64,000 nt of DNA, taken from NCBI GenBank assembly GCA_032622095.1, contig CP136066.1:103561319-103625318 (forward strand). The letters are read 5' to 3'. Source of the DNA: Siphonodentalium dalli. Its lineage: Eukaryota > Mollusca > Scaphopoda > Gadilida > Siphonodentaliidae. Positions 1 through 64,000 of this stretch are shown here, piece after piece. The first letter of the stretch is position 1; each line of letters begins with the position of its first letter. Position numbers and translations under genes: made by a program. Below the pieces are notes generated by a model, which saw only the letters and a list, made by a program, of their open reading frames with translations, made no database searches and was not told the origin of the DNA.

Positions 1-1589
1 CTGTTGGCCTCTCTCTATCATATAAATACTTTTTCTAAAAACCCTTAAACCAACTCGACGTGCGATTTCCCTGCGCTCCTGTTGCGCAAATTATAGTATA
101 AAAAGTGCGTCTATTTCAGACAAAGTTCAAACAGTAAATATGACCAGACAAGACATAGAAACCGCTAATCTCATTACCAATATAACAAAACCAGTCGAAC
201 ATGATTGCCTTTCAAAGCAATAACACCGGGCATCAGGTTACGGACAGTCACAGGCACACACACCATGGATAAATACACGGTCAAAAAACGGCTGTTGTTT
301 TGTACGGTTATATCTGGCATATACCATGGTTATATATAAACGGGCTACGAGCATCTGACCGTGGTGTCCTCAAAATCTCAATGTAAAACCCAATTGTCGT
401 CTTTATTTTTTCGAACTAATGTTTTTATGATGTTCATGTTATAATGTCTGAAGTATACGCAGTTGTAAATAAATAAATAGTTCTTTATTGGTGTGACGGA
501 TTAATCGCGATAAACAAAATGACATTCGCTCCGATCCGACAAGGTGGGCTACTGCTTATATTCCGTGTGTAAGAATCATGTTTTGTGATGCTATTTGGAT
601 ATATAATTTATGAGAATATGTGTAACGCTTTGAACAAGAGTATCCTGTATTCCCACCATATATATCCACACTATGCAGAGGGTTTCACATCACTTTAACC
701 TGGGCAACGCCGGGTAACCCTGCTAGTATCAAATAAAGACAACTATATATAATAAGTAATTATTGTCCAATTGCGAAACTTGAAACGCCCATATGCATGT
801 TATTAACAACCGAAGATCATGCCTGAACTGTACCATCTAAAACACACGGAGACGCTAAATATATGTCGAAATCACAAAGAAACAGTCTTTCAAAGTCAAA
901 ATCTTCCTTCTTAGGGCCAGTCGGGATTTGCTTTTTTAAATGAATTTTACTTCATAGCAGACCTCATAGCAGTCATGTAAACCTGAAACAAACGGAACAT
1001 AAATCGAACACGTACACTACTGTTGTCTTTCTGCGCATTCATATTTAGGTTGAAAATAGTTCCGGAGCCTCGTTATGATTCAGACATTGATGATATGAAA
1101 TCTTATCACGATACCATCATGATCCGCGGAAAACCATCGCCGAATAATAGTGGTATTTAGGGTAATAAATAGCATGGAGATGTTATGGGCGCAAGAGACA
1201 AATAACGACCCATATTGAACTGCATTAAAATTTTGCTCAGTATATATACGCTCAGTAACCGGAATACAGAGAAGGAACCTAATCACGAAGATTACCACAC
1301 ACGTGTTGTTCCACAATTTTGAAACAAAACACAATGTGGTTGTGATAGCTGAAACAACCTATATAGTTGAACATAACACTGAATGCCAGTAATATGTAAA
1401 ATAAAAGGTCGGCCGACCACAGTGTCCCCCAACAACGTGGCAAGTCGATGCCGCTTTGTTAATGAAATTAAAAAAAAATGTTGAAATGTTCTAAGTCGAA
1501 AGGGTTAATAATTCCGTAAACAAAAATTATTTCCGTCATCTATATACATGTTGCACATCTGCAATATGTGGGTAACAATACTCTGAAGT
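1..1589. other. Unassigned AT-rich sequence
   Basis: No exon, RNA gene or clear repeat boundary was recognised. Open frames are short and lack conserved motifs. It lies downstream of the 3' end of the TMEM179-like gene, which is transcribed leftwards and stops at 5120. Confidence 0.4.
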
Positions 1590-2225
1590 TTCAAATATCT
1601 ACGATCAAAACTGGAGGAGTTGATTACACCATGAAGGTACCCTCATACAGAAAATTATAAAAAAAACTTTCAAAGTCGAAAGGCCCATAACACTGGGAAA
1701 AATCATTGGATCAAACTCAAATTCGAACTTGTCCTGTATTTTGATATGAACGCCCCACAAAAAAAACTGAATTTTCAATTGAACAGTCCAAACTTGAGTT
1801 ATCATCCGGAAACCAAAGAAAAAAGAAGAAAATTTTATTTTCTAAGTCGAAAAAAGTCCATAACTCCAGGAAAAATCATCAGATCAAACTCAAATTCGAA
1901 CTCAACCTGTATCTTGATATGACTGATTAACACAAAAACGGTATTTGCAATTAAAGGATCCAAACTTGAGATATCATCCGGAAACCGAAAAAGTGAGAAA
2001 TTTTCAAAGTAAGAAAAAGAAAATAACTCCATAACAGAACATCGGATCAAACCCAGAATTGCAGAGCACCTGTGTTCTTGGTTGAGACACCATCGTACCA
2101 AGTTTCAATCAAATCGGATGATTATTACTGGAGTTATAACTCCGGACGGACGGACGGACACACGGACGTGCGGACGGAGCTGATTACAATAGTCCCCCGA
2201 AAATAAATTTTACGGGGGACAATTA
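1590..2225. repeat. Interspersed repeat with internal modules and a hairpin tail
   Basis: Three diverged modules follow one another near 1660, 1840 and 1995. Each has an AAGTCGAAA-like block, then 'CATAACNCNRGGAAAAATCAT', then 'TCAAACTCAAATTCGAACT' (or a decayed version). The tail has a CGGA-rich tract (2142-2180) and a 29-bp imperfect palindrome (2192-2220) of GTCCCCCG / CGGGGGAC around an AT core. This layout is common in non-autonomous repeats of marine invertebrates. The superfamily cannot be told from the sequence. Confidence 0.6.
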
Positions 2226-2909
2226 ACTGGGATATAATAATAATAATTAAAACACACGTGGTATTTATGTTAGTCGCCTTTCATTGATTTATCTCTAAAA
2301 TTTTATAATCGTGCGCTATATGCAACAAACATTCAGTTGAGTTCCCCGGTAGAAAGTAGCGAGCTTGCATATTGTTTGCAAAATTGATAAAGAGTGTTCA
2401 TACAATTAAATTACCCAAATAGGCAATATATAAAGAGCGTTATTCTACAACGGCGTCGTATAATTAGTTATATTATTAAATTGATTGCACACGCTTTGAC
2501 AAGAGTGTCCGAATTAACTAAATATATGGTATAGGTCGGTACTAATACACCATGGTACTAAATATATGTGCCAGAACTCCACATAGAATAGTGCACCTGT
2601 AACTGTAGCCAACATATCATCGCAAAAATAGACTCTTAATCGACCTATATAACAGACATAGGTTCATATTGGACTTATGTGTTTCGGAAATGAGCCCATA
2701 GTGGACTTGTGCCCATTATTATGTTGGATGGGTCGGACAACAGTGAAACACATTATAAAGAGCGTACATCAGGTTTATTCGTTTATTTTCCAGCTTGTTC
2801 TTGTGAAAATATGCGCAATACGGGGTTATTTCATATTGAAATAGTCGCATATAGGGTTGTTTTAATAACCAGCGTTTAGATCCATTAAGGGTTTATTTCA
2901 AATCTAAAT
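2226..2909. other. Unassigned AT-rich sequence
   Basis: No gene seen. It contains two copies of the dispersed word ATAAAGAGCGT (near 2441 and 2757), which recurs elsewhere in the window, and nothing else that can be named. Confidence 0.4.
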
Positions 2910-3995
2910 AATGCTAATATGAGCTTATTTCAGTCACATGAAATAAGTTCACTATGAGCTTATTTCGGCGAGAACCGGCTGTTGTAGCATATGCACAGAT
3001 ACATAGGGCTTATTTCAGATTTAAACAAGTGCACCCCCGCCAAAGTGGCTTTCCGCTGAGGTTTATTCATTTTTCTGATGTGGCTTAATTTCGAAAGATG
3101 TCTTAGTTTGGACTGTGATGACTGCAAAAATTTTGAAATTTGTTCATATTTGTTTGAGTTATCAATTCTGACAAACATAAATCTCGAAAAATTGACAATC
3201 TGAGGTTGATAATTCAGACAGAATGAAAATTCAAACAACGTCATTGGGCAGTGTTTTGAAAGTATTCGTAACGGCAAACCTCCATACCAAATTGCATTCA
3301 GATCCGATAACCCATGGCTGAGATATCTTCACGAACGGACAAAAAGATATAATTTCCAGATACACAAAGAAGGGTAACTCTAAAATGGAAAACGTGAACA
3401 ACGCCATGTGTCCCTTTTTTGAAAGCAGTCGTGATGGTGAACCTCCATATACACTTTCATTTAGATCATATCACCATTGGTTGAGATATATGCATGGACG
3501 GACACAATCCAAATATCCAGATAAACAAGATGGTTGCTGGCGGCCGTGATTTAAAACATTTTTTGGAAAACAGTTGAGATCTGCCATCTAGAGGCCACCC
3601 CAAAGATTCAGATGAAGTTTGGTGAAAATCGGATGAGGGATATGGCTTGTAGGGTGTACCGAAGGACTTAGTCATGTAAAGAGTAAAATCCATTTCACAA
3701 TAAGTCCATTACTCAATCAGGGCCGTAACTCCGAAAAATTTAAATGGACGAACCCCGCTGATTTTTAATACCCCCCCCCCCATGTTGGTTCATCAACACA
3801 CCGAAGTTAATTAAAATCCGACTGACGATGAACAAGATATAGAGCTTCAAAGTTGTTACAGATGGACGGAACCCATTCCTATTATACCCCCGCCAAACTT
3901 CGTTTGCGTGGGATAATAATGCCAATATGAGCCTATTTCAGTCCTATGAAATATGTTCACAATGAGCTTATTTCTCAATTTCTGCGAGAACGGGC
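2910..3995. repeat. Composite repeat flanked by about 75-bp direct repeats
   Basis: The segment at 2910-2983 recurs in direct orientation at 3917-3995 (shared words include ATGAGCTTATTTC and TTTCAGTC). Inside are two internal CCCCCGCCAAA sites (about 3034 and 3889) and modules of the type 'agatccgataaccatggctgagatat...acggac'. The module near 3660 (GACTTAGTCATGTAAAGAGT) is related to the modules at 49.0-49.9 kb. It could be a short retroelement with terminal direct repeats, or a duplication across which another repeat inserted. Confidence 0.5.
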
Positions 3996-4080
3996 TGCAT
4001 ATTAGATCATGAAATTAATCTATACTCTGTCTAACGCCCGTAGAGATCATATTCCACCAGTACAAAACCTTGGAACTTTT

Positions 4081-4450
4081 TGAAGTTTTGAAAGGAAACC
4101 TTATAAAGTCGAAAAAATAACATGGGGAATATATTTCTTAGTTATTATCTGTTCCTTAATAATGTACTTTACTGTATATAGGTGAAGGTCCCAACTCGAA
4201 ATTTCACGATCAAAGCGAATTTTTGAGAGATTTTGCTTTGCGTTGCTGACAATTATAGCATTTCTCCTGGCTGGGTAAATAATTCAATGTTTATTGCGAT
4301 ATCGGCTCACAAAAGACATAGAAAAACATGCAATTTTGATTTGGGACATTCACCTATTGTGAAGTACATAATTAAGGAACAGATAATATCTGAGAAATAT
4401 CTTCCCCGCGTTATTGTTTCGACTTTATAAGGTTCCCTGTCAAAACTTCA
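4081..4450. repeat. Foldback (palindromic) repeat
   Basis: TGAAGTTTTG at 4081 pairs with CAAAACTTCA ending at 4450, and the arms stay complementary inward (for example CCTTATAAAGTCGAAA with TTTCGACTTTATAAGG). Each arm is roughly 130 bp and the centre near 4265 is unpaired. A diverged relative of the left arm lies at about 42120-42230. It is a MITE-like foldback with no coding capacity. The small open frame across it is not considered a gene. Confidence 0.7.
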
Positions 4451-5119
4451 GGTATATAATATGCATGTTAAAAATGTTTTTTCGACTGGCTATGTTATCA
4501 GACAGTCGTCGTTATCTGACTAACTTGTGGAAAATAACTTCAATAATAAATTCAACTTTGGTCTGCCCACTTATAGAATAAGTCAGATTCCTATGAGAAC
4601 TTGTGAATTAAAGATTTAATCGGTCTCAAAGGTGTTACATATATATAGGCACATGTATGTACACAAGAAGATATATATATACATACTTACGTTCAATTAT
4701 GTATACACATCTACGGATTCATGTTTTTTTTTATACTGATAGTATTTGACATTATAGTACATATACAGTAATGAAAAATTGTTCACCGAGAGTTCACAAG
4801 CTATTGTAAATAATATTTTTTACATAAATGAAGATTGGCATAAATTGACAAACATGAATATTAAATTAGCATTATATACAATGGAACCACAATGTGTGGT
4901 ACACAGCTACCTGAAAATAAGACATTTATAATACAATAATTTGACTCCTCATATATTCTCTATACCTGTATTTATAAGGTGATGATAATAAATAATTGAA
5001 TTGATGTTGGGTCTATTCAATCTGCTAAATCGGCTCACTGAGAAATGCACTTTACCGACCTAGCCACAGAGGGTCATCCCCTCCAGGTCACGGTGATATT
5101 TTCTTGATATATTCATCTA
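4451..5119 (-). other. Probable 3' untranslated / downstream region of the TMEM179-like gene
   Basis: The stop codon of the last exon is at 5120-5122 on the minus strand. No canonical AATAAA was identified with confidence just downstream on that strand, so the transcript end is not placed. The rest is AT-rich without other features. Confidence 0.35.
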
Positions 5120-5272
5120 TTAGACTAAAATATTCGTGTCATTATCTGTGGAGGTTTTCACTGTAGATCCTTTACAACATGGCGATAAACATCCAATCTT
5201 CGGCATATACCATGTGCATATGGACACACCAACAAGAGTTATCCACAATACTAGGGATATCCACGCAGCACC
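5120..5272 (-). CDS. TMEM179-like protein, last coding exon (fourth transmembrane helix and C-tail)
   Basis: The exon follows an acceptor ending TTTATTTTCAG and is read in phase 0: 50 codons and a TAA stop. It begins with a hydrophobic helix (GAAWISLVLWITLVGVSI) followed by a short polar tail with a Cys-rich GCLSPCC segment. In the TMEM179 family (four-helix membrane proteins related in layout to claudins and of poorly known function) the last helix has the same pattern and is preceded by a Phe-Tyr pair ten residues before its first Trp. That spacing is kept here across the junction with the exon at 8528-8585. Assignment comes from remembered family pattern, helix order and splice phase, not from a database search. 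Confidence 0.68.
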   Translation of the reverse strand, partial: GAAWISLVLWITLVGVSICTWYMPKIGCLSPCCKGSTVKTSTDNDTNILV

Positions 5273-5494
5273 CTGAAAATAAACAGATATTTGTTAAAGA
5301 CATATTGAGTGTTTATTTCTGAGAATCAAACTCACAAGTCAATACCCAGCATTTATTCACTAAAAGAATGCTGTATTTAACGAATAACCATATGATGGAA
5401 CAATTGCAACGTATGCCAGACTATCTATATAAGAGCATGCACTGGCTTACAAGATCAAGGTAAATATTGTTAGGCCAATGCATTATCTATTATG
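5273..5494 (-). other. Intron start (3.25-kb intron of TMEM179-like gene)
   Basis: Acceptor side of the last intron. Nothing recognised before the tandem/inverted repeat at 5495. Confidence 0.4.
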
Positions 5495-5711
5495 AATGGC
5501 AAACAGACGCTCTTTATAGAGATGCGTCAAAAACAAACGCTCATTAAATAATCACTTGATTAACCCCCGCCGTGCCTTTGCGGTGATTTGAGATTGGAGA
5601 ACGGGTGCTCTGAGCTTCTCTAAACCTTGACCACGGTCATGTCGGTGAGATTTGACACTTACATAGGAAGTTTGAGCTCAATCTTTACACGCGTTTTGGA
5701 TTCTATGAAGT

Positions 5712-5742
<31 letters not shown>

Positions 5743-6396
5743 CGAAGTGGCAAACAGACGCTCTTTATAGAGATGCGTCAAAAACAAACGCTCATTAAAT
5801 AATCACTTGATTAACCCCCGCCGTGCCTTTGCGGTGATTTGAGATTGGAGAACGGGTGCTCTGAGCTTCTCTAAACCTTGACCACGGTCGTGTCGGTGAG
5901 ATTTGACACTTACATAGGAAGTTTGAGCTCAATCTTTACACGCGTTTTGGATTCTATGAAGTACACACACACACACACATATATACGTGGCAAACAGACG
6001 CTCTTTATAGAGATGCGTCAAAAACAAACGCTCATTAAATAATCACTTGATTAACCCCCGCCGTGCCTTTGCGGTGATTTGAGATTGGAGAACGGGTGCT
6101 CTGAGCTTCTCTAAACCTTGACCACGGTCGTGTCGGTGAGATTTGACACTTGAGACTTCGTATATATGTGTGTGTGTGTACTTCATAGAATCCAAAACGC
6201 GTGTAAAGATTGAGCTCAAACTTCCTATGTAAGTGTCAAATCTCACCGACACGACCGTGGTCAAGGTTTAGAGAAGCTCAGAGCACCCGTTCTCCAATCT
6301 CAAATCACCGCAAAGGCACGGCGGGGGTTAATCAAGTGATTATTTAATGAGCGTTTGTTTTTGACGCATCTCTATAAAGAGCGTCTGTTTGCCATT
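5495..6396. mobile_element. TIR element with three tandem units and one inverted unit
   Basis: AATGGCAAACAGACGCTC starts at 5495 and its reverse complement ends at 6396. Three direct units of about 245 bp (starting 5495, 5747 and 5987, the last cut short near 6150) are followed by one unit in the opposite orientation (about 6151-6396). Each contains ACGCTCTTTATAGAGATGCG, a CCCCGCCGTGCCTTTGCGG hairpin and a CA microsatellite. Units are nearly identical, so the amplification looks recent. A diverged relative lies at about 57440-57610. No target duplication was found and no coding capacity is present. Confidence 0.75.
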
Positions 6397-6930
6397 CAAC
6401 GTTATTTGCATCTGCAGAGAGATATACGGAACATACATTAAATTTAAAAAACATTTGTTTCTGACCAACCCTGCGAGCACGGATGGCGCGCTTTGTTTTT
6501 ACAGTATATAGTTATATACCGAAATCATCCCAGATAATCACGAATATAGCATCAGATTTCTCCCCAGATATATCGTTATAAAGCTACTGGAATCTGCCAA
6601 TCTACGGGAAATTCCAGGGAATGCCGATTGAGCTCAAACTTGCTACCCACGGGAAGTGTCATATATATGAGTGTGTCCTTTATGGACTCGAACCGATTGA
6701 GCTCAAACTTGCTAAATAAGAAAATAGCCCCCAAGCCGTAAATATCAACAACAACGATATTGCTACCTACGGGGAGCAACGTTATTAGCATCTGCAGAAT
6801 TATGCAGAGAGAAAGTGCTTTCCTATTTTTAGAACGCAACACATGTTTACGTCGCGTTGGTGATTGAGGTTCACAACGGGGTTAATTGACTGTCCGCTCT
6901 TTGCGACGATGAGGTTCACGGCGGGGACTA
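6397..6930. repeat. Dispersed repeat related to 57190-57300
   Basis: The stretch 'CCTTTATGGACTCGAACCGA' plus TTGAGCTCAAACTTGCTA near 6677-6714 recurs as reverse complement at about 57230-57280. A second internal copy of CGATTGAGCTCAAACTTGCTACC lies near 6625. The segment GTTATTTGCATCTGCAGA recurs at 6401 and 6781. No gene. Confidence 0.5.
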
Positions 6931-6965
6931 TTGACCAACACTCACAATTTCGTCTTTTGCATCAG

Positions 6966-7335
6966 ATACCAACACCTCGACCGATCGGGACGAAACTTGG
7001 TACGTGAGTGTAGTTTGACCAGGTGGTCGTCGCTGTCGTATTGGCGAGCCCGTGCGACGCCCGTGCAGCGCATGCGCAGACGAGATATCGGAAACGGGTG
7101 GAGCTATCGACTTGAAATTTGGTATGTGAATGTATCTTGCGCCGGGTACACATTTTATCGGGTCGCCGAGCCCGTGCGACGCCAGCTTCGCGCATGCGCA
7201 GACCAGATCTCGGAAACGGGTGGAGCTACCGGGTACAAATTTTTCTTATTGAAACGCGTGGAGCTAAAAATTAAAAATATATATATAAAAAAATGTCATG
7301 TTTCGGACAAGCCGCCGGTGGCGGGCTAACCTGCT
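6966..7335. repeat. Interspersed repeat, two tandem modules of about 125 bp
   Basis: Modules starting near 6978 and 7109 share GCGAGCCCGTGCGACGCC (or a variant), CGCATGCGCAGAC and TCGGAAACGGGTGGAGCTA. The 3' part, GTCATGTTTCNGACNNGCCG...GCGGGCTAACCTGCTAG, recurs inverted at 56930-56990. The 132-codon open frame across it is translated repeat. Confidence 0.6.
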
Positions 7336-8350
7336 AGTCTATTATATATTTTGGAAGATCTGTGTGTGTGTGTGTGTATCTGTGTGTGTGTGTGTTCGCG
7401 ATGAACTCGAAAACGGCCCAGCCGATTTCGATGAAACTTGGTATGTGGGGGTATTTTCGGCCGGGGGGTGGCATGGGCCTATTAATTTGCCTGTGCGACG
7501 TGACCTTGAAATCGGGTCAATTCAAGGTCAAATCGCCAATTTTGATGGGATTTCGACGAAATTTGATACATGGGGGTACTTTTATCAACTGAGTGTTTTG
7601 GACGGGTAAAATCGTGCCCCCGACCTGACCTTGACCTTCAAAATAATAAATTCAAAGTCAAAACGGGTAAAACCGGATGGATTTCGACGGGCACGTTTGT
7701 CGGGTACTTTCGTCCGGGCAGTGTTTTGGACTGGCCAAATCGTGACCCCACTTGACCTTCAAAATGGACAATTCAAGGTCAAAGCCCGGACGAAGTCGGG
7801 TCACCTTCTAGTCTATTATATATTTTGGAAGATCTGTCTGTGTATCTGTCTGTGTGTGTGTGTTCGCGATGAACTCGAAAACGGCCGACCCGATTTCGAT
7901 GAAACTTGGTATGTGGGGGTATTTTCGGCCGGGGGGTGGCATAGGCATATTAATTTCCCCGTGCGACGTGACCTTGATCTTTAAATTGGGTCATTTCAAG
8001 GTCAAACGCCCGAATATCACGGGATTTCGATGAAACTTGGTATGTGGGGATACTTTCGTATGGGGAGTCTCACAATCATATCCATTTGCCCGTGCGACGT
8101 GACATTGACCTTGAAATCGGGTCAATTCAAGGTCAAATCGCCAATTGTGATGGGATTTCGATGAAATATCATACATAGGGTTACTTTTGTCCACTGAGTG
8201 TTTTGGACGGGTCAAATCGTGACCCCGACCTGGATTTCGACGGGTACTTTTGTGTTTTGGACGGGTCAAATCGTTACCCCACCTGACCGTGACCTTCAAA
8301 ATGGTCAATTCAAGGTCCAAGCCCGGACGAAGTCGGGTCACCTTCTAGTC
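7333..8350. repeat. Two tandem copies of a roughly 0.5-kb interspersed repeat
   Basis: Each copy starts with CTAGTCTATTATATATTTTG (7333 and 7805) followed by a TG microsatellite and CGATGAACTCGAAAACGGCC, continues with GATTTCGATGAAACTTGGTATG and 'GACCTTGACCTTCAAAATGG'-type modules, and ends with CGGACGAAGTCGGGTCACCTTCTAGTC (7787-7813 and 8324-8350). The CCTTCTAGTCT tail/head junction shows they are arrayed head to tail. Family unknown. Confidence 0.65.
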
Positions 8351-8527
8351 TTATATATGCGACTCGCATATATAAGAGAATGCATTGGCACAGGGTTTTC
8401 GCAAACATTCAAAAGCTCCAGTCTTAAAAGGGTTAATGAATTACACAAATCTCACTGCGTATATGAAGTAAACCGTGAGTTATGTGCATTTTATAAGTAG
8501 TTTATCGTTCATGCCTTGACACACTAC
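8351..8527 (-). other. Intron sequence
   Basis: Between the repeat pair and the small exon. On the minus strand it begins with the donor GTAGTG next to the exon ending at 8528. Confidence 0.4.
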
Positions 8528-8585
8528 AGCCCTTTGCGACGAAATGCTATAAAAAACGCGCCAATTATTACACCAACACGATTCA
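8528..8585 (-). CDS. TMEM179-like protein, 58-bp internal coding exon
   Basis: On the minus strand an acceptor (AATTATATGCAG) precedes 58 bp, followed by donor GTAGTG. The upstream exon ends with two bases of a codon and the downstream exon starts in phase 0. This exon supplies one base plus 19 codons, which is exactly the phase change needed. It encodes ESCWCNNWRVFYSISSQRA. The FY pair sits ten residues before the Trp of the next exon, the spacing I recall for TMEM179 before its fourth helix. The exon was found by searching for this phase and motif, so the evidence is good but not independent. A transcript would settle it. Confidence 0.55.
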
Positions 8586-9715
8586 CTGCATATAATTCTG
8601 GTGTTTCTTTAATTCGGATTCGCCCGAAGTTTTCCCGGAATCCGGATTAATGATATAGATACGCCCATATAAAATAATGTGTCCTGATAATTTTGATGTA
8701 AAATAACTCTCCAGTGGAGTAACTCTATGTACATGTATGAGATGATGTCTACCTGGTAAATATTTGGTACATATTTTAAAGGCACTCAATCCGATTCGAT
8801 TGTCCCCATATCATCAGATTCAAAAAATATTTTTTTTTATTTTGAAATGCCGCTTCAGTTATCAGAATCGATTAATTGTCAAAAAATAATGCTAACCACA
8901 GTCAACTATATATAAAATTGCCCAAAACCTGTTATTAATCAACATTTTGTTCACCGAAATTTTGCCGGTTTGTCAAATATCTGACACAAAAAAGCCACTT
9001 AATTTTAGAATTATCTATCTCCATCCGCAATTTGGTCCGAGACCGACTTCTGGTAGACTTTTACTGGGCCACTTAATATTATTGGGGGTGAAAAATAATA
9101 GATTTCAGAAATCGATATCTGATCACTCTTGAGCTTTGATGGGTGGGTGGGTTCCTCGACTCGAATCAAATAATTTTTACGACCGAAGCAAAGGAAATAG
9201 TAATTTGCGAGCATTAATTCGGATGATGCATCTTTAAATATGGATTCAGGGTTCCAGACCTCAATTTGAAACAACGACATAACGCATCTGATTTAACATA
9301 GCTTTAAACAACGACATAACACACCTGATTTAACATAGCTTTCTGCTTTGTTCTGTATAACAAATATTGAAAGCAAAATATGATATGTAAATTGGACCAA
9401 AGAATATCATTTTGATATTAAAAAAATTGTTTTGGCGTCCCTCTAAAACATCGCAAATCTATGAAATAAATGCATAGAAAATGCAATATCTAACAAAATA
9501 GCATTTTTCTTGTAGCACTTCTTGTTCCAAACATGTTATTTTATACAATGGAATCTAAATAAACAGTAAAATTGCTTTCGCAAAAATTGGTCTGGAACCG
9601 TGATTATCTTTTGTAACTGGAATATAGTTTTGTCACGCGAACATATTTGTTTGGGACATATTGATTGTAAGTGACGGATAATTACATTGCGTAAAGACGT
9701 TGCACATATTCGTTT
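8586..9715 (-). other. Intron sequence (part of the 9.5-kb intron)
   Basis: No gene or named repeat recognised. A 30-bp segment AACGACATAACGCAYCTGATTTAACATAGCTT is duplicated in tandem near 9272-9342 (split here only for description). Confidence 0.35.
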
Positions 9716-10069
9716 GAAGGGGAACTATACACTAAATCCGGCCATTTATGGGACCATCTCCTTTTGTACTCAACAGAATCTATGCAACAAATGAATGAAT
9801 TTGAGCCATAGATTAGTGCAAAATTAAACTCATGCGCTCCATGCACGATGCAGACAACATGGTAATTATAATGAAAATGAATTTATGACTCCAATCATAA
9901 ATTCATTTTCATTATAATTACCATGTTGTTTGCATCGTTCACAGGTCACATGAGTGTATTTTGCTCTCATTCGTGGCTCAAATTCATTCATTTGTTGCAT
10001 ATATTCTGTTGAGTATAAAAGGAGATGGTCCCATAAATGACTGGATTTAAGGTACAGTCCCCCTTTAAA
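9716..10069. mobile_element. Foldback MITE, near-perfect 350-bp palindrome
   Basis: The left arm starting at about 9716 (AAGGGGAACTATACACTAAA) pairs with the right arm ending TTTAAGGTACAGTCCCCCTT near 10066. The central 31-bp arms (CATGGTAATTATAATGAAAA and onward) are perfectly complementary around a loop of about 6 nt near 9892. Arms are about 170 bp. No exact target duplication could be defined. It sits in an intron of the TMEM179-like gene. Confidence 0.8.
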
Positions 10070-10531
10070 GAGGAATGAAATGAGCTGATATCAGCATAAA
10101 TTATACAATTTAAGATTAAAGCCGCCATGAAAACATGTTAGAACTGATATAGGGTAAAAAGGATATATTTTGAGAAAATTGAAACATTGAGTCACTACAT
10201 TTGAATAATGATCAATATCGGTATAATTTATAAATTCAACTTATACATAATTTGTGTTTTTTGGAGTTAAAAATACATGAACCTGAATTTTTTTTTTATT
10301 GTGCTGGAACTAAAACTTTACTGTCCTACGTGTACATTTGTACCTCGGCAATTGAGAGACATGTATGAAACGAACTGCCGTCGATTCTTTCAAACGTTAT
10401 GTATTGGCCATCGCTGCATCTGCAAATGGAATAAGATTGATATGATTAACATAATCTATATATAATATCACGAAGCGCTCTTTATTCCCTCTGACATTGG
10501 GACAAACAGAAGCAGATGTATAGATCGGCGA
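10070..10531 (-). other. Intron sequence
   Basis: No feature recognised except a GCGCTCTTTATT word near 10473. The short open frames lack motifs. Confidence 0.35.
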
Positions 10532-11171
10532 TTTAAGGACATCATGACCACCGGGATTGATTGAATACAAATTTCTCTGTAGTTTAAAAGCCTCTCAGAG
10601 GTTGTCTTTGGTGCTGTTGTTATATCTGATTTAAATAAACTGAAACTTATCTTATCTTTGACATACTGTATTCCTTTTGGAATATAAAATGGGGTGGAAA
10701 AACACGCTCGTACAGTTTGGAAAATTGTCAATATTCAATAACAATGATATAATGATATACTTTAATACGGAAGCATGGAGTCGCCACATACAAAAATAAA
10801 TTCCACCCCTAAATCGGCGTATATATACGCCGACCATCGGCGTATATACGCCGAACATCGGCGTAAATACGCCGAACATCGGCGAAGTTATGCCAAATAC
10901 CGGCGCATATACGCCGATCATCAGCGTAACTATACGCAGATGGCGATGGTCACATATACATACTATCCGCCTTACCTCAAACCTGACCTTTAAAATATGC
11001 ATTTCTGATAATTAATTTCTGAGAGTCGTCTCTACCTTAGTCAATTGTGACTCAACCTATTTCAATATGATGAGATGCACTGAATAATATCAAAACAGGG
11101 GGTTGGAGACTGATACATTTGTATCAGGGGGCTGAAACATGAATTTCATAGATTTGGGAGCCGAAACCTGC
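10532..11171. repeat. Tandem segmental duplication, copy 1 (640 bp)
   Basis: It starts TTTAAGGACATCATGACCAC and runs to GAGCCGAAACCTGC. The same order of sequence is repeated at 11172-11789. Within it lies a self-complementary array (10813-10940). Confidence 0.75.
10813..10940. repeat. Array of 21-bp self-complementary units
   Basis: Units of the type ATCGGCGTATATACGCCGAAC repeat about six times with decay toward the right. TCGGCGTATATACGCCGA inside each unit is its own reverse complement, so each unit can form a small cruciform. A second array lies at 11439-11555. Confidence 0.8.
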
Positions 11172-11789
11172 TTTAAGGACACCATGCCCACCGGGATTGA
11201 TTGAATACAAATTTCGCTGTAGTTTAAAAGCCTCTCAGAGGTTGTGTTTGATGCTGTTGTTATATCTGATTTAAATAAACTGAAACTTATCTTTGACATA
11301 CTGTATTCCTTTTGGAATATAAAATGGGGTGGAAAAAACACGCTCGTATACAGTTTGGAAAATTGTCAATATTCAATAACAATGATATAATGATATACTT
11401 TAATAAGTCGCCAAATACAGAAATAAATTCCACCCCTAAATCGGCGTATATACGCCGACCATCGGCGTATATACGCCGAACATCGGCGTAAATACGCCGA
11501 ACATCGGCGTAGTTATGCCAAATATGGGCGCATATACAGCGTAACTATACGCCGATGGCGATGGTCACATATACATACTACCCGCCTTACCTCAAACCTG
11601 ACCTTTAAAATATGCATTTCTGATAATTAATTTCTGAGAGTCGTCTCTACCTTAGTCAATTGTGACTAAACCTATTTCAATATGATGAGATGCCCTGAAT
11701 AATATCAAAACAGGGGGTTGGAGACTAATACATTTGTATCAGGGGGCTGAAACACGAATTTCATAGATTTGGGAGCCGAAACCTGCTTT
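11172..11789. repeat. Tandem segmental duplication, copy 2
   Basis: Head-to-tail copy of 10532-11171 with few substitutions. The second 21-bp palindromic array (11439-11555) has fewer intact units than copy 1. Confidence 0.75.
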
Positions 11790-12245
11790 TACATTAAGGG
11801 CTATGCGAATAATATAAATCATTTATGAACTCAGTCATTTGATATTCGTTTAAAACCACATCTCATATACAGTAATGTTCTTTAAAAGTTTCGAGCCACA
11901 TACAGAGTGACTAAAAGAAAGGAGAACAAGTTTCCAATGTCTTAACAATTTCTGATTAAGCATATGTATATTTTGAGGTAGAGCATGTATGGTAAGATTA
12001 ACTGCATAAATGATTCTATATTATTCCCATATAGCCCTTAATGTAAACGGTAGGGCAGGTCTCAGCTCCAAAATCTATAAAAACAATTCAGGTTTTACTC
12101 CCACCATTGATACAAATTTACCAGTCTCCAAACCCTGTTTTGATTTTATTCTTTGTATATCCTCATATTGAAAAATAATTTTGTCCACAATTCACGAAGG
12201 GAAACACAATTCTCAGTTCAGTAAAGATCAGAGATGCATATGTTT
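11605..12245. repeat. Foldback repeat overlapping the end of the tandem duplication
   Basis: The arm from AAATATGCATTTCTGATAAT (about 11607) pairs with ATGCATATGTTT ending near 12243. Inner complementary blocks include ATCAAAACAGGG with CCCTGTTTTGAT, and GGGCTATGCGAATAATATAAATC with its decayed complement. Arms are about 240 bp and imperfect, hence older than the 9716 foldback. The duplication at 10532-11171 contains only the left arm, so this foldback or its left half existed before the duplication. Confidence 0.65.
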
Positions 12246-13018
12246 AGGTAGGACAAGAGGTTAACCCTTTACCCAACAGTAATATGACTACCATCATTAC
12301 CTCCACCCAATACTGATAGGAGAGAACGTCGCCACCCTAGCCAACAGAACTTTCTGGTGACGTCAATGTTATTGGAACAAAAATGTATTACTACTAAATT
12401 TTATGGTAGCTCTTGTTTTATGAAATTATGTTTATCTGCATGGATGGGAGTAATACAGAATAAAGGGGATGCAAAATATCGAACTTGGAAATGTAATGTA
12501 TGTTACAAAGGGGACAGTACATGCCGTGTTAAATTTTTAACTGAATTTCCAATCATGTGTGTTAGGTCAGATATTCCACAGACAGTTTGATTGTTTTGGT
12601 GCATTTGGAAGTTCTAAGACCAACTTGCCTCACGTCCTTAATAGGGACGTTAGGTTTAAAGTGGGCTATCAAACCGTTGATAATATAAAACCCAATATAT
12701 GCCAATTCAATAACAAATATTATGTGCTTTTAACGTACTTCTGTTTAACATTTATTGGATTTTTTAACTTCTTGTTTTGTTTTATCTACTCCCGCCCAGT
12801 CTTCGTTAACGTTTAATGGGTACTTTGAGCTAGAAGACCACCGAGTTGATGCCCGAAGTTAACAGAATGGCGAAATGAGGTCTATATTTGTAATTCTATT
12901 TTTACGGATGGTGTTCGTTGCGTAAAAAGACTTTGTTAGCACTATGAGTGGATCTCACATGGCAACATATCAAGTTACATTATTACGCCCCCAGGGTGTA
13001 TACCAACGTATAAATTAT
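12246..13018 (-). other. Intron sequence
   Basis: Plus-strand open frames here (12357-12590, 12559-12816) have no recognisable domain and no splice context. They are not called as genes. Confidence 0.35.
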
Positions 13019-13302
13019 TGTATCGCATGGGCGCTGTGCGTTTTATTTATAGAAATGGGAATTTTTGGTATACACTAAACGTTGTAGTGCGACGCCGCAG
13101 TCGACAAATTGCAGTAGGTCCCCTATTTGCGGGGTCCATTTGCGGAAATATCGAATTCGCGGAGGTCCCTTAAAATGGTCGAAATATGTTGATTTTAATG
13201 AGGGAACGGGTGCGTATATGTCAATTGATACGCATTTTAAACAAATACGACACGATCATCATAATAGTGGTTTGTTCTATCAATTATATCATCATCATCA
13301 TC

Positions 13303-13334
<32 letters not shown>

Positions 13335-13530
13335 CATAATATGGAACAAGTCTGGCTATGTTTCGTCCCAATAACATTATCTGCAATGTTTGTTTACACA
13401 TATATGTATCGTCATTCGATATTTTCTTGTGAGTCACTTGAACATTTTACTTGTCGTCGAACTCGTATTTTATATAATAGAAGAATGAGTCTATATATTT
13501 TGAATTGATCGAGTGTTGGAGCCTCAACAG
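13019..13530. repeat. Dispersed repeat fragment (left part) with CAT microsatellite
   Basis: TGTGCGTTTTATTTATAGAA plus ATGGGAATTTTTGG at about 13035-13068 matches copies at 54195-54545 and 55296-55610. The microsatellite of about 20 CAT units at 13287-13337 produces a poly-His/poly-Ile/poly-Asp open frame depending on frame, and none is a gene. The matching right part of the repeat resumes at about 14185, so the LINE relic between interrupts it. Confidence 0.6.
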
Positions 13531-14040
13531 CGAAGTCTGGCAAAGAGTTCTAGCTATTTACCACCCTCTGCGTGAAGAAATATTTTCCTATGTCATTGTT
13601 AACAGTGCACATCTGTAGCTTTTTTATTATGTTCGCTTGTTCTTCCTGATGAATTTATTTCTAATATGTCACAAGCATTGATATTGTAATGACCATTCAA
13701 CAGTCAATTATATACCTCGATTAGATCTCCTCTAAATCTTCGATATTTTAAAGACATCAGATGAGTCTTATCATTCTGTATCGGTAGCGTAGAGTTTTGA
13801 TTTGACGAACTAGCTTCGTTGCTTTTCTTTGTATTTTCTCTGACACAATGCTTTGACATTTGTGATGTGGGCTCCATGCAGAGTTACAGTACTCGATGAT
13901 AGGTCTGACCATGCTTATGTAGAGCGATCGGAAAGTGTCGATGTCCAAGTTCGTCAAAGTTCTATTGACTATGCCGATGATTTGAGAAGCTTTATTGTTT
14001 TAGGATATTGTAGGACGACTAATCTGCCCGTGCCAAATTG
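13520..14040 (-). pseudogene. LINE reverse transcriptase relic (C-terminal part of RT)
   Basis: Read on the minus strand the translation contains YISMVRPIIEYCNSAWSPHH, then EKIQRKATKLV, then SLKYRRFRGDLIEVYN and NSLPDF-like remnants. This is the order typical of the C-terminal thumb region of Jockey/CR1-type non-LTR reverse transcriptases ('...VRPxLEYxxxVW...EKVQRRATKLV...L..RR.RGDLI..YK...WNSLP'). Only about 170 codons remain, with stops and a frame slip, so it is a dead 5'-truncated copy. It lies in an intron of the TMEM179-like gene and inside an older dispersed repeat. Confidence 0.8.
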
Positions 14041-14440
14041 AGCTATATCGATGGGATATCTCACAGGACAACACATTTCGCGGGTGTGCGTTCGCTGGAT
14101 TGATAGTTGATGTGTGTAACTATTATTACCGCGTTAATTGCTAGATATGACCAATGGCTGGGTCACTTTTGAAGATTTTATGGCGGGAACACAATGCCTC
14201 CGATTTTTTATCCGCATTTAGAGGCTTTCTGGTGTGGTGAATGAGAAACCGGCAGTAATAAGCCGTATTTTTTGCAATAATTTGAAGGATTAGTTGTTTT
14301 AACGGAATTCTGAGGCGGTGCATTCATATAACCGATATATTATATCTATTTTTTAATAATTTATATTTATGCCTAATAATATGATCTTGAGGGCGTTACC
14401 GTTTCTGATTATGGTTTGCTTGTTTTGACTGTCCTAAGAA
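14041..14440. repeat. Dispersed repeat fragment (right part)
   Basis: From about 14185, GAATGAGAAACCGGCAGTAA and ATAATTTGAAGGATTAGTTG-TTTTAACGGAATT match 54335-54420 and 55440-55515 in the same orientation. Confidence 0.6.
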
Positions 14441-16570
14441 TACCAACACGCTCTGTGTTCTTAACATATTTTAGGCAGCTCAGCGATGTCAACAATCACG
14501 CAAAACTGCTGTCGTAGATTTATCGCTGCTAACACAAATTTGTCGACAGCTGGCAGAAATTAGACCGTTTTTTGGCCAGTTTGCAACTGGGACTTTCCAG
14601 TGCAAATTTGCCGGCGTATGAACGTACCAATACTATGTAGATTCTTGGATTTTAGTACAATAGAACATTTACTTCTGAACATGTATCAGGCATAAAAAAT
14701 ATGAATTCAGATAATAAAATATAATCACAAATTGAGCAAAGGGTACATTCCAAGAATCAAGATTTCCTCACATTCCGTTTCCAAAATTCCGATGAACACA
14801 AATAGCCCAGTTCGAAGTTGTATTTTATATGACTTCAATGCGTCTTCCTGGAATATATAATTCTTGTAGAACGCTAGCTCAGGTATATATATTTATCGAC
14901 CTATTTCGATACCGGGAAAAATGCGAATATTATTATGTGTAATTTGCTTGGATCTAAAACTACCATGTGGTTTTAAACAGAAAACGCTCCACAAACAAAC
15001 GATGTATTTAAATAATAGTACTGAGTGAGCTGTTGGTTTTCAATTATCCTCTTAAGTGGAGGCAAAACGATTTCGTCATCCACTTTTCCATACAGTAGGC
15101 CGGGGTGGGTGGGTGGTTAAGCTGCGAAAAAAGTCACTTTTTTCCTGAGTGGTCGCAATTGTTCCCTCTTACAACATTTCTGCAATATAATTGCCTCAAA
15201 GTCTTCAGCATCATTGTTAAGGTGTGTATGACACTTAGGGCAGTGCTTAGGGGAGGGAGTTAGTGTGGATATAGGCATGATGCTTCTCAGAAATCCAGAT
15301 TACGAACCAACTCTCAGGAATTAGCCTTTTACATCTGATCACATTGCCATGTACCAATGCTACTGGTTCCAGAAAATGGACAGTTATGTAGCACATGAAT
15401 AAACTTTAATGTAAATAAATGAAAACAGCTATTCATTTATAGCATTAATATTTAATCATTATACCTGATCAGACAGACATAATTAGAGGCAAAAACATGG
15501 AAATCTCATCATGCTAAAAATTATTGAATCCTATTTAAAGCAACATCCAGTGTTAATTTTTGTTTGTTTTATTTAGTTGTATTTATTGTTTGTTCATGAA
15601 CACACAATTAAATTTCACACCAAAGCCATATGGATGCTGATAAATCTGTTAAAAGTCATGGTGTGAGATTGTATAAGATCTTGTGGATCCAGTATTATTT
15701 AGCATAAATGTTTTGCCAAAATTGATATTTTATTATTTTGATACAGTTTTCAGGTGATTACTGAAAATCAGTGGAAATTTGGTAAAATGTTCATATAAGG
15801 CCAAAGAAAAAAAGATACCACGTTTACGCACATCGACCGACCCTAAAAAATAACCGCCGACCCTAATCTTTTTATTGATATCTTGAGAAAAAGCCGGATA
15901 TGAAGAAAAAAAACAAACAACCAATGCACATACATAATGATGTTCATTAGTTGCAAAACACATGATTTCTAACATATCCCTGTATAAAGTGACCATAAAG
16001 TGACAACTGGATTTCAACAGTTAAAACTCCAGGTGTGGATTCATGGATTCATGGATTGATGGGCATGATTTTGCGATTTTAGTTTCATGAGAGTGGATAT
16101 AAGGCCTGTTTTAAGCCTTGTTTGGGAACTATCAACAGACATGGTGGGTGTGTATAGGTATAAATATAGAGGTTATCACCACATATGGAAGGGGTATAGA
16201 TACATGTACTGTTTCCAAAAACCAGGCGTGCTACTAGTAGGTTGGATGTACATGTACTGGCTACCTCCAGACAATGGGACGTAGTCATTACAATACAAGT
16301 ACCGGTGTAATGGTGGTATTATCATGTATTATGGGTAAAATTCTCACAAAACAGTAATTACATCAATTTCATACCAAGTAATATCGCCAAAATTATGAAA
16401 ATGCGGTATGTGAATAACAAATCACACACTTTTAAGTATAAACCAAGTTTGATCTTTTATTCAATCTTAATGTATATTTCCATTGTGTTGTTCGAGCGAT
16501 ACTTTCCCCACATGAGTTGGTATTTTATGTCACTTCGGTCGAGGTAGTTCAATATTTCTGCAGCTGGATA
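14441..16570 (-). other. Intron sequence, no gene recognised
   Basis: Read in both strands without recognising an exon or domain. The 94-codon minus-strand frame at 15733-16017 covers GACCGACCCTAAAAAATAACC / GCCGACCCTAATC low-complexity repeats and is not called. Confidence 0.35.
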
Positions 16571-16579
16571 AAAAATGAA

Positions 16580-16583
<4 letters not shown>

Positions 16584-16611
<28 letters not shown>

Positions 16612-16612
16612 T
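16584..16612. repeat. Poly-A tract
   Basis: About 29 consecutive A. It could be the tail of a retroposed sequence on the plus strand, but no body was recognised upstream. Confidence 0.7.
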
Positions 16613-17190
16613 TCACACACCGTTACCGGAAACATATTATCTTCTTCTTTTTTGGCCTAACTTGTTTACAAGTCAATACTGTCATGCATCAATTAGTCTA
16701 CAATAACAAACTGGACAACACTGGGTGCAGCTTTATACGATTCTTATCTGTTTTCAGACTGAAATTTATGTTTCATTCATTTTTTCACGCGATTCTTCTC
16801 GATGTTGAAATGACTTAGAAGAACCAGAAATAGGGTAACTGTAATACTGACCATCAAGTTTAAATGGTGTGAGACTACAGATTTGGAGGTAAAAAGGGGG
16901 TGGGTACCCCGCATGGAATTGGAAAAAATATTTTTTCCTTCAAATAAGGGGGTGGTGGGTACCCATGAGCCGGAAAAAAGTTTTTTTCAGCCTACTGTCA
17001 TGTCACTTTTTTCCGACCCCCCCCCTGATTTGACAGGTAAAATGTATACAAGTCACTTTTTGAGCCATCTAGGTAATAATTGGATAACTTTTTCTGTTAC
17101 CTCACAATCTGTGGTCCCACAGAACGTGATACTAGCGAAAATGTCATTGTTCAAGTCATAACAACGACGAAAACGGCGAATGTTGATTTT
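16613..17190 (-). other. Intron sequence
   Basis: Contains two GGTGGGTACCC modules near 16900 and 16955. No gene recognised. Confidence 0.3.
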
Positions 17191-17195
17191 ATGTG

Positions 17196-17215
17196 TGCGT
17201 TCTCTCTCTCCCCCC

Positions 17216-17283
<68 letters not shown>

Positions 17284-17292
17284 TTTCTCTTG
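17196..17292. repeat. CT microsatellite
   Basis: Long imperfect (CT)n/(CTTT) tract. The opposite strand gives an Arg-Glu repeat frame that is not a gene. Confidence 0.95.
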
Positions 17293-18097
17293 TCGATTAT
17301 CTCCTAATTTAATCGGTGCTACACGGGAAATGATATGACTAATATTTGGAAGGTTATGACGTTCACTTTGTGATGCAAGCTGCAAGCGTGATATTTGGAA
17401 TGAATGGTCAGTGTGAAGACTGGTCGACTTTTTCAAAATGGCCGCCGTTTTCAGCTCGTATTCAACATACGATATATCAAAACATATTTTGGTTCTTTGT
17501 ATGTCACATGAGTACAGTAAATCACAACAATAAAGTTAAGCAATTTAGTATACCAATGTAAAATAAGACGAGATTGTCAAGCAATGATCAAAATATTCTG
17601 TTTTTCACTTAAAAATATTTTTAAAAAGGTAAAAACCAGTGTCAAAACGAGAACAATCGTTCATGAAATTTGGCATGCATGCATAGCCAGAGGAAGGTAC
17701 TGAACAATTTTTGCTACAAACACGTGTGATTATGAAGCTAATGCTCCAAATTACCAACCCATATATCTGGATATTTCTCAGCTATCTTACATATGGATAA
17801 CACAGGTATACTTTAAACTCAGTGTTTCGTCTTCAGAATGTGATTCAAGCTTTATATGCAAAAACAAAGGAATGATGTTTAGATGGCTTGATTTTCAGTG
17901 ATTACATGTTGATAATAACACGATAACTCGCTATTTGTGAGTTAATGTAATCTAAAGTTCAGCTTTCGGTAATACTGCCTATCGGCATCCCTGTTTTATT
18001 CAGGAAAGTTTAATTCATTCAAGAAATCTACAATATTTGTCCTGATGTTACGGTTCCAGTACCAAATAATAAAAATAAATAATTCCTGAATCATTAC
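17293..18097 (-). other. Intron sequence
   Basis: Nothing recognised. On the minus strand the donor GTAATG of the 18098-18256 exon begins here. Confidence 0.35.
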
Positions 18098-18256
18098 CTC
18101 TCTAGTTTATGTCCAACGCTTTTGGCGCCCTCTTTTAAGTTGGAACAGAGCGCATCGAAACCCGCACTGATCGTGCATGCGGATACGAGGGATATTATAG
18201 AGCAGATCATTCCAACAACAACCTCAACCAGATACAGACCAGTGGTAATATTGAAT
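18098..18256 (-). CDS. TMEM179-like protein, internal exon (third transmembrane helix)
   Basis: Minus-strand exon between acceptor TTTCTTCTGCAG and donor GTAATG, 159 bp, entering and leaving after two bases of a codon. The translation begins FNITTGLYLVEVVVGMICSI, continues as one hydrophobic helix to SACTISAGFDALC, and ends in a basic, soluble stretch (KEGAKSVGHKLER). In TMEM179 the third helix is followed by the same 'small/hydrophobic-GF-x-x-x-C' turn. The entry phase matches the 19452-19645 exon exactly, joining GG and A into a Gly codon. Confidence 0.75.
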
Positions 18257-19451
18257 CTGCAGAAGAAATTGAGAGTTTATTACGAATCATACATGTACAT
18301 TCATCAAGCCTCAAAATATAATTTATTGATTGGTATTTGCTTAATGACTCACATTCTGGTGGTCAATATGTACCCTCAATTCTCATTTACGGAATAATAT
18401 ATTGATTTTGATGAAGGAAATGTAAACTCAACATGTATGTGAATTACTTTACAGTTGCACTCAATGGTATCACGGTGCATTTTCATACAAGATGGTACAC
18501 GGCCGACTAGCTTTAACACATCTTCATTGATAACGTTCCAAATGTGGGGTGAAGTGGATATAGGCGAAACTGTTTGCCAAGGATACCCCCCCCCCAGAAT
18601 AAAAACGTTAAAAACGTCTCATTTATCGATATCCATAGGAATTTTGTCATCTTAATCAATGTAATTTCACCTTGTATATTGTAACACTGTGTTTTAAGTT
18701 GGTTCATGGATTCGCTACTGGACATTCGTAAACGAAATGGTCTCGGGATACGCCCTCGACCATCTAGTTCTAGTTTACGAATGTCCAGTAGCTCGTCCAT
18801 TAACCCTGACATAAGGAACGGAGATCTATAACGTACTCATTTTTTCTGCTCTGGTAATTTACTCGAAGTCGGCTACACTATTATATTATCGGTGTTCATG
18901 TAGTATTCGACAAGTTCTCCGGGGACAATTACACATGTTAGGAATTCTATTGTATTCGTCACATGCATGGGATGGATTCTGATACACTATAACTATTTTG
19001 TGAACATGCAATGTCTGTTTATTCTCGAAAATCAAGGAAAGTGAAACAAACAAATTACATAAACTCACGAAGATGGCCGCCATGCAAAATTCCAGAGTTG
19101 ACAATGAGCCAGGAAGAAAATTTCACATCTATAGGCAAATAAATATCAGTCTACATCACTATTGATGTCTTTGTGGACTATTCATAATTTTCGAAAAAAC
19201 CAACGCTGAGAAACAAAATCACCTGGGTGTGTGTGGCCAGGCGGTCTTGCATTGAATCTTCATTCAACCCAGATATGTCAATTGATGTTGGAAATATCAT
19301 GCCCGAATCAACGGTAAAGTTGGAAATTTCAGAGTGAATACAGCTATACATTTTCTCGATTATTTGAGTTTCCACTATACATTTGGAATATTCAAACCAG
19401 ATATCCAAACCTACTCAAACTAAGACCCTCTAACCACGACCCTCCTCTCAC
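18257..19451 (-). other. Intron (1.2 kb) of TMEM179-like gene
   Basis: Bounded by donor GTGAGA and acceptor TTCTGCAG on the minus strand. At 18711-18788 an inverted pair (TGGACATTCGTAAACNAAATGG / CTAGTTTACGAATGTCCA-like) forms a small hairpin. No other feature. Confidence 0.6.
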
Positions 19452-19645
19452 CCTATATCATTCTTTGACGTCCGTAGTTGGTAGGCGTGAACGATCGCAG
19501 CCACCAGGCCCATCAGGCACATGGCGGCTTGTGCGTAGATGTTGAAATCACAGACATGTTTTGACCCGAATATGAACTTGAACTTGTTAGCAGATTTGAT
19601 GCCGTTTAATTCACCATACAGGAAGCAGTTACCGTCGAAGTTGTT
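19452..19645 (-). CDS. TMEM179-like protein, second coding exon (first loop and second helix)
   Basis: Minus-strand exon after acceptor CTCTATATCAACAG, 194 bp, phase 0 in and two bases out, donor GTGAGAGG. It reads NNFDGNCFLYGELNG, a polar loop, then FGSKHVCDFNIYAQAAMCLM and a hydrophobic helix ending AAIVHAYQLRTSKND. The paired extracellular cysteines and the Cys-Leu-Leu-Phe/Tyr start of the loop, followed by 'C-x-F-x...helix...HA(Y/W)', are the layout I recall for TMEM179. The preceding exon, with the start codon and first helix, was not found within the window on this strand. It may lie beyond the Polinton-like element or outside the window. Confidence 0.75.
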
Positions 19646-19696
19646 CTGTTGATATAGAGAATAGAAAATGGCTCATTTGTCATCGTCAAGATACAG

Positions 19697-19739
<43 letters not shown>

Positions 19740-19990
19740 CATATATGAAAGAGCATGTGAGCGAAAGGATGTGTGCAAGTTACTGATAGCCTGGGGACGA
19801 AAGAGCTTGTGTGAGATAATCTTTTTGCAAATTTTGTTACAATATATATTTATATACATTTAATTTTGATCAATAAAAACTTTTTTAAAAAGAAAAGAAA
19901 AAAAGAAGAAAAAACAAGTAAAAAAATAACCTCAATGGCTATAATTATGTAATTTATAGTATTTGTGAATTGACAGCTAATGATGGAATT
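19646..19990 (-). other. Upstream intron sequence with AT microsatellite
   Basis: Contains an (AT)n microsatellite at 19697-19734. No exon recognised. Confidence 0.5.
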
Positions 19991-20919
19991 ATGATAATTA
20001 GTGATGCGGACCGGACCGGACCACCTTGCGTGGCAGTCCGGTCCATGCCATTCCGGTCCGGTACACATACCTGGACCGGTCCAAAACGGTCCGGTCCACC
20101 TATAATAGGCTATATGTTAATGAATTCTCTGTTTTCTCAAAGTGTTTACTCTGTATAGTACAAACTATAAGGTTACTGAGTTCAGTGCATTGCAATGAGT
20201 CCATATATGTTAAAACTTACATTGTTTGCCGATTGTATGCATCATTGTCTGTCTCTGGTGGGATATACTGGGAACGATGCACGATAATAGTATTTCTAGT
20301 AATGCGAACATGCACTAATTAAATATATTGGACAGATAAAAATCTAGGGCCAGAATGTGTCATAACCAATCTAACATGGCACTCAACTGATCGTATGCAT
20401 GATTCGTATCATACTTATTTTCATTAAATTGAAATTTAAACGAAATAACTATACTGATGACAATTATACAAATGTGTACTAATATGACTACTACATTAAT
20501 ATTGGAGTCTTGGAGATTGTGATGGCTGATTGTATAGTCCTGACAATTACAGTTATATACCTAAGTACAACTACTATATTGGATTAATGTGACTGTCTTG
20601 TCTTTCATTATAAGGAAATTGACATGTACAAAGTACATCTATACATTGTTTTCGTGGCATCAAACGTTTAATAGATATTAACCACTTGAATGCGTCAATA
20701 CATCGTTGCTAATTGATAGGACGGCAAAATATGCAATAATATTCGCGATAGTTTGTTATAACTGAAGTAAAATAGTGGACCGGACCGGAGTACCGGACCG
20801 GCGGCAAAAAGCGGTCCGGTCCGGTCCAGTGACACCCGGTCCGGACCGGACCGCTGTCCACTCCTGGACCGCGGACCGGACCGGTCCCAAGCGGTGCGGT
20901 CCGCATCACTAATGATAAT
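19991..20919. mobile_element. hAT-type non-autonomous element with exact 8-bp target duplication
   Basis: ATGATAAT at 19991-19998 and again at 20912-20919 flanks a 913-bp body (19999-20911) whose ends are inverted: TAGTGATGCGGACCG at the left and CGGTCCGCATCACTA at the right. An 8-bp duplication and TAGTG-like termini are hallmarks of the hAT superfamily. Both ends carry a dense cluster of GGACCGG / CCGGTCC motifs in both orientations (20007-20099 and 20776-20905), probably subterminal transposase-binding repeats. The centre is AT-rich and encodes nothing recognisable, so it needs a transposase supplied from elsewhere. Confidence 0.92.
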
Positions 20920-21194
20920 GTACCAAAGAGAACTCACACCAAACATTGTTCTGAGACAAACACTGCGATTGATTTATAGAGTTATGCCTCCTGCATGGGG
21001 TCCTAGAAAATGTGACATTATTCGTTGTCCATGGTAATGGGCGACCTATCCTGTATCACTCTCTTTGTGTATATATTTGTTTGTAATACGCAACAATATA
21101 ATTTTTCCATAATGTATGATAATTTAAACATTTAGAGATTTTAAGGTGGCATTCACAATATCCTATTCACATTCGAAACAGTTGCATTAACCGA
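20920..21194. other. Unassigned sequence
   Basis: No feature recognised between the hAT element and the LINE relic. Confidence 0.3.
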
Positions 21195-22125
21195 AATAGG
21201 TGTGTCGGTATTGACTATTCGGTTATCACGGATGGCACCGTATTGGCATCTCTTAATTCTTTCTACCAATCCTTTCAGGGTATCTTTTGGAAGGCCCCCT
21301 TCTTTCTTCAGGCAAAAGTCATTTATGTATGAACAAAGCTATATAATTGTTACACATTATTATCATTATATCACAAATTTGTATAAAGTCATTTTAAAAT
21401 GCTTCGAACGGGTGCAACTAAAATTTTTGAAAATAATCATAAAAATGAAATCAAGTACGCCTACTTGTATGGATTATGGATAAAGTGGATTGAAACGTCT
21501 ATGACACGACTATGGGCGAATCTTTTCAACCGAGATTCATATAAGCTGTCGAGTGTTGTATATCGATAGTTTTACTCATATGCACTTCGTATTGGAATTG
21601 AAGACCCCTGGCTTAATATAGTAAATGTTGTACTGAATATATGTGGTCTCACATATATATGAGATGTTCAGTCGGTCGCTGATGGTGACAACTTTGTTCC
21701 ATATGTTGAACAGTCGTTAAAGGACCAGTACTTGCAATCATGGAACGAAACTTTATCCCAGAGCTCAAAATTTACTCTATATAAAAGCAATTTAAGTATC
21801 TGTTGGCACACAGACATATCTTTTAGAACTGCCGCCTAAATTCAGTTCATATCTGATCAAACTGAGAACTAGAAATAATCGGCTGCCTATTGAAGTTTCC
21901 AGTTGGAAAAACACTTACGTTCCCTCTTCGCGTTGCCAAATTTGCCGTGTTTATATGAAACGAGTTTTCGTCTTTTCGAAGAACCTGTCTGAAAACATTC
22001 TTCCAAAGTAATCCGACTTTAAAAGAACTTAAAATACGTTTTAATGACAGAAATAAAACAAACATGTTGAAATTAGCCAGATTCGCATCGGAAATAGTTA
22101 CCAAAGCAGCCATTTAAATTAATTT
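21195..22125 (+). pseudogene. LINE reverse transcriptase relic (C-terminal half)
   Basis: Plus-strand frames contain FERVQLKFLKIIIKMKSSTP followed by TCMDYG (about 21400-21478), then after many stops LRTRNNRLPIEVSSWKNT and RCQIC (about 21865-21945), then a Lys-rich tail resembling 'NLLKLAKFIK'. This order ('ERVQLKFCKxxLGLKxSTPxxMVYGELG ... LRxxxHxLPIExGRW ... RxCxxC') is the conserved C-terminal region of a LINE family common in molluscs and other invertebrates. The region is broken by frameshifts and stops and is inactive. Confidence 0.75.
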
Positions 22126-22804
22126 AAATTGAATATACATATATACATGGCCTCCTGTTCGTGAACATGGTCCCATACAGTGCCGCTTTCCCAGCTAATT
22201 GTGTATTTAATTATATTACAGTATTATCACTTTGAATTTGTTATCTTTAGTCGTGTGAGTTTTCCTATTTTATGTATTTCTATTATTTGAAACGTTTGTT
22301 GTAATTATGTATGATAATATTAATGTCTACCTCCAGTACCACAGATTTCTAGACGGAGATATTAAAAATTGAAATAGAGAAACGATGGCAATTTTTGTAC
22401 TTCGCACATGCACATATCTCACAGCGAACTTTTAATATGCAATCAACAAGAAGACCCTGCACAAATTAGGAATAAAATCAATTCAGTAAAAAATTTGACT
22501 GCATGGGCAAAGCCCATATTTGTGCTATTTTGGCGTGGGACTATGCCGTTTCGCTGGTAAAATAGCACACCGCACAGTTAACGTTCAAATGCGTCACTGC
22601 GAAGTAATATTACGTGATAAACGATTCGTTGTATCAAAATAAGTCAGTTTATACATACGCTGTGAATGAAAATAAAGATATCTTGATGTTTTCGTCGAAT
22701 GCAACCGATTTTTCGAGGTTTTTGTTTTTACGTCATTTCCATCTAAAATACATCAGTTGATTTGAAATGGCATAATTATCAATATTTCCGATGTCGTAAA
22801 GAGA
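22126..22804. other. Pre-insertion flank of the palindromic element
   Basis: AT-rich with a small hairpin (GTGCTATTTT...AAAATAGCAC at about 22522-22568). The last six bases, AAGAGA (22799-22804), are the left copy of the target-site duplication of the element that follows. Confidence 0.5.
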
Positions 22805-23110
22805 AGAAGAATAGGGGTCTCCTTACCGTCACATCTAAAAATAGAATCTTTGGGGTCTAAAATTGGTTGTGGGTGTCTCGTTCGCGTCACATCTAAAAAT
22901 AGAATCTTTGGGGTCTAAAATTGGTTGTACTAAAATATTCCCAAAATATCAAAAACCCAAAAATTATTTTTCCAAAAATTATTTTTTCCAAAAAATTTCA
23001 AAATCCCAAAAAATTTTAAAACCCCAAAATTTCAAAAAAGAAAAAAATTCAAAACCCTCAAAATTATTTCTCCAAAAAAAAAGTATAAATAAAAAATTTA
23101 TAACGAGTTT
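22805..23110. repeat. Left terminal segment with duplicated 'ATCTAAAAATAGAATCTTTG' motif
   Basis: The motif ATCTAAAAATAGAATCTTTG with GGGTCTAAAATTGGTTGT following occurs twice in tandem (about 22834 and 22891), then a C-, A-rich tract of 'CCCAAAAATT'-type. The same motif appears a third time near the centre (27670) in the same orientation, with mirror copies in the right arm. Confidence 0.85.
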
Positions 23111-24428
23111 TCGGTTTCTGATAATCTCGATATTAAAATGTCGAATGTTAAATTATTTGCGTGTAATATCTTTCGTTAATTTTTTTTTGTTCAAATATTT
23201 TTCATGAAATTATTAATCGATGTTTAGAAATAGCTTTTATTGGACATTGTGACCATCGATATGAATGCATACATTCCAGTGTTTTATCGGACGCAGTTCA
23301 TATAATTGTCATACCTGAAAATAGACACTATTACTTTTACATAAATAATAAAGAGCGTTTATTCTTTACACTCTCTCTATCCCATATGACAGGTGTGTAT
23401 TATCGTGAATTATTGGAAGTTTTGAGATGTACTATGTTCAATCCCTAACGGTCGAAAATTGTAATGTTAAATTACAACCCTCCAGAATGAATTGTCATAT
23501 TCGCTGTACACGCAATCACACGCGACATTGGTGGTAACAATGTGTCTTTCACACCTTTGCTTTACCAAATGAATTATATTATTTCCCCGGTCACAGTTAT
23601 ATGCTATTCAGAAAACATATCGATTTAATGTCTGAACAAACGAGTTAGTATCAATTAAGGTTGATAAACTGTGTCATTCACACGATAATTAGTTAGCCAA
23701 AAACATGCATACGTCCAGGACACTCAATTATAGAAATTGCTTTGATGACATTGTTATAACAACATTACGTAATAACCAATTATCGCCCCACATTCATACT
23801 TACGCTTTGGACATTTTATCAGTTTATCACGTGATCACTAAATGTGGCAATCGGGTATCCTCCGATGCCTGCAATATATTATTTATAATAATTGGACTCA
23901 TTGATCTCACGTGAATAATACTCTTAGTTGTTCCAATAAAATAGTTATCAAATTCGATCACCAATAGATTTGACTGTGGAATGTAATGACCTTTAACTTA
24001 TTTATCGATCTAAAGGGACACTCATTATGAATGAATGTTAACAATACAAACGCACGAATGAAGAGCGTTGAACATATACGAAATTACTACACGAATGAAT
24101 TGAACCTTGAAATTTATATTTCACATCTTACCAACAACAGCTACAGACATAATCATAGTATTATACTGTCTTGCATGTACACACGCTATGACATCATTAA
24201 AGGTGGACAATCCACTCAAGGTGTGGCAACAGCTACAGACATAATCATAGTATTATACTGTCTTGCATGTACACACGCTACGACATCATTAAAGGTGGAC
24301 AATCCACTCAAGGTGTGGCAACAGATACGGACATAGGCATAGTGTTATACAGTCTTCTATGTACCCACGCTATGACACCATTAACGTACATTGGATGTTA
24401 GGTATATGACTCTTGAGTATGCACCAAT
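23111..24428. repeat. Left-arm noncoding repeats
   Basis: The segment 23805-23985 (from TTGGACATTTTATCAGTTTA) recurs at 25311-25505. Modules of about 95 bp around GAAGAGCGTTGAACATATAC and GCTACAGACATAATCATAGT (24060-24360) recur two or three times in tandem, and again at 25680-26200. Open frames here (60-100 codons) are translated repeats and appear as mirror images in the right arm. Confidence 0.75.
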
Positions 24429-25036
24429 CAATGAGCAAATGAGCAAAAAACTGAGCAAATGAGCAAAAAATGAGCAAATGAGCAAGAAAATGAGCAAATG
24501 AGCAAGAAAATGAGCAAATGAGCAATAAAAATGAGCAAATGAGCATAAAAATGAGCAAATGAGCAAGAAAATGAGCAAATGAGCAATAAAAATGAGCAAA
24601 TGAGCATAAAAATGAGCAGATGAGCAAGAAAATGAGCAAATGAGCAAGAAAATGAGCAAATGAGCAATAAAAATGAGCAAATGAGCAAAAAAAATGAGCA
24701 AATGAGCAAGAAAATGAGCAAATGAGCAATAAAAATGAGCAAATGAGCAAATAAATGAGCAAATGAGCAATAAAAATGAGCAAATGAGCAAAAAAATGAG
24801 CAAATGAGCAAGAAAATGAGCAAATGAGCAATAAAAATGAGCAAATGAGCAAATAAATGAGCAAATGAGCAATAAAAATGAGCAAATGAGCAAAAAAATG
24901 AGCAAATGAGCAAGAAAATGAGCAAATGAGCAATAAAAATGAGCAAATGAGCAAATAAATGAGCAAATGAGCAAAACAATGAGCAATAAAATGAGCAAAT
25001 GAGCAATAAAAATGAGCAAATGAGCAAAAAAATGGG
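24429..25036. repeat. Minisatellite (left arm), unit about 20-21 bp
   Basis: Repeats of ATGAGCAAATGAGCAA plus AAAA, TAAAA or GAAAA. On the minus strand all three frames stay open and give Leu-Ile-Cys-Ser-Phe-type repeats of 198-266 codons. These are a by-product of a repeat without stop codons, not genes. The right-arm counterpart is shorter by about 13 bp net. Confidence 0.95.
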
Positions 25037-26333
25037 CATACCTGTATGCAGGCCTACCAGTGGATGAATAGTCTGTCGGAGAAGTACTGTGTAGACAGGT
25101 CTTGCCGGTAAGAGAGTCAGACGAGAAGTGAAGGCTCGGCTATTAAAACATAGTAATGCGATAGCGAACATCAAACGAGTCTGCGCACGCATATCTGTCA
25201 AAAGGATACAATAGCAGTCATTGGTCAATTTATCCCCGGTGTCATCTCAGTACCCAATCGGGACGAAGCCGAAGGTCAACTCATTTTTTTTGCTCATTAT
25301 AGTACGTCACTTGGACATTTTATCAGTTTATCACGTGATCACTAAATGTGGCAATCGGGTATCCACCGATGCCTGCAATTTATTATTTATAATAATTGGA
25401 CTCATTGATCTCACGTAAATAATACTCTTAGTTGTTCCAATAAAATAGTTATCAAATTCGATCACCAATAGATTTGACTGTGGAATATAATGACCTTTAA
25501 CTTATTTATCGATCTATGTTAAGACATGGTCTTAACAAAAAACTTGACCATAACAAAAATTACCTTACATTTATGCATGAATCTAATTAGACCATACGTA
25601 AATATTGTCAGCTTATCGTCTGATGAGCAAATCCGATGTTTATCAAAAATAGTACAACTTCCAGTTGGTAATTACTCTTACGAATGAAGAGCGTTGAACA
25701 TATACGAAATTACTACACGAATGAACTGAAATTTATATTTTCACATCTTACCAACAACAGATACAGACATAGTCATAGTGTTATACTATCTTACATGTAC
25801 CCATGCTATGACATCATTCGAAGGGGCAATACACTCAAGGAGTTAAAGTGACACGAAACAAGGGACGTGATGTAATATTGGTGTTTGAATCTTAAAGGAA
25901 CACAAGACACTCTAAAGGGACACTCATTATGAATGAATGTTAACAATACAAGCGCACGAATGAAGAGCGTTGAACATATACAAAATTACTACATGAATGA
26001 ATTGAACCTTGAAATTTATATTTCACATCTTACCAACAACAGCTACAGGCATTATCATAGGGTTATACTGTCTTGCATATACACACGCTATGACATCATT
26101 AAAGGCGGACAATCCACTCACGGTGTGACAACAGATACAGACATAGGCATAGTGTTATACAGTCTTCTATGTACCAATGCTATGACATAATTAAAGGGGG
26201 ATAATACACGCACGGTGTGGAATGTTAAAGTGACACGCGGTAAGGGACGTGATGTAATATTGGTGAAACCCCCTCCCCACTTATAGATATATAACGAAGA
26301 CGAGAATAACATGTTGATGAAGTTTATTGAAAT
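25037..26333. repeat. Left-arm second set of direct repeats
   Basis: A diverged copy of the outer modules lies inside the minisatellite, so each arm has the order repeat-minisatellite-repeat. No gene recognised. Confidence 0.7.
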
Positions 26334-26903
26334 TTAATCATTGTCTGAATCTTCGACCGTTAGATTTACTTCTAAGAGTTTCTTGAATTTTCTCATCGCT
26401 TCATCTGCAGCCCATTCATTATTATATCCGTGTTTGGTCAGTTTGGCCATTTTCTTCATGATCATGGTATGTATGCGTGATGTTTTCAATCGATACTGGT
26501 ATTCTATTAATCGTCTATAACTTTTGAGAAACAGAGCAAACTCTGTGTCGATGGTATCCTCTTTTCCCGACATGCTCTCATCTCCCGAAATGCTCTCTTC
26601 TTCTTTCACATCATTGGTGACGCGTTTCATCATACTTTTGAATGTGTCCATCTCGTTGACACATCGCGCAGCTTTCTTAAGACCGAATACCGTTCTACTA
26701 CCGACGCCATTACCATCTTCTGAATCTGATAGCGTTCCACGTTCATCTTCATCTGAATCTAGAACCGCTTCGTCAGATTCATCGGTATCTTCTCCGAAGA
26801 GAGTTGGTTTTGTCTCAGACATAACTCCGTGTTTAATCTGTTTATGTCTTTGTAGATTGTAGTTCGTCGATAAAATAATGCCACATAAATCACACCCGTG
26901 CAT
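26334..26903 (-). CDS. C2H2 zinc-finger acidic protein (left-arm copy)
   Basis: 189 codons. Residues 4-24 form one C2H2 finger with spacing C-x2-C-x12-H-x4-H, in the context STNYNLQRHKQIKHG. The middle is acidic and Ser-rich (about residues 37-65 and 100-118) and the C-terminal third is Lys/Arg-rich and probably helical. An AATAAA signal begins six bases after the stop (minus strand, 26323-26328) and a TATAAGAG box lies about 35 bp before the ATG (about 26931-26938). The protein is identical in length to the right-arm copy. Family not recognised by name. A DNA-binding role in element expression or genome binding is inference. Confidence 0.72.
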   Translation of the reverse strand: MHGCDLCGIILSTNYNLQRHKQIKHGVMSETKPTLFGEDTDESDEAVLDSDEDERGTLSDSEDGNGVGSRTVFGLKKAARCVNEMDTFKSMMKRVTNDVKEEESISGDESMSGKEDTIDTEFALFLKSYRRLIEYQYRLKTSRIHTMIMKKMAKLTKHGYNNEWAADEAMRKFKKLLEVNLTVEDSDND

Positions 26904-27084
26904 TATCGCGAATTATTGGAAGAACCATCACTCTTATAAGTAGCGATAAAAAGAGAGAATAAGGTGTGGTATACAACCGTCGCTCTAAGAGTACGTTCGT
27001 CCCGGTGCTAGGGTATAGATATTTGACCGCCGGTGATTCAATTAATGCCAATTTATCAGTATGGTACTCTATGTATTCATTCAT
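26890..27084 (-). CDS. Small hypothetical protein, 64 aa (left-arm copy)
   Basis: Conserved in both arms without change and overlapping the start of the zinc-finger gene by 14 bp. It contains an acidic N-terminus (MNEYIEYHTDKLALIESPAV), a YLYPSTGTNVLLERRL segment, and a hydrophobic C-terminal stretch (SLFLSLLIRVMVLPII) that could be a membrane helix. Its C-terminal part also covers the TATA-like box of the next gene, so it may be partly or wholly noncoding. Function unknown. Confidence 0.45.
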   Translation of the reverse strand: MNEYIEYHTDKLALIESPAVKYLYPSTGTNVLLERRLYTTPYSLFLSLLIRVMVLPIIRDNARV

Positions 27085-27142
27085 GATTTGGCTAATCGTA
27101 TGACACTGATCTTTTCATTTTCTTCTTATTATTAGACAAACC

Positions 27143-27415
27143 TCAATCAGACACTCTCTTGTTGGTTTGTTTGGACGCTTTACGTGTGTTTGTCAACTTA
27201 TTTGCTGCAACTTCAGCCTTAGCCATTTCAATCGCTTGAGCGATGGGTGTCACCACGTTAATAAGTGGTTTTAGAACGTCTTCTTCACTATCACTAGTTT
27301 TAGTTCTGTCAATAAAGTATCGACCCTGATTATCTGGTATTAACTTCCCATCAACCATATCTCTGAAATGTTTTCTCCACATTTCAAGATCTGCTGGAAT
27401 ATATGGGATCGACAT
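27143..27415 (-). CDS. Hypothetical basic Polinton-type protein (left-arm copy, truncated by a nonsense change)
   Basis: 90 codons beginning MSIPYIPADLEMWRKHFRDM, with a central acidic linker and a C-terminal Lys/Asn-rich tail. The right-arm copy (28459-28782) continues for 17 more residues including a KKKMKR basic cluster. Here a single base difference makes a GGA Gly codon read TGA, giving an early stop and loss of the basic tail. A second difference changes Val to Asp at residue 22. A short protein starting with a hydrophobic-Pro and W-x-x-HF signature and ending in a basic tail would suit a small nucleic-acid-associated protein, but that is inference. A TATAAGAGG box lies 68 bp before the ATG. 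Confidence 0.65.
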   Translation of the reverse strand: MSIPYIPADLEMWRKHFRDMVDGKLIPDNQGRYFIDRTKTSDSEEDVLKPLINVVTPIAQAIEMAKAEVAANKLTNTRKASKQTNKRVSD

Positions 27416-27596
27416 GTTTCTTCAAAATGTACAAGTCACTCTTTTTTCTGCATTTTATTTTAGAAAGTTTATCGCCTCTTATAAAAATCGATTATTGGCC
27501 ATGAATGCCAAATGCACCATGATAGTTATCGATGTCAATAATGCGTTTCGTTGAGATCTTGATTGAGTATGCACCAATCAATGAGCAAATAAATGA
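27416..27596 (-). promoter_or_regulatory. Promoter region of left-arm genes, with TATAAGAGGC box
   Basis: On the minus strand TATAAGAGGC (about 27474-27483) precedes the 27143-27415 gene by 68 bp. The mirror copy is at 28391-28400. A TATAAGAGTG box precedes the zinc-finger gene as well. The box call is based on sequence resemblance and position only. Confidence 0.4.
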
Positions 27597-28277
27597 GCAA
27601 GCAGGATGTTATGTCGCTTGGTGGCGGAGGTAGCATCACCAAATTACCCTCGGGGGACCTCATTCTGCCATCTAAAAATAGAATCTTTGGGTCTAAAATT
27701 GGTTGTACTAAAATATTCCCAAAAACCCAAAACTTAAAAAATTTCAAAAAACTTAAAAAATTTCAAAAAATTTCAAAAACTTCAAAAATTTTCAAAAATT
27801 TCAAAAACTTCAAAAATTTCAAAAAACTTCAAAAATTTCAAAAACTTCAAAAATAAGACCCCTGCGGCGGCGGCGGCATTGCGGTATTTTACTGCGGCGC
27901 AGCCGCCGGCGGCGGACCCCGGCGGCGGCGGCGGAGGCACCGCCGCCGCAGTAAAATACCGGCGGCACCGCCGCCGCAGTAAAATACCGCAATGCCGCCG
28001 CCGCCGCCGCCAGGGTCTTATTTTTGAAGTTTTTGAAATTTTTGAAGTTTTTTGAAATTTTTGAAGTTTTTGAAATTTTTGAAAATTTTTGAAGTTTTTG
28101 AAATTTTTTGAAATTTTTGAAGTTTTTTGAAATTTTTGAAGTTTTGGGTTTTTGGGAATATTTTAGTACAACCAATTTTAGACCCAAAGATTCTATTTTT
28201 AGATGGCAGAATGAGGTCCCCCGAGGGTAATTTGGTGATGCTACCTCCGCCACCAAGCGACATAACATCCTGCTTGC
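27597..28277. repeat. Central palindrome with (TTTCAAAAA)n arms and GC-rich hairpin core
   Basis: The left side has ATCTAAAAATAGAATCTTTG at 27670, then tandem 'TTCAAAAA/CTTCAAAAA' units (27730-27852), then a nearly all-GC block (27860-28013) built of GGC/GCC triplets and two kinds of inverted copies of GCGGTATTTTACTGCGGC. The right side mirrors it. The turn of the palindrome is near 27937. The open frames across it in either direction (87-149 codons, Lys-Asn-Phe repeats or poly-Ala/Arg) are mirror products of the repeat and are not called as genes. Confidence 0.85.
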
Positions 28278-28390
28278 TCATTTATTTGCTCATTGATTGG
28301 TGCATACTCAATCAAGATCTCAACGAAACGCATTATTGACATCGATAACTATCATGGTGCATTTGGCATTCATGGCCAATAATCGATTTT

Positions 28391-28400
28391 TATAAGAGGC
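28391..28400 (+). promoter_or_regulatory. TATAAGAGGC box, right arm
   Basis: TATA-like box 68 bp upstream of the ATG at 28459, and a similar TATAAGAGTG at 28936-28945, 35 bp before the zinc-finger ATG. Predicted from position and shared sequence only. Confidence 0.4.
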
Positions 28401-28458
28401 GATAAACTTTCTAAAATAAAATGCAGAAAAAAGAGTGACTTGTACATTTTGAAGAAAC

Positions 28459-28782
28459 ATGTCGATCCCATATATTCCAGCAGATCTTGAAATGTGGAGA
28501 AAACATTTCAGAGATATGGTTGTTGGGAAGTTAATACCAGATAATCAGGGTCGATACTTTATTGACAGAACTAAAACTAGTGATAGTGAAGAAGACGTTC
28601 TAAAACCACTTATTAACGTGGTGACACCCATCGCTCAAGCGATTGAAATGGCTAAGGCTGAAGTTGCAGCAAATAAGTTGACAAACACACGTAAAGCGTC
28701 CAAACAAACCAACAAGAGAGTGTCTGATGGAGGTTTGTCTAATAATAAGAAGAAAATGAAAAGATCAGTGTCATACGATTAG
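28459..28782 (+). CDS. Hypothetical basic Polinton-type protein (right-arm copy, longer)
   Basis: 107 codons. N-terminus MSIPYIPADLEMWRKHFRDM, a short GRYFIDRTKTSDSEED acidic segment, a predicted helix rich in Ala and Glu (about residues 50-75), and a C-terminal run of Lys, Asn and Arg with KKKMKR. This is the intact version of the 27143-27415 gene. I recall short proteins with a similar start in Polinton-like elements of invertebrates but cannot confirm this without a search. The gene starts a run of three same-strand frames (28459, 28790, 28971) separated by 7 bp or overlapping. Confidence 0.68.
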   Translation: MSIPYIPADLEMWRKHFRDMVVGKLIPDNQGRYFIDRTKTSDSEEDVLKPLINVVTPIAQAIEMAKAEVAANKLTNTRKASKQTNKRVSDGGLSNNKKKMKRSVSYD

Positions 28783-28789
28783 CCAAATC

Positions 28790-28984
28790 ATGAATGAATA
28801 CATAGAGTACCATACTGATAAATTGGCATTAATTGAATCACCGGCGGTCAAATATCTATACCCTAGCACCGGGACGAACGTACTCTTAGAGCGACGGTTG
28901 TATACCACACCTTATTCTCTCTTTTTATCGCTACTTATAAGAGTGATGGTTCTTCCAATAATTCGCGATAATGCACGGGTGTGA
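28790..28984 (+). CDS. Small hypothetical protein, 64 aa (right-arm copy)
   Basis: Starts 7 bp after the stop of the preceding gene and overlaps the zinc-finger gene by 14 bp. Identical to the left-arm copy. No family recognised. Confidence 0.45.
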   Translation: MNEYIEYHTDKLALIESPAVKYLYPSTGTNVLLERRLYTTPYSLFLSLLIRVMVLPIIRDNARV

Positions 28985-29540
28985 TTTATGTGGCATTATT
29001 TTATCGACGAACTACAATCTACAAAGACATAAACAGATTAAACACGGAGTTATGTCTGAGACAAAACCAACTCTCTTCGGAGAAGATACCGATGAATCTG
29101 ACGAAGCGGTTCTAGATTCAGATGAAGATGAACGTGGAACGCTATCAGATTCAGAAGATGGTAATGGCGTCGGTAGTAGAACGGTATTCGGTCTTAAGAA
29201 AGCTGCGCGATGTGTCAACGAGATGGACACATTCAAAAGTATGATGAAACGCGTCACCAATGATGTGAAAGAAGAAGAGAGCATTTCGGGAGATGAGAGC
29301 ATGTCGGGAAAAGAGGATACCATCGACACAGAGTTTGCTCTGTTTCTCAAAAGTTATAGACGATTAATAGAATACCAGTATCGATTGAAAACATCACGCA
29401 TACATACCATGATCATGAAGAAAATGGCCAAACTGACCAAACACGGATATAATAATGAATGGGCTGCAGATGAAGCGATGAGAAAATTCAAGAAACTCTT
29501 AGAAGTAAATCTAACGGTCGAAGATTCAGACAATGATTAA
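28971..29540 (+). CDS. C2H2 zinc-finger acidic protein (right-arm copy)
   Basis: 189 codons, same protein as 26334-26903. One N-terminal C2H2 finger (Cys4, Cys7, His20, His25 by approximate count), Asp/Glu/Ser-rich middle, basic helical C-terminus ending in an acidic DSDND tail. AATAAA begins at 29546, six bases after the stop, giving a very compact 3' end like that of viral or Polinton genes. Both copies being open while other regions have drifted suggests recent duplication or selection. Confidence 0.72.
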   Translation: MHGCDLCGIILSTNYNLQRHKQIKHGVMSETKPTLFGEDTDESDEAVLDSDEDERGTLSDSEDGNGVGSRTVFGLKKAARCVNEMDTFKSMMKRVTNDVKEEESISGDESMSGKEDTIDTEFALFLKSYRRLIEYQYRLKTSRIHTMIMKKMAKLTKHGYNNEWAADEAMRKFKKLLEVNLTVEDSDND

Positions 29541-29545
29541 ATTTC

Positions 29546-29551
29546 AATAAA
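29546..29551 (+). terminator. Polyadenylation signal AATAAA of zinc-finger gene
   Basis: Canonical hexamer six bases after the TAA stop. The mirror copy is at 26323-26328 on the minus strand. Confidence 0.65.
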
Positions 29552-30835
29552 CTTCATCAACATGTTATTCTCGTCTTCGTTATATATCTATAAGTGGGGA
29601 GGGGGTTTCACCAATATTACATCACGTCCCTTACCGCGTGTCACTTTAACATTCCACACCGTGCGTGTATTATCCCCCTTTAATTATGTCATAGCATTGG
29701 TACATAGAAGACTGTATAACACTATGCCTATGTCTGTATCTGTTGTCACACCGTGAGTGGATTGTCCGCCTTTAATGATGTCATAGCGTGTGTATATGCA
29801 AGACAGTATAACCCTATGATAATGCCTGTAGCTGTTGTTGGTAAGATGTGAAATATAAATTTCAAGGTTCAATTCATTCATGTAGTAATTTTGTATATGT
29901 TCAACGCTCTTCATTCGTGCGCTTGTATTGTTAACATTCATTCATAATGAGTGTCCCTTTAGAGTGTCTTGTGTTCCTTTAAGATTCAAACACCAATATT
30001 ACATCACGTCCCTTGTTTCGTGTCACTTTAACTCCTTGAGTGTATTGCCCCTTCGAATGATGTCATAGCATGGGTACATGTAAGATAGTATAACACTATG
30101 ACTATGTCTGTATCTGTTGTTGGTAAGATGTGAAAATATAAATTTCAGTTCATTCGTGTAGTAATTTCGTATATGTTCAACGCTCTTCATTCGTAAGAGT
30201 AATTACCAACTGGAAGTTGTACTATTTTTGATAAACATCGGATTTGCTCATCAGACGATAAGCTGACAATATTTACGTATGGTCTAATTAGATTCATGCA
30301 TAAATGTAAGGTAATTTTTGTTATGGTCAAGTTTTTTGTTAAGACCATGTCTTAACATAGATCGATAAATAAGTTAAAGGTCATTATATTCCACAGTCAA
30401 ATCTATTGGTGATCGAATTTGATAACTATTTTATTGGAACAACTAAGAGTATTATTTACGTGAGATCAATGAGTCCAATTATTATAAATAATAAATTGCA
30501 GGCATCGGTGGATACCCGATTGCCACATTTAGTGATCACGTGATAAACTGATAAAATGTCCAAGTGACGTACTATAATGAGCAAAAAAAATGAGTTGACC
30601 TTCGGCTTCGTCCCGATTGGGTACTGAGATGACACCGGGGATAAATTGACCAATGACTGCTATTGTATCCTTTTGACAGATATGCGTGCGCAGACTCGTT
30701 TGATGTTCGCTATCGCATTACTATGTTTTAATAGCCGAGCCTTCACTTCTCGTCTGACTCTCTTACCGGCAAGACCTGTCTACACAGTACTTCTCCGACA
30801 GACTATTCATCCACTGGTAGGCCTGCATACAGGTA
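29552..30835. repeat. Right-arm inner direct repeats
   Basis: Mirror image of 25037-26333. Same repeat modules, no gene recognised. Confidence 0.75.
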
Positions 30836-31434
30836 TGCCCATTTTTTTGCTCATTTGCTCATTTTTATTGCTCATTTGCTCATTTTATTGCTCATTGTTT
30901 TGCTCATTTGCTCATTTATTTGCTCATTTGCTCATTTTTATTGCTCATTTGCTCATTTTCTTGCTCATTTGCTCATTTTTTTGCTCATTTGCTCATTTTT
31001 ATTGCTCATTTGCTCATTTATTTGCTCATTTGCTCATTTTTATTGCTCATTTGCTCATTTTCTTGCTCATTTGCTCATTTTTTTGCTCATTTGCTCATTT
31101 TTATTGCTCATTTGCTCATTTATTTGCTCATTTGCTCATTTTTATTGCTCATTTGCTCATTTTCTTGCTCATTTGCTCATTTATTTGCTCATTTGCTCAT
31201 TTTTATTGCTCATTTGCTCATTTGCTCATTTTCTTGCTCATCTGCTCATTTTTATGCTCATTTGCTCATTTTTATTGCTCATTTGCTCATTTTCTTGCTC
31301 ATTTGCTCATTTTTATGCTCATTTGCTCATTTTTATTGCTCATTTGCTCATTTTCTTGCTCATTTGCTCATTTTCTTGCTCATTTGCTCATTTTTTGCTC
31401 ATTTGCTCAGTTTTTTGCTCATTTGCTCATTGAT
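30836..31434. repeat. Minisatellite (right arm)
   Basis: Reverse complement of the 24429-25036 array, with a rearranged number and order of units. Frames of 190-281 codons through it are repeat translation. Confidence 0.95.
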
Positions 31435-33058
31435 TGGTGCATACTCAAGAGTCATATACCTAACATCCAATGTACGTTAATGGTGTCATAGCGTGGGTAC
31501 ATAGAAGACTGTATAACACTATGCCTATGTCCGTATCTGTTGCCACACCTTGAGTGGATTGTCCACCTTTAATGATGTCATAGCGTGTGTACATGCAAGA
31601 CAGTATAATACTATGATTATGTCTGTAGCTGTTGCCACACCTTGAGTGGATTGTCCACCTTTAATGATGTCATAGCGTGTGTACATGCAAGACAGTATAA
31701 TACTATGATTATGTCTGTAGCTGTTGTTGGTAAGATGTGAAATATAAATTTCAAGGTTCAATTCATTCTTGTAGTAATTTCGTATATGTTCAACGCTCTT
31801 CATTCGTGCGTTTGTATTGTTAACATTCATTCATAATGAGTGTCCCTTTAGATCGATAAATAAGTTAAAGGTCATTACATTCCACAGTCAAATCTATTGG
31901 TGATCGAATTTGATAACTATTTTATTGGAACAACTAAGAGTATTATTCACGTGAGATCAATGAGTCCAATTATTATAAATAATATATTGCAGGCATCGGA
32001 GGATACCCGATTGCCACATTTAGTGATCACGTGATAAACTGATAAAATGTCCAAAGCGTAAGTATGAATGTGGGGCGATAATTGGTTATTACGTAATGTT
32101 GTTATAACAATGTCATCAAAGCAATTTCTATAATTGAGTGTCCTGGACGTATGCATGTTTTTGGCTAACTAATTATCGTGTGAATGACACAGTTTATCAA
32201 CCTTAATTGATACTAACTCGTTTGTTCAGACATTAAATCGATATGTTTTCTGAATAGCATATAACTGTGACCGGGGAAATAATATAATTCATTTGGTAAA
32301 GCAAAGGTGTGAAAGACACATTGTTACCACCAATGTCGCGTGTGATTGCGTGTACAGCGAATATGACAATTCATTCTGGAGGGTTGTAATTTCACATTAC
32401 AATTTTCGACCGTTAGGGATTGAACATAGTACATCTCAAAACTTCCAATAATTCACGATAATACACACCTGTCATATGGGATAGAGAGAGTGTAAAGAAT
32501 AAACGCTCTTTATTATTTATGTAAAAGTAATAGTGTCTATTTTCAGGTATGACAATTATATGAACTGCGTCCGATAAAACACTGGAATGTATGCATTCAT
32601 ATCGATGGTCACAATGTCCAATAAAAGCTATTTCTAAACATCGATTAATAATTTCATGAAAAATATTTGAACAAAAAAAAAATAACGAAAGATATTACAC
32701 GCAAATAATTTAACATTCGACATTTTAATATCGAGATTATCAGAAACCGAAAACTCGTTATAAATTTTTTATTTATACTTTTTTTTTGGAGAAATAATTT
32801 TGAGGGTTTTGAATTTTTTTCCTTTTTTGAAATTTTGGGGTTTTAAATTTTTTTGGGATTTTGAAATTTTTTGGAAAAAATAATTTTTGGAAAAAATAAT
32901 TTTTGGGTTTTTGATATTTTGGGAATATTTTAGTACAACCAATTTTAGACCCCAAAGATTCTATTTTTAGATGTGACGCGAACGAGACACCCACAACCAA
33001 TTTTAGACCCCAAAGATTCTATTTTTAGATGTGACGGTAAGGAGACCCCTATTCTTCT
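31435..33058. repeat. Right-arm outer repeats and terminal segment
   Basis: Mirror image of 22805-24428, ending ACCCCTATTCTTCT at 33058 followed by the AAGAGA duplication. Confidence 0.85.
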
Positions 33059-33064
33059 AAGAGA

Positions 33065-33213
33065 ATAGATATAATTGATGCCAATTTTCCCCGTGCAAAT
33101 CAATGTTTTATAACGAAGCTAGTTTTCCCACAACCCACGCACATTTACTGTTACTATCGATGGTTTTAACTAATATCAATTTATTTTGGAACGAGAAAGT
33201 GAAACTTTATATA
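33065..33213. other. Post-insertion flank
   Basis: Short sequence between the palindromic element and the next TIR element. The segment CTAATATCAATTTATTTTGG-AACGAG (33173-33200) recurs at 37135-37162. Confidence 0.5.
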
Positions 33214-35488
33214 GGTCCGAATCGGCTTATCTGGTTTAGACTAGGTTTTATTCTAGACCAGGTTTTACTCTAGTTTAAACTAGGTTTAAGTAGGAGTATG
33301 GTTTTACTGTAGTAAAACTAGGTTTTATGGGAGTAAAACTGGGTTTTTAGTGTAGTTAAATCCAGTTTTGTGATAAACTCAGTTTTAGTTTGTGGAATTC
33401 GATCTCAAATAAAACTAGGTTTTATTGACGTGATAAAGTTATGGTAATATTACTAATTGTTTGTGGTGAATTGGCTATATAATCATCAGTATAAGCTTCT
33501 GTATATATGATTTATACGTACCATACGTCTCGTCTCGAAAATATACCTTTAAATATACTTTGAAAAAACATCAAAGTTAAACCACCCTACCCCAGGTTTT
33601 ACTAAAACCTAGTTTTGTGGGTTTAATTATTCGGTCGATATTTTTCGCCCAGTATTGATGTTATTTCTTCGCGTATATGGGAGTGTTTATTTTGAATTGG
33701 GGGAGGCGTTTATGCTTGAGCGTTTGTCACTCAATGTTCATGCAGGAGAGTCTTAGTGGAATTCGGGGAGGCGATGTCGGTATACTTATGAGATAAATTC
33801 TAACAAAATATGTGCCAGTGTGATGGATGATTTCTTGCTATATATGTTTGTTTGCAATTCGCTCGTTCGGATGTCGCTTTGCCGAGCATGGAGGGATCGG
33901 ACGGATCAGTTTGACACGTTAGACACGAACATGACTTTTGAAGCTGATTCCTTATTCACAAAAAGGTCTCTTGCGGTCAATTTGACGCATGGGTTGGTGG
34001 CCCGCCCAAATACCCATCAGAGACACCCCAGCCCTCACCCGGGGGAGGGTAACCACCACCCTGAGGTGGAATGGAGTATGGGCCATTTTGGAGAACTGTA
34101 AGGATTTCGGCCAATTTGATGGTATGGGTGGGTGGTCCGCCCCAAATAACCGATAGAAACACCCCACCCCTCACATCCGGGGGGGGGGGTGGGGTGAACA
34201 TGGGATATGGACAATTTTCGAGACCGGTAATGATTTCTGCCAATTTGACGGCATGGATGGATAGCCCGCTCAAATGTCCCATAGAAACAGCCCACCCCTC
34301 AACCCTGGGGGAACCACCCCAGGAGGTAAAAATGGGGTATTGACCATTTTCGAGAACGGTAAGGATTTTGGTCAATTTGACGTCAGGAGTGGGTAGCCCG
34401 CTCCAACTATACCCCCTAGAAGCAACCTCACCCGGGGGTACCAGTACCACCCCGAGGGGGGGAATGGGGTATGGACCATTTTCGAGAACGGTGGGTGGCA
34501 CACCCAAATGTCCCCCTAGAAACACCCCAACCCGCACCCGGTCCATACCCTATTTTCACCCGCTCGGGTAGAACCACCCGCGGTGAGGGTGGGGGTGTTT
34601 CTATGCACTATATTTGAGGGCGGGCCGCCCACCAATGCCGTCATATTGGCCGAAATCCTTACCGTTCTCGATAACGGTCCATACCCCATTCCGACACCCG
34701 GGTGAGGGTGGTGTGTTTCTATGGGGTATTTGGGGCGGGCCACCTACACATGCATGCCGTAATATTGACCGACAGAGGCATGTTTTTTTGCGAATAAGGC
34801 AAAAAATGATCTATAACCAATTTTCACCCATGAGGGTGGTACCCTCCAGGGATGAGGGTAGGGTGTTTCTAGGGGATATTTGGAGCGGGCCACACACCCT
34901 GTCGTCAAATTGGCAGAAATCCTTACCGTTCTCGAACATCGTCCGGATTTGAGGGGTGGGTGTTTATGGGGGTTATTTGAGGTACCCTTCCCCGGGGTGA
35001 GGGCTGGGGTGTTTCTATTCGGTATGTGGGCGTACCCCATTTCCACCTCCTCGGGTGGCACCCCCGGGTGAGGGGTGGGTGGGGGGGGGGGGGTTATGGT
35101 GTATTTTGATCATGTCCACCCACTCCTGCTGCCAAATTAAGTAGCCTAAATCCTTACCGTTCTCGAAAATGGTCCATACCCCAGTTCTTCCGGGGTGAGG
35201 GGTGATGTTTTTTGGGCGGGCCACCCATTCATGCCGTCAAATTCGCCGAAATCCTTCCCGTTCTCGAAAATGGTCCATACCCCATTTTCACCCGTCCGGA
35301 TGGTACCCCCGGGGATGGATGGTGGTGTTTCTATGGGGTATTTGTGGCGGGCCCCCACCCATGCCCTCAAGAGATATTTTTGAGTTCCGAAAGTCATGTT
35401 CGTCCATGATATTAGATAATATCTAACCGCTATACAACAGACCGTGCATTCGTCGTGATTTCTCAAAGCGCACGGGTTATTCGCCTGA
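33214..35488. mobile_element. TIR element copy A with head-to-head minisatellite body
   Basis: It starts GGTCCGAATCGG-CTTATCTGGTTTAGAC at 33214, followed by alternating TAAACTAGGTTTTA / AAAACTAGGTTTTA motifs (33230-33430). After about 33940 come GC-rich units of about 110-135 bp containing CCATTTTCGAGAACGGTAAG and GGATTTCGGCCAATTTGACG in plus orientation to about 34510, and the same unit reversed from about 34620. It is the reverse complement of copy B (57677-60008) from 33214 to about 35488. The homology then stops, so its second terminus is missing. Frames of 60-189 codons through the array are translated repeat. Confidence 0.8.
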
Positions 35489-36960
35489 GTCGTTATTTGG
35501 TGAGAGAATCTGGATTCAGATTACGGATTAGTCCCCGTACGACGTAGTTTGGTAAACGAACAGACCCGAATCAGTAAACGAACAGACCGTAATCGTAATT
35601 AATCGTTATTTCGTCGTAATCCAGATACAGATTCTGATACCGATTACGGACTCAAACGTTCGTAATGTAAACAAACCGAGATTTCGCCACCTCGGAGTTT
35701 AAAAACACAATAAAACATAAGAATCCGTCCCTTGTGTACAAATTATTGCAGAATATAAACGATCAATATCAAAGAATTTTAAATGCGGAGACAAATTTGT
35801 TTTATCGAGTGTAAACTGGGAGAATATAACTGAAATTAGCCAAATAATAATGTTATTGATAGTAACGCGGGGGGGGGGGGCACTTCGGTTGATGGCGAAG
35901 CAAATCATTGTCGATTTCATTGTCACTTTCAAATGTCCATTTCACAATTCCATCCATAAAATACCACCGAACGCTTGTCGATTTCATGTTCGGCGGATAC
36001 GTGGCCAGTGACCGAATTCACGTGAACCTTCATGGATATGTCTTCTGCTTTGTTCGTTATTATAATGTTTCTTCTTATTCAAGAAATAGTAGGATTATAT
36101 GATATCGATGGATTATCGATGGAGTATCAGATACACGTATGTACTATCTAGTCTTATAGCAATTTCATATTTAAAATGTATAGTGCAGAAACACAGGCAT
36201 TTATTTGGCCAACGTGCTGTACATCAGTTGGAAAATAAAGCTTTGCTCATGAAACTAATGTTGTGGTCTTGTGATCGCACGTGAACTGCATCTCCCAATC
36301 GCACAAACATAAATATAAAGCTTATTCTATGATCCCATGACTATATAGTGGAAATGTCAGTCAATTTATTGATTGAGTACCCACACGTACAAGTTCTACG
36401 GACGTGGCTAGAGGTTTCCTCAAATTTCCGGCCAACTTCACCCCCCTCTTGAACCAAACATCAATATCACAGGTTCGCAGAATTCCATTTGCACCCCCTT
36501 GGAAATATCCAACCTGACACACACTAAGATGGGAAATTACTGGTTGAAAAATTCAAACAATGAGAACAATTCCAACCTATATATGGTGTCAAATTAATGT
36601 TCAACTAATGTTGTGTCATGCATGAAATTTCCAACTGCTGGAAATGTACCAAAGTTTAGTTTAAACATATTTATTTCAAATATTTGTCAAATTTAGATAA
36701 CACATGATATATAACGCACATTTGTTTATACAGACAATGGGATCGGAGGACAAGTGCTGGCTCACTTAAGGGTACCCCTCTCCTATATGTTATTACACTG
36801 AAAAAATAAATAATTAGTAATGGCAAAGCAATATGACTACCAAAACAAGTTGAACATATATACAGATCACCGGTCACCCCATCCCCAGAGTAAGTCATAA
36901 GTTTGTATATGTATTTATTTAAAATCGGGTTTGTTTGTTGCGTTTGCTGGCTTGTACGTA
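35489..36960. other. Unassigned sequence
   Basis: Contains a run of AATCGTNATTAATCG / CAGATTACGG-type short repeats (35510-35660) and a poly-G tract (35869-35880). No exon recognised. Confidence 0.3.
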
Positions 36961-38560
36961 TCATTATTTGGAACAGTTAGTCAAAAGAATCCTGATTTGC
37001 CTCTCGTATGAATGACTGAACAGCTAAGAAAATTGTACCAATGTTCGGGGGGGGGGGGCGTTCGAGACACCCCAACAAACCCTTGTCGCCACGTCCCTGT
37101 ACAATGATTGCCCTCATCAATAAACATACTTCAACTAATATCAATTTATTTAGGAACGAGTCAGTGAGACTCTTAGTTCCCTGACTTTACACATACAAGT
37201 CTGTTACCGTATGCCATCATTTTTTCCACTGTTGGCTTATATTCTAAAGGTTTCTTATATCAAAATGCCTTGTGTGGATACTTTATCACGTTTTCGTTAA
37301 ATAGGTCTGTATAGTATAGGTCTAGACCATTGGCAGCTACTTTCAACAACTTCCATTCCCTGTATATCAAATTTCTTGTATGGATAGTTCGCATTTGTGG
37401 TAACTCTGATCTAAGCCTTTAAAGCGTGTGTATTACTCTATTGGGGGTAAAAAGGGTCATAATTATAACATAATATTCCAATTCTTAATATAATAATTTA
37501 ATTTAAATTTAACATTTAAATTTTATCTTGCTATGTTATTCTTATGAAATTTATTTTTTAAAGGTATAATTCAAAATTTTAATTGTCATTTTGCTATACA
37601 GTTAACTTTTTTTATTAATTTATGATAACTCAATATTCAAATTTTTATTATGCTATTTTATTCTTAAAGTATAAATCGTGGTTTGTAAAGTTCTAACGAC
37701 ACGCACTTTTTAGCAATCAAAATAATACATCTAACCCAAAATAGGACAAAAGAGCTAGAAAGTAACATTTAATAAGCACCACTGAGAATCAACAATAATC
37801 AAACAAGAAATTACACATGGAAATCTAAATTTAAAAATAAAAAAGGAAATAAGAATTTAAAAGTTATCCAAGACTTTGACCATTTTTAAGTGTGTCTAAT
37901 TTTAGTCCAAGATTTCTTCGACGTAAACCATCTAGTGAAATTGGTTGCGATAATGATGTTTTACGTCGAAGCCCCGCGTATATGTCTCTCTATATTGGGG
38001 TTTAATAGCGTTGATGAGCCGCTCGCCTAAACTCAGCAATAAGTCTAACAGTATGTCACAATTGTGACAGTAAACCGGTTTATTCCATATAAAATAATAT
38101 ATTTGTTCTGAACTCCACAGTAGTTGTTACTGAATGTAATGTGAAAAAATATATGTTATTACATTATTTAAATAAATACTCATTTGGTCTCGCGAAGTGA
38201 CGTTGTGAATTAAATGAAAACAACGCGAGTTTACTCGTAGCTATGCAAAACATTATATGCGCAAATTAACATGAAAGTTTATAATTATAATACATCGTCA
38301 TAACCGTGTATAAGATGTCACTATTTCCGATGTATTCTTGCACCATGTATTAATTTGTAGGGTAAAGTGACAAAAAATCCCGCCACTGGATGTGGGCGTA
38401 AAGTTTGCTGTTGGAAGATATATACACGGGGCTTTGACATAAAACAGCATTATCACAACCATTTCGCTAGCTGGTTTATGTAGAAGGCAACTTGGACCAG
38501 TCTCAGTTTTGTTAATTATGACGAGAGGTGGCACCGAGATTGTCGGCACTCTAAACTAAA
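36961..38560. other. Unassigned AT-rich sequence
   Basis: Poly-G tract at 37048-37058, then AT-rich sequence with runs of TTTAAATTT (37490-37560). No gene recognised. Confidence 0.3.
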
Positions 38561-38769
38561 TATTGTTTTTGTATTTTCAGACATTCGTCTAGAATTTCCG
38601 GACATATGAAGGTGAGTTTTAACCTCGCTTTGGTTACCAATTTGTTGTGGCTGTTTTCCAAATATCTAAGTTGGTTATTTCCTTCGAGCAGTGTTTGGCT
38701 TAATTTCGTGTTACTTGGGATGGACATACAGTTAGATATATTAGTCAGTTTGTCGGCTGCTCCAGTTTG

Positions 38770-39350
38770 TCGGCTGTGGTTCCAGTCATACATGTATGTC
38801 CCGCTTTGCGTCATACTTACATCCGACATCGAAGTCAGATACGACACCTTTCACGGACACTGTTCGTAAAGCTCTGGGATTAGACAACACTGGTGTGATC
38901 GTTCCTTGTTTCGGAGTGTCAGGTTTATGTGTTCGAAGCATTACTCGCCACATTTAAAGTAGAATTGGTGGTTATCGGCAGCATATTTTGCTCATCATGT
39001 GTGGAGGCAATGATCTGGCAAATGATTCTGCTCTGGATGTTTTCGTTCCTTGGTCTCTTTGGTCAGTTATTTGGAGGGTCTCCATTCTTGTCAGTTGCGA
39101 CGGATTTTTGTCTTGGAAGTATTGTGTCGGCAACATGTACGTTTTCCTGAAAAAGTAAACACTGGACCCTGTGGCTGCTCACAATGCCAAGGCCGTGGAA
39201 CTCAATGTGGCAACCTGTTGAGTGCCCATTACAGGCTGGCTGGGTATTGGCCTTTGAGGAGACTAAATGACAAGGTCCATCTGGACACTACAGGTAACAC
39301 ACGGCTTAAGAGGAATGTGAACAAAGCAATTGTGTGAGCCTTTCGGGCGT
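38770..39350 (+). pseudogene. SGNH/GDSL-type hydrolase relic, probably from a YR (Ngaro/DIRS-type) retroelement
   Basis: Across changing plus-strand frames the translation gives LGLDNTGVIVPCFGVSGLCV, then LIMCGGNDLAND (39000-39020, the GGND block with the catalytic-site Asn), then decayed strands, VNAKAVELN, and finally GYWPLRRLNDKVHLDTTGN with the block-V His (about 39243-39300). Order and spacing match SGNH hydrolase domains, which in animals are often carried by Ngaro-type tyrosine-recombinase retroelements as a separate open frame. At least two frameshifts are needed to join the blocks, so the copy is dead. The nucleophile block near the N-terminus is not convincingly seen. Confidence 0.62.
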
Positions 39351-39455
39351 CTGGTTTTGGCGTCTAAGTAGTGAAATTGTTGATGGGTCAGGTTTCTGCT
39401 TGTTTTGTGTGGAGTGTTTTGGTTTTAATGCCGAACTATTTCTTTTTATCGGTTA
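39351..39455. repeat. Tandem noncoding repeat, copy 1 (left part)
   Basis: From CAGGTTTCTGCTTG to CTATTTCTTTTTATCGGTTA. It continues after the MITE at 40196. A second copy at 40320-40500 lacks the MITE. Confidence 0.7.
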
Positions 39456-40197
39456 TCTTACTCGTATTTAAATTCGCGCAGTACTATTTTTCGCGCATCG
39501 ATGGGTGCGCGAATTTAAAACTGAGCGAAAAATAGTACGATTCCTGAGTTTTATACCAAATCACAGAGGAAATCAGCGATATTGCGTTACATGTACATAC
39601 ATTGCAGACAGTTTGACTAAGTATATAGACCATTATATTGACATGCGGACATGCATTTCAACACCATTATTCATATGCAAATAATGCTAAAGTCTTAGAT
39701 ATTGCAATATTTGTTCAAATATTCCCGTACGAATGGACACGAATGCATGTCTCCGTATCCACACCATGCATGGAGTGACAGCGTATATAGTCATGTCGTC
39801 TCAGTTAAATATGTCAACCCAGCTATTTGAAACAATCGCAGCCACAGCCACATATTTTCTCTCAAGTCAGCCACGTCTATACGCGATTGTCTTGCGTGTA
39901 CTTCTTTGAAGTTCATTTCATTGATGTCTATGTCAAAATGATTACCCACCTATCGTCTCAACAACATATTGATGCAGTTACAATTTACTCGATGTTAATT
40001 GCCGTCGTGGTGGTCTTTTAATATGCACAGGTACCATCAGGAACGATTAAGGACTCAAATTATCACCAGATACAAATCTTTTACGAAAATATTTTTGTCA
40101 GTTTTGAATTCGCGCAGCACGGTGCGCGAATTCAAAATGCGCGAATTTAAAACTGGGCGAAAAATAGTACTGCGCGAATTTAAGTACGAGTAAGGTA
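39454..40197. mobile_element. 740-bp MITE with TA target duplication (Tc1/mariner-type) and preserved empty site
   Basis: The body, 39456-40195, has inverted ends TCTTACTCGTATTTAAATTC and its mirror (…AATTTAAGTACGAGTAAGG), with further inverted blocks GCGCAGTACTATTTTTCGC. TA flanks both sides (39454-39455, 40196-40197). The neighbouring tandem copy reads CGGTTTAGTAGC without an insert where this one reads CGGTTA-[element]-TAGTAGC, so the empty site is visible in the window. No transposase. A TA duplication points to Tc1/mariner mobilisation. Confidence 0.85.
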
Positions 40198-40500
40198 GTA
40201 GCAAACACATCTCCTCCATCATGCCTCCTCTCTGCAATACAGGGTTAATTTCTTTATGTAGTCAGGGTTAGTTGGTATACCATAGATGTGACATGGCTGT
40301 GTTTGCTGTTGTTGAAATATCAGGTTTCTGCTTCTGTGTCTTGTTCTTTGTTTGCTGGCAAACTATTTCTTTGGATCGGTTTAGTAGCAAATACATCTCC
40401 TCCAGCCCAGCTCCTCTCAGCAATACATGGTTAATTAGTTTTTGTAGTCAGGCTGGTGGGGTTAATTGGTATCCGTAGATATGACATGGCTGTGCTTGCT
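40198..40500. repeat. Tandem noncoding repeat (rest of copy 1 and copy 2)
   Basis: ACATCTCCTCC...CTCCTCTCNGCAATACANGGTTAATT occurs near 40206 and 40393, followed by GATATGACATGGCTGTG-type sequence in each copy. A third, poorer match begins near 40636. Probably noncoding terminal repeats of the YR-type retroelement. Confidence 0.6.
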
Positions 40501-41252
40501 GCTCTAGCTTTTCATAAACTGTTGATGGTTCCGAAGCTTTTGTCTGGTTTTTCGGCATTTGGTGGCAATTTTATATTTTGGTTCTTTATGTTGCTCATTA
40601 TCCTGAGCTGATTATTGCTGTCATGTCCATGTATCAAACGCATCTCCTTACAACCATCTGCGCTCTGATTCACAGGGGTTTTCAATGTGCCTTACATGGG
40701 GCTGTGATGGGTTAGAGCTCTCTGTCAATATTGTGTTTGATGCTTAAGCCTTTCAGTGGTCCAATATATCCATGGTGTCATCTGTCTGGTTGCTTCGGGA
40801 TCATTCGCGGCCTGTGAAAGTCGGTCGCAAATAAACATCTTAATGCTCACAACCATACATGTATACGATAATTATATCCATTTTGAGGGTCAATATTTTT
40901 ATTTCCAGTACCATCAGAATCGTGTTGAATTAAATTAAATTTATTTCCTGTTTATTAACATTCTTTTCCATGTATTATATGTCTATATGCCCATATTTCA
41001 CAAACATGTGATGAGTATCCACCATTATGTCTTGGCTTCAATAGTTGTCATAACGCTTAGCATTTTACACATTTTACTGTGAGGATCGCCATTCATTTCA
41101 ATTCACTCGGGCACACGCTCCCACAGTGGATTCAAATTTAATGTCTTTTAAAACTTGTTTCCGGAGTTACACGCAGCTGGCTACAATTCACTGACTTCAG
41201 TCCGCTTTATTGTTTCCATTTGTCTCATTATATTTTGGCTCCAACAGAACTC
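40501..41252. other. Probable noncoding part of the YR-type retroelement
   Basis: No domain recognised. It joins directly to the gag start at 42911 once the 41256-42907 insertion is ignored. Confidence 0.35.
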
Positions 41253-42910
41253 TTTGGCCGGATTCGTCATCTCAGGTTTAAACCTGGTTTACGTAAAACC
41301 TCTAGGTTTAAACCGCCGTGAGTCAGCAAAATCCGTGGTTTAAACCCGAGACCGCAGGTCTAACTGACGCATTCGTCATCTCTGGTTTAAACCTGGTCCA
41401 GCCAAACCAGTGGTTTAGCAGTAGTGTCTCTGTATCGTCGAGATAATTAATCGTACTTTCCTAATTCGGACCGCCTCGTTTTATTGATTGCGAAAATCAA
41501 TATTAACGACAGCGAGCATATTTTGATTGGAAATTTATAAGCGAGAAGCACTTACACATATAAAGCGTGTGGGGATACGATTATGTCAATTTCGATATTT
41601 GTTTGCGTTTTATAAGCTTAAACCGGCAACTAAATCATCTAATTCGGCGGTCCAGCTAAACCAGCTTTACCGAGGCTAAACTTGAGATGACGAATCCGTC
41701 TTTTCTTCATCGCGGTTCAGAATTGTCAAGCAATCAGTCCAAGGGTGGAGCCATAAATAATCTCGAGTGAGGGCGTGTCTAAGTGGCGACTGCCGACTGG
41801 TGTTATCATGTCACAGTTGATTCATTCGCACGCAAGCTTTACTCAGATATGGACATGTTCCTTCAATTTGATTTTTACAACTATCTTGTGTTTTTTTTTG
41901 GCTTATGGCAATCACAATACTGGTGTTTTCTACGAATTCATTTGAAGGATTCAACGTTTTAATTTTTAATTTTGACACCAAAACGATGCTACTGCATGAC
42001 CATGCAGATATGCTATACACAAAGTTTGCAATCCTAAATTATATTGTTATATGAGTCAAGTTTGATAACTTATTTTTATGTAGATCATACCACAAAGCTC
42101 TACTCTGGTTACGCACATAAATTCCCATAATATTCCACCAGTTCAAAACCTGGGACTTTTTGATTTTCTGCGTGACCGGAAATTTATGATATTGAAAAAA
42201 AGCAACGCATGTAATAAATTTCTTTATTGGAGGGACCTGTGGCCCCTTTGTGCGATAAGGGCCTGCGACACCTTCGCGCATTTTGATCATTTGAACATTT
42301 TAATTAAAAAAATAATAATTAATTTAAAACAAACAGATATTAATTTAAATTTTGTTTCTTGTTAGATTCAACTCCTTACTCAATTTAACAACACAATTTT
42401 TAGGGGTATGGGATAAGTTGCGAACAGACAAACGGACATTCAGATAGACAGCTCCTATACCATTTAATATATACAGATATACATGTAAATTCACCAACTT
42501 TTGTCTTTGCGGATAAAGCGTCTTGCAAAAAATCTATCGCAAACAAAGTGATGAACAGCGCGTGAAACTCGTGTTGAGAGACATGCCCTTTGTGCCAGAT
42601 TGATTTAAACCCACAATGAGATCGGATTAATGGTCCATGAGCGATACTTGTTTCTCAATGAATAAACCCATTGAGCGTGCACGCGTTCGCGATAATTTAT
42701 GTGAATAACCATTATATCGGCCTGTCTTTTGGTCCAATTGGCAAGAGGGTAGTTTGACTGCATGCCCATATCACCGAATCGAGTTGTCAATTAGCTGGCA
42801 ACTGAAGGACAAAAACGCCCCCTTAGACCCGGTTTGGCTGGACCGCCAATGTAGGTTTAAACCAGGTTTAATCTCGGAGGTTTAAACCGGAGATGACGAA
42901 TCCGGCCTTT
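41253..42910. mobile_element. 1.65-kb TIR element with GGCCGGATTCGTCATCTC ends
   Basis: The body, 41256-42907, has ends GGCCGGATTCGTCATCTC and GAGATGACGAATCCGGCC, perfect over 18 bp, followed by repeated GGTTTAAACC motifs. TTT flanks both ends (41253-41255, 42908-42910), which fits a 3-bp duplication of PIF/Harbinger type. Internal ends (41369 CATTCGTCATCTCTGGTTTA; 41684 GAGATGACGAATCCGTC) suggest smaller relatives nested within. The termini resemble the GGTCCGAATCGGCATCTC ends of copies A and B, so the three may be one wider MITE group. The minus frames inside are not recognised. Confidence 0.75.
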
Positions 42911-42938
42911 CGCTCGCTTGGTGATTGCATATCAGATG

Positions 42939-43418
42939 CCGAAGGCCAAGTCCAATCGTAAGGATCGGGGACAGCCAACACCAAATGAGGCGATCGCTAT
43001 CACGCGACCCAGCCGGGCAAGGTCATGGCAGGCGGACATTACAGTCAGCACCAATAGGGGTCGCCGCCCTGCAGCCGCTTTGACAGATGGATTGTCCCAT
43101 CTACATGTATATAGTCTGGACAATCAATGCATTCCGAAAGTTCCAGATATAGACGAGGCCACTGGACCATATATACCCGTAGATGATCAGTCAGGCAATG
43201 GTGTTTCACTTGTCTCATTGCCTGAAAACCTGATACCAATTCAGACAATGCAGTCCATCGTGGAACTGCAAGAGGAGTTGCAGGAGCTACAGGCTGCTAC
43301 CTGTGGCCACAGGTTACACTGGTGTAAATACTATAGGCAGCTCCCCCCTGCGGTTGCGGGAGGAGTAAAAAGTTTCACAGTTAAAACACTCTGGGCTGTG
43401 ATTGGTTGCATGAATTAA
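42939..43418 (+). pseudogene. Retroelement gag-like frame (N-terminal part)
   Basis: An ATG at 42939 opens MPKAKSNRKDRGQPTPNEAI, a basic, Pro/Arg-rich N-terminus, then an acidic middle (KVPDIDEATGPYIPVDDQSG) and a heptad-like stretch (SIVELQEELQELQAAT). The frame ends at a stop after about 160 codons. It stands immediately upstream and in the same orientation as the gag C-terminal and RT relics, hence the gag assignment. No domain identifies it alone. Confidence 0.5.
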
Positions 43419-43799
43419 AAGTAAACTGTTGACAAAAATTCAAGGAATCATTGAATCATTCTCCCACAAACTTCATTTACCAAGAGGTCCATTCATTAAA
43501 GGTGAAGTCTGTTGTGGCTTTTTAGAAATTTTAAGTGTGATTGAAAAAATGACAATATTTGTTTAGTGCGGAACTGACCCTAGTTATGAAAAAACGAAAA
43601 TTTGAAGTGGATTCCCTGCCTGACGGTGTTGATTTTTTTATTGGGAAAGTTTCCACAGATGTCAAGCTCATATAATCCGAAGGCAGTTTGAACAGTTTCC
43701 ATTTGACCTCTGATGCAGATCAACAAACGTTAACATTGAAGCCTATGGGAAATATTTACACCAGTGTAACCCACAGCATGATTCAACCGGCGGGTTTTG

Positions 43800-44500
43800 G
43801 TGAGGTTTGAAAATTCCATCATTGCATATCGGTAGCCAGGTACCATCCGGGAACTTTGTGCCCGCTGCAAACATCGCTCCTCCAAATAAGGGTTCCTCGG
43901 TAGTGGCGGCTACCTCCAAGGTTGTTAATTCGGCGCTTCCACTTACCGCTCATGTATCCCCTGGATTGCGGACAAAAATTCTCGGCCCTGCTTGATTCTG
44001 GCAGTGACCTTAACCAGTACACTGTCAGAATCAATCCAGGGAGCTCTGCTTTTGTGTGCCCACCATAGGCTCCGCGGCAGGTCACTGATAATGATCAGTG
44101 GTTGACGGCTTTCGACACGTTTACAGATGATTATGGAATAAAGTTCCCGTCCGAAAGCCGTCAACTGAATCGGTACCAGAGCCTTATTCGCTCCATCGGT
44201 CGCGAAGGGTGTAATTGGGTCTGGTATGATCGATAACATCAGTTATTCCGACAATTCAATCCACAGTTTACTTGGGACTCAATACACTCAAAGCTTTATC
44301 TCAAAGCAAGCAAACCGAAAGCGGCTCCATGCCGCGCATCACAACAATCAATGTCTTACACTCCACACGCCTCTAACTCTTCTCCGGGACAAGGTCTTCG
44401 GAGATTTCCGTTTTCAAGTTCAATAACACAGGTTTTTGCAGTGGGTTAGAATTTCCCCATAAATTTGTAGTTTGCGACACGGACCGCTCTCTTTAGAAAT
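43800..44500 (+). pseudogene. DIRS-type gag relic (C-terminal part)
   Basis: In broken plus-strand frames: LPLTAHVSPGLRTKI, then a decayed stretch, DNDQWLTAFDTFTDDYG, NRYQSLIRSIGREGCNWVWY (a tyrosine-tryptophan block), FRQFNPQFTWDSIHSKLYL, and finally FKFNNTGFCSGLEFPHKFVV-C, a Cys/His knuckle-like end. This series is what I recall of the gag of DIRS/YR retroelements ('H(V/I)..KLK.KIW...W..AF..F......YM..I..LA...G..W..YD..FR......WG.IH.ELWL...F(N/K)...C...C.F.H.C..C'). Several frameshifts and stops are present. Confidence 0.6.
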
Positions 44501-44599
44501 GTCTGCGGAAACTGAGTGGTTTCTGTGTAGGTTTCGCAGAGGAGCAGTTTTCAATCCAGGGGCTTCTCAAAACCACCTGACGCGAAGTGACTTGAACAT

Positions 44600-45590
44600 G
44601 ACGTGGTCGACTGCAGCAGTGATGCCAGGTCTTGTCCACGTAGTGTTTCTCCAGCACCCAGCCCATCTCTTGTTACACCAGTAAATGTGAAAGTTTTAAA
44701 ACGTATGCCACACGGCTGCGATGCTGCTCAAACTTCCTTTTTGGTCGAAGGGTTTTCCAATTGTTTCATTCTAGAGTGCAATCTGTCACAACCTAACATG
44801 GTTGTGAAGAACCTGACATCTGCCCTGGAAAACCACACCCACACAAGCTTATGCGGAGAAAAATGCTAATCCGATTGCAGGCCATTTTAACAATCCGCCT
44901 TTCAAGGACTTCCACATATCACTATTGGGGCGGTGCCCAAAAAAAAGCCAGGGGAATACCGCATGATTCACCATCTGTCATTTCCTTATCGGAGGTCAAA
45001 CAATGATGGTATTCCTCCTGAAAAAACTGTGGTTTAATATTCGTCCATTCAGGATGCAACCTCACTCATTAAAATCACCGGAAGTGGAGGCAGTCTTTAT
45101 GCGTCTTGATATTCTTTCCGCTTTTATGTTGGTTCCTGTCTGTTATGAGGACCACCATTTGCTGAAGTGGAAGGAATAATTTTACTACGACAAGTGACTT
45201 CCCATGGGTTGTTGTCGTTCATGTGTTTTGTACGAGACACTCAGCACTGCCATATAATGGATAGCAACTCAAATATTTGGTCTCAAATTAGTTCACTACA
45301 TTGACGATTTCTGTCTCATTACCCGCTCAATGAACGAGGCAATACTACCCCTAATTTTTTTTTTTTATCTTTGTAAGACCATCGGAGTTCCCATCGAGCA
45401 TGCGAAACCTTTGGCCCAAGTTCCTGCTTGGAATTTTTAGGAATAGAAATTGACTCCAATCGTATGTAAGCTAGGCTACCAGTGGACAACCTCTGTAAAT
45501 GTCGCGACGAAATATCTCAATTATTGGGCTTGGATAAGGCTACTTTGAAACAACTGCAATCAATCCTGTGCTCGTTACACGTTTTCTTGC
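44600..45590 (+). pseudogene. DIRS/YR-type reverse transcriptase relic
   Basis: Plus-strand frames show NCFILECNLSQPNMVVKNLT (N-terminal RT lead), then IGAVPKKKPGEYRMIHHLSF and NNDGIP (44920-45020), MRLDILSAFMLVPVCYEDHH (about 45100, with the first catalytic Asp), LPMGCCRSC (about 45200), and HYIDDFCLI with the YIDD active site at 45297-45308. They end with LEFLGIEIDSNRM and TLKQLQSILCSL. This is an RT of the DIRS/Ngaro branch: the VPKKxPGxxRMIHHLSxPxxxSxNDGIP block is characteristic. At least four stops or frameshifts lie between the blocks, including a T homopolymer near 45355. RNase H and tyrosine recombinase are absent, so the copy is truncated at about 45590. Confidence 0.8.
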
Positions 45591-47110
45591 TGGCCATTCT
45601 GTTTTCAGTCTTGGGGCATCGCTCACTCACAGTATATTTCCTTTGTTTTGGTTGATAAGTTCTATATTTATCTTCATTGTGATTGCACATCTTTTACATC
45701 TTTCTATGCCTATTTTGTTATATGTTTTACTTTGTCAATTTATATATCATAGATATATACATGTATATGCCATGTTGTCGGTTCGTCATGGGCATTCTTT
45801 GCTTTCCAGCAAGCCCAACTGGTTTTTTATGATGGAATACCTGCTGGTTGCATCTTTATTTTCTCCATAAGACAAAATTTTCATTTTTCTTTCATCACAA
45901 TCACTTCACTTTCTAGCACTCATTACCCGGAATTGGGTACGAAAAGAAAGCAAATTATTTCCAACTGGTTTTCCCTGAACCTTCTTTTGATATACGGGCA
46001 TGGGCGGTTAACACCCACAAATGGGTAACATCAATGTATCGACACGGTTTTATTCATTCAAAACCTCTAAATTCCAGCTGTACTAATTATTATGTTATCG
46101 AAATTTACATGCTCATCAAGGCTGGACAATTATCAACCAGATGCGAAATAAATTCGTTGGACCATCCATCGGGTGTCAATCACTCTTCACATGCTAGGGC
46201 AGGTTCCCCAAAACAGGAGTTAGAGCAAAAAGTAGCTAATATGTAACCAAACCATTGGAATGAAATTATTCAACGCATAACATAGTCCAAGTAAAATAGG
46301 CTAATTATATGATCAACTGTATATGATGAATCGGAAAAAATAATCAGAGGATGGAACATTAAGGGGGAATTTAAAAAGGATGCATGTTCACATCTCGGGG
46401 AAACTCGACTGCTAATTAACTCTGCTCGTTATGATGATTTAAATACATAACGTGAACTAAGAATAAATCATAAGTTAGTAAACAAGCACTAGAACCATTT
46501 AAAGAATGTATCAATATACTACGAATGTAGAAAATTCCAATTCAGATAAAACAACTAATGAACTACGCACACATGTATAAATAATAGCCACTCAAATAAT
46601 ATTGTTTTCTCCATCTGTAGCCACATATTTATTCAATTGATATTTTTGACGAATAATGCTATATGTTGTATGTGCTAATTTATCATCTGTGTTCATATAT
46701 ATATATATATTTATGATATATTCCGTCAAATAAATATAATCTATTATTATCATCCATCACTTAACTAACACTTTTTCTGATTGGGCAAAAGCCGCCACGT
46801 GATAATCCGGGGAAAAGTCATATTGGACTCCCGAATGTCATATTGTACTCCCAAGTGTGCAATATGACTTTTTTTATCGGGACTCTGTGACGTCACGAAT
46901 TAACTATTGCGAAATTAATCGGTGAAATTGTGATGCGCGCGTAACACTGGTGGATTTAGCATTGAGCTTTTTTTTTCATTTCCGTGTTTACTGTTCCAAA
47001 TCATGCTTTCTGATGATCCAGGCTTTTATAGAGAATTACGTGCTGACAAATCCCAAAAGTAACAACTAAAGTTTTATTCCCAAAATTTGGATAAACATAC
47101 AGATGGATAA
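45591..47110. other. Unassigned AT-rich sequence
   Basis: The frame at 45568-45870 starts in the RT relic and runs into hydrophobic low-complexity sequence. It is not a gene. Near 46808-46880 TCATATTGGACTCCCGAATG and related units occur in tandem. A (AT)n tract lies at 46697-46710. Confidence 0.35.
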
Positions 47111-47275
47111 TAAAAATGTCATTATACAATATACAGTATAGTACATTGTATAATGACATTGTATATATAAAACAAATACTTTATAATCTAGTCAGTGTTC
47201 GTAGATATGTCCAGATTTGGTGCAAGAAATATACATTACGTATTTGTAACCGGGTTACAGAGGTTACAAGTCAAA
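47111..47275. repeat. Small palindrome
   Basis: AATGTCATTATACAATATAC near 47113 pairs with GTACATTGTATAATGACATT near 47140-47160, a hairpin with arms of about 20 bp. Confidence 0.6.
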
Positions 47276-47660
47276 AATATCCGAAGTGTTTTTTTTTACA
47301 AAGTTACATTTGGAAATCGTTTAAAAATGCGACGTGTTTTTTGTCACATAGTTACATTTGGAAGTCGTTTCAAAAATGCGACGTGTTTTTTTTCTCACAT
47401 AGTTACAAATGCTTATCAGAGAATTACTCCAACTAGAAAAATGAAAATATTTCACCCGTCCTTGTTTAAAAATGAAAATGCGACGTGTTTTTTTTACACA
47501 TAGTTACAAATGCTTATCAGAGAATTACTCCAACTAGAAAATTAAAATATTTCACCTATCCTTGTTAAAAAAGGGTTACAGAGTTACATTTGGAAGTCGT
47601 TTCAAAATGCGACGTGTTTTTTGTCACATAGTTGCAAATGCTTATCAGAGATTTATTCCA
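47276..47660. repeat. Tandem repeat, mixed units of about 53 and about 110 bp
   Basis: GTTACATTTGGAAGTCGTTT with AAAAATGCGACGTGTTTTTT recurs at about 47300, 47350 and 47583, alternating with AATGCTTATCAGAGAATTAC plus TCCAACTAGAAAA at about 47408, 47508 and 47637. Frames of about 100 codons across it are repeat translation. Confidence 0.75.
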
Positions 47661-47899
47661 ACTAGAAAAATGCTTTTCAGAGAATGGCTGCAGTCATAAA
47701 TTAAATTACGAATTCCCGTGTACAAGACGTAATCAAAATAATTCACGGATAGTGAATTGGACAAAGCGTGGCACAATTGATCATGTAAAAAAAAATATGT
47801 TGATAAGGGGCGTAGACTCAAGCCACCCACTGACTATTGACTATACAATGACTTAATGAGTATATGGGACTAGTATGCATATAATAAAATATTTATTTG
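47661..47899. other. Unassigned sequence
   Basis: No feature recognised apart from the end of the preceding array. Confidence 0.3.
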
Positions 47900-48420
47900 A
47901 TACATTTGCTTGAAACTGTCCAAAAATTACTCGACAACGACAATTGGTATTTTCGCATTCCGGCCAATCTGCCATCAGTACTATTACTTCGTACTCAACA
48001 GAAATTCAAATAATGGAAATCTGGTTACCTTATTCTACAACTCAGAGACTAACGAAACCAACAACAACATATGGGTACAGTATCTCTTTAAGCGTGGGTT
48101 AATTCGGAAGACGGTGCCCGAATGTTCTCGATGTCAGCTGACACACAATGCACACTGTCTTAATCAAGATTTGTGCGTAAATCACCTGAGATAAAATCCT
48201 TTATGTGCATGTGGAACGGAAGTAACGGCGTCACATTTTCTATTCCATTGTCCGATATACCGGAAACAACGAAAGGAATGCTTCTCTGGAACATTTAGAA
48301 ATTTTACTCTTAAGTGAAAACATATCTACCTTTAAAATAGTTCAGAAATTATAACTATGACAGAACGTTTTTCCAACTAAAATTTTGAAGCAGCAGCCAT
48401 TAATGATATGACAAGCGGCA
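47900..48420 (+). pseudogene. LINE 3' end relic (C-terminal zinc-knuckle of RT)
   Basis: Plus-strand reading gives HNAHCLNQDLCVNHLR, a stop, then NPLCACGTEVTASHFLFHCP and IYRKQRKECFSG (about 48145-48285). The pattern 'HxLNxDLxxxHLxxxPxCxCGxxxxxxHFLFHCPxYxxxR' is the typical C-terminus of an invertebrate non-LTR retrotransposon. The single stop and neighbouring frameshifts show it is dead. Upstream RT motifs are not recognised. Confidence 0.75.
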
Positions 48421-48940
48421 TCGAAGTATTAAGTGCATTAATTACATATATTGCTCTCATTGTTCTCATTCAATCCAAATTTACACATGAAAAATTAACG
48501 TATAAGTTCCCTGCCTCTAAGTAGCACAATTGAGTCAAATTGAGATATGGTCATTCGTGGAGACGGCAAATATAAGGCTTTCAGCCGAATCCACTTCATC
48601 ATCCTACACAAGGAACACAATAGTATATATATATATTGTATTATACATGATGTGGTTTGAATGAGAATAAAATATTATTAAACTAATGAACACTGTCCTC
48701 CAGACAGAGGCATATAATTAAACAGAGCGGTGTCGGATGGTGTGGCTTTACAACCGTGGCTATGAAAACAGTTTGGGACAGTTTTGAGGAAGTGATAGCG
48801 ATGTGAAAGTTATGAGAAATATAAAAAACCAAGTTGAACCTGTTTGCAGATGAGATTTGATTGTCTCGAAAAGACGCACACACAAAAAAGGACATCAGGT
48901 CATCCAATCCTTTCCACTTGCGCGCTCTTGATTAATTAGC
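48421..48940. other. Unassigned sequence
   Basis: Contains a short (TA)n tract near 48625. No gene recognised. Confidence 0.3.
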
Positions 48941-49015
48941 TGACACACAATGAACACTGTCTTAATCAAGATTTGTGCGAAAATCACCTAAGATCAAATC
49001 CTTTATGCGCATTTG
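48941..49015 (+). pseudogene. Second fragment of the same LINE 3' end
   Basis: CTGACACACAATGNACACTG and onward repeats 48135-48205 with few changes, reading HNEHCLNQDLCENHLR. The match stops after about 70 bp and runs into the modules described next. Confidence 0.65.
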
Positions 49016-49029
49016 TTTCCAATGTTTTT

Positions 49030-49911
49030 TGTGCCGAATGACCCCAAAATGACTCGTTTCCCATTTACATGTCAATGGTAACATTCATGACAAATTTCAT
49101 GATGATCCGACCAAAGATACGACATGTAGCCTGTGTCAAAGGATTTAGTCATACAAAGGGTAAAATCCAAGATGGCCATGTTGGATGCCATCTTGTTTCG
49201 TGACTACGCGCCCACATTTTTTCGTGTTAACATTGCTTAATAGTTGAGGGATATAATATGGAAGAACATAATTGGGTGAAGTTAAGTCCTGTGGTGTGGG
49301 GTGTAGGGGTACCCTGTCAGCTTCCAGAAAATTATATTTGTTTTTTTCATTGCCGTCACGTGACATTTTGATCTCCGGTGATGTCATCAATGACAAAATC
49401 ATAAATGTTTTTCTTTCACTGGATAGAGTATTCCAATACCTACAAATTGGCACATCACATGTTAAAATCCAATCACTTATATGGGATACCGTTTCCCCCA
49501 CCCCATCATAATCGGAAAATGTAGCTCAACTTTGCGAAGAAGTTAAATTTTTGTGATGAAAAATAAATGGAATGATGAATTGAATTTTGAAATCAAAGAT
49601 GGCCGCTGGCGTCATTGCCGAATGACCACAAAATGACTCGTTCCCATCTACATGTCAATGTTATCATCGATGCAAAATTTCATGATTATCCGACAAAGGT
49701 ATGACATGTAGCCAGCGCCGAAGGATTTAGTCATACAAAGAGTAAAATCCAAGATGGCTGTCGGCGGCCATGATTTATGGCCGAATGAACCCAAAATGAT
49801 TCATTCCCATCTACATGTCAATGTCAACAGCCATGACAAATTTCATAATGATCCGAGCAAAGGTATGACCTGTAGCCCGTGTCGAAGGATTTAGTCATGC
49901 AAAGAGATTTA
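49030..49911. repeat. Three diverged interspersed modules of about 140 bp
   Basis: CCAAAATGACTCGTTYCCAT, CATGATNATCCGACAAAG and GGATTTAGTCATACAAAGNG recur at about 49040-49175, 49620-49760 and 49785-49910. Between the first two lies unique sequence (49180-49600) with minus/plus frames of 79-118 codons that show no domain. Confidence 0.6.
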
Positions 49912-51225
49912 GGAACATACCCATTTTCTATGATGGACCCTTAAAATTGTGAACCCCAAATTTGAGCCCGTGCAGTGTAAACCTAAGTGAACTTTTCCCG
50001 GTCATGTCCAGATGCAGGACGGTCCAGATATGTCTCAATATCCATATTATATGCCCAGAATCCAAAGATATAGGCACATACCCATTTTTTATGATTGCCC
50101 TTAAAATGGTGAACCCAAAATTTGAGCCCGTGCAGTGTAAACCTAAACCAACTATACATCAGTCATGTCCAGATGCAGGACGGTCCAGATATGTCCCACC
50201 ATCCATATTATATGCCAGAATCCAAAGGTATAGGCACATAACAATTTTCTATGATGGACCCTTAAAATGGTGAACCTCAAATTTGAGCCCATGCAGTTTA
50301 AACCTAAGTAAACTATACATGAGTCATGTCCAGATGCAGTACGGTCCAGGTATGTCCCAACATCCATATCATATGCCAGAATCCAAAGATATAGGCACAT
50401 AACAATTTTCTACGAAGGGCCCTTCAAATTGTGAACCCCAAATTTGAGCCGTGCAGTTTAAACCTAAGTAAACTATTCCCGGTCATGTCCAGATGCAGGA
50501 CGGTCCAGATATGTCTCAATATCCATATTATATGCCCAGAATCCAAAGATATAGGCACATACCCATTTTTTATGATTGCCCTTAAAATGGTGAACCCAAA
50601 ATTTGAGCCCGTGCAGTGTAAACCTAAACCAACTATACCTCAGTCATGTCCAGATGCAGGACGGTCCAGATATGTCCCACCATCCATATTATATGCCAGA
50701 ATCCAAAGGTATAGGCACATAACAATTTTCTATGACGGACCCTTAAAATGGTGAACCTCAAATTTGAGCCCATGCAGTTTAAACCTAAGTAAACTATACA
50801 TGAGTCATGTCCAGATGCAGTACGGTCCAGGTATGTCCCAACATCCATATCATATGCCAGAATCCAAAGATATAGGCACATAACAATTTTCTACGAAGGG
50901 CCCTTCAAATTGTGAACCCCAAATTGAGCCGGTGCAGTTTAAGCCTAAGTAAACTATTCATGAGTCATGTCCAAATGCAGGACGGTCCAGATATGTCCCA
51001 ACATCCATATCATATGCCAGAATCCAAAGATATAGGCACATAACAATTTTCTATGATGGGCCCTTCAAATTGTGAACCCCAAATTTGAGCCGGTGCAGTT
51101 TAAACCTAAGTAAACTATTCATGAGTCATGTCCAGATACAGGACGGTCCAGATATGTCCCAACATCCATATTATATGCCATAATCCAAAGATATAGGCAC
51201 ATAAAAAATTTCTATGATGGGCAGG
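49912..51225. repeat. Satellite array, about 160-bp unit with 480-bp higher-order period
   Basis: Eight head-to-tail units, each with ATAGGCACATA, TTTTCTATGATGGACCCTTA, AATTTGAGCCC, CATGTCCAGATGCAGGACGG and TATATGCCAGAATCCAAAG. Units at 49962-50430 and 50443-50910 are much more alike in blocks of three than between neighbours, so the array spread as a trimer. The 103- and 107-codon frames are products of the repeat. Confidence 0.9.
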
Positions 51226-51439
51226 AGTGGTAGTAAAAAATTTGCAGAAAGGTATGCCGTTTTTTTGCATCTGGCATTTTCGGGGACCCACCACCCCCAA
51301 ACCTGCAAATTTTTTATTTTTTAGTCCCAATTTTTCCACACCCACCCACCAAATTGCACTAAAATTGGTCTAAAATCGCATAAAACTCTACTGATATCAC
51401 TCATATGACTGAGAATGATCTCATTTAGTATATAAATAA
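51226..51439. other. Unassigned sequence
   Basis: Flank between the satellite and the inverted-repeat complex. Confidence 0.3.
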
Positions 51440-51758
51440 ACACTGTCGGTTACCCTTTTAGGTTTGGACGTTTCAAGAAGGTGGCGCCCAGTGGACAGGA
51501 TAAACGGAAAGTTAATATATTGTCTTCAAGCATCAATTAACGACATCTTTCAGTGATACATCTTTAAACAGTTATATAGGAATTTGTATGCCCAACACCT
51601 ACGTAACACGCCTTTCGCATGACAGGCATGCGAAGTGTTGTATTTGGCGTGTCAAGTCGTCATAAATTTTCGAAATTTTATCGAGGCGGCGAAATGTTCG
51701 CTTTTTCGTAATTTTTGGGCATGGGCTCATGGATCCGCAAATTTATGTATTGTCCTGG

Positions 51759-53931
51759 GCCCTGTACTATAGATTCCCAATACCCGTGTTTTGACTGTGG
51801 GGAACGTTTCGAATACTATGGATACCGGTAATTTACAAGTGTGTGCGATTCCCCGTCATTTACAAGAACAGACAAAATCCAGTACTACAGATCTCCGTTT
51901 GCTGCGCGTGGAGGCGAACACGTGTTAATGGGTAAAGAGAACTTACTCTAATGTTATACATGAATGGATATAGCAATGCCTATTTGAGTCAGTTTGCGAG
52001 TGGTTTAGTTGATGTATAAAGGTACATCTATGTGACAAGTTTCCGATAGTTGTGTTATTTTGTCCACAATTACATGCGCACTGTGACAATTCATTTCATC
52101 GGTATAGTGCGTGGAATACTTGTTATCATGTTGAGATGTTTTATCCCACATTGATTGCGTATTAGAGCGGAATATAGGGAATTCAATGTACGTATAACGT
52201 GACAACCCACCCCAATCTATTCATATCTGAACCCACATGTCCCATGGCGGTCAGCTTGCTCCGCCTCTGTTATTGCTACTACACACATGCTTACATCATT
52301 TTACGCTGAACACGAGTACAAAATATCATAAGTGAAAACGCTCTTTATAAGTGGTAGATGTTTTCTTGATCTACATCATAGACTATATATACAGCTTTTC
52401 CTGGCTTTCCTTGTATTTACATGGTTCATGGTAAAATATATTTAATGATGTATGTACGAACACAAAGGGATAGAGACGGATAGAGTGATCACAAATAAAC
52501 ACCACCGACAGAAAAAAACCTACACATGGTGATTATATGGTGTCAGATTGAGCAGGGTAACTTTTAACTGTATGTCGTATACATACGATTTCGATACATT
52601 TACAATGTAATTGAAAACAAACTGAATTGCCGGAGATAACAGACTGATAAAAATATTTCCAAGTGGAAAGGGTGCAAATATATAAATCAAGTGTTGCTGT
52701 TACTTTTTGTTTAAGGAGAAACTTAGATTTTACAACAAAAATTATACTGAATGTAGGAAAACATCATACTAGTGGTATAAAGTATAATTTGCAGTTATAT
52801 TAGCTGGAAAATTTAGCTATTGGAATGATTACAACCTATTCTCCAGTCTTAATGTTCAAACTCAGTGCCATTTTCTGCCATGGAATCTCGGTAACATTCA
52901 TGTATAGGGTCTCCACTGCCCGAGTGTACCTCCATCCCTTGAACCAGATATTATTTCCGAGTCCGGAAAACTATATTTGCACCCCATTCGGTTGAAATAT
53001 TGCAATGGTTACTCAAGATTTCCAACTGTTAGAAATCTCCAACCCAACAACTCCAACCGATCGAAACTTCTCAACTGATTGCCATTTAACTCCATAATTC
53101 AATCATATGTGGGATCATCGTGAACTTTGTAACGAAGATTATAGTGATGCCCCAACCCCCTATCGACGCGTCCCTGCATGAAATTACCAATTGTTGAGTA
53201 TTTTGGTGAGATTCGGCCCTGTCACAACATAATTTACGTGGAAACCCTTATTTATCAAAGGCAACTTCTCTCTGTTTATGAACCCCATCTCAAAATATAT
53301 CTATATACGCCCATGCATAATTTGAACCCAGCATCCCAACATGATACGACATTGATGTTATTGGCCCCGTGAGAACTTAGCACGACGACAAAGGGTTAAT
53401 GGATGAGTGCGCAATACACCCAGCGATAATCCTGCATATCGACATTCGTACGCGTTTCATTGCGGTGACAACCACTAATTCATCCTCGTTTATTTGTAAT
53501 TTTAACACCGTGTTCTACCCGATGCTGTGTTATTTCTGTACTATGGAACTACCTAAGTTGGTAATTTATCAGCCCGTCAAGTGAGTTCTTGTTTTTCCTC
53601 AAGATAGACAATTAGCGTACTATAGAATAACAAAAAGATGCAGCGTTAGGGCACTCCATTCACCCCAAAAACCGAGCAGCTTGCTGCTGAAATGAATCCC
53701 AGTTACAGATGGCTCGCCGAGAATATCATATAAGTCAGTTCACATCGATGTATGGTGTGAACAAAGGGTAATCGACTATTGTTAAATTCCAATAAACAAT
53801 GCAAGTCATTTACAAGAATACAATTGCTCGAGTACTATAGAACACAAGTCTCGCTTTACAAGACAAGGAAATTACCGAGGAACGTTCTCCGTCGGTTAAA
53901 ACACGGCTATTGGTAATCTATAGTACAGGTC
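51759..53931. mobile_element. 2.17-kb TIR element inserted into the left arm
   Basis: Ends CCTGTACTATAGATTCCCAA and, at the right, its mirror ...TTGGTAATCTATAGTACAGG; inverted identity continues through CGTGTTTT / AAAACACG. The uninterrupted arm at 56020-56040 reads straight through the site. Comparison suggests an imperfect duplication of about 8-10 bp (GTCCTGGGC at the left, GTCCATGGGT at the right), compatible with hAT- or MULE-type elements. A lone left end lies at 61147. The interior has no recognised coding. Confidence 0.72.
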
Positions 53932-54194
53932 CATGGGTAGATTATGCTGCCACACATCTTTGGAATGCAAATCTGGCGATATTTTTTGAAAATTTCAAAA
54001 TGTTCAGGTTGCAATTCGCATTAATTCCGATGATTCTGTTCAGGTTCAGAAACAATTTTCGTTCAGGTTCGAACAATTTTCGTTCAGGTTCGGACAATTT
54101 TCGTTCAGGTTCGGACGCATCAGAACCTCACCGAGAAGCGAAATGCCCAGCTGCAGTCGCGCTGTTATTGTGTTTGTTGCTTGCTCCGCGTGTA

Positions 54195-54545
54195 TAATGT
54201 TTCGCTGATTCTTTGTATACATGGGCCATGGGCGTTTTATTTATTGAAATGGGAATTTTTGGGACGGATTAAAAGTCGAACTGCGACCCGGAGGCCGAGT
54301 CCGGTAAAAGGTGTAGTTGGGAATTCTGGTGAGATGCATGAGAAACATTCAGTGATAAGCCGTATATAGTTGTTGTAATAATTTGAAGGATTGTTTGTCT
54401 TAACGGAATTATGAGTTGGTCATTCGTGAAACCAATATATTTTATATTCTATAATTACAATCATGGGTATATAATATATGATCTTGAGCGGGTTACCATT
54501 TCTGACATTGTTTTTCTTGTCTTCTATTCGTAAAAAACAAACACG
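54195..54545. repeat. Dispersed repeat, copy 1
   Basis: TATAATGTTTCGCTGATTCT at 54195 starts a segment repeated in the same orientation at 55296, also related to the split copy at 13019-14440. Shared blocks: AAGTCGAACTGCGACCCGGA, GAGTCCGGTAAAAGGTGTA, AATTTGAAGGATT, TAACGGAATT. Confidence 0.75.
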
Positions 54546-55295
54546 ATAAACGGGGAACACGTGGCATGGTGTTAGCCATGCAGTCCGGAATAATTTGGGT
54601 GGACTTTCTTATTGCATGCATGCATGGAAGATACATGTATGCGTACTTGTGGTTTCCTCCCAGCCCGCATACGAGGCCAATAATGTCGCCGCAGGTAGAT
54701 GATCAGATAACTGTCCACAACCGTCGATACATCTTCCTGTTACATGTTAAGTATGCATGGCCATTGGGATTAGACTGGTATTCACTGGTGATGATGTGAC
54801 ATTCCAAGCTGCAAAACAGGGTTAATCAGAGCGCGAACGCTATGCGAACATAGAGAATATGGTTTCCCGAATATTACCTGCCATGTGCGAATCTTCACGA
54901 GCGGTGATATTTCAGGAATATATTACTCGAGAAACCATATATGTTCTCTTTATGTTATGCTTATGGTAAGTAATTCTGCAAAACTACAAGTATGTGTCTA
55001 TCGAAACAAGAATTTAGACGCCGAAGTAGCGAAACTAATGCAAACAATATCAGCTGTTTCCGTTGGCAAATTACGCATCACTAAATTTGGGTGGAAAATT
55101 TCCTACTTGCGCCTAAAAGAATAGTTCCTACCCAATGGTTAAATATTACACACAGAAACTCAATTATCAAGACAAATAACAACTGAATACGTAATAAAAC
55201 AGGATCATTTGTTTTCTTTAGAACTTATCTCAGTAATGAACTATTTTCAGTCTTCCGCGGAATATCGCGTATATATAGATCCATTGTTAATAGCG
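54546..55295. other. Unassigned sequence inside the inverted-repeat complex
   Basis: An inverted pair around 54861 / 54940 (GAATATGGTTTCCCGAATAT with ATATATTACTCGAGAAACCATAT) forms a hairpin. The frames at 54566 and 54885 have no domain. Confidence 0.35.
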
Positions 55296-55610
55296 CGAAT
55301 ATAATGTTTCGCTGATTCTTGGTATGCATGGGTCATGTGCGTTTTATATAGAAATGGACATTTTTGGGACGGATTAAAAGTCGAACTGCGACCCGGAGGC
55401 CGAGTCCGGTAAAAGGTGTAATTGGGAATTCTGGTGAGATGAATGAGAAACCTTCAGTGAAACGTGAAACAGTTGTAATAATTTGAAGGATTAGTTTTTT
55501 TAACGGAATTATGAGTTGGTCATTCGTGAAACCAATATATTTTATATTCTATAATTACAATCATGGGTATATAATATATGATCTTTACCATTTCTGACAT
55601 TGGTTTTCAT
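55296..55610. repeat. Dispersed repeat, copy 2
   Basis: Direct copy of 54195-54545 with small deletions. Confidence 0.75.
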
Positions 55611-56352
55611 GTATGTAATATGGCAATGTAATTTCATTCCCAACTAGCTGGCGTATAGCCGACATTGCTCGAGATTATTGGCAACAATATTTAACTGTGG
55701 CTTTTGTCCCACTCATTCGGAGAAATTACCACCTATATTTGGAAATTTCAGCTGACATCTTTAGATATAACAAAGCGTGTTCGTAAGCAACACGCGCAAT
55801 AACAGCGCGGCTACAGCTAGGCACTTCGCTTCTTGGTGAGGTTTTGATGCGTTTGAACTTGAACAAAAATTGTCCGAACCTGAACGAAAATTGTTTCTGA
55901 ACCTGAACAAAATCATCGGAAATATTGCGAATCTGAACCTGAACATTTTGAAATTTTCAAAGGTCGTTTTTCGGAGTTAGACAATAAAAATATCGCCGGT
56001 TTTGCATTCCGAAGATGTGTGGTAGCCTAATCTGCCCAGGACAATACATAAATTTGCGGATCCATGAGCCCATGGCCAAAATATTACGAAAAAGCGAACA
56101 TTTCGCCGCCTCGATAAAATTTCGAAAATTTATGACGACTTGACACGCCAAATACAACATTTCGCATGCCTGTCATGCGAAAGGCATGTTACATGGGTGT
56201 TGGGCATACAAATTCCTACATAACTGTTTAAAGGTGTATCACCGAAAGATGTCGTTAATTGATGCTTGAAGACAATATATTAACTTACCGTTTATCCTGT
56301 CCACTGGGCGCCGCCATCGTGAAACATCTAAACGGGTATCCGACAGTGATAA

Positions 56353-56929
56353 CAGTTTAACCTGTTTTAGAAGCTGTTTTAATTGAAAAAATTGCTGATC
56401 ATCTGTAAACCTAGGTCATTGTGCAGAATACACAAAATTTCATAATTTCTAACTATTTCCTGATTAGTCTGTCAACCAGCCCATTATCTAACATATTCCA
56501 TACCACTTATGTTAGTCTACTGGAGCAACTTACTTCTATTATACTAAACTAGCTGAAACAAGCTCCCTTTGGGAGCCTATATTCTGCATCGGAGCTACAT
56601 GTGGCCCCCTTTGTGGGACTTCGCAAACATTTTGATCTTAGACAGAGCCTTCATTTAGCGGCGGCCCATTTGTGCGCTTCAAGTACGTTTGGTTATTGAA
56701 ACATTTTGATATATATATATTGTTTTAATATATTTTTTTAAAGATTGAATTCCTTGCTCAATTTAATAAAATCAATTTTATTTTATTTTTTTTAATTAAA
56801 ATTTTTGAAAAACTAACACCATTAGAACATCCGCCAGGGTACCCCGAGTCACCACACCAAATTTGGTTGAACTCGATGCAGGGGTCTGAGAGAAAAATCC
56901 GGACAGTTCCTACTCGTTTATATATGTAC
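56353..56929. other. Unassigned AT-rich sequence
   Basis: No gene recognised. The modules TTTGGGAGCC and CCCCCTTTGTGGGAC near 56567 and 56610 resemble the repeat at 42235-42270. Confidence 0.3.
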
Positions 56930-57310
56930 TAGCAGGTTAGCCCGCCACTGGCGGCAATCGTCAGAAACATGACAATTTTTAATTTGTTTAATTAATTTTT
57001 TGAATTAATTTTTTGAATTAATTTTTTAATTTAATTTTTTGTTTTTCAATGAGTCAATTGTGCCTTTATAATTTTTTAATTTAATTAATTCTGCCTTTTT
57101 AATTTACTGGCTTTTTTAATTAATTTTTTAATTTAATTTTTTGTTTTTCAATTTGACCCGATTTGACATTGAAATGATCATTGTCAATGTCAGGTCGGGG
57201 TCACAATTTAACTCGTCCATGACACTTCCCGTAGGTAGCAAGTTTGAGTTCAATCGGTTCGAGTCTATAAAGGACACACACATATATATCATTTGTGGGT
57301 ACCCGTTTCT
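56930..57310. repeat. Inverted relative of the 6.65-7.34 kb repeats
   Basis: CTAGCAGGTTAGCCCGCCAC is the reverse complement of the end of the repeat at 7300-7335, then tandem AATTAATTTTTTGAATTAATT-type units, then the reversed ACTCGAACCGATTGA segment of 6677-6714. Confidence 0.6.
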
Positions 57311-57429
57311 CAAGTTGAAGATCACCTCGGGCGGAAAAACTGACCCGATGAAAATCTCCCCCGTTCCTAGGAAGCCCTAAGTACGTAAGTATCACACAAC
57401 ACGCTCATATCTGTATACATACGCTCACT

Positions 57430-57615
57430 CCCGGACACAGACGTAAGAATCACATTACACGCATACGCTCTTTATCAACGACACTGCGGATACGAACGCT
57501 CTTTAACTTTCAACGCGATTAACTCCACAGTGCCGTTTTTTGTGACTGAGAGTGGAGAACGGGTGCTCGGAGCTTCTCCAAAACGCCGCGACGACCATTC
57601 CCGTGGGTTTTTATC
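57430..57615. repeat. Diverged relative of the 5495-6396 element
   Basis: Two ACGCTCTTTA words, then GAGTGGAGAACGGGTGCTCG-GAGCTTCTCC matching the 5.6-kb units in the same orientation. Strongly diverged. Confidence 0.55.
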
Positions 57616-57676
57616 AACATAACTAGGCATTGGTAGATTATCATGCAAGAGTTCCCATGATACAAGTAATCACTAT

Positions 57677-60008
57677 GGTCCGAATCGGCATCTCCAGTTT
57701 AGACCTGGTTTAAACTACCAGTTTAAACTGGGTTTTAGTAGTAAAACCAAGTTTTTCTCCACCGCTGGGACGAAATAGATTTGGTCGATTGCGTCACCTA
57801 TGGTCCACACTTGTCCAATTGCAAGGATAGGAGGCGTGGTCTGTCTGTTTATTATCTTTACTTGTCAATGCATTGTCGGTCACGCGACCTTTTGTCGCTA
57901 TCTAATCTTCTAGTCAGGCGAATAACCCGTGCGCTTTGAGAAATAACGACGAAAGCACGGTCTGTTGAATAGCGGTTAGATATTATCTAATATCATGGAC
58001 GAACATGACTTTCGGAACTCAAACATATCTCTTGAGGGCATGGGTGGGGGCCCGCCACAAATACCCCATAGAAACACCACCATCCCTCCCCCGGAAGTAC
58101 CACCCGGACGGGTGAAAATGGGGTATGGACCATTTTCGAGAACGGGAAGGATTTCGGCGAATTTGACGGCATGAATCGGTGGCCCGCCCAAAATACCCGA
58201 TAGAAACATCGCCCCTCACCCCGGGAGAACTGGGGTATGGTAAGGATTTAGGCTAATTAATTTGGCAGCAGGAGTGGGTGGCCCGATCAAAATACACCAT
58301 AGAACCCCCCACCACCCATCCCTCACCCGGGGGGAGGGGGTGCCACCGAGGTGGAAATGGGGTACGCCCAAATACCGAATAGAAACACCCCAGCCCTCAA
58401 CCCCGGGGAAGGGTACCTCAAATAACCCCCGTAAACACCCCACCCCTCACATCCGGACTATGTTCGAGAACGATAAGGATTTCGGCCAATTTGACGACAG
58501 GGGTGTGTGGCCCGCTCCAATATCCCCTAGAAACACCCTCATCCCTGGAGGATACCACCCTGATGGGTGAAAATGGGGTATGGAGCATTTTATTCCTTAT
58601 TCGCAAAAACATGCCTCTGTCGGTAAATATTACGGCATGTATAGGTGGCCCGTCCCAAATACCACATAGAAACACAGTCAAACACCCCACCATCACCCGG
58701 GTGTCAGAAAGCGGTATGGACCGTTATCGAGACCGGTAAGGATTTCGGTCAATATGACGGCATTGGTGGGCCATCAAATATAGTTCATAGAAACACCCCC
58801 ACCCTCACCGCGGGTATGGACCCGGGGTGCGGGTTGGGGGTATTTCTAGGGGGGGGCACTTGGGGTGTGACAACCACCGTTCTCGAAAATAGTCCATACC
58901 CCATTTTCACCCAGGGTTGAGGGGTGGGCTGTTTTCTATGGGAAATTTGAGCGGGCCATCCATCCATGCCGTCAAATCGGCCATAAATCCTTACCGGTCT
59001 CGAAAATGGCCCATATCCCATGTCCACCCCCGGATGTGAGGGGTGGGGTGTTTCTATGGGTTATTTGGGGCGGGCCACCCACCCAAACCATCAAATTGGC
59101 CGAAATCCTTACAGTTCTCCAAAATGGTCCATACTCCATTCCCCCTCAGGGTGGTCGTTACCCTCCCCGGTGAGGCACTGGGGGCTGGGGTGTCTCTGCT
59201 GGGTATTTAGGCGGGCCACCAACCCAAGCGTCAAATTGACAGAAAGAGACCTTTTGTGAATAAGGAATCAGTTTCAAAAGTTATGTTCGTGTCTAACGTG
59301 TCAAACTGATCAGTCCGATCCACCCATGCTCTCAGTCGCCAAAGCGACATCCGAACGAGCGAATTGCAAACAAACATATATAGCAAGAAATCATCCATCA
59401 CACTGGCACATATTTTGTTAGAATTTATCTCATAAGTAACGACATCGCCTCCCCGAATTCCACTAAGACTCTCCTGCATGTACATTGAGTGACAAACGCC
59501 CAAGCACAAACGCCTCCTCCAATTCAAAATAAACACTCCCATATACGTGAAGAAACAACATCAATACTGGGCGAAAAAAATCGACCGAATAATTAAACCC
59601 ACAAAACTAGATTTTAGTAAAACCTGGGGTAGGGTGGTTTAACTTTGATGTTTTTTCCAAGTATATTTAATGGTATATTTTTGAGACGAGAAGTATGGTA
59701 CCTATAAATCATATATACATAAGCTTATACTGATGATTATATAGCCAATTCACCACAAATAATTAGTAATATTACCATAACTTTATCACGTCAATAAAAC
59801 CTAGTTTCAATTGAGATCGAATTCCACAAACTTAAACTGAGTTTATCACGAAACTGGGTTTAACTACACTAAAACCCAGTTTTACTCCCATAAACCTAGT
59901 TTAACTACAGTAAAACCAAGTTTAAATCCTACTTAAACCTAGTTTAAACTGGAGTTAAACCTGGTCTAGAATAAAACCTAGTCTAAACCAGAGATGCCGA
60001 TTCGGACC
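57677..60008. mobile_element. TIR element copy B, complete, with head-to-head minisatellite body
   Basis: 2332 bp between GGTCCGAATCGGCATCTCCA and ...GAGATGCCGATTCGGACC. TAAACNAGGTTTTA-like motifs follow both termini. The body has units with CCATTTTCGAGAACGG in plus orientation (58110-58760) and reversed units (58880-59130). It is the inverted copy of element A. No target duplication is visible. The plus and minus frames through the array are repeat translation. No transposase was recognised, so it is probably non-autonomous. Confidence 0.82.
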
Positions 60009-61140
60009 CAGGTGTCTATGTATAACCCCAAGCGGAGGTTTCAAGTATGCACGCGTTTCTGTTCAAACCTGGTTATGGAATATGTGCCAAAAGTTGATAA
60101 TTGGCTGGATTTGTTTTAAATATGAAATAGTTATGGCATTTGTTTCTGTTCCCAGAAGTAATGCTGTGGTAAATAAACGCCACACACTACACACTTGACA
60201 TCAAAATTACTAAGATCACAAATGTGCACTGACCCTCCCATTGGTACCGTTATTCATAGCACAGTGATTTAGTGCCCGTTTCGACAGAACTGACCATAAA
60301 GGGCGAACGTTTGCTCATATGTAGATTGAGACTTCGGCAAACATTATTGGAGGTGATCAGGCCAAAACTATGAAAATATGTGAATGTTTGTCTCAATACC
60401 AACAAATTCCTCGCTAATTACTTATTACCCCCCCTCCCCCATTCCACCCCTGTTGTCGCTACATGTGAGTCCCTGTTACGGTAGTCGTTTTGTGTGTTGT
60501 ACTATTCGATGTTCTCGAACCGCGACCGAATTACCTATCAAATAATCCCTTGTGTATTCTTAATAATGATCACGGGTATTCTTAAAAGAATACCCGTTTA
60601 TTATTGAAAGAATAACCGTGGGCGTTATAAGAACATACATGCTACCCAAATGCTTGTGCATTTTGGCGGATAACAGACGTATCAAGACAAAGGGACAATA
60701 TATCAGACACCCACTTTTACTTTCCGCTAATCTCCTTGTTTGACTAAAAACCTTTTTGTCAACCTGTCAATTAGCCTCTCATCATGTGGTGTGCTTGTGT
60801 GCTGTGCAGTCACCCTGGCAATTGTGTTACCTGATCAGACTCTCACATGCCTACATGTATAATTAAACGAACAAATGTGACCACATTTATTTGGTTGATT
60901 CTGTCTTAAAACAGGTTTTCCCCATTATTAACCTAAAACCACTCCCTAACCATGGAAACCAGAATTGAAAGCAAATTGATCCTCATAAAAAGACAGATAT
61001 GAGTATTTAAAAATATAAAACAGAACGGTTTATGAAAATCCCTTCATATTAATATTCTCTTGCTGTTCTCGCGGGAGAATGTTGCATAAATATTAATTGT
61101 TTGAATAAACTATTAAATGTATATCCTAGAATATGTTCCC
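60009..61140. other. Unassigned sequence
   Basis: A small palindrome at about 60573-60598 (ACGGGTATTCTTAA plus AAGAATACCCGT) is followed by a third, inverted copy of AATAACCGTGGG. No gene recognised. Confidence 0.35.
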
Positions 61141-61146
61141 CTCCCT

Positions 61147-61260
61147 GGGGCCTGTACTATAGATTTACAATTGCCGTGTCTGAACACGTGTAGAAGGTTA
61201 TGTGGGGCACACAGAAGGTGTCGATTACCATAGACCTCCAATCTTATTCTTACAGTGAAA
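61147..61260. repeat. Solitary end of the CCTGTACTATAG element family
   Basis: GGCCTGTACTATAGATTTAC at 61146 matches the left terminus of the 51759-53931 element and continues with GCCGTGT. No matching right end was seen nearby. Confidence 0.6.
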
Positions 61261-62040
61261 AGGCGACTTCTTGCAACGCCTCGTTTACATGCATGGTGAC
61301 CAATAAAATAATAGGTTTACCACATGTGACTTGATTGACCAATGAAAAAAAAATATTCTAGGCATATATTAACAAGGATGATAAGGCATAACTGGACCCA
61401 CCAGCATCCGGACATGCCTCAGGTATAGCTGACTTATGTTTTTCTCACACGGGCTACTTAGATACATGGGGTAGTCGTTGAGTTATAACTGGTATAAATT
61501 CGACGGTGTAAATCATAGTCGATTATTTTATCTGTATCAGTGTGGATAATCAATAAACATACTCGATTTTGTATGTGAATAATCACAGGTTATGTGGACA
61601 GTCAAATATGTATAAGACTGGCGTCAAAACGTGATAGACTTCCACGTTAAACTTCGAACGTTTCTCGACTATTTTCCTTTCACTTGATAAATGTTTCAAA
61701 CGTAGGCTTTTGTGCATTACATGTATACACGAATGCGTATAAAGGTGTAGCTTTAAATTCCTGCAATCTGATAACTTGGTCGAGACCCAGGCATACATCG
61801 GCGATATAAAACATATCAGCCATGTTAGATCATAAATGTTTTACCAAACTTCGTGACATGACAATTTTATTAATGTTATCCTCGTCTGTCGCGATTAAAA
61901 TGCGATTATACCGCGACATGCCCGATCTACCGGATCTGATACGTGTATGCCGTCTGCCTGAGGGTTGTTTATATGCGTAGTTTACTGTCTATCTTATCCC
62001 GGACATCCTGCAATGCAGTTGTGAATTGGTGTAAACAATA
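61261..62040. other. Unassigned sequence
   Basis: No gene recognised. The minus frame at 61583-61798 lacks motifs and splice context. Confidence 0.3.
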
Positions 62041-63735
62041 TTTAATTTCGAACAAAACATGTAATACATACAAACAATTTGACATAAATAATAATAGAGT
62101 TCAAAACGGGGATTAGACAACAAGCCCAAAGGCTTTTATCAAGTCTTTTCCCCGGAGAAGGAAAGTTTACCCTTGGTATCAGAATAGACACCATATAGGG
62201 TAAGTTTAGCAGACGGGGAAAACATGTTAGGTCCGAAAAATATTGTTCAAGGAGGGGGTATAGAGGGATCGAGTGCAGGAAGGAAAGAACGTTTGTCAAG
62301 TTAATTGGTATTGCATACCGTGCATCAGCCAAAACGAAAGATGGGAGTGAAGCGACTTCAATAATGATTGTCTCTATTTTGATATGCCGTGATAATATAG
62401 TGAGGTGGAGTCTAAATATTCATACATGAGATCATTTGATAAACATTAAATTATTCTGCAAGTGTTATCAAGTTGTATAAAGGGGTTAACCAGGCATGGG
62501 TCCCCAAAGAAACCCATCTCGGTGATTCCCGGAAATCCAAACCTGGCCCACCCCCTGAGGATCATAGGTGCATATGTTTAAACACGAAGGGGGGTTAACT
62601 AAGCAAGGGTCCCTAGAGAAACAGTTGTGGATTGAGTACGCCTCAGGGGTCTCACGTGTTATAAACGTTGTTCTCTGAAATTATTTTTTCCTAGAAACAA
62701 ATGAAAATTATGACTAAGTCGTCACGCCCGAGAGTGTTGTGAAAAATATATAAATATACGAACCCGGTGAATATAATTTTGCGTCGACATGCACTGTAAT
62801 TGATGTCCATGAGAAGAAATTGAGATAAGAAACCGCTCGAACGGTTCAAGGATTAAAAACATTAATTCAGCTGAAGTGATTTGCATATACACCCGTGATT
62901 CGTATCGTATCTTGACAATGTATACCATTACAACCCTATGATACATACAATTAGTAATTGATCAATCATGATTGTAAGTCAGGCAGATATGGTGCCTATT
63001 AATGGAAGAGGTTACTTCCTTGCAAAGTGAAAGTGGCAGAGTTGTTGAGAATAGTGTGACTATGAGAACCTTGTTGCGGCTTGTCAACTCAAAAACAAGT
63101 ATGCCAATTCAAATGTTTTACTTTTACATATTAAAATTTGAGTGATAAATGTGATAGTCTAAAAATAAGAGGCCCGATTCGTATGATTCAGATCGATAGA
63201 AATTAGTATTACTCGTAATTGAAATAACAGTTTAGTATAATGAGAATATGAGTGCAATATTATATCCACAAAACACTCTTTGTGTGAGCTGAGCGTTTGT
63301 TTATATACCGGTACAGCACGCAAAGAGTGTACGATAAGCAAAACGCTCAACACCGTGGCATTTTTTTTTTGGGGTGAGTGATTCATTGTGACCCAATGCA
63401 TTCAACACCGAAATCTTCTTGAGGATCAGCGAGTGTTATATAACGGATGTTGCAAACAACATGTATATTGTGACCAGAGTTCACAGTGGTGTCTTCCCGG
63501 TGTTGTGTATTTTGCTTATCACACACTAATTACGTACTGTACAACAGGTTATGTAACATTGTGATTGATATAACGAACAACATATGTCATACATGTAGAA
63601 TTACCAACCTGAATACCTGTCATATTTTAGTGAGCTTTTTAATTATGTGCAACCTCAATTTTACCAATGTACAGTTGCATGTGTTTCAAAAATTGTATTG
63701 TCCATCATTTGGGAGTTCGACCAAGCCTTGTTTCT
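62041..63735. other. Unassigned sequence, possible repeat remnants
   Basis: At 62110-62260 CAAGCCCAAAGGCTTTTATC and CTTTTCCCCGGAGAAGGAAA look like a retroelement 3' region but no coding domain was seen. The GGGGTTAACYANGCANGGGT module occurs twice (62482 and 62592). Inverted AACACTCTTTG / CAAAGAGTGT words lie near 63273 and 63322. Confidence 0.3.
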
Positions 63736-63739
63736 GAAA

Positions 63740-64000
63740 AAAATGGAACCTTACCAGTAGTTCATAATATGGAGCCGAGCATTAGGGATTGCGAGCCATG
63801 TACGGGTTGTGTCTGCCCAAAAACTGGATGGATGCACTCAAAATTGGACTTGCATTACCACCATATACATAAAACAAAGGTAAATGTGAGACATGTTACA
63901 AGTTCAGATCCCGACCTAAGCTTGGCCGGTATTTACAATCTAGTTGAACTGGGGAAACAACGTAAGGATCCGGATCTATCCCCAGTCATTACGTGGATAG
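63740..64000 (+). pseudogene. Ty3/Gypsy-like pol fragment (linker before integrase), cut by window edge
   Basis: One plus-strand frame is open from about 63740 to the last base. It includes EPSIRDCEPCTGCVC, a Cys-rich block, then a linker and ELGKQRKDPDLSPVITWI. In Ty3/Gypsy polyproteins the region between RNase H and integrase has a 'DALSR(R)xC..C..C' block followed by 'Q..DP(D/E)(L/I)..V..W(I/M)', and the order here fits. The DALSR motif itself is not kept. If right, integrase should follow beyond 64000. Only about 85 codons are visible, so a host gene remains possible. Confidence 0.42.

What the first reader, a model, noticed from the sequence alone, without database searches (positions are those of the whole stretch)
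22799..33064. A Polinton-class element that is a single 10.25-kb palindrome
The entire body is an inverted repeat with a turn at about 27937, so each arm (5.1 kb) equals a very long terminal inverted repeat. Known Polintons have TIRs of some hundred to about a thousand bases around a unique core with polymerase, integrase and capsid genes. Here the unique core is missing and each strand carries the same three small genes. This may be a fold-back, non-autonomous Polinton derivative or a distinct lineage replicating through a hairpin-ended or dimeric intermediate. I do not know of a described equivalent.
Basis: partly seen in the sequence, partly recalled or inferred. Interest (0 to 1): 0.93.

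Follow-up and report, generated by a model that had tools for sequence, protein, structure and literature searches.

The report
Palindromic Polinton satellites with hairpin turn

Summary
Window 22805-33058 is a 10,254-bp palindrome, arms 99.7% identical over 5,108 aligned positions, inside a 6-bp target duplication (AAGAGA). It belongs to a family in its own unnamed 2.23-Gb genome. Its outer 1 kb is shared (91-96%) with two long copies carrying PolB and an rve integrase, so these are Polinton ends. Three arm types with different inner genes exist, mostly doubled symmetrically, turning at one GC-rich module. The module core has 241 sites (control 0); 12 of 12 sites tested, not tied to known copies, are palindromic around it. 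The two ends of one copy differ by 0.29% on average, ends of different copies by 1.19% (0 of 20,000 shuffles); 3 of 13 copies are exceptions. Best reading: non-autonomous, helper-dependent Polinton satellites whose palindrome is maintained by fold-back (hairpin) replication. Palindrome, Polinton ends, shared turn and coupled arms are shown; helper supply and fold-back are inferred. Ten literature searches (listings; passages of four papers) showed no description of such a family.

The parts
22799..22804 (.). target site duplication, left (AAGAGA)
33059..33064 (.). target site duplication, right (AAGAGA)
22805..27930 (+). left arm of the palindrome
27937..33058 (-). right arm of the palindrome
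22805..23804 (+). outer 1.0 kb of the left arm, shared (91-96%) with the ends of the two long PolB/integrase copies
32059..33058 (-). outer 1.0 kb of the right arm, same as above
22814..22928 (+). two subterminal repeats of about 58 bp (a degenerate third, 65%, at 27651-27707)
32935..33049 (-). the same subterminal repeats in the right arm
24430..25038 (+). tandem array, 20/41/61-nt unit, left arm
30836..31431 (-). tandem array, right arm, slightly shorter
26334..26903 (-). 189-aa ORF with one weak C2H2 finger (under Pfam cut-off), left arm
28971..29540 (+). the same 189-aa ORF, right arm
28459..28782 (+). 107-aa ORF; its counterpart lies directly upstream of a 421-aa ORF in both long copies
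27143..27415 (-). the same ORF in the left arm, ends at 90 aa
27861..28012 (.). GC-rich turn, predicted stem with two side arms (15 and 25 nt here); module shared between arm types

Best explanation
A non-autonomous, palindromic satellite of a Polinton/Maverick. Shown: it bears the ends of a co-resident Polinton, sits in a 6-bp target duplication, has many relatives in its genome, and turns at a GC-rich hairpin module shared by different arm types; the two arms of most copies are more alike than arms of different copies. Inferred: PolB and integrase come in trans from the long copies. Protein-primed synthesis starts at the shared end and runs to the turn; the displaced or nascent strand folds back on the hairpin and copies itself, giving a molecule whose two arms come from one template; the unfolded double-stranded form is what integrates. 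The free form would be a half-length duplex with one protein-capped Polinton end and one closed, branched hairpin end, or its palindromic dimer. This resets the arms to identity in each cycle; after insertion they drift apart like the LTRs of a retroelement.
For: Facing pairs of the same ends in one genome; outer 1 kb 91-96% identical to the ends of two long copies with PolB PF03175 2e-49, rve 6e-15 with chromodomain, PC4, and, under the Pfam cut-offs, an AAA/A32-like ATPase and an adenovirus-protease-like ORF (6e-4). A PolB piece matches 40 of 40 scored places (235 candidates) at 98-100%. 6-bp duplications: 15 of 16 exact, 1 offset by 3 nt. Ends within a copy differ by 0.29%, between copies 1.19%, 0 of 20,000 shuffles; 8 of 13 palindromic copies closest to themselves (the window by less than the printed rounding), 2 tied or one-sided, 3 not. 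In the tree 7 of 13 pairs are starred sisters and 1 more is identical (its bootstrap had not fully settled). Inner arms: 27 substitutions private to both arms of a copy, 50 to one arm, 1 where one arm shares its state with another copy. Three arm types with different inner genes, one turn module; 241 core sites, control 0; 12 of 12 sites that were not tied to known copies are palindromic around it. Of 30 neighbouring pairs of inner-arm matches 29 face each other. The window's turn folds at -98 kcal/mol, z -15; two side arms of 19-28 nt in 15 of 22 centres and 10 of 12 more.
Against: No reads, no free DNA, no enzyme test. Arm-to-arm gene conversion in the chromosome could also keep arms alike. 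L022, L029 and L033 are not closest to themselves; the two ends of L022 match the two ends of the long copy L025/L026 (0.31% and 0.0%). GC triplet repeats fold well whatever their function, no fold control beyond dinucleotide shuffles of one centre was run, and no compensatory changes were tested; the 12 sites were picked by a motif that contains one of the side arms. In one search, 7 of 22 centres lack two arms of 19-28 nt, the window's own among them. Several copies are rearranged or asymmetric (L029, L035, L061) and several ORFs are broken (window left 107-aa ORF; C2H2 ORF in L021, L033 and one arm each of L032 and L039; the long P3 ORF in L027).
Confidence: 0.65

Rival explanations
1. Ordinary non-autonomous Polinton derivative: palindromes arose a few times by deletion and inverted duplication and are now replicated as any linear Polinton; arms are kept alike by panhandle pairing of the displaced strand plus mismatch repair. 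The hairpin is a passive scar.
For: Panhandle pairing of terminal repeats is the recalled model for adenovirus-like replicons; the two ends of the long copies are also alike (0.74% apart in L025/26, 2.5% in L037/38).
Against: Does not say why arm types with different inner genes keep one turn module.
Confidence: 0.22
2. Chromosomal arm-to-arm gene conversion after insertion keeps the arms alike, as in palindromes of sex chromosomes (recalled).
For: Would also give private changes shared by both arms (27).
Against: 50 private changes sit in one arm only; the ends differ by 0.5-0.8% in L022, L029 and L033 and by 2.5% in the long copy L037/38, so conversion does not keep up everywhere.
Confidence: 0.1
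3. Assembly artefact from fold-back reads.
For: Fold-back reads can produce palindromes (recalled).
Against: 6-bp duplications outside the ends in 15 of 16 copies, and offset by 3 nt in the 16th; arms differ by single substitutions; the structure recurs at many loci.
Confidence: 0.02

Closest known systems
Polinton/Maverick elements (polintoviruses)
   Same: Ends AG...CT (recalled rule), 6-bp duplication, outer 1 kb shared with copies that have PolB and rve integrase and weaker matches for a packaging-type ATPase and an adenovirus-type protease. PMC6431247 (passages read) states protein-primed PolB and DDE integrase for the class.
   Different: No PolB or integrase of its own, no unique core, whole body palindromic.
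Foldback-like elements and Galileo 2-TIR copies (PMC3573991, passages read)
   Same: Non-autonomous copies made mostly of two long inverted repeats with internal tandem repeats; the same paper says in passing that expansion of inverted repeats was reported for Polintons.
   Different: P-superfamily elements, longest TIR 1.26 kb there; no conserved branched turn mentioned in the passages read.
Self-complementary AAV genomes and parvovirus dimer forms (recalled)
   Same: A palindromic genome with a branched GC-rich hairpin at its centre.
   Different: No parvovirus protein in the Pfam scans of four arm ORFs; the ends are Polinton ends.
Palindromic defective genomes of protein-primed replicons: adenovirus 12 SYREC, pGKL1 derivatives (recalled; one search returned no paper for the first, and no paper was read for either)
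   Same: A protein-primed linear replicon reduced to two inverted copies of one end.
   Different: As recalled, by-products of culture, not a genome-resident family with its own genes and a shared turn.
pELF1 linear plasmid (PMC6863802, passages read)
   Same: One hairpin end and one end presumed to carry a terminal protein: the topology proposed here for the free half-length form.
   Different: A 143-kb enterococcal plasmid; no homology claimed.
Bidnaviridae (PMC4061559, passages read)
   Same: Polinton PolB and inverted terminal repeats combined with a parvovirus ancestry.
   Different: Their repeats are stated not to form parvovirus-type hairpins; independent viruses.

Membership tests
Polinton/Maverick | 6-bp target duplication | tested here: met
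   15 of 16 copies exact, 1 offset by 3 nt
Polinton/Maverick | Ends beginning AG and ending CT (recalled rule), inverted | tested here: met
   AGAAGAATAGGGG at both ends of the window element
Polinton/Maverick | Ends shared with an element that encodes PolB and integrase | tested here: met
   Outer 1.0 kb 91-96% identical to two long copies; PF03175, PF00665
Polinton/Maverick | Own PolB and retroviral-type integrase | tested here: not met
   No such ORF in the window element: a derivative, not an autonomous member
Polinton/Maverick | Protein-primed replication | not testable with these tools
   Inferred from the PolB type of the long copies
Foldback-like elements | Made mostly of long inverted repeats with internal tandem repeats | tested here: met
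   a descriptive class that says nothing of descent
Parvovirus-like hairpin replicon | Branched terminal hairpin | tested here: inconclusive
   Predicted in 15 of 22 and 10 of 12 centres; no covariation test
Parvovirus-like hairpin replicon | Rep/NS1 endonuclease | tested here: not met
   Not among the Pfam matches of four arm ORFs

The most novel reading that the evidence does not exclude
A natural class of self-complementary satellites: elements that keep a Polinton end for protein-primed start and integration (one arm type carries its own A32-like ATPase joined to zinc fingers, which hints at packaging), and a parvovirus-like branched hairpin as the other end, so that each cycle copies one arm into both. 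It would combine two modes of linear DNA replication in one genome-resident lineage.
Probability: 0.45. Interest if true: 0.92.

Novelty: new variant of a known kind. Interest (0 to 1): 0.8.

Why it matters
Protein-primed replication of Polintons through a single strand is a suggestion (so put in PMC4061559, passages read). A family whose two arms are reset to near identity in each cycle would record the replication mode in the genome itself and gives testable predictions on free DNA forms. It also suggests that Polintons can have gene-bearing satellites of their own.

Tried and rejected
Assembly artefact: rejected on duplications, arm differences and recurrence. A distinct autonomous palindromic lineage: no PolB or integrase in the arms. 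L021 (7.4 kb, 0.84-kb inverted repeat) as the ancestor of the palindrome: its sequence matches type P2 to just past the turn and then jumps to arm position 842 of the other side, so it reads better as a deletion of a palindrome. Orientation of the asymmetric turn as flip-flop evidence: rejected, because a symmetric element has no other orientation. The third 'gene' of each arm: no support. Relatives in viral contigs: none with three proteins or two exact DNA patterns. PHROGs gave matches for the PolB only, of five proteins; a PDB sequence search with the 421-aa ORF gave nothing, so 'capsid' for it is recalled and positional. Selection: 107-aa ORF against its counterpart dN 0.165, dS 0.41-0.44, Fisher p 0.006; C2H2 ORF between P1 and P2 dN 0.085, dS 0.152, p 0.07, not significant. 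In one search the self-comparison printed nothing for any of the 12 sites, probably because I gave one option twice; it was run again properly. The genome count of the P2 inner arm did not complete. Host not identified. Literature: searches (44 papers hold both 'Polinton' and 'palindrom', 30 listed; none), 45, 46, 47, 57, 64, 80, 88: titles and starts of abstracts seen, plus passages of four papers; none shows a palindromic Polinton family, but the bodies of the others were not read, and Repbase and most subscription papers are not in the library.
Full report
What is there. Window 22805-33058 is one 10,254-bp inverted repeat. Of 5,108 aligned arm positions 5,093 are identical; 10 of 15 mismatches lie outside the turn. 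The body stops at AAGAGA on both sides, and the flanks are not alike.

A family. The outer 496 bp gave 45 matches (40 of 1,866 candidates scored, a lower bound); 32 of them form 16 facing pairs 7-19 kb apart. I fetched 17 other copies, two of them with one end only (L021-L040). Thirteen palindromic copies with both ends (the window included), two long copies and L021 make 16 with both ends; 15 show an exact 6-bp duplication at the terminus, and L024 has CTTAAC after 3 extra nt (AGA) at its left end (last point read by eye). Five copies align to their own reverse complement from end to end in one piece (window, L027, L032, L034, L036); the others are palindromic with gaps, rearrangements or extra tandem copies. 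L021 has only a 0.84-kb inverted repeat.

Whose ends. Two long copies, 16.2 and 19 kb (L025/L026, L037/L038), share the outer 1.0 kb (91-96% to the window). L025/L026 has PolB (PF03175, 2.1e-49), an rve integrase with chromodomain and a PC4-like ORF; its ATPase has only weak Pfam matches under the cut-offs but is 31% identical to the ATPase of arm type P3. Both long copies have an adenovirus-endoprotease-like ORF just under the cut-off. A PolB piece matches 40 of 40 scored places (235 candidates) at 98-100%. So the ends are those of a recently multiplied Polinton, and the palindromes lack its enzymes.

Arm types. P1 (window, L022, L024, L028, L029, L030/31, L032, L040) carries a C2H2 ORF and the 107-aa ORF; in the first frame found, five of the eight other P1 loci tested (L022, L028, L029, L030, L040) give the full 107 aa, L024 ends differently, L032 and L031 gave none. 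P2 (L023, L033, L034, L039, and L021 in part) has a 200-aa form of the C2H2 ORF, open in L023, L034 and one arm of L039, broken in L033 and L021. P3 (L027, L036) shares the outer arm and a further 0.8 kb; in L036 it has a 567-aa ORF with a C2H2 finger (under cut-off), an A32-like ATPase (Pox_A32 4.7e-5, just above cut-off) and a second finger region, broken in L027; its last third is about 22% identical to the window's C2H2 ORF. L035 is rearranged. The 107-aa ORF has an 83%-identical DNA counterpart in both long copies, next to a 421-aa ORF; dN 0.165, dS 0.41 (Fisher p 0.006) suggest that it is kept for a function.

One turn. Centres of all three types hold the same GC-rich module. Its core with at most one mismatch occurs at 241 sites, reversed control 0; only the first sites were listed. 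I took 12 of the listed sites that were not tied to copies placed before: 12 of 12 have arms in facing orientation, 11 of 12 the same arm stretch on both sides (L061 differs), and 12 of 12 are self-inverted around the module. The window's turn folds at -98.3 kcal/mol against -50.9 for shuffles. Of 22 centres cut out by hand 15 fold with two side arms of 19-28 nt; the window has 15 and 25, and L022, L027, L028, L046, L049 and L051 lack the pattern. Of the 12 further sites 10 show it (not L055 and L061), but they were picked by a motif that contains one side arm. Not folded: L029 and L035 (turn changed), L048 and L050 (no complete turn in the 501 bases fetched), L021. The four long-copy pieces have none of six short words of the module.

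Arms kept alike. In the outer 980 bp the two ends of a palindromic copy differ by 0.29% on average and ends of different copies by 1.19%; 0 of 20,000 shuffles reach the observed mean. Eight of 13 copies are closest to themselves (the window only beyond the second decimal), L027 and L035 are one-sided or tied, L022, L029 and L033 are not. In the tree 7 of 13 pairs are starred sisters and L028 is an identical pair. L022 tells against a simple story: its ends match the two different ends of the long copy L025/L026 (0.31% and 0.0%), so ends seem to be exchanged between palindromes and long copies. In the inner arms 27 substitutions are private to both arms of one copy (P1 16, P2 4, P3 comparison 7), 50 to one arm (25, 9, 16), 47 are the same in both arms and shared with other copies, and in 1 case one arm alone shares its state with another copy; the P3 inner piece rests on two copies only. 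So arms change together before insertion and apart after it.

Mechanism. Shown: ends, duplications, symmetry, one turn, coupled arms. Stated for the class (PMC6431247, passages): protein-primed PolB and DDE integrase. Inferred: helper supply in trans, start at the shared end, fold-back at the turn, integration of the unfolded palindrome. The main rival is plain panhandle pairing with repair, which needs no role for the hairpin but leaves unexplained why different arm types share one turn. Chromosomal conversion is weakened by the arms that have drifted apart.

Copy number. Inner-arm searches are capped at 40 scored matches: P1 40 of 1,609 candidates, P3 40 of 1,300. Of 30 neighbouring pairs in these lists 29 face each other (12 of 13 for P1, 17 of 17 for P3; 20 matches stood alone). 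The 241 turn sites are the best estimate of scale; turns that differ by more than one base are missed, and one element can hold more than one.

Novelty. The ten searches named in Tried and rejected showed no palindromic Polinton family, at the depth stated there. Galileo 2-TIR copies show that such forms are known in another class, and that paper mentions inverted-repeat expansion in Polintons; scAAV, SYREC and pGKL derivatives are recalled precedents for the form. Hence 'new variant of a known kind', with the hairpin-replicating satellite as the bolder reading.

Noticed in passing
L024 left end (G000:C6:16529789): Three extra nucleotides (AGA) between the 6-bp duplication and the usual terminus; the terminus is AGA-repetitive, as expected if a protein-primed start slips.
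   Followed up: partly
L030/L031 (G000:C9:150282449-150300161): A 17.7-kb palindromic copy whose right side holds extra tandem copies of a 3.6-kb arm unit.
   Followed up: no
L058 (G000:C2:47141424-47142424): A turn flanked by arms that mix P1 and P3 stretches: perhaps a further arm type.
   Followed up: no
L049 and L051: Turns with symmetric GTT/AAC microsatellite inserts on both sides of the module.
   Followed up: no
L025:7801-8050 and L038:1201-1400: GC-rich CCCCTCCCCAGGGCGGGCGGG-like minisatellite inside both long copies; holds none of the six turn words tested.
   Followed up: no
window 10813-10937, 11440-11537 and 54038-54113, 55855-55912: Pairs of short arrays whose 21-22-nt units look like inverted repeats.
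   Followed up: no
window 49905-51220: Tandem array with a 161-bp unit, about 8 copies.
   Followed up: no
window 33974-34406 and 58876-59139: Two arrays whose units of about 120-130 nt look related, the first just outside the element.
   Followed up: no
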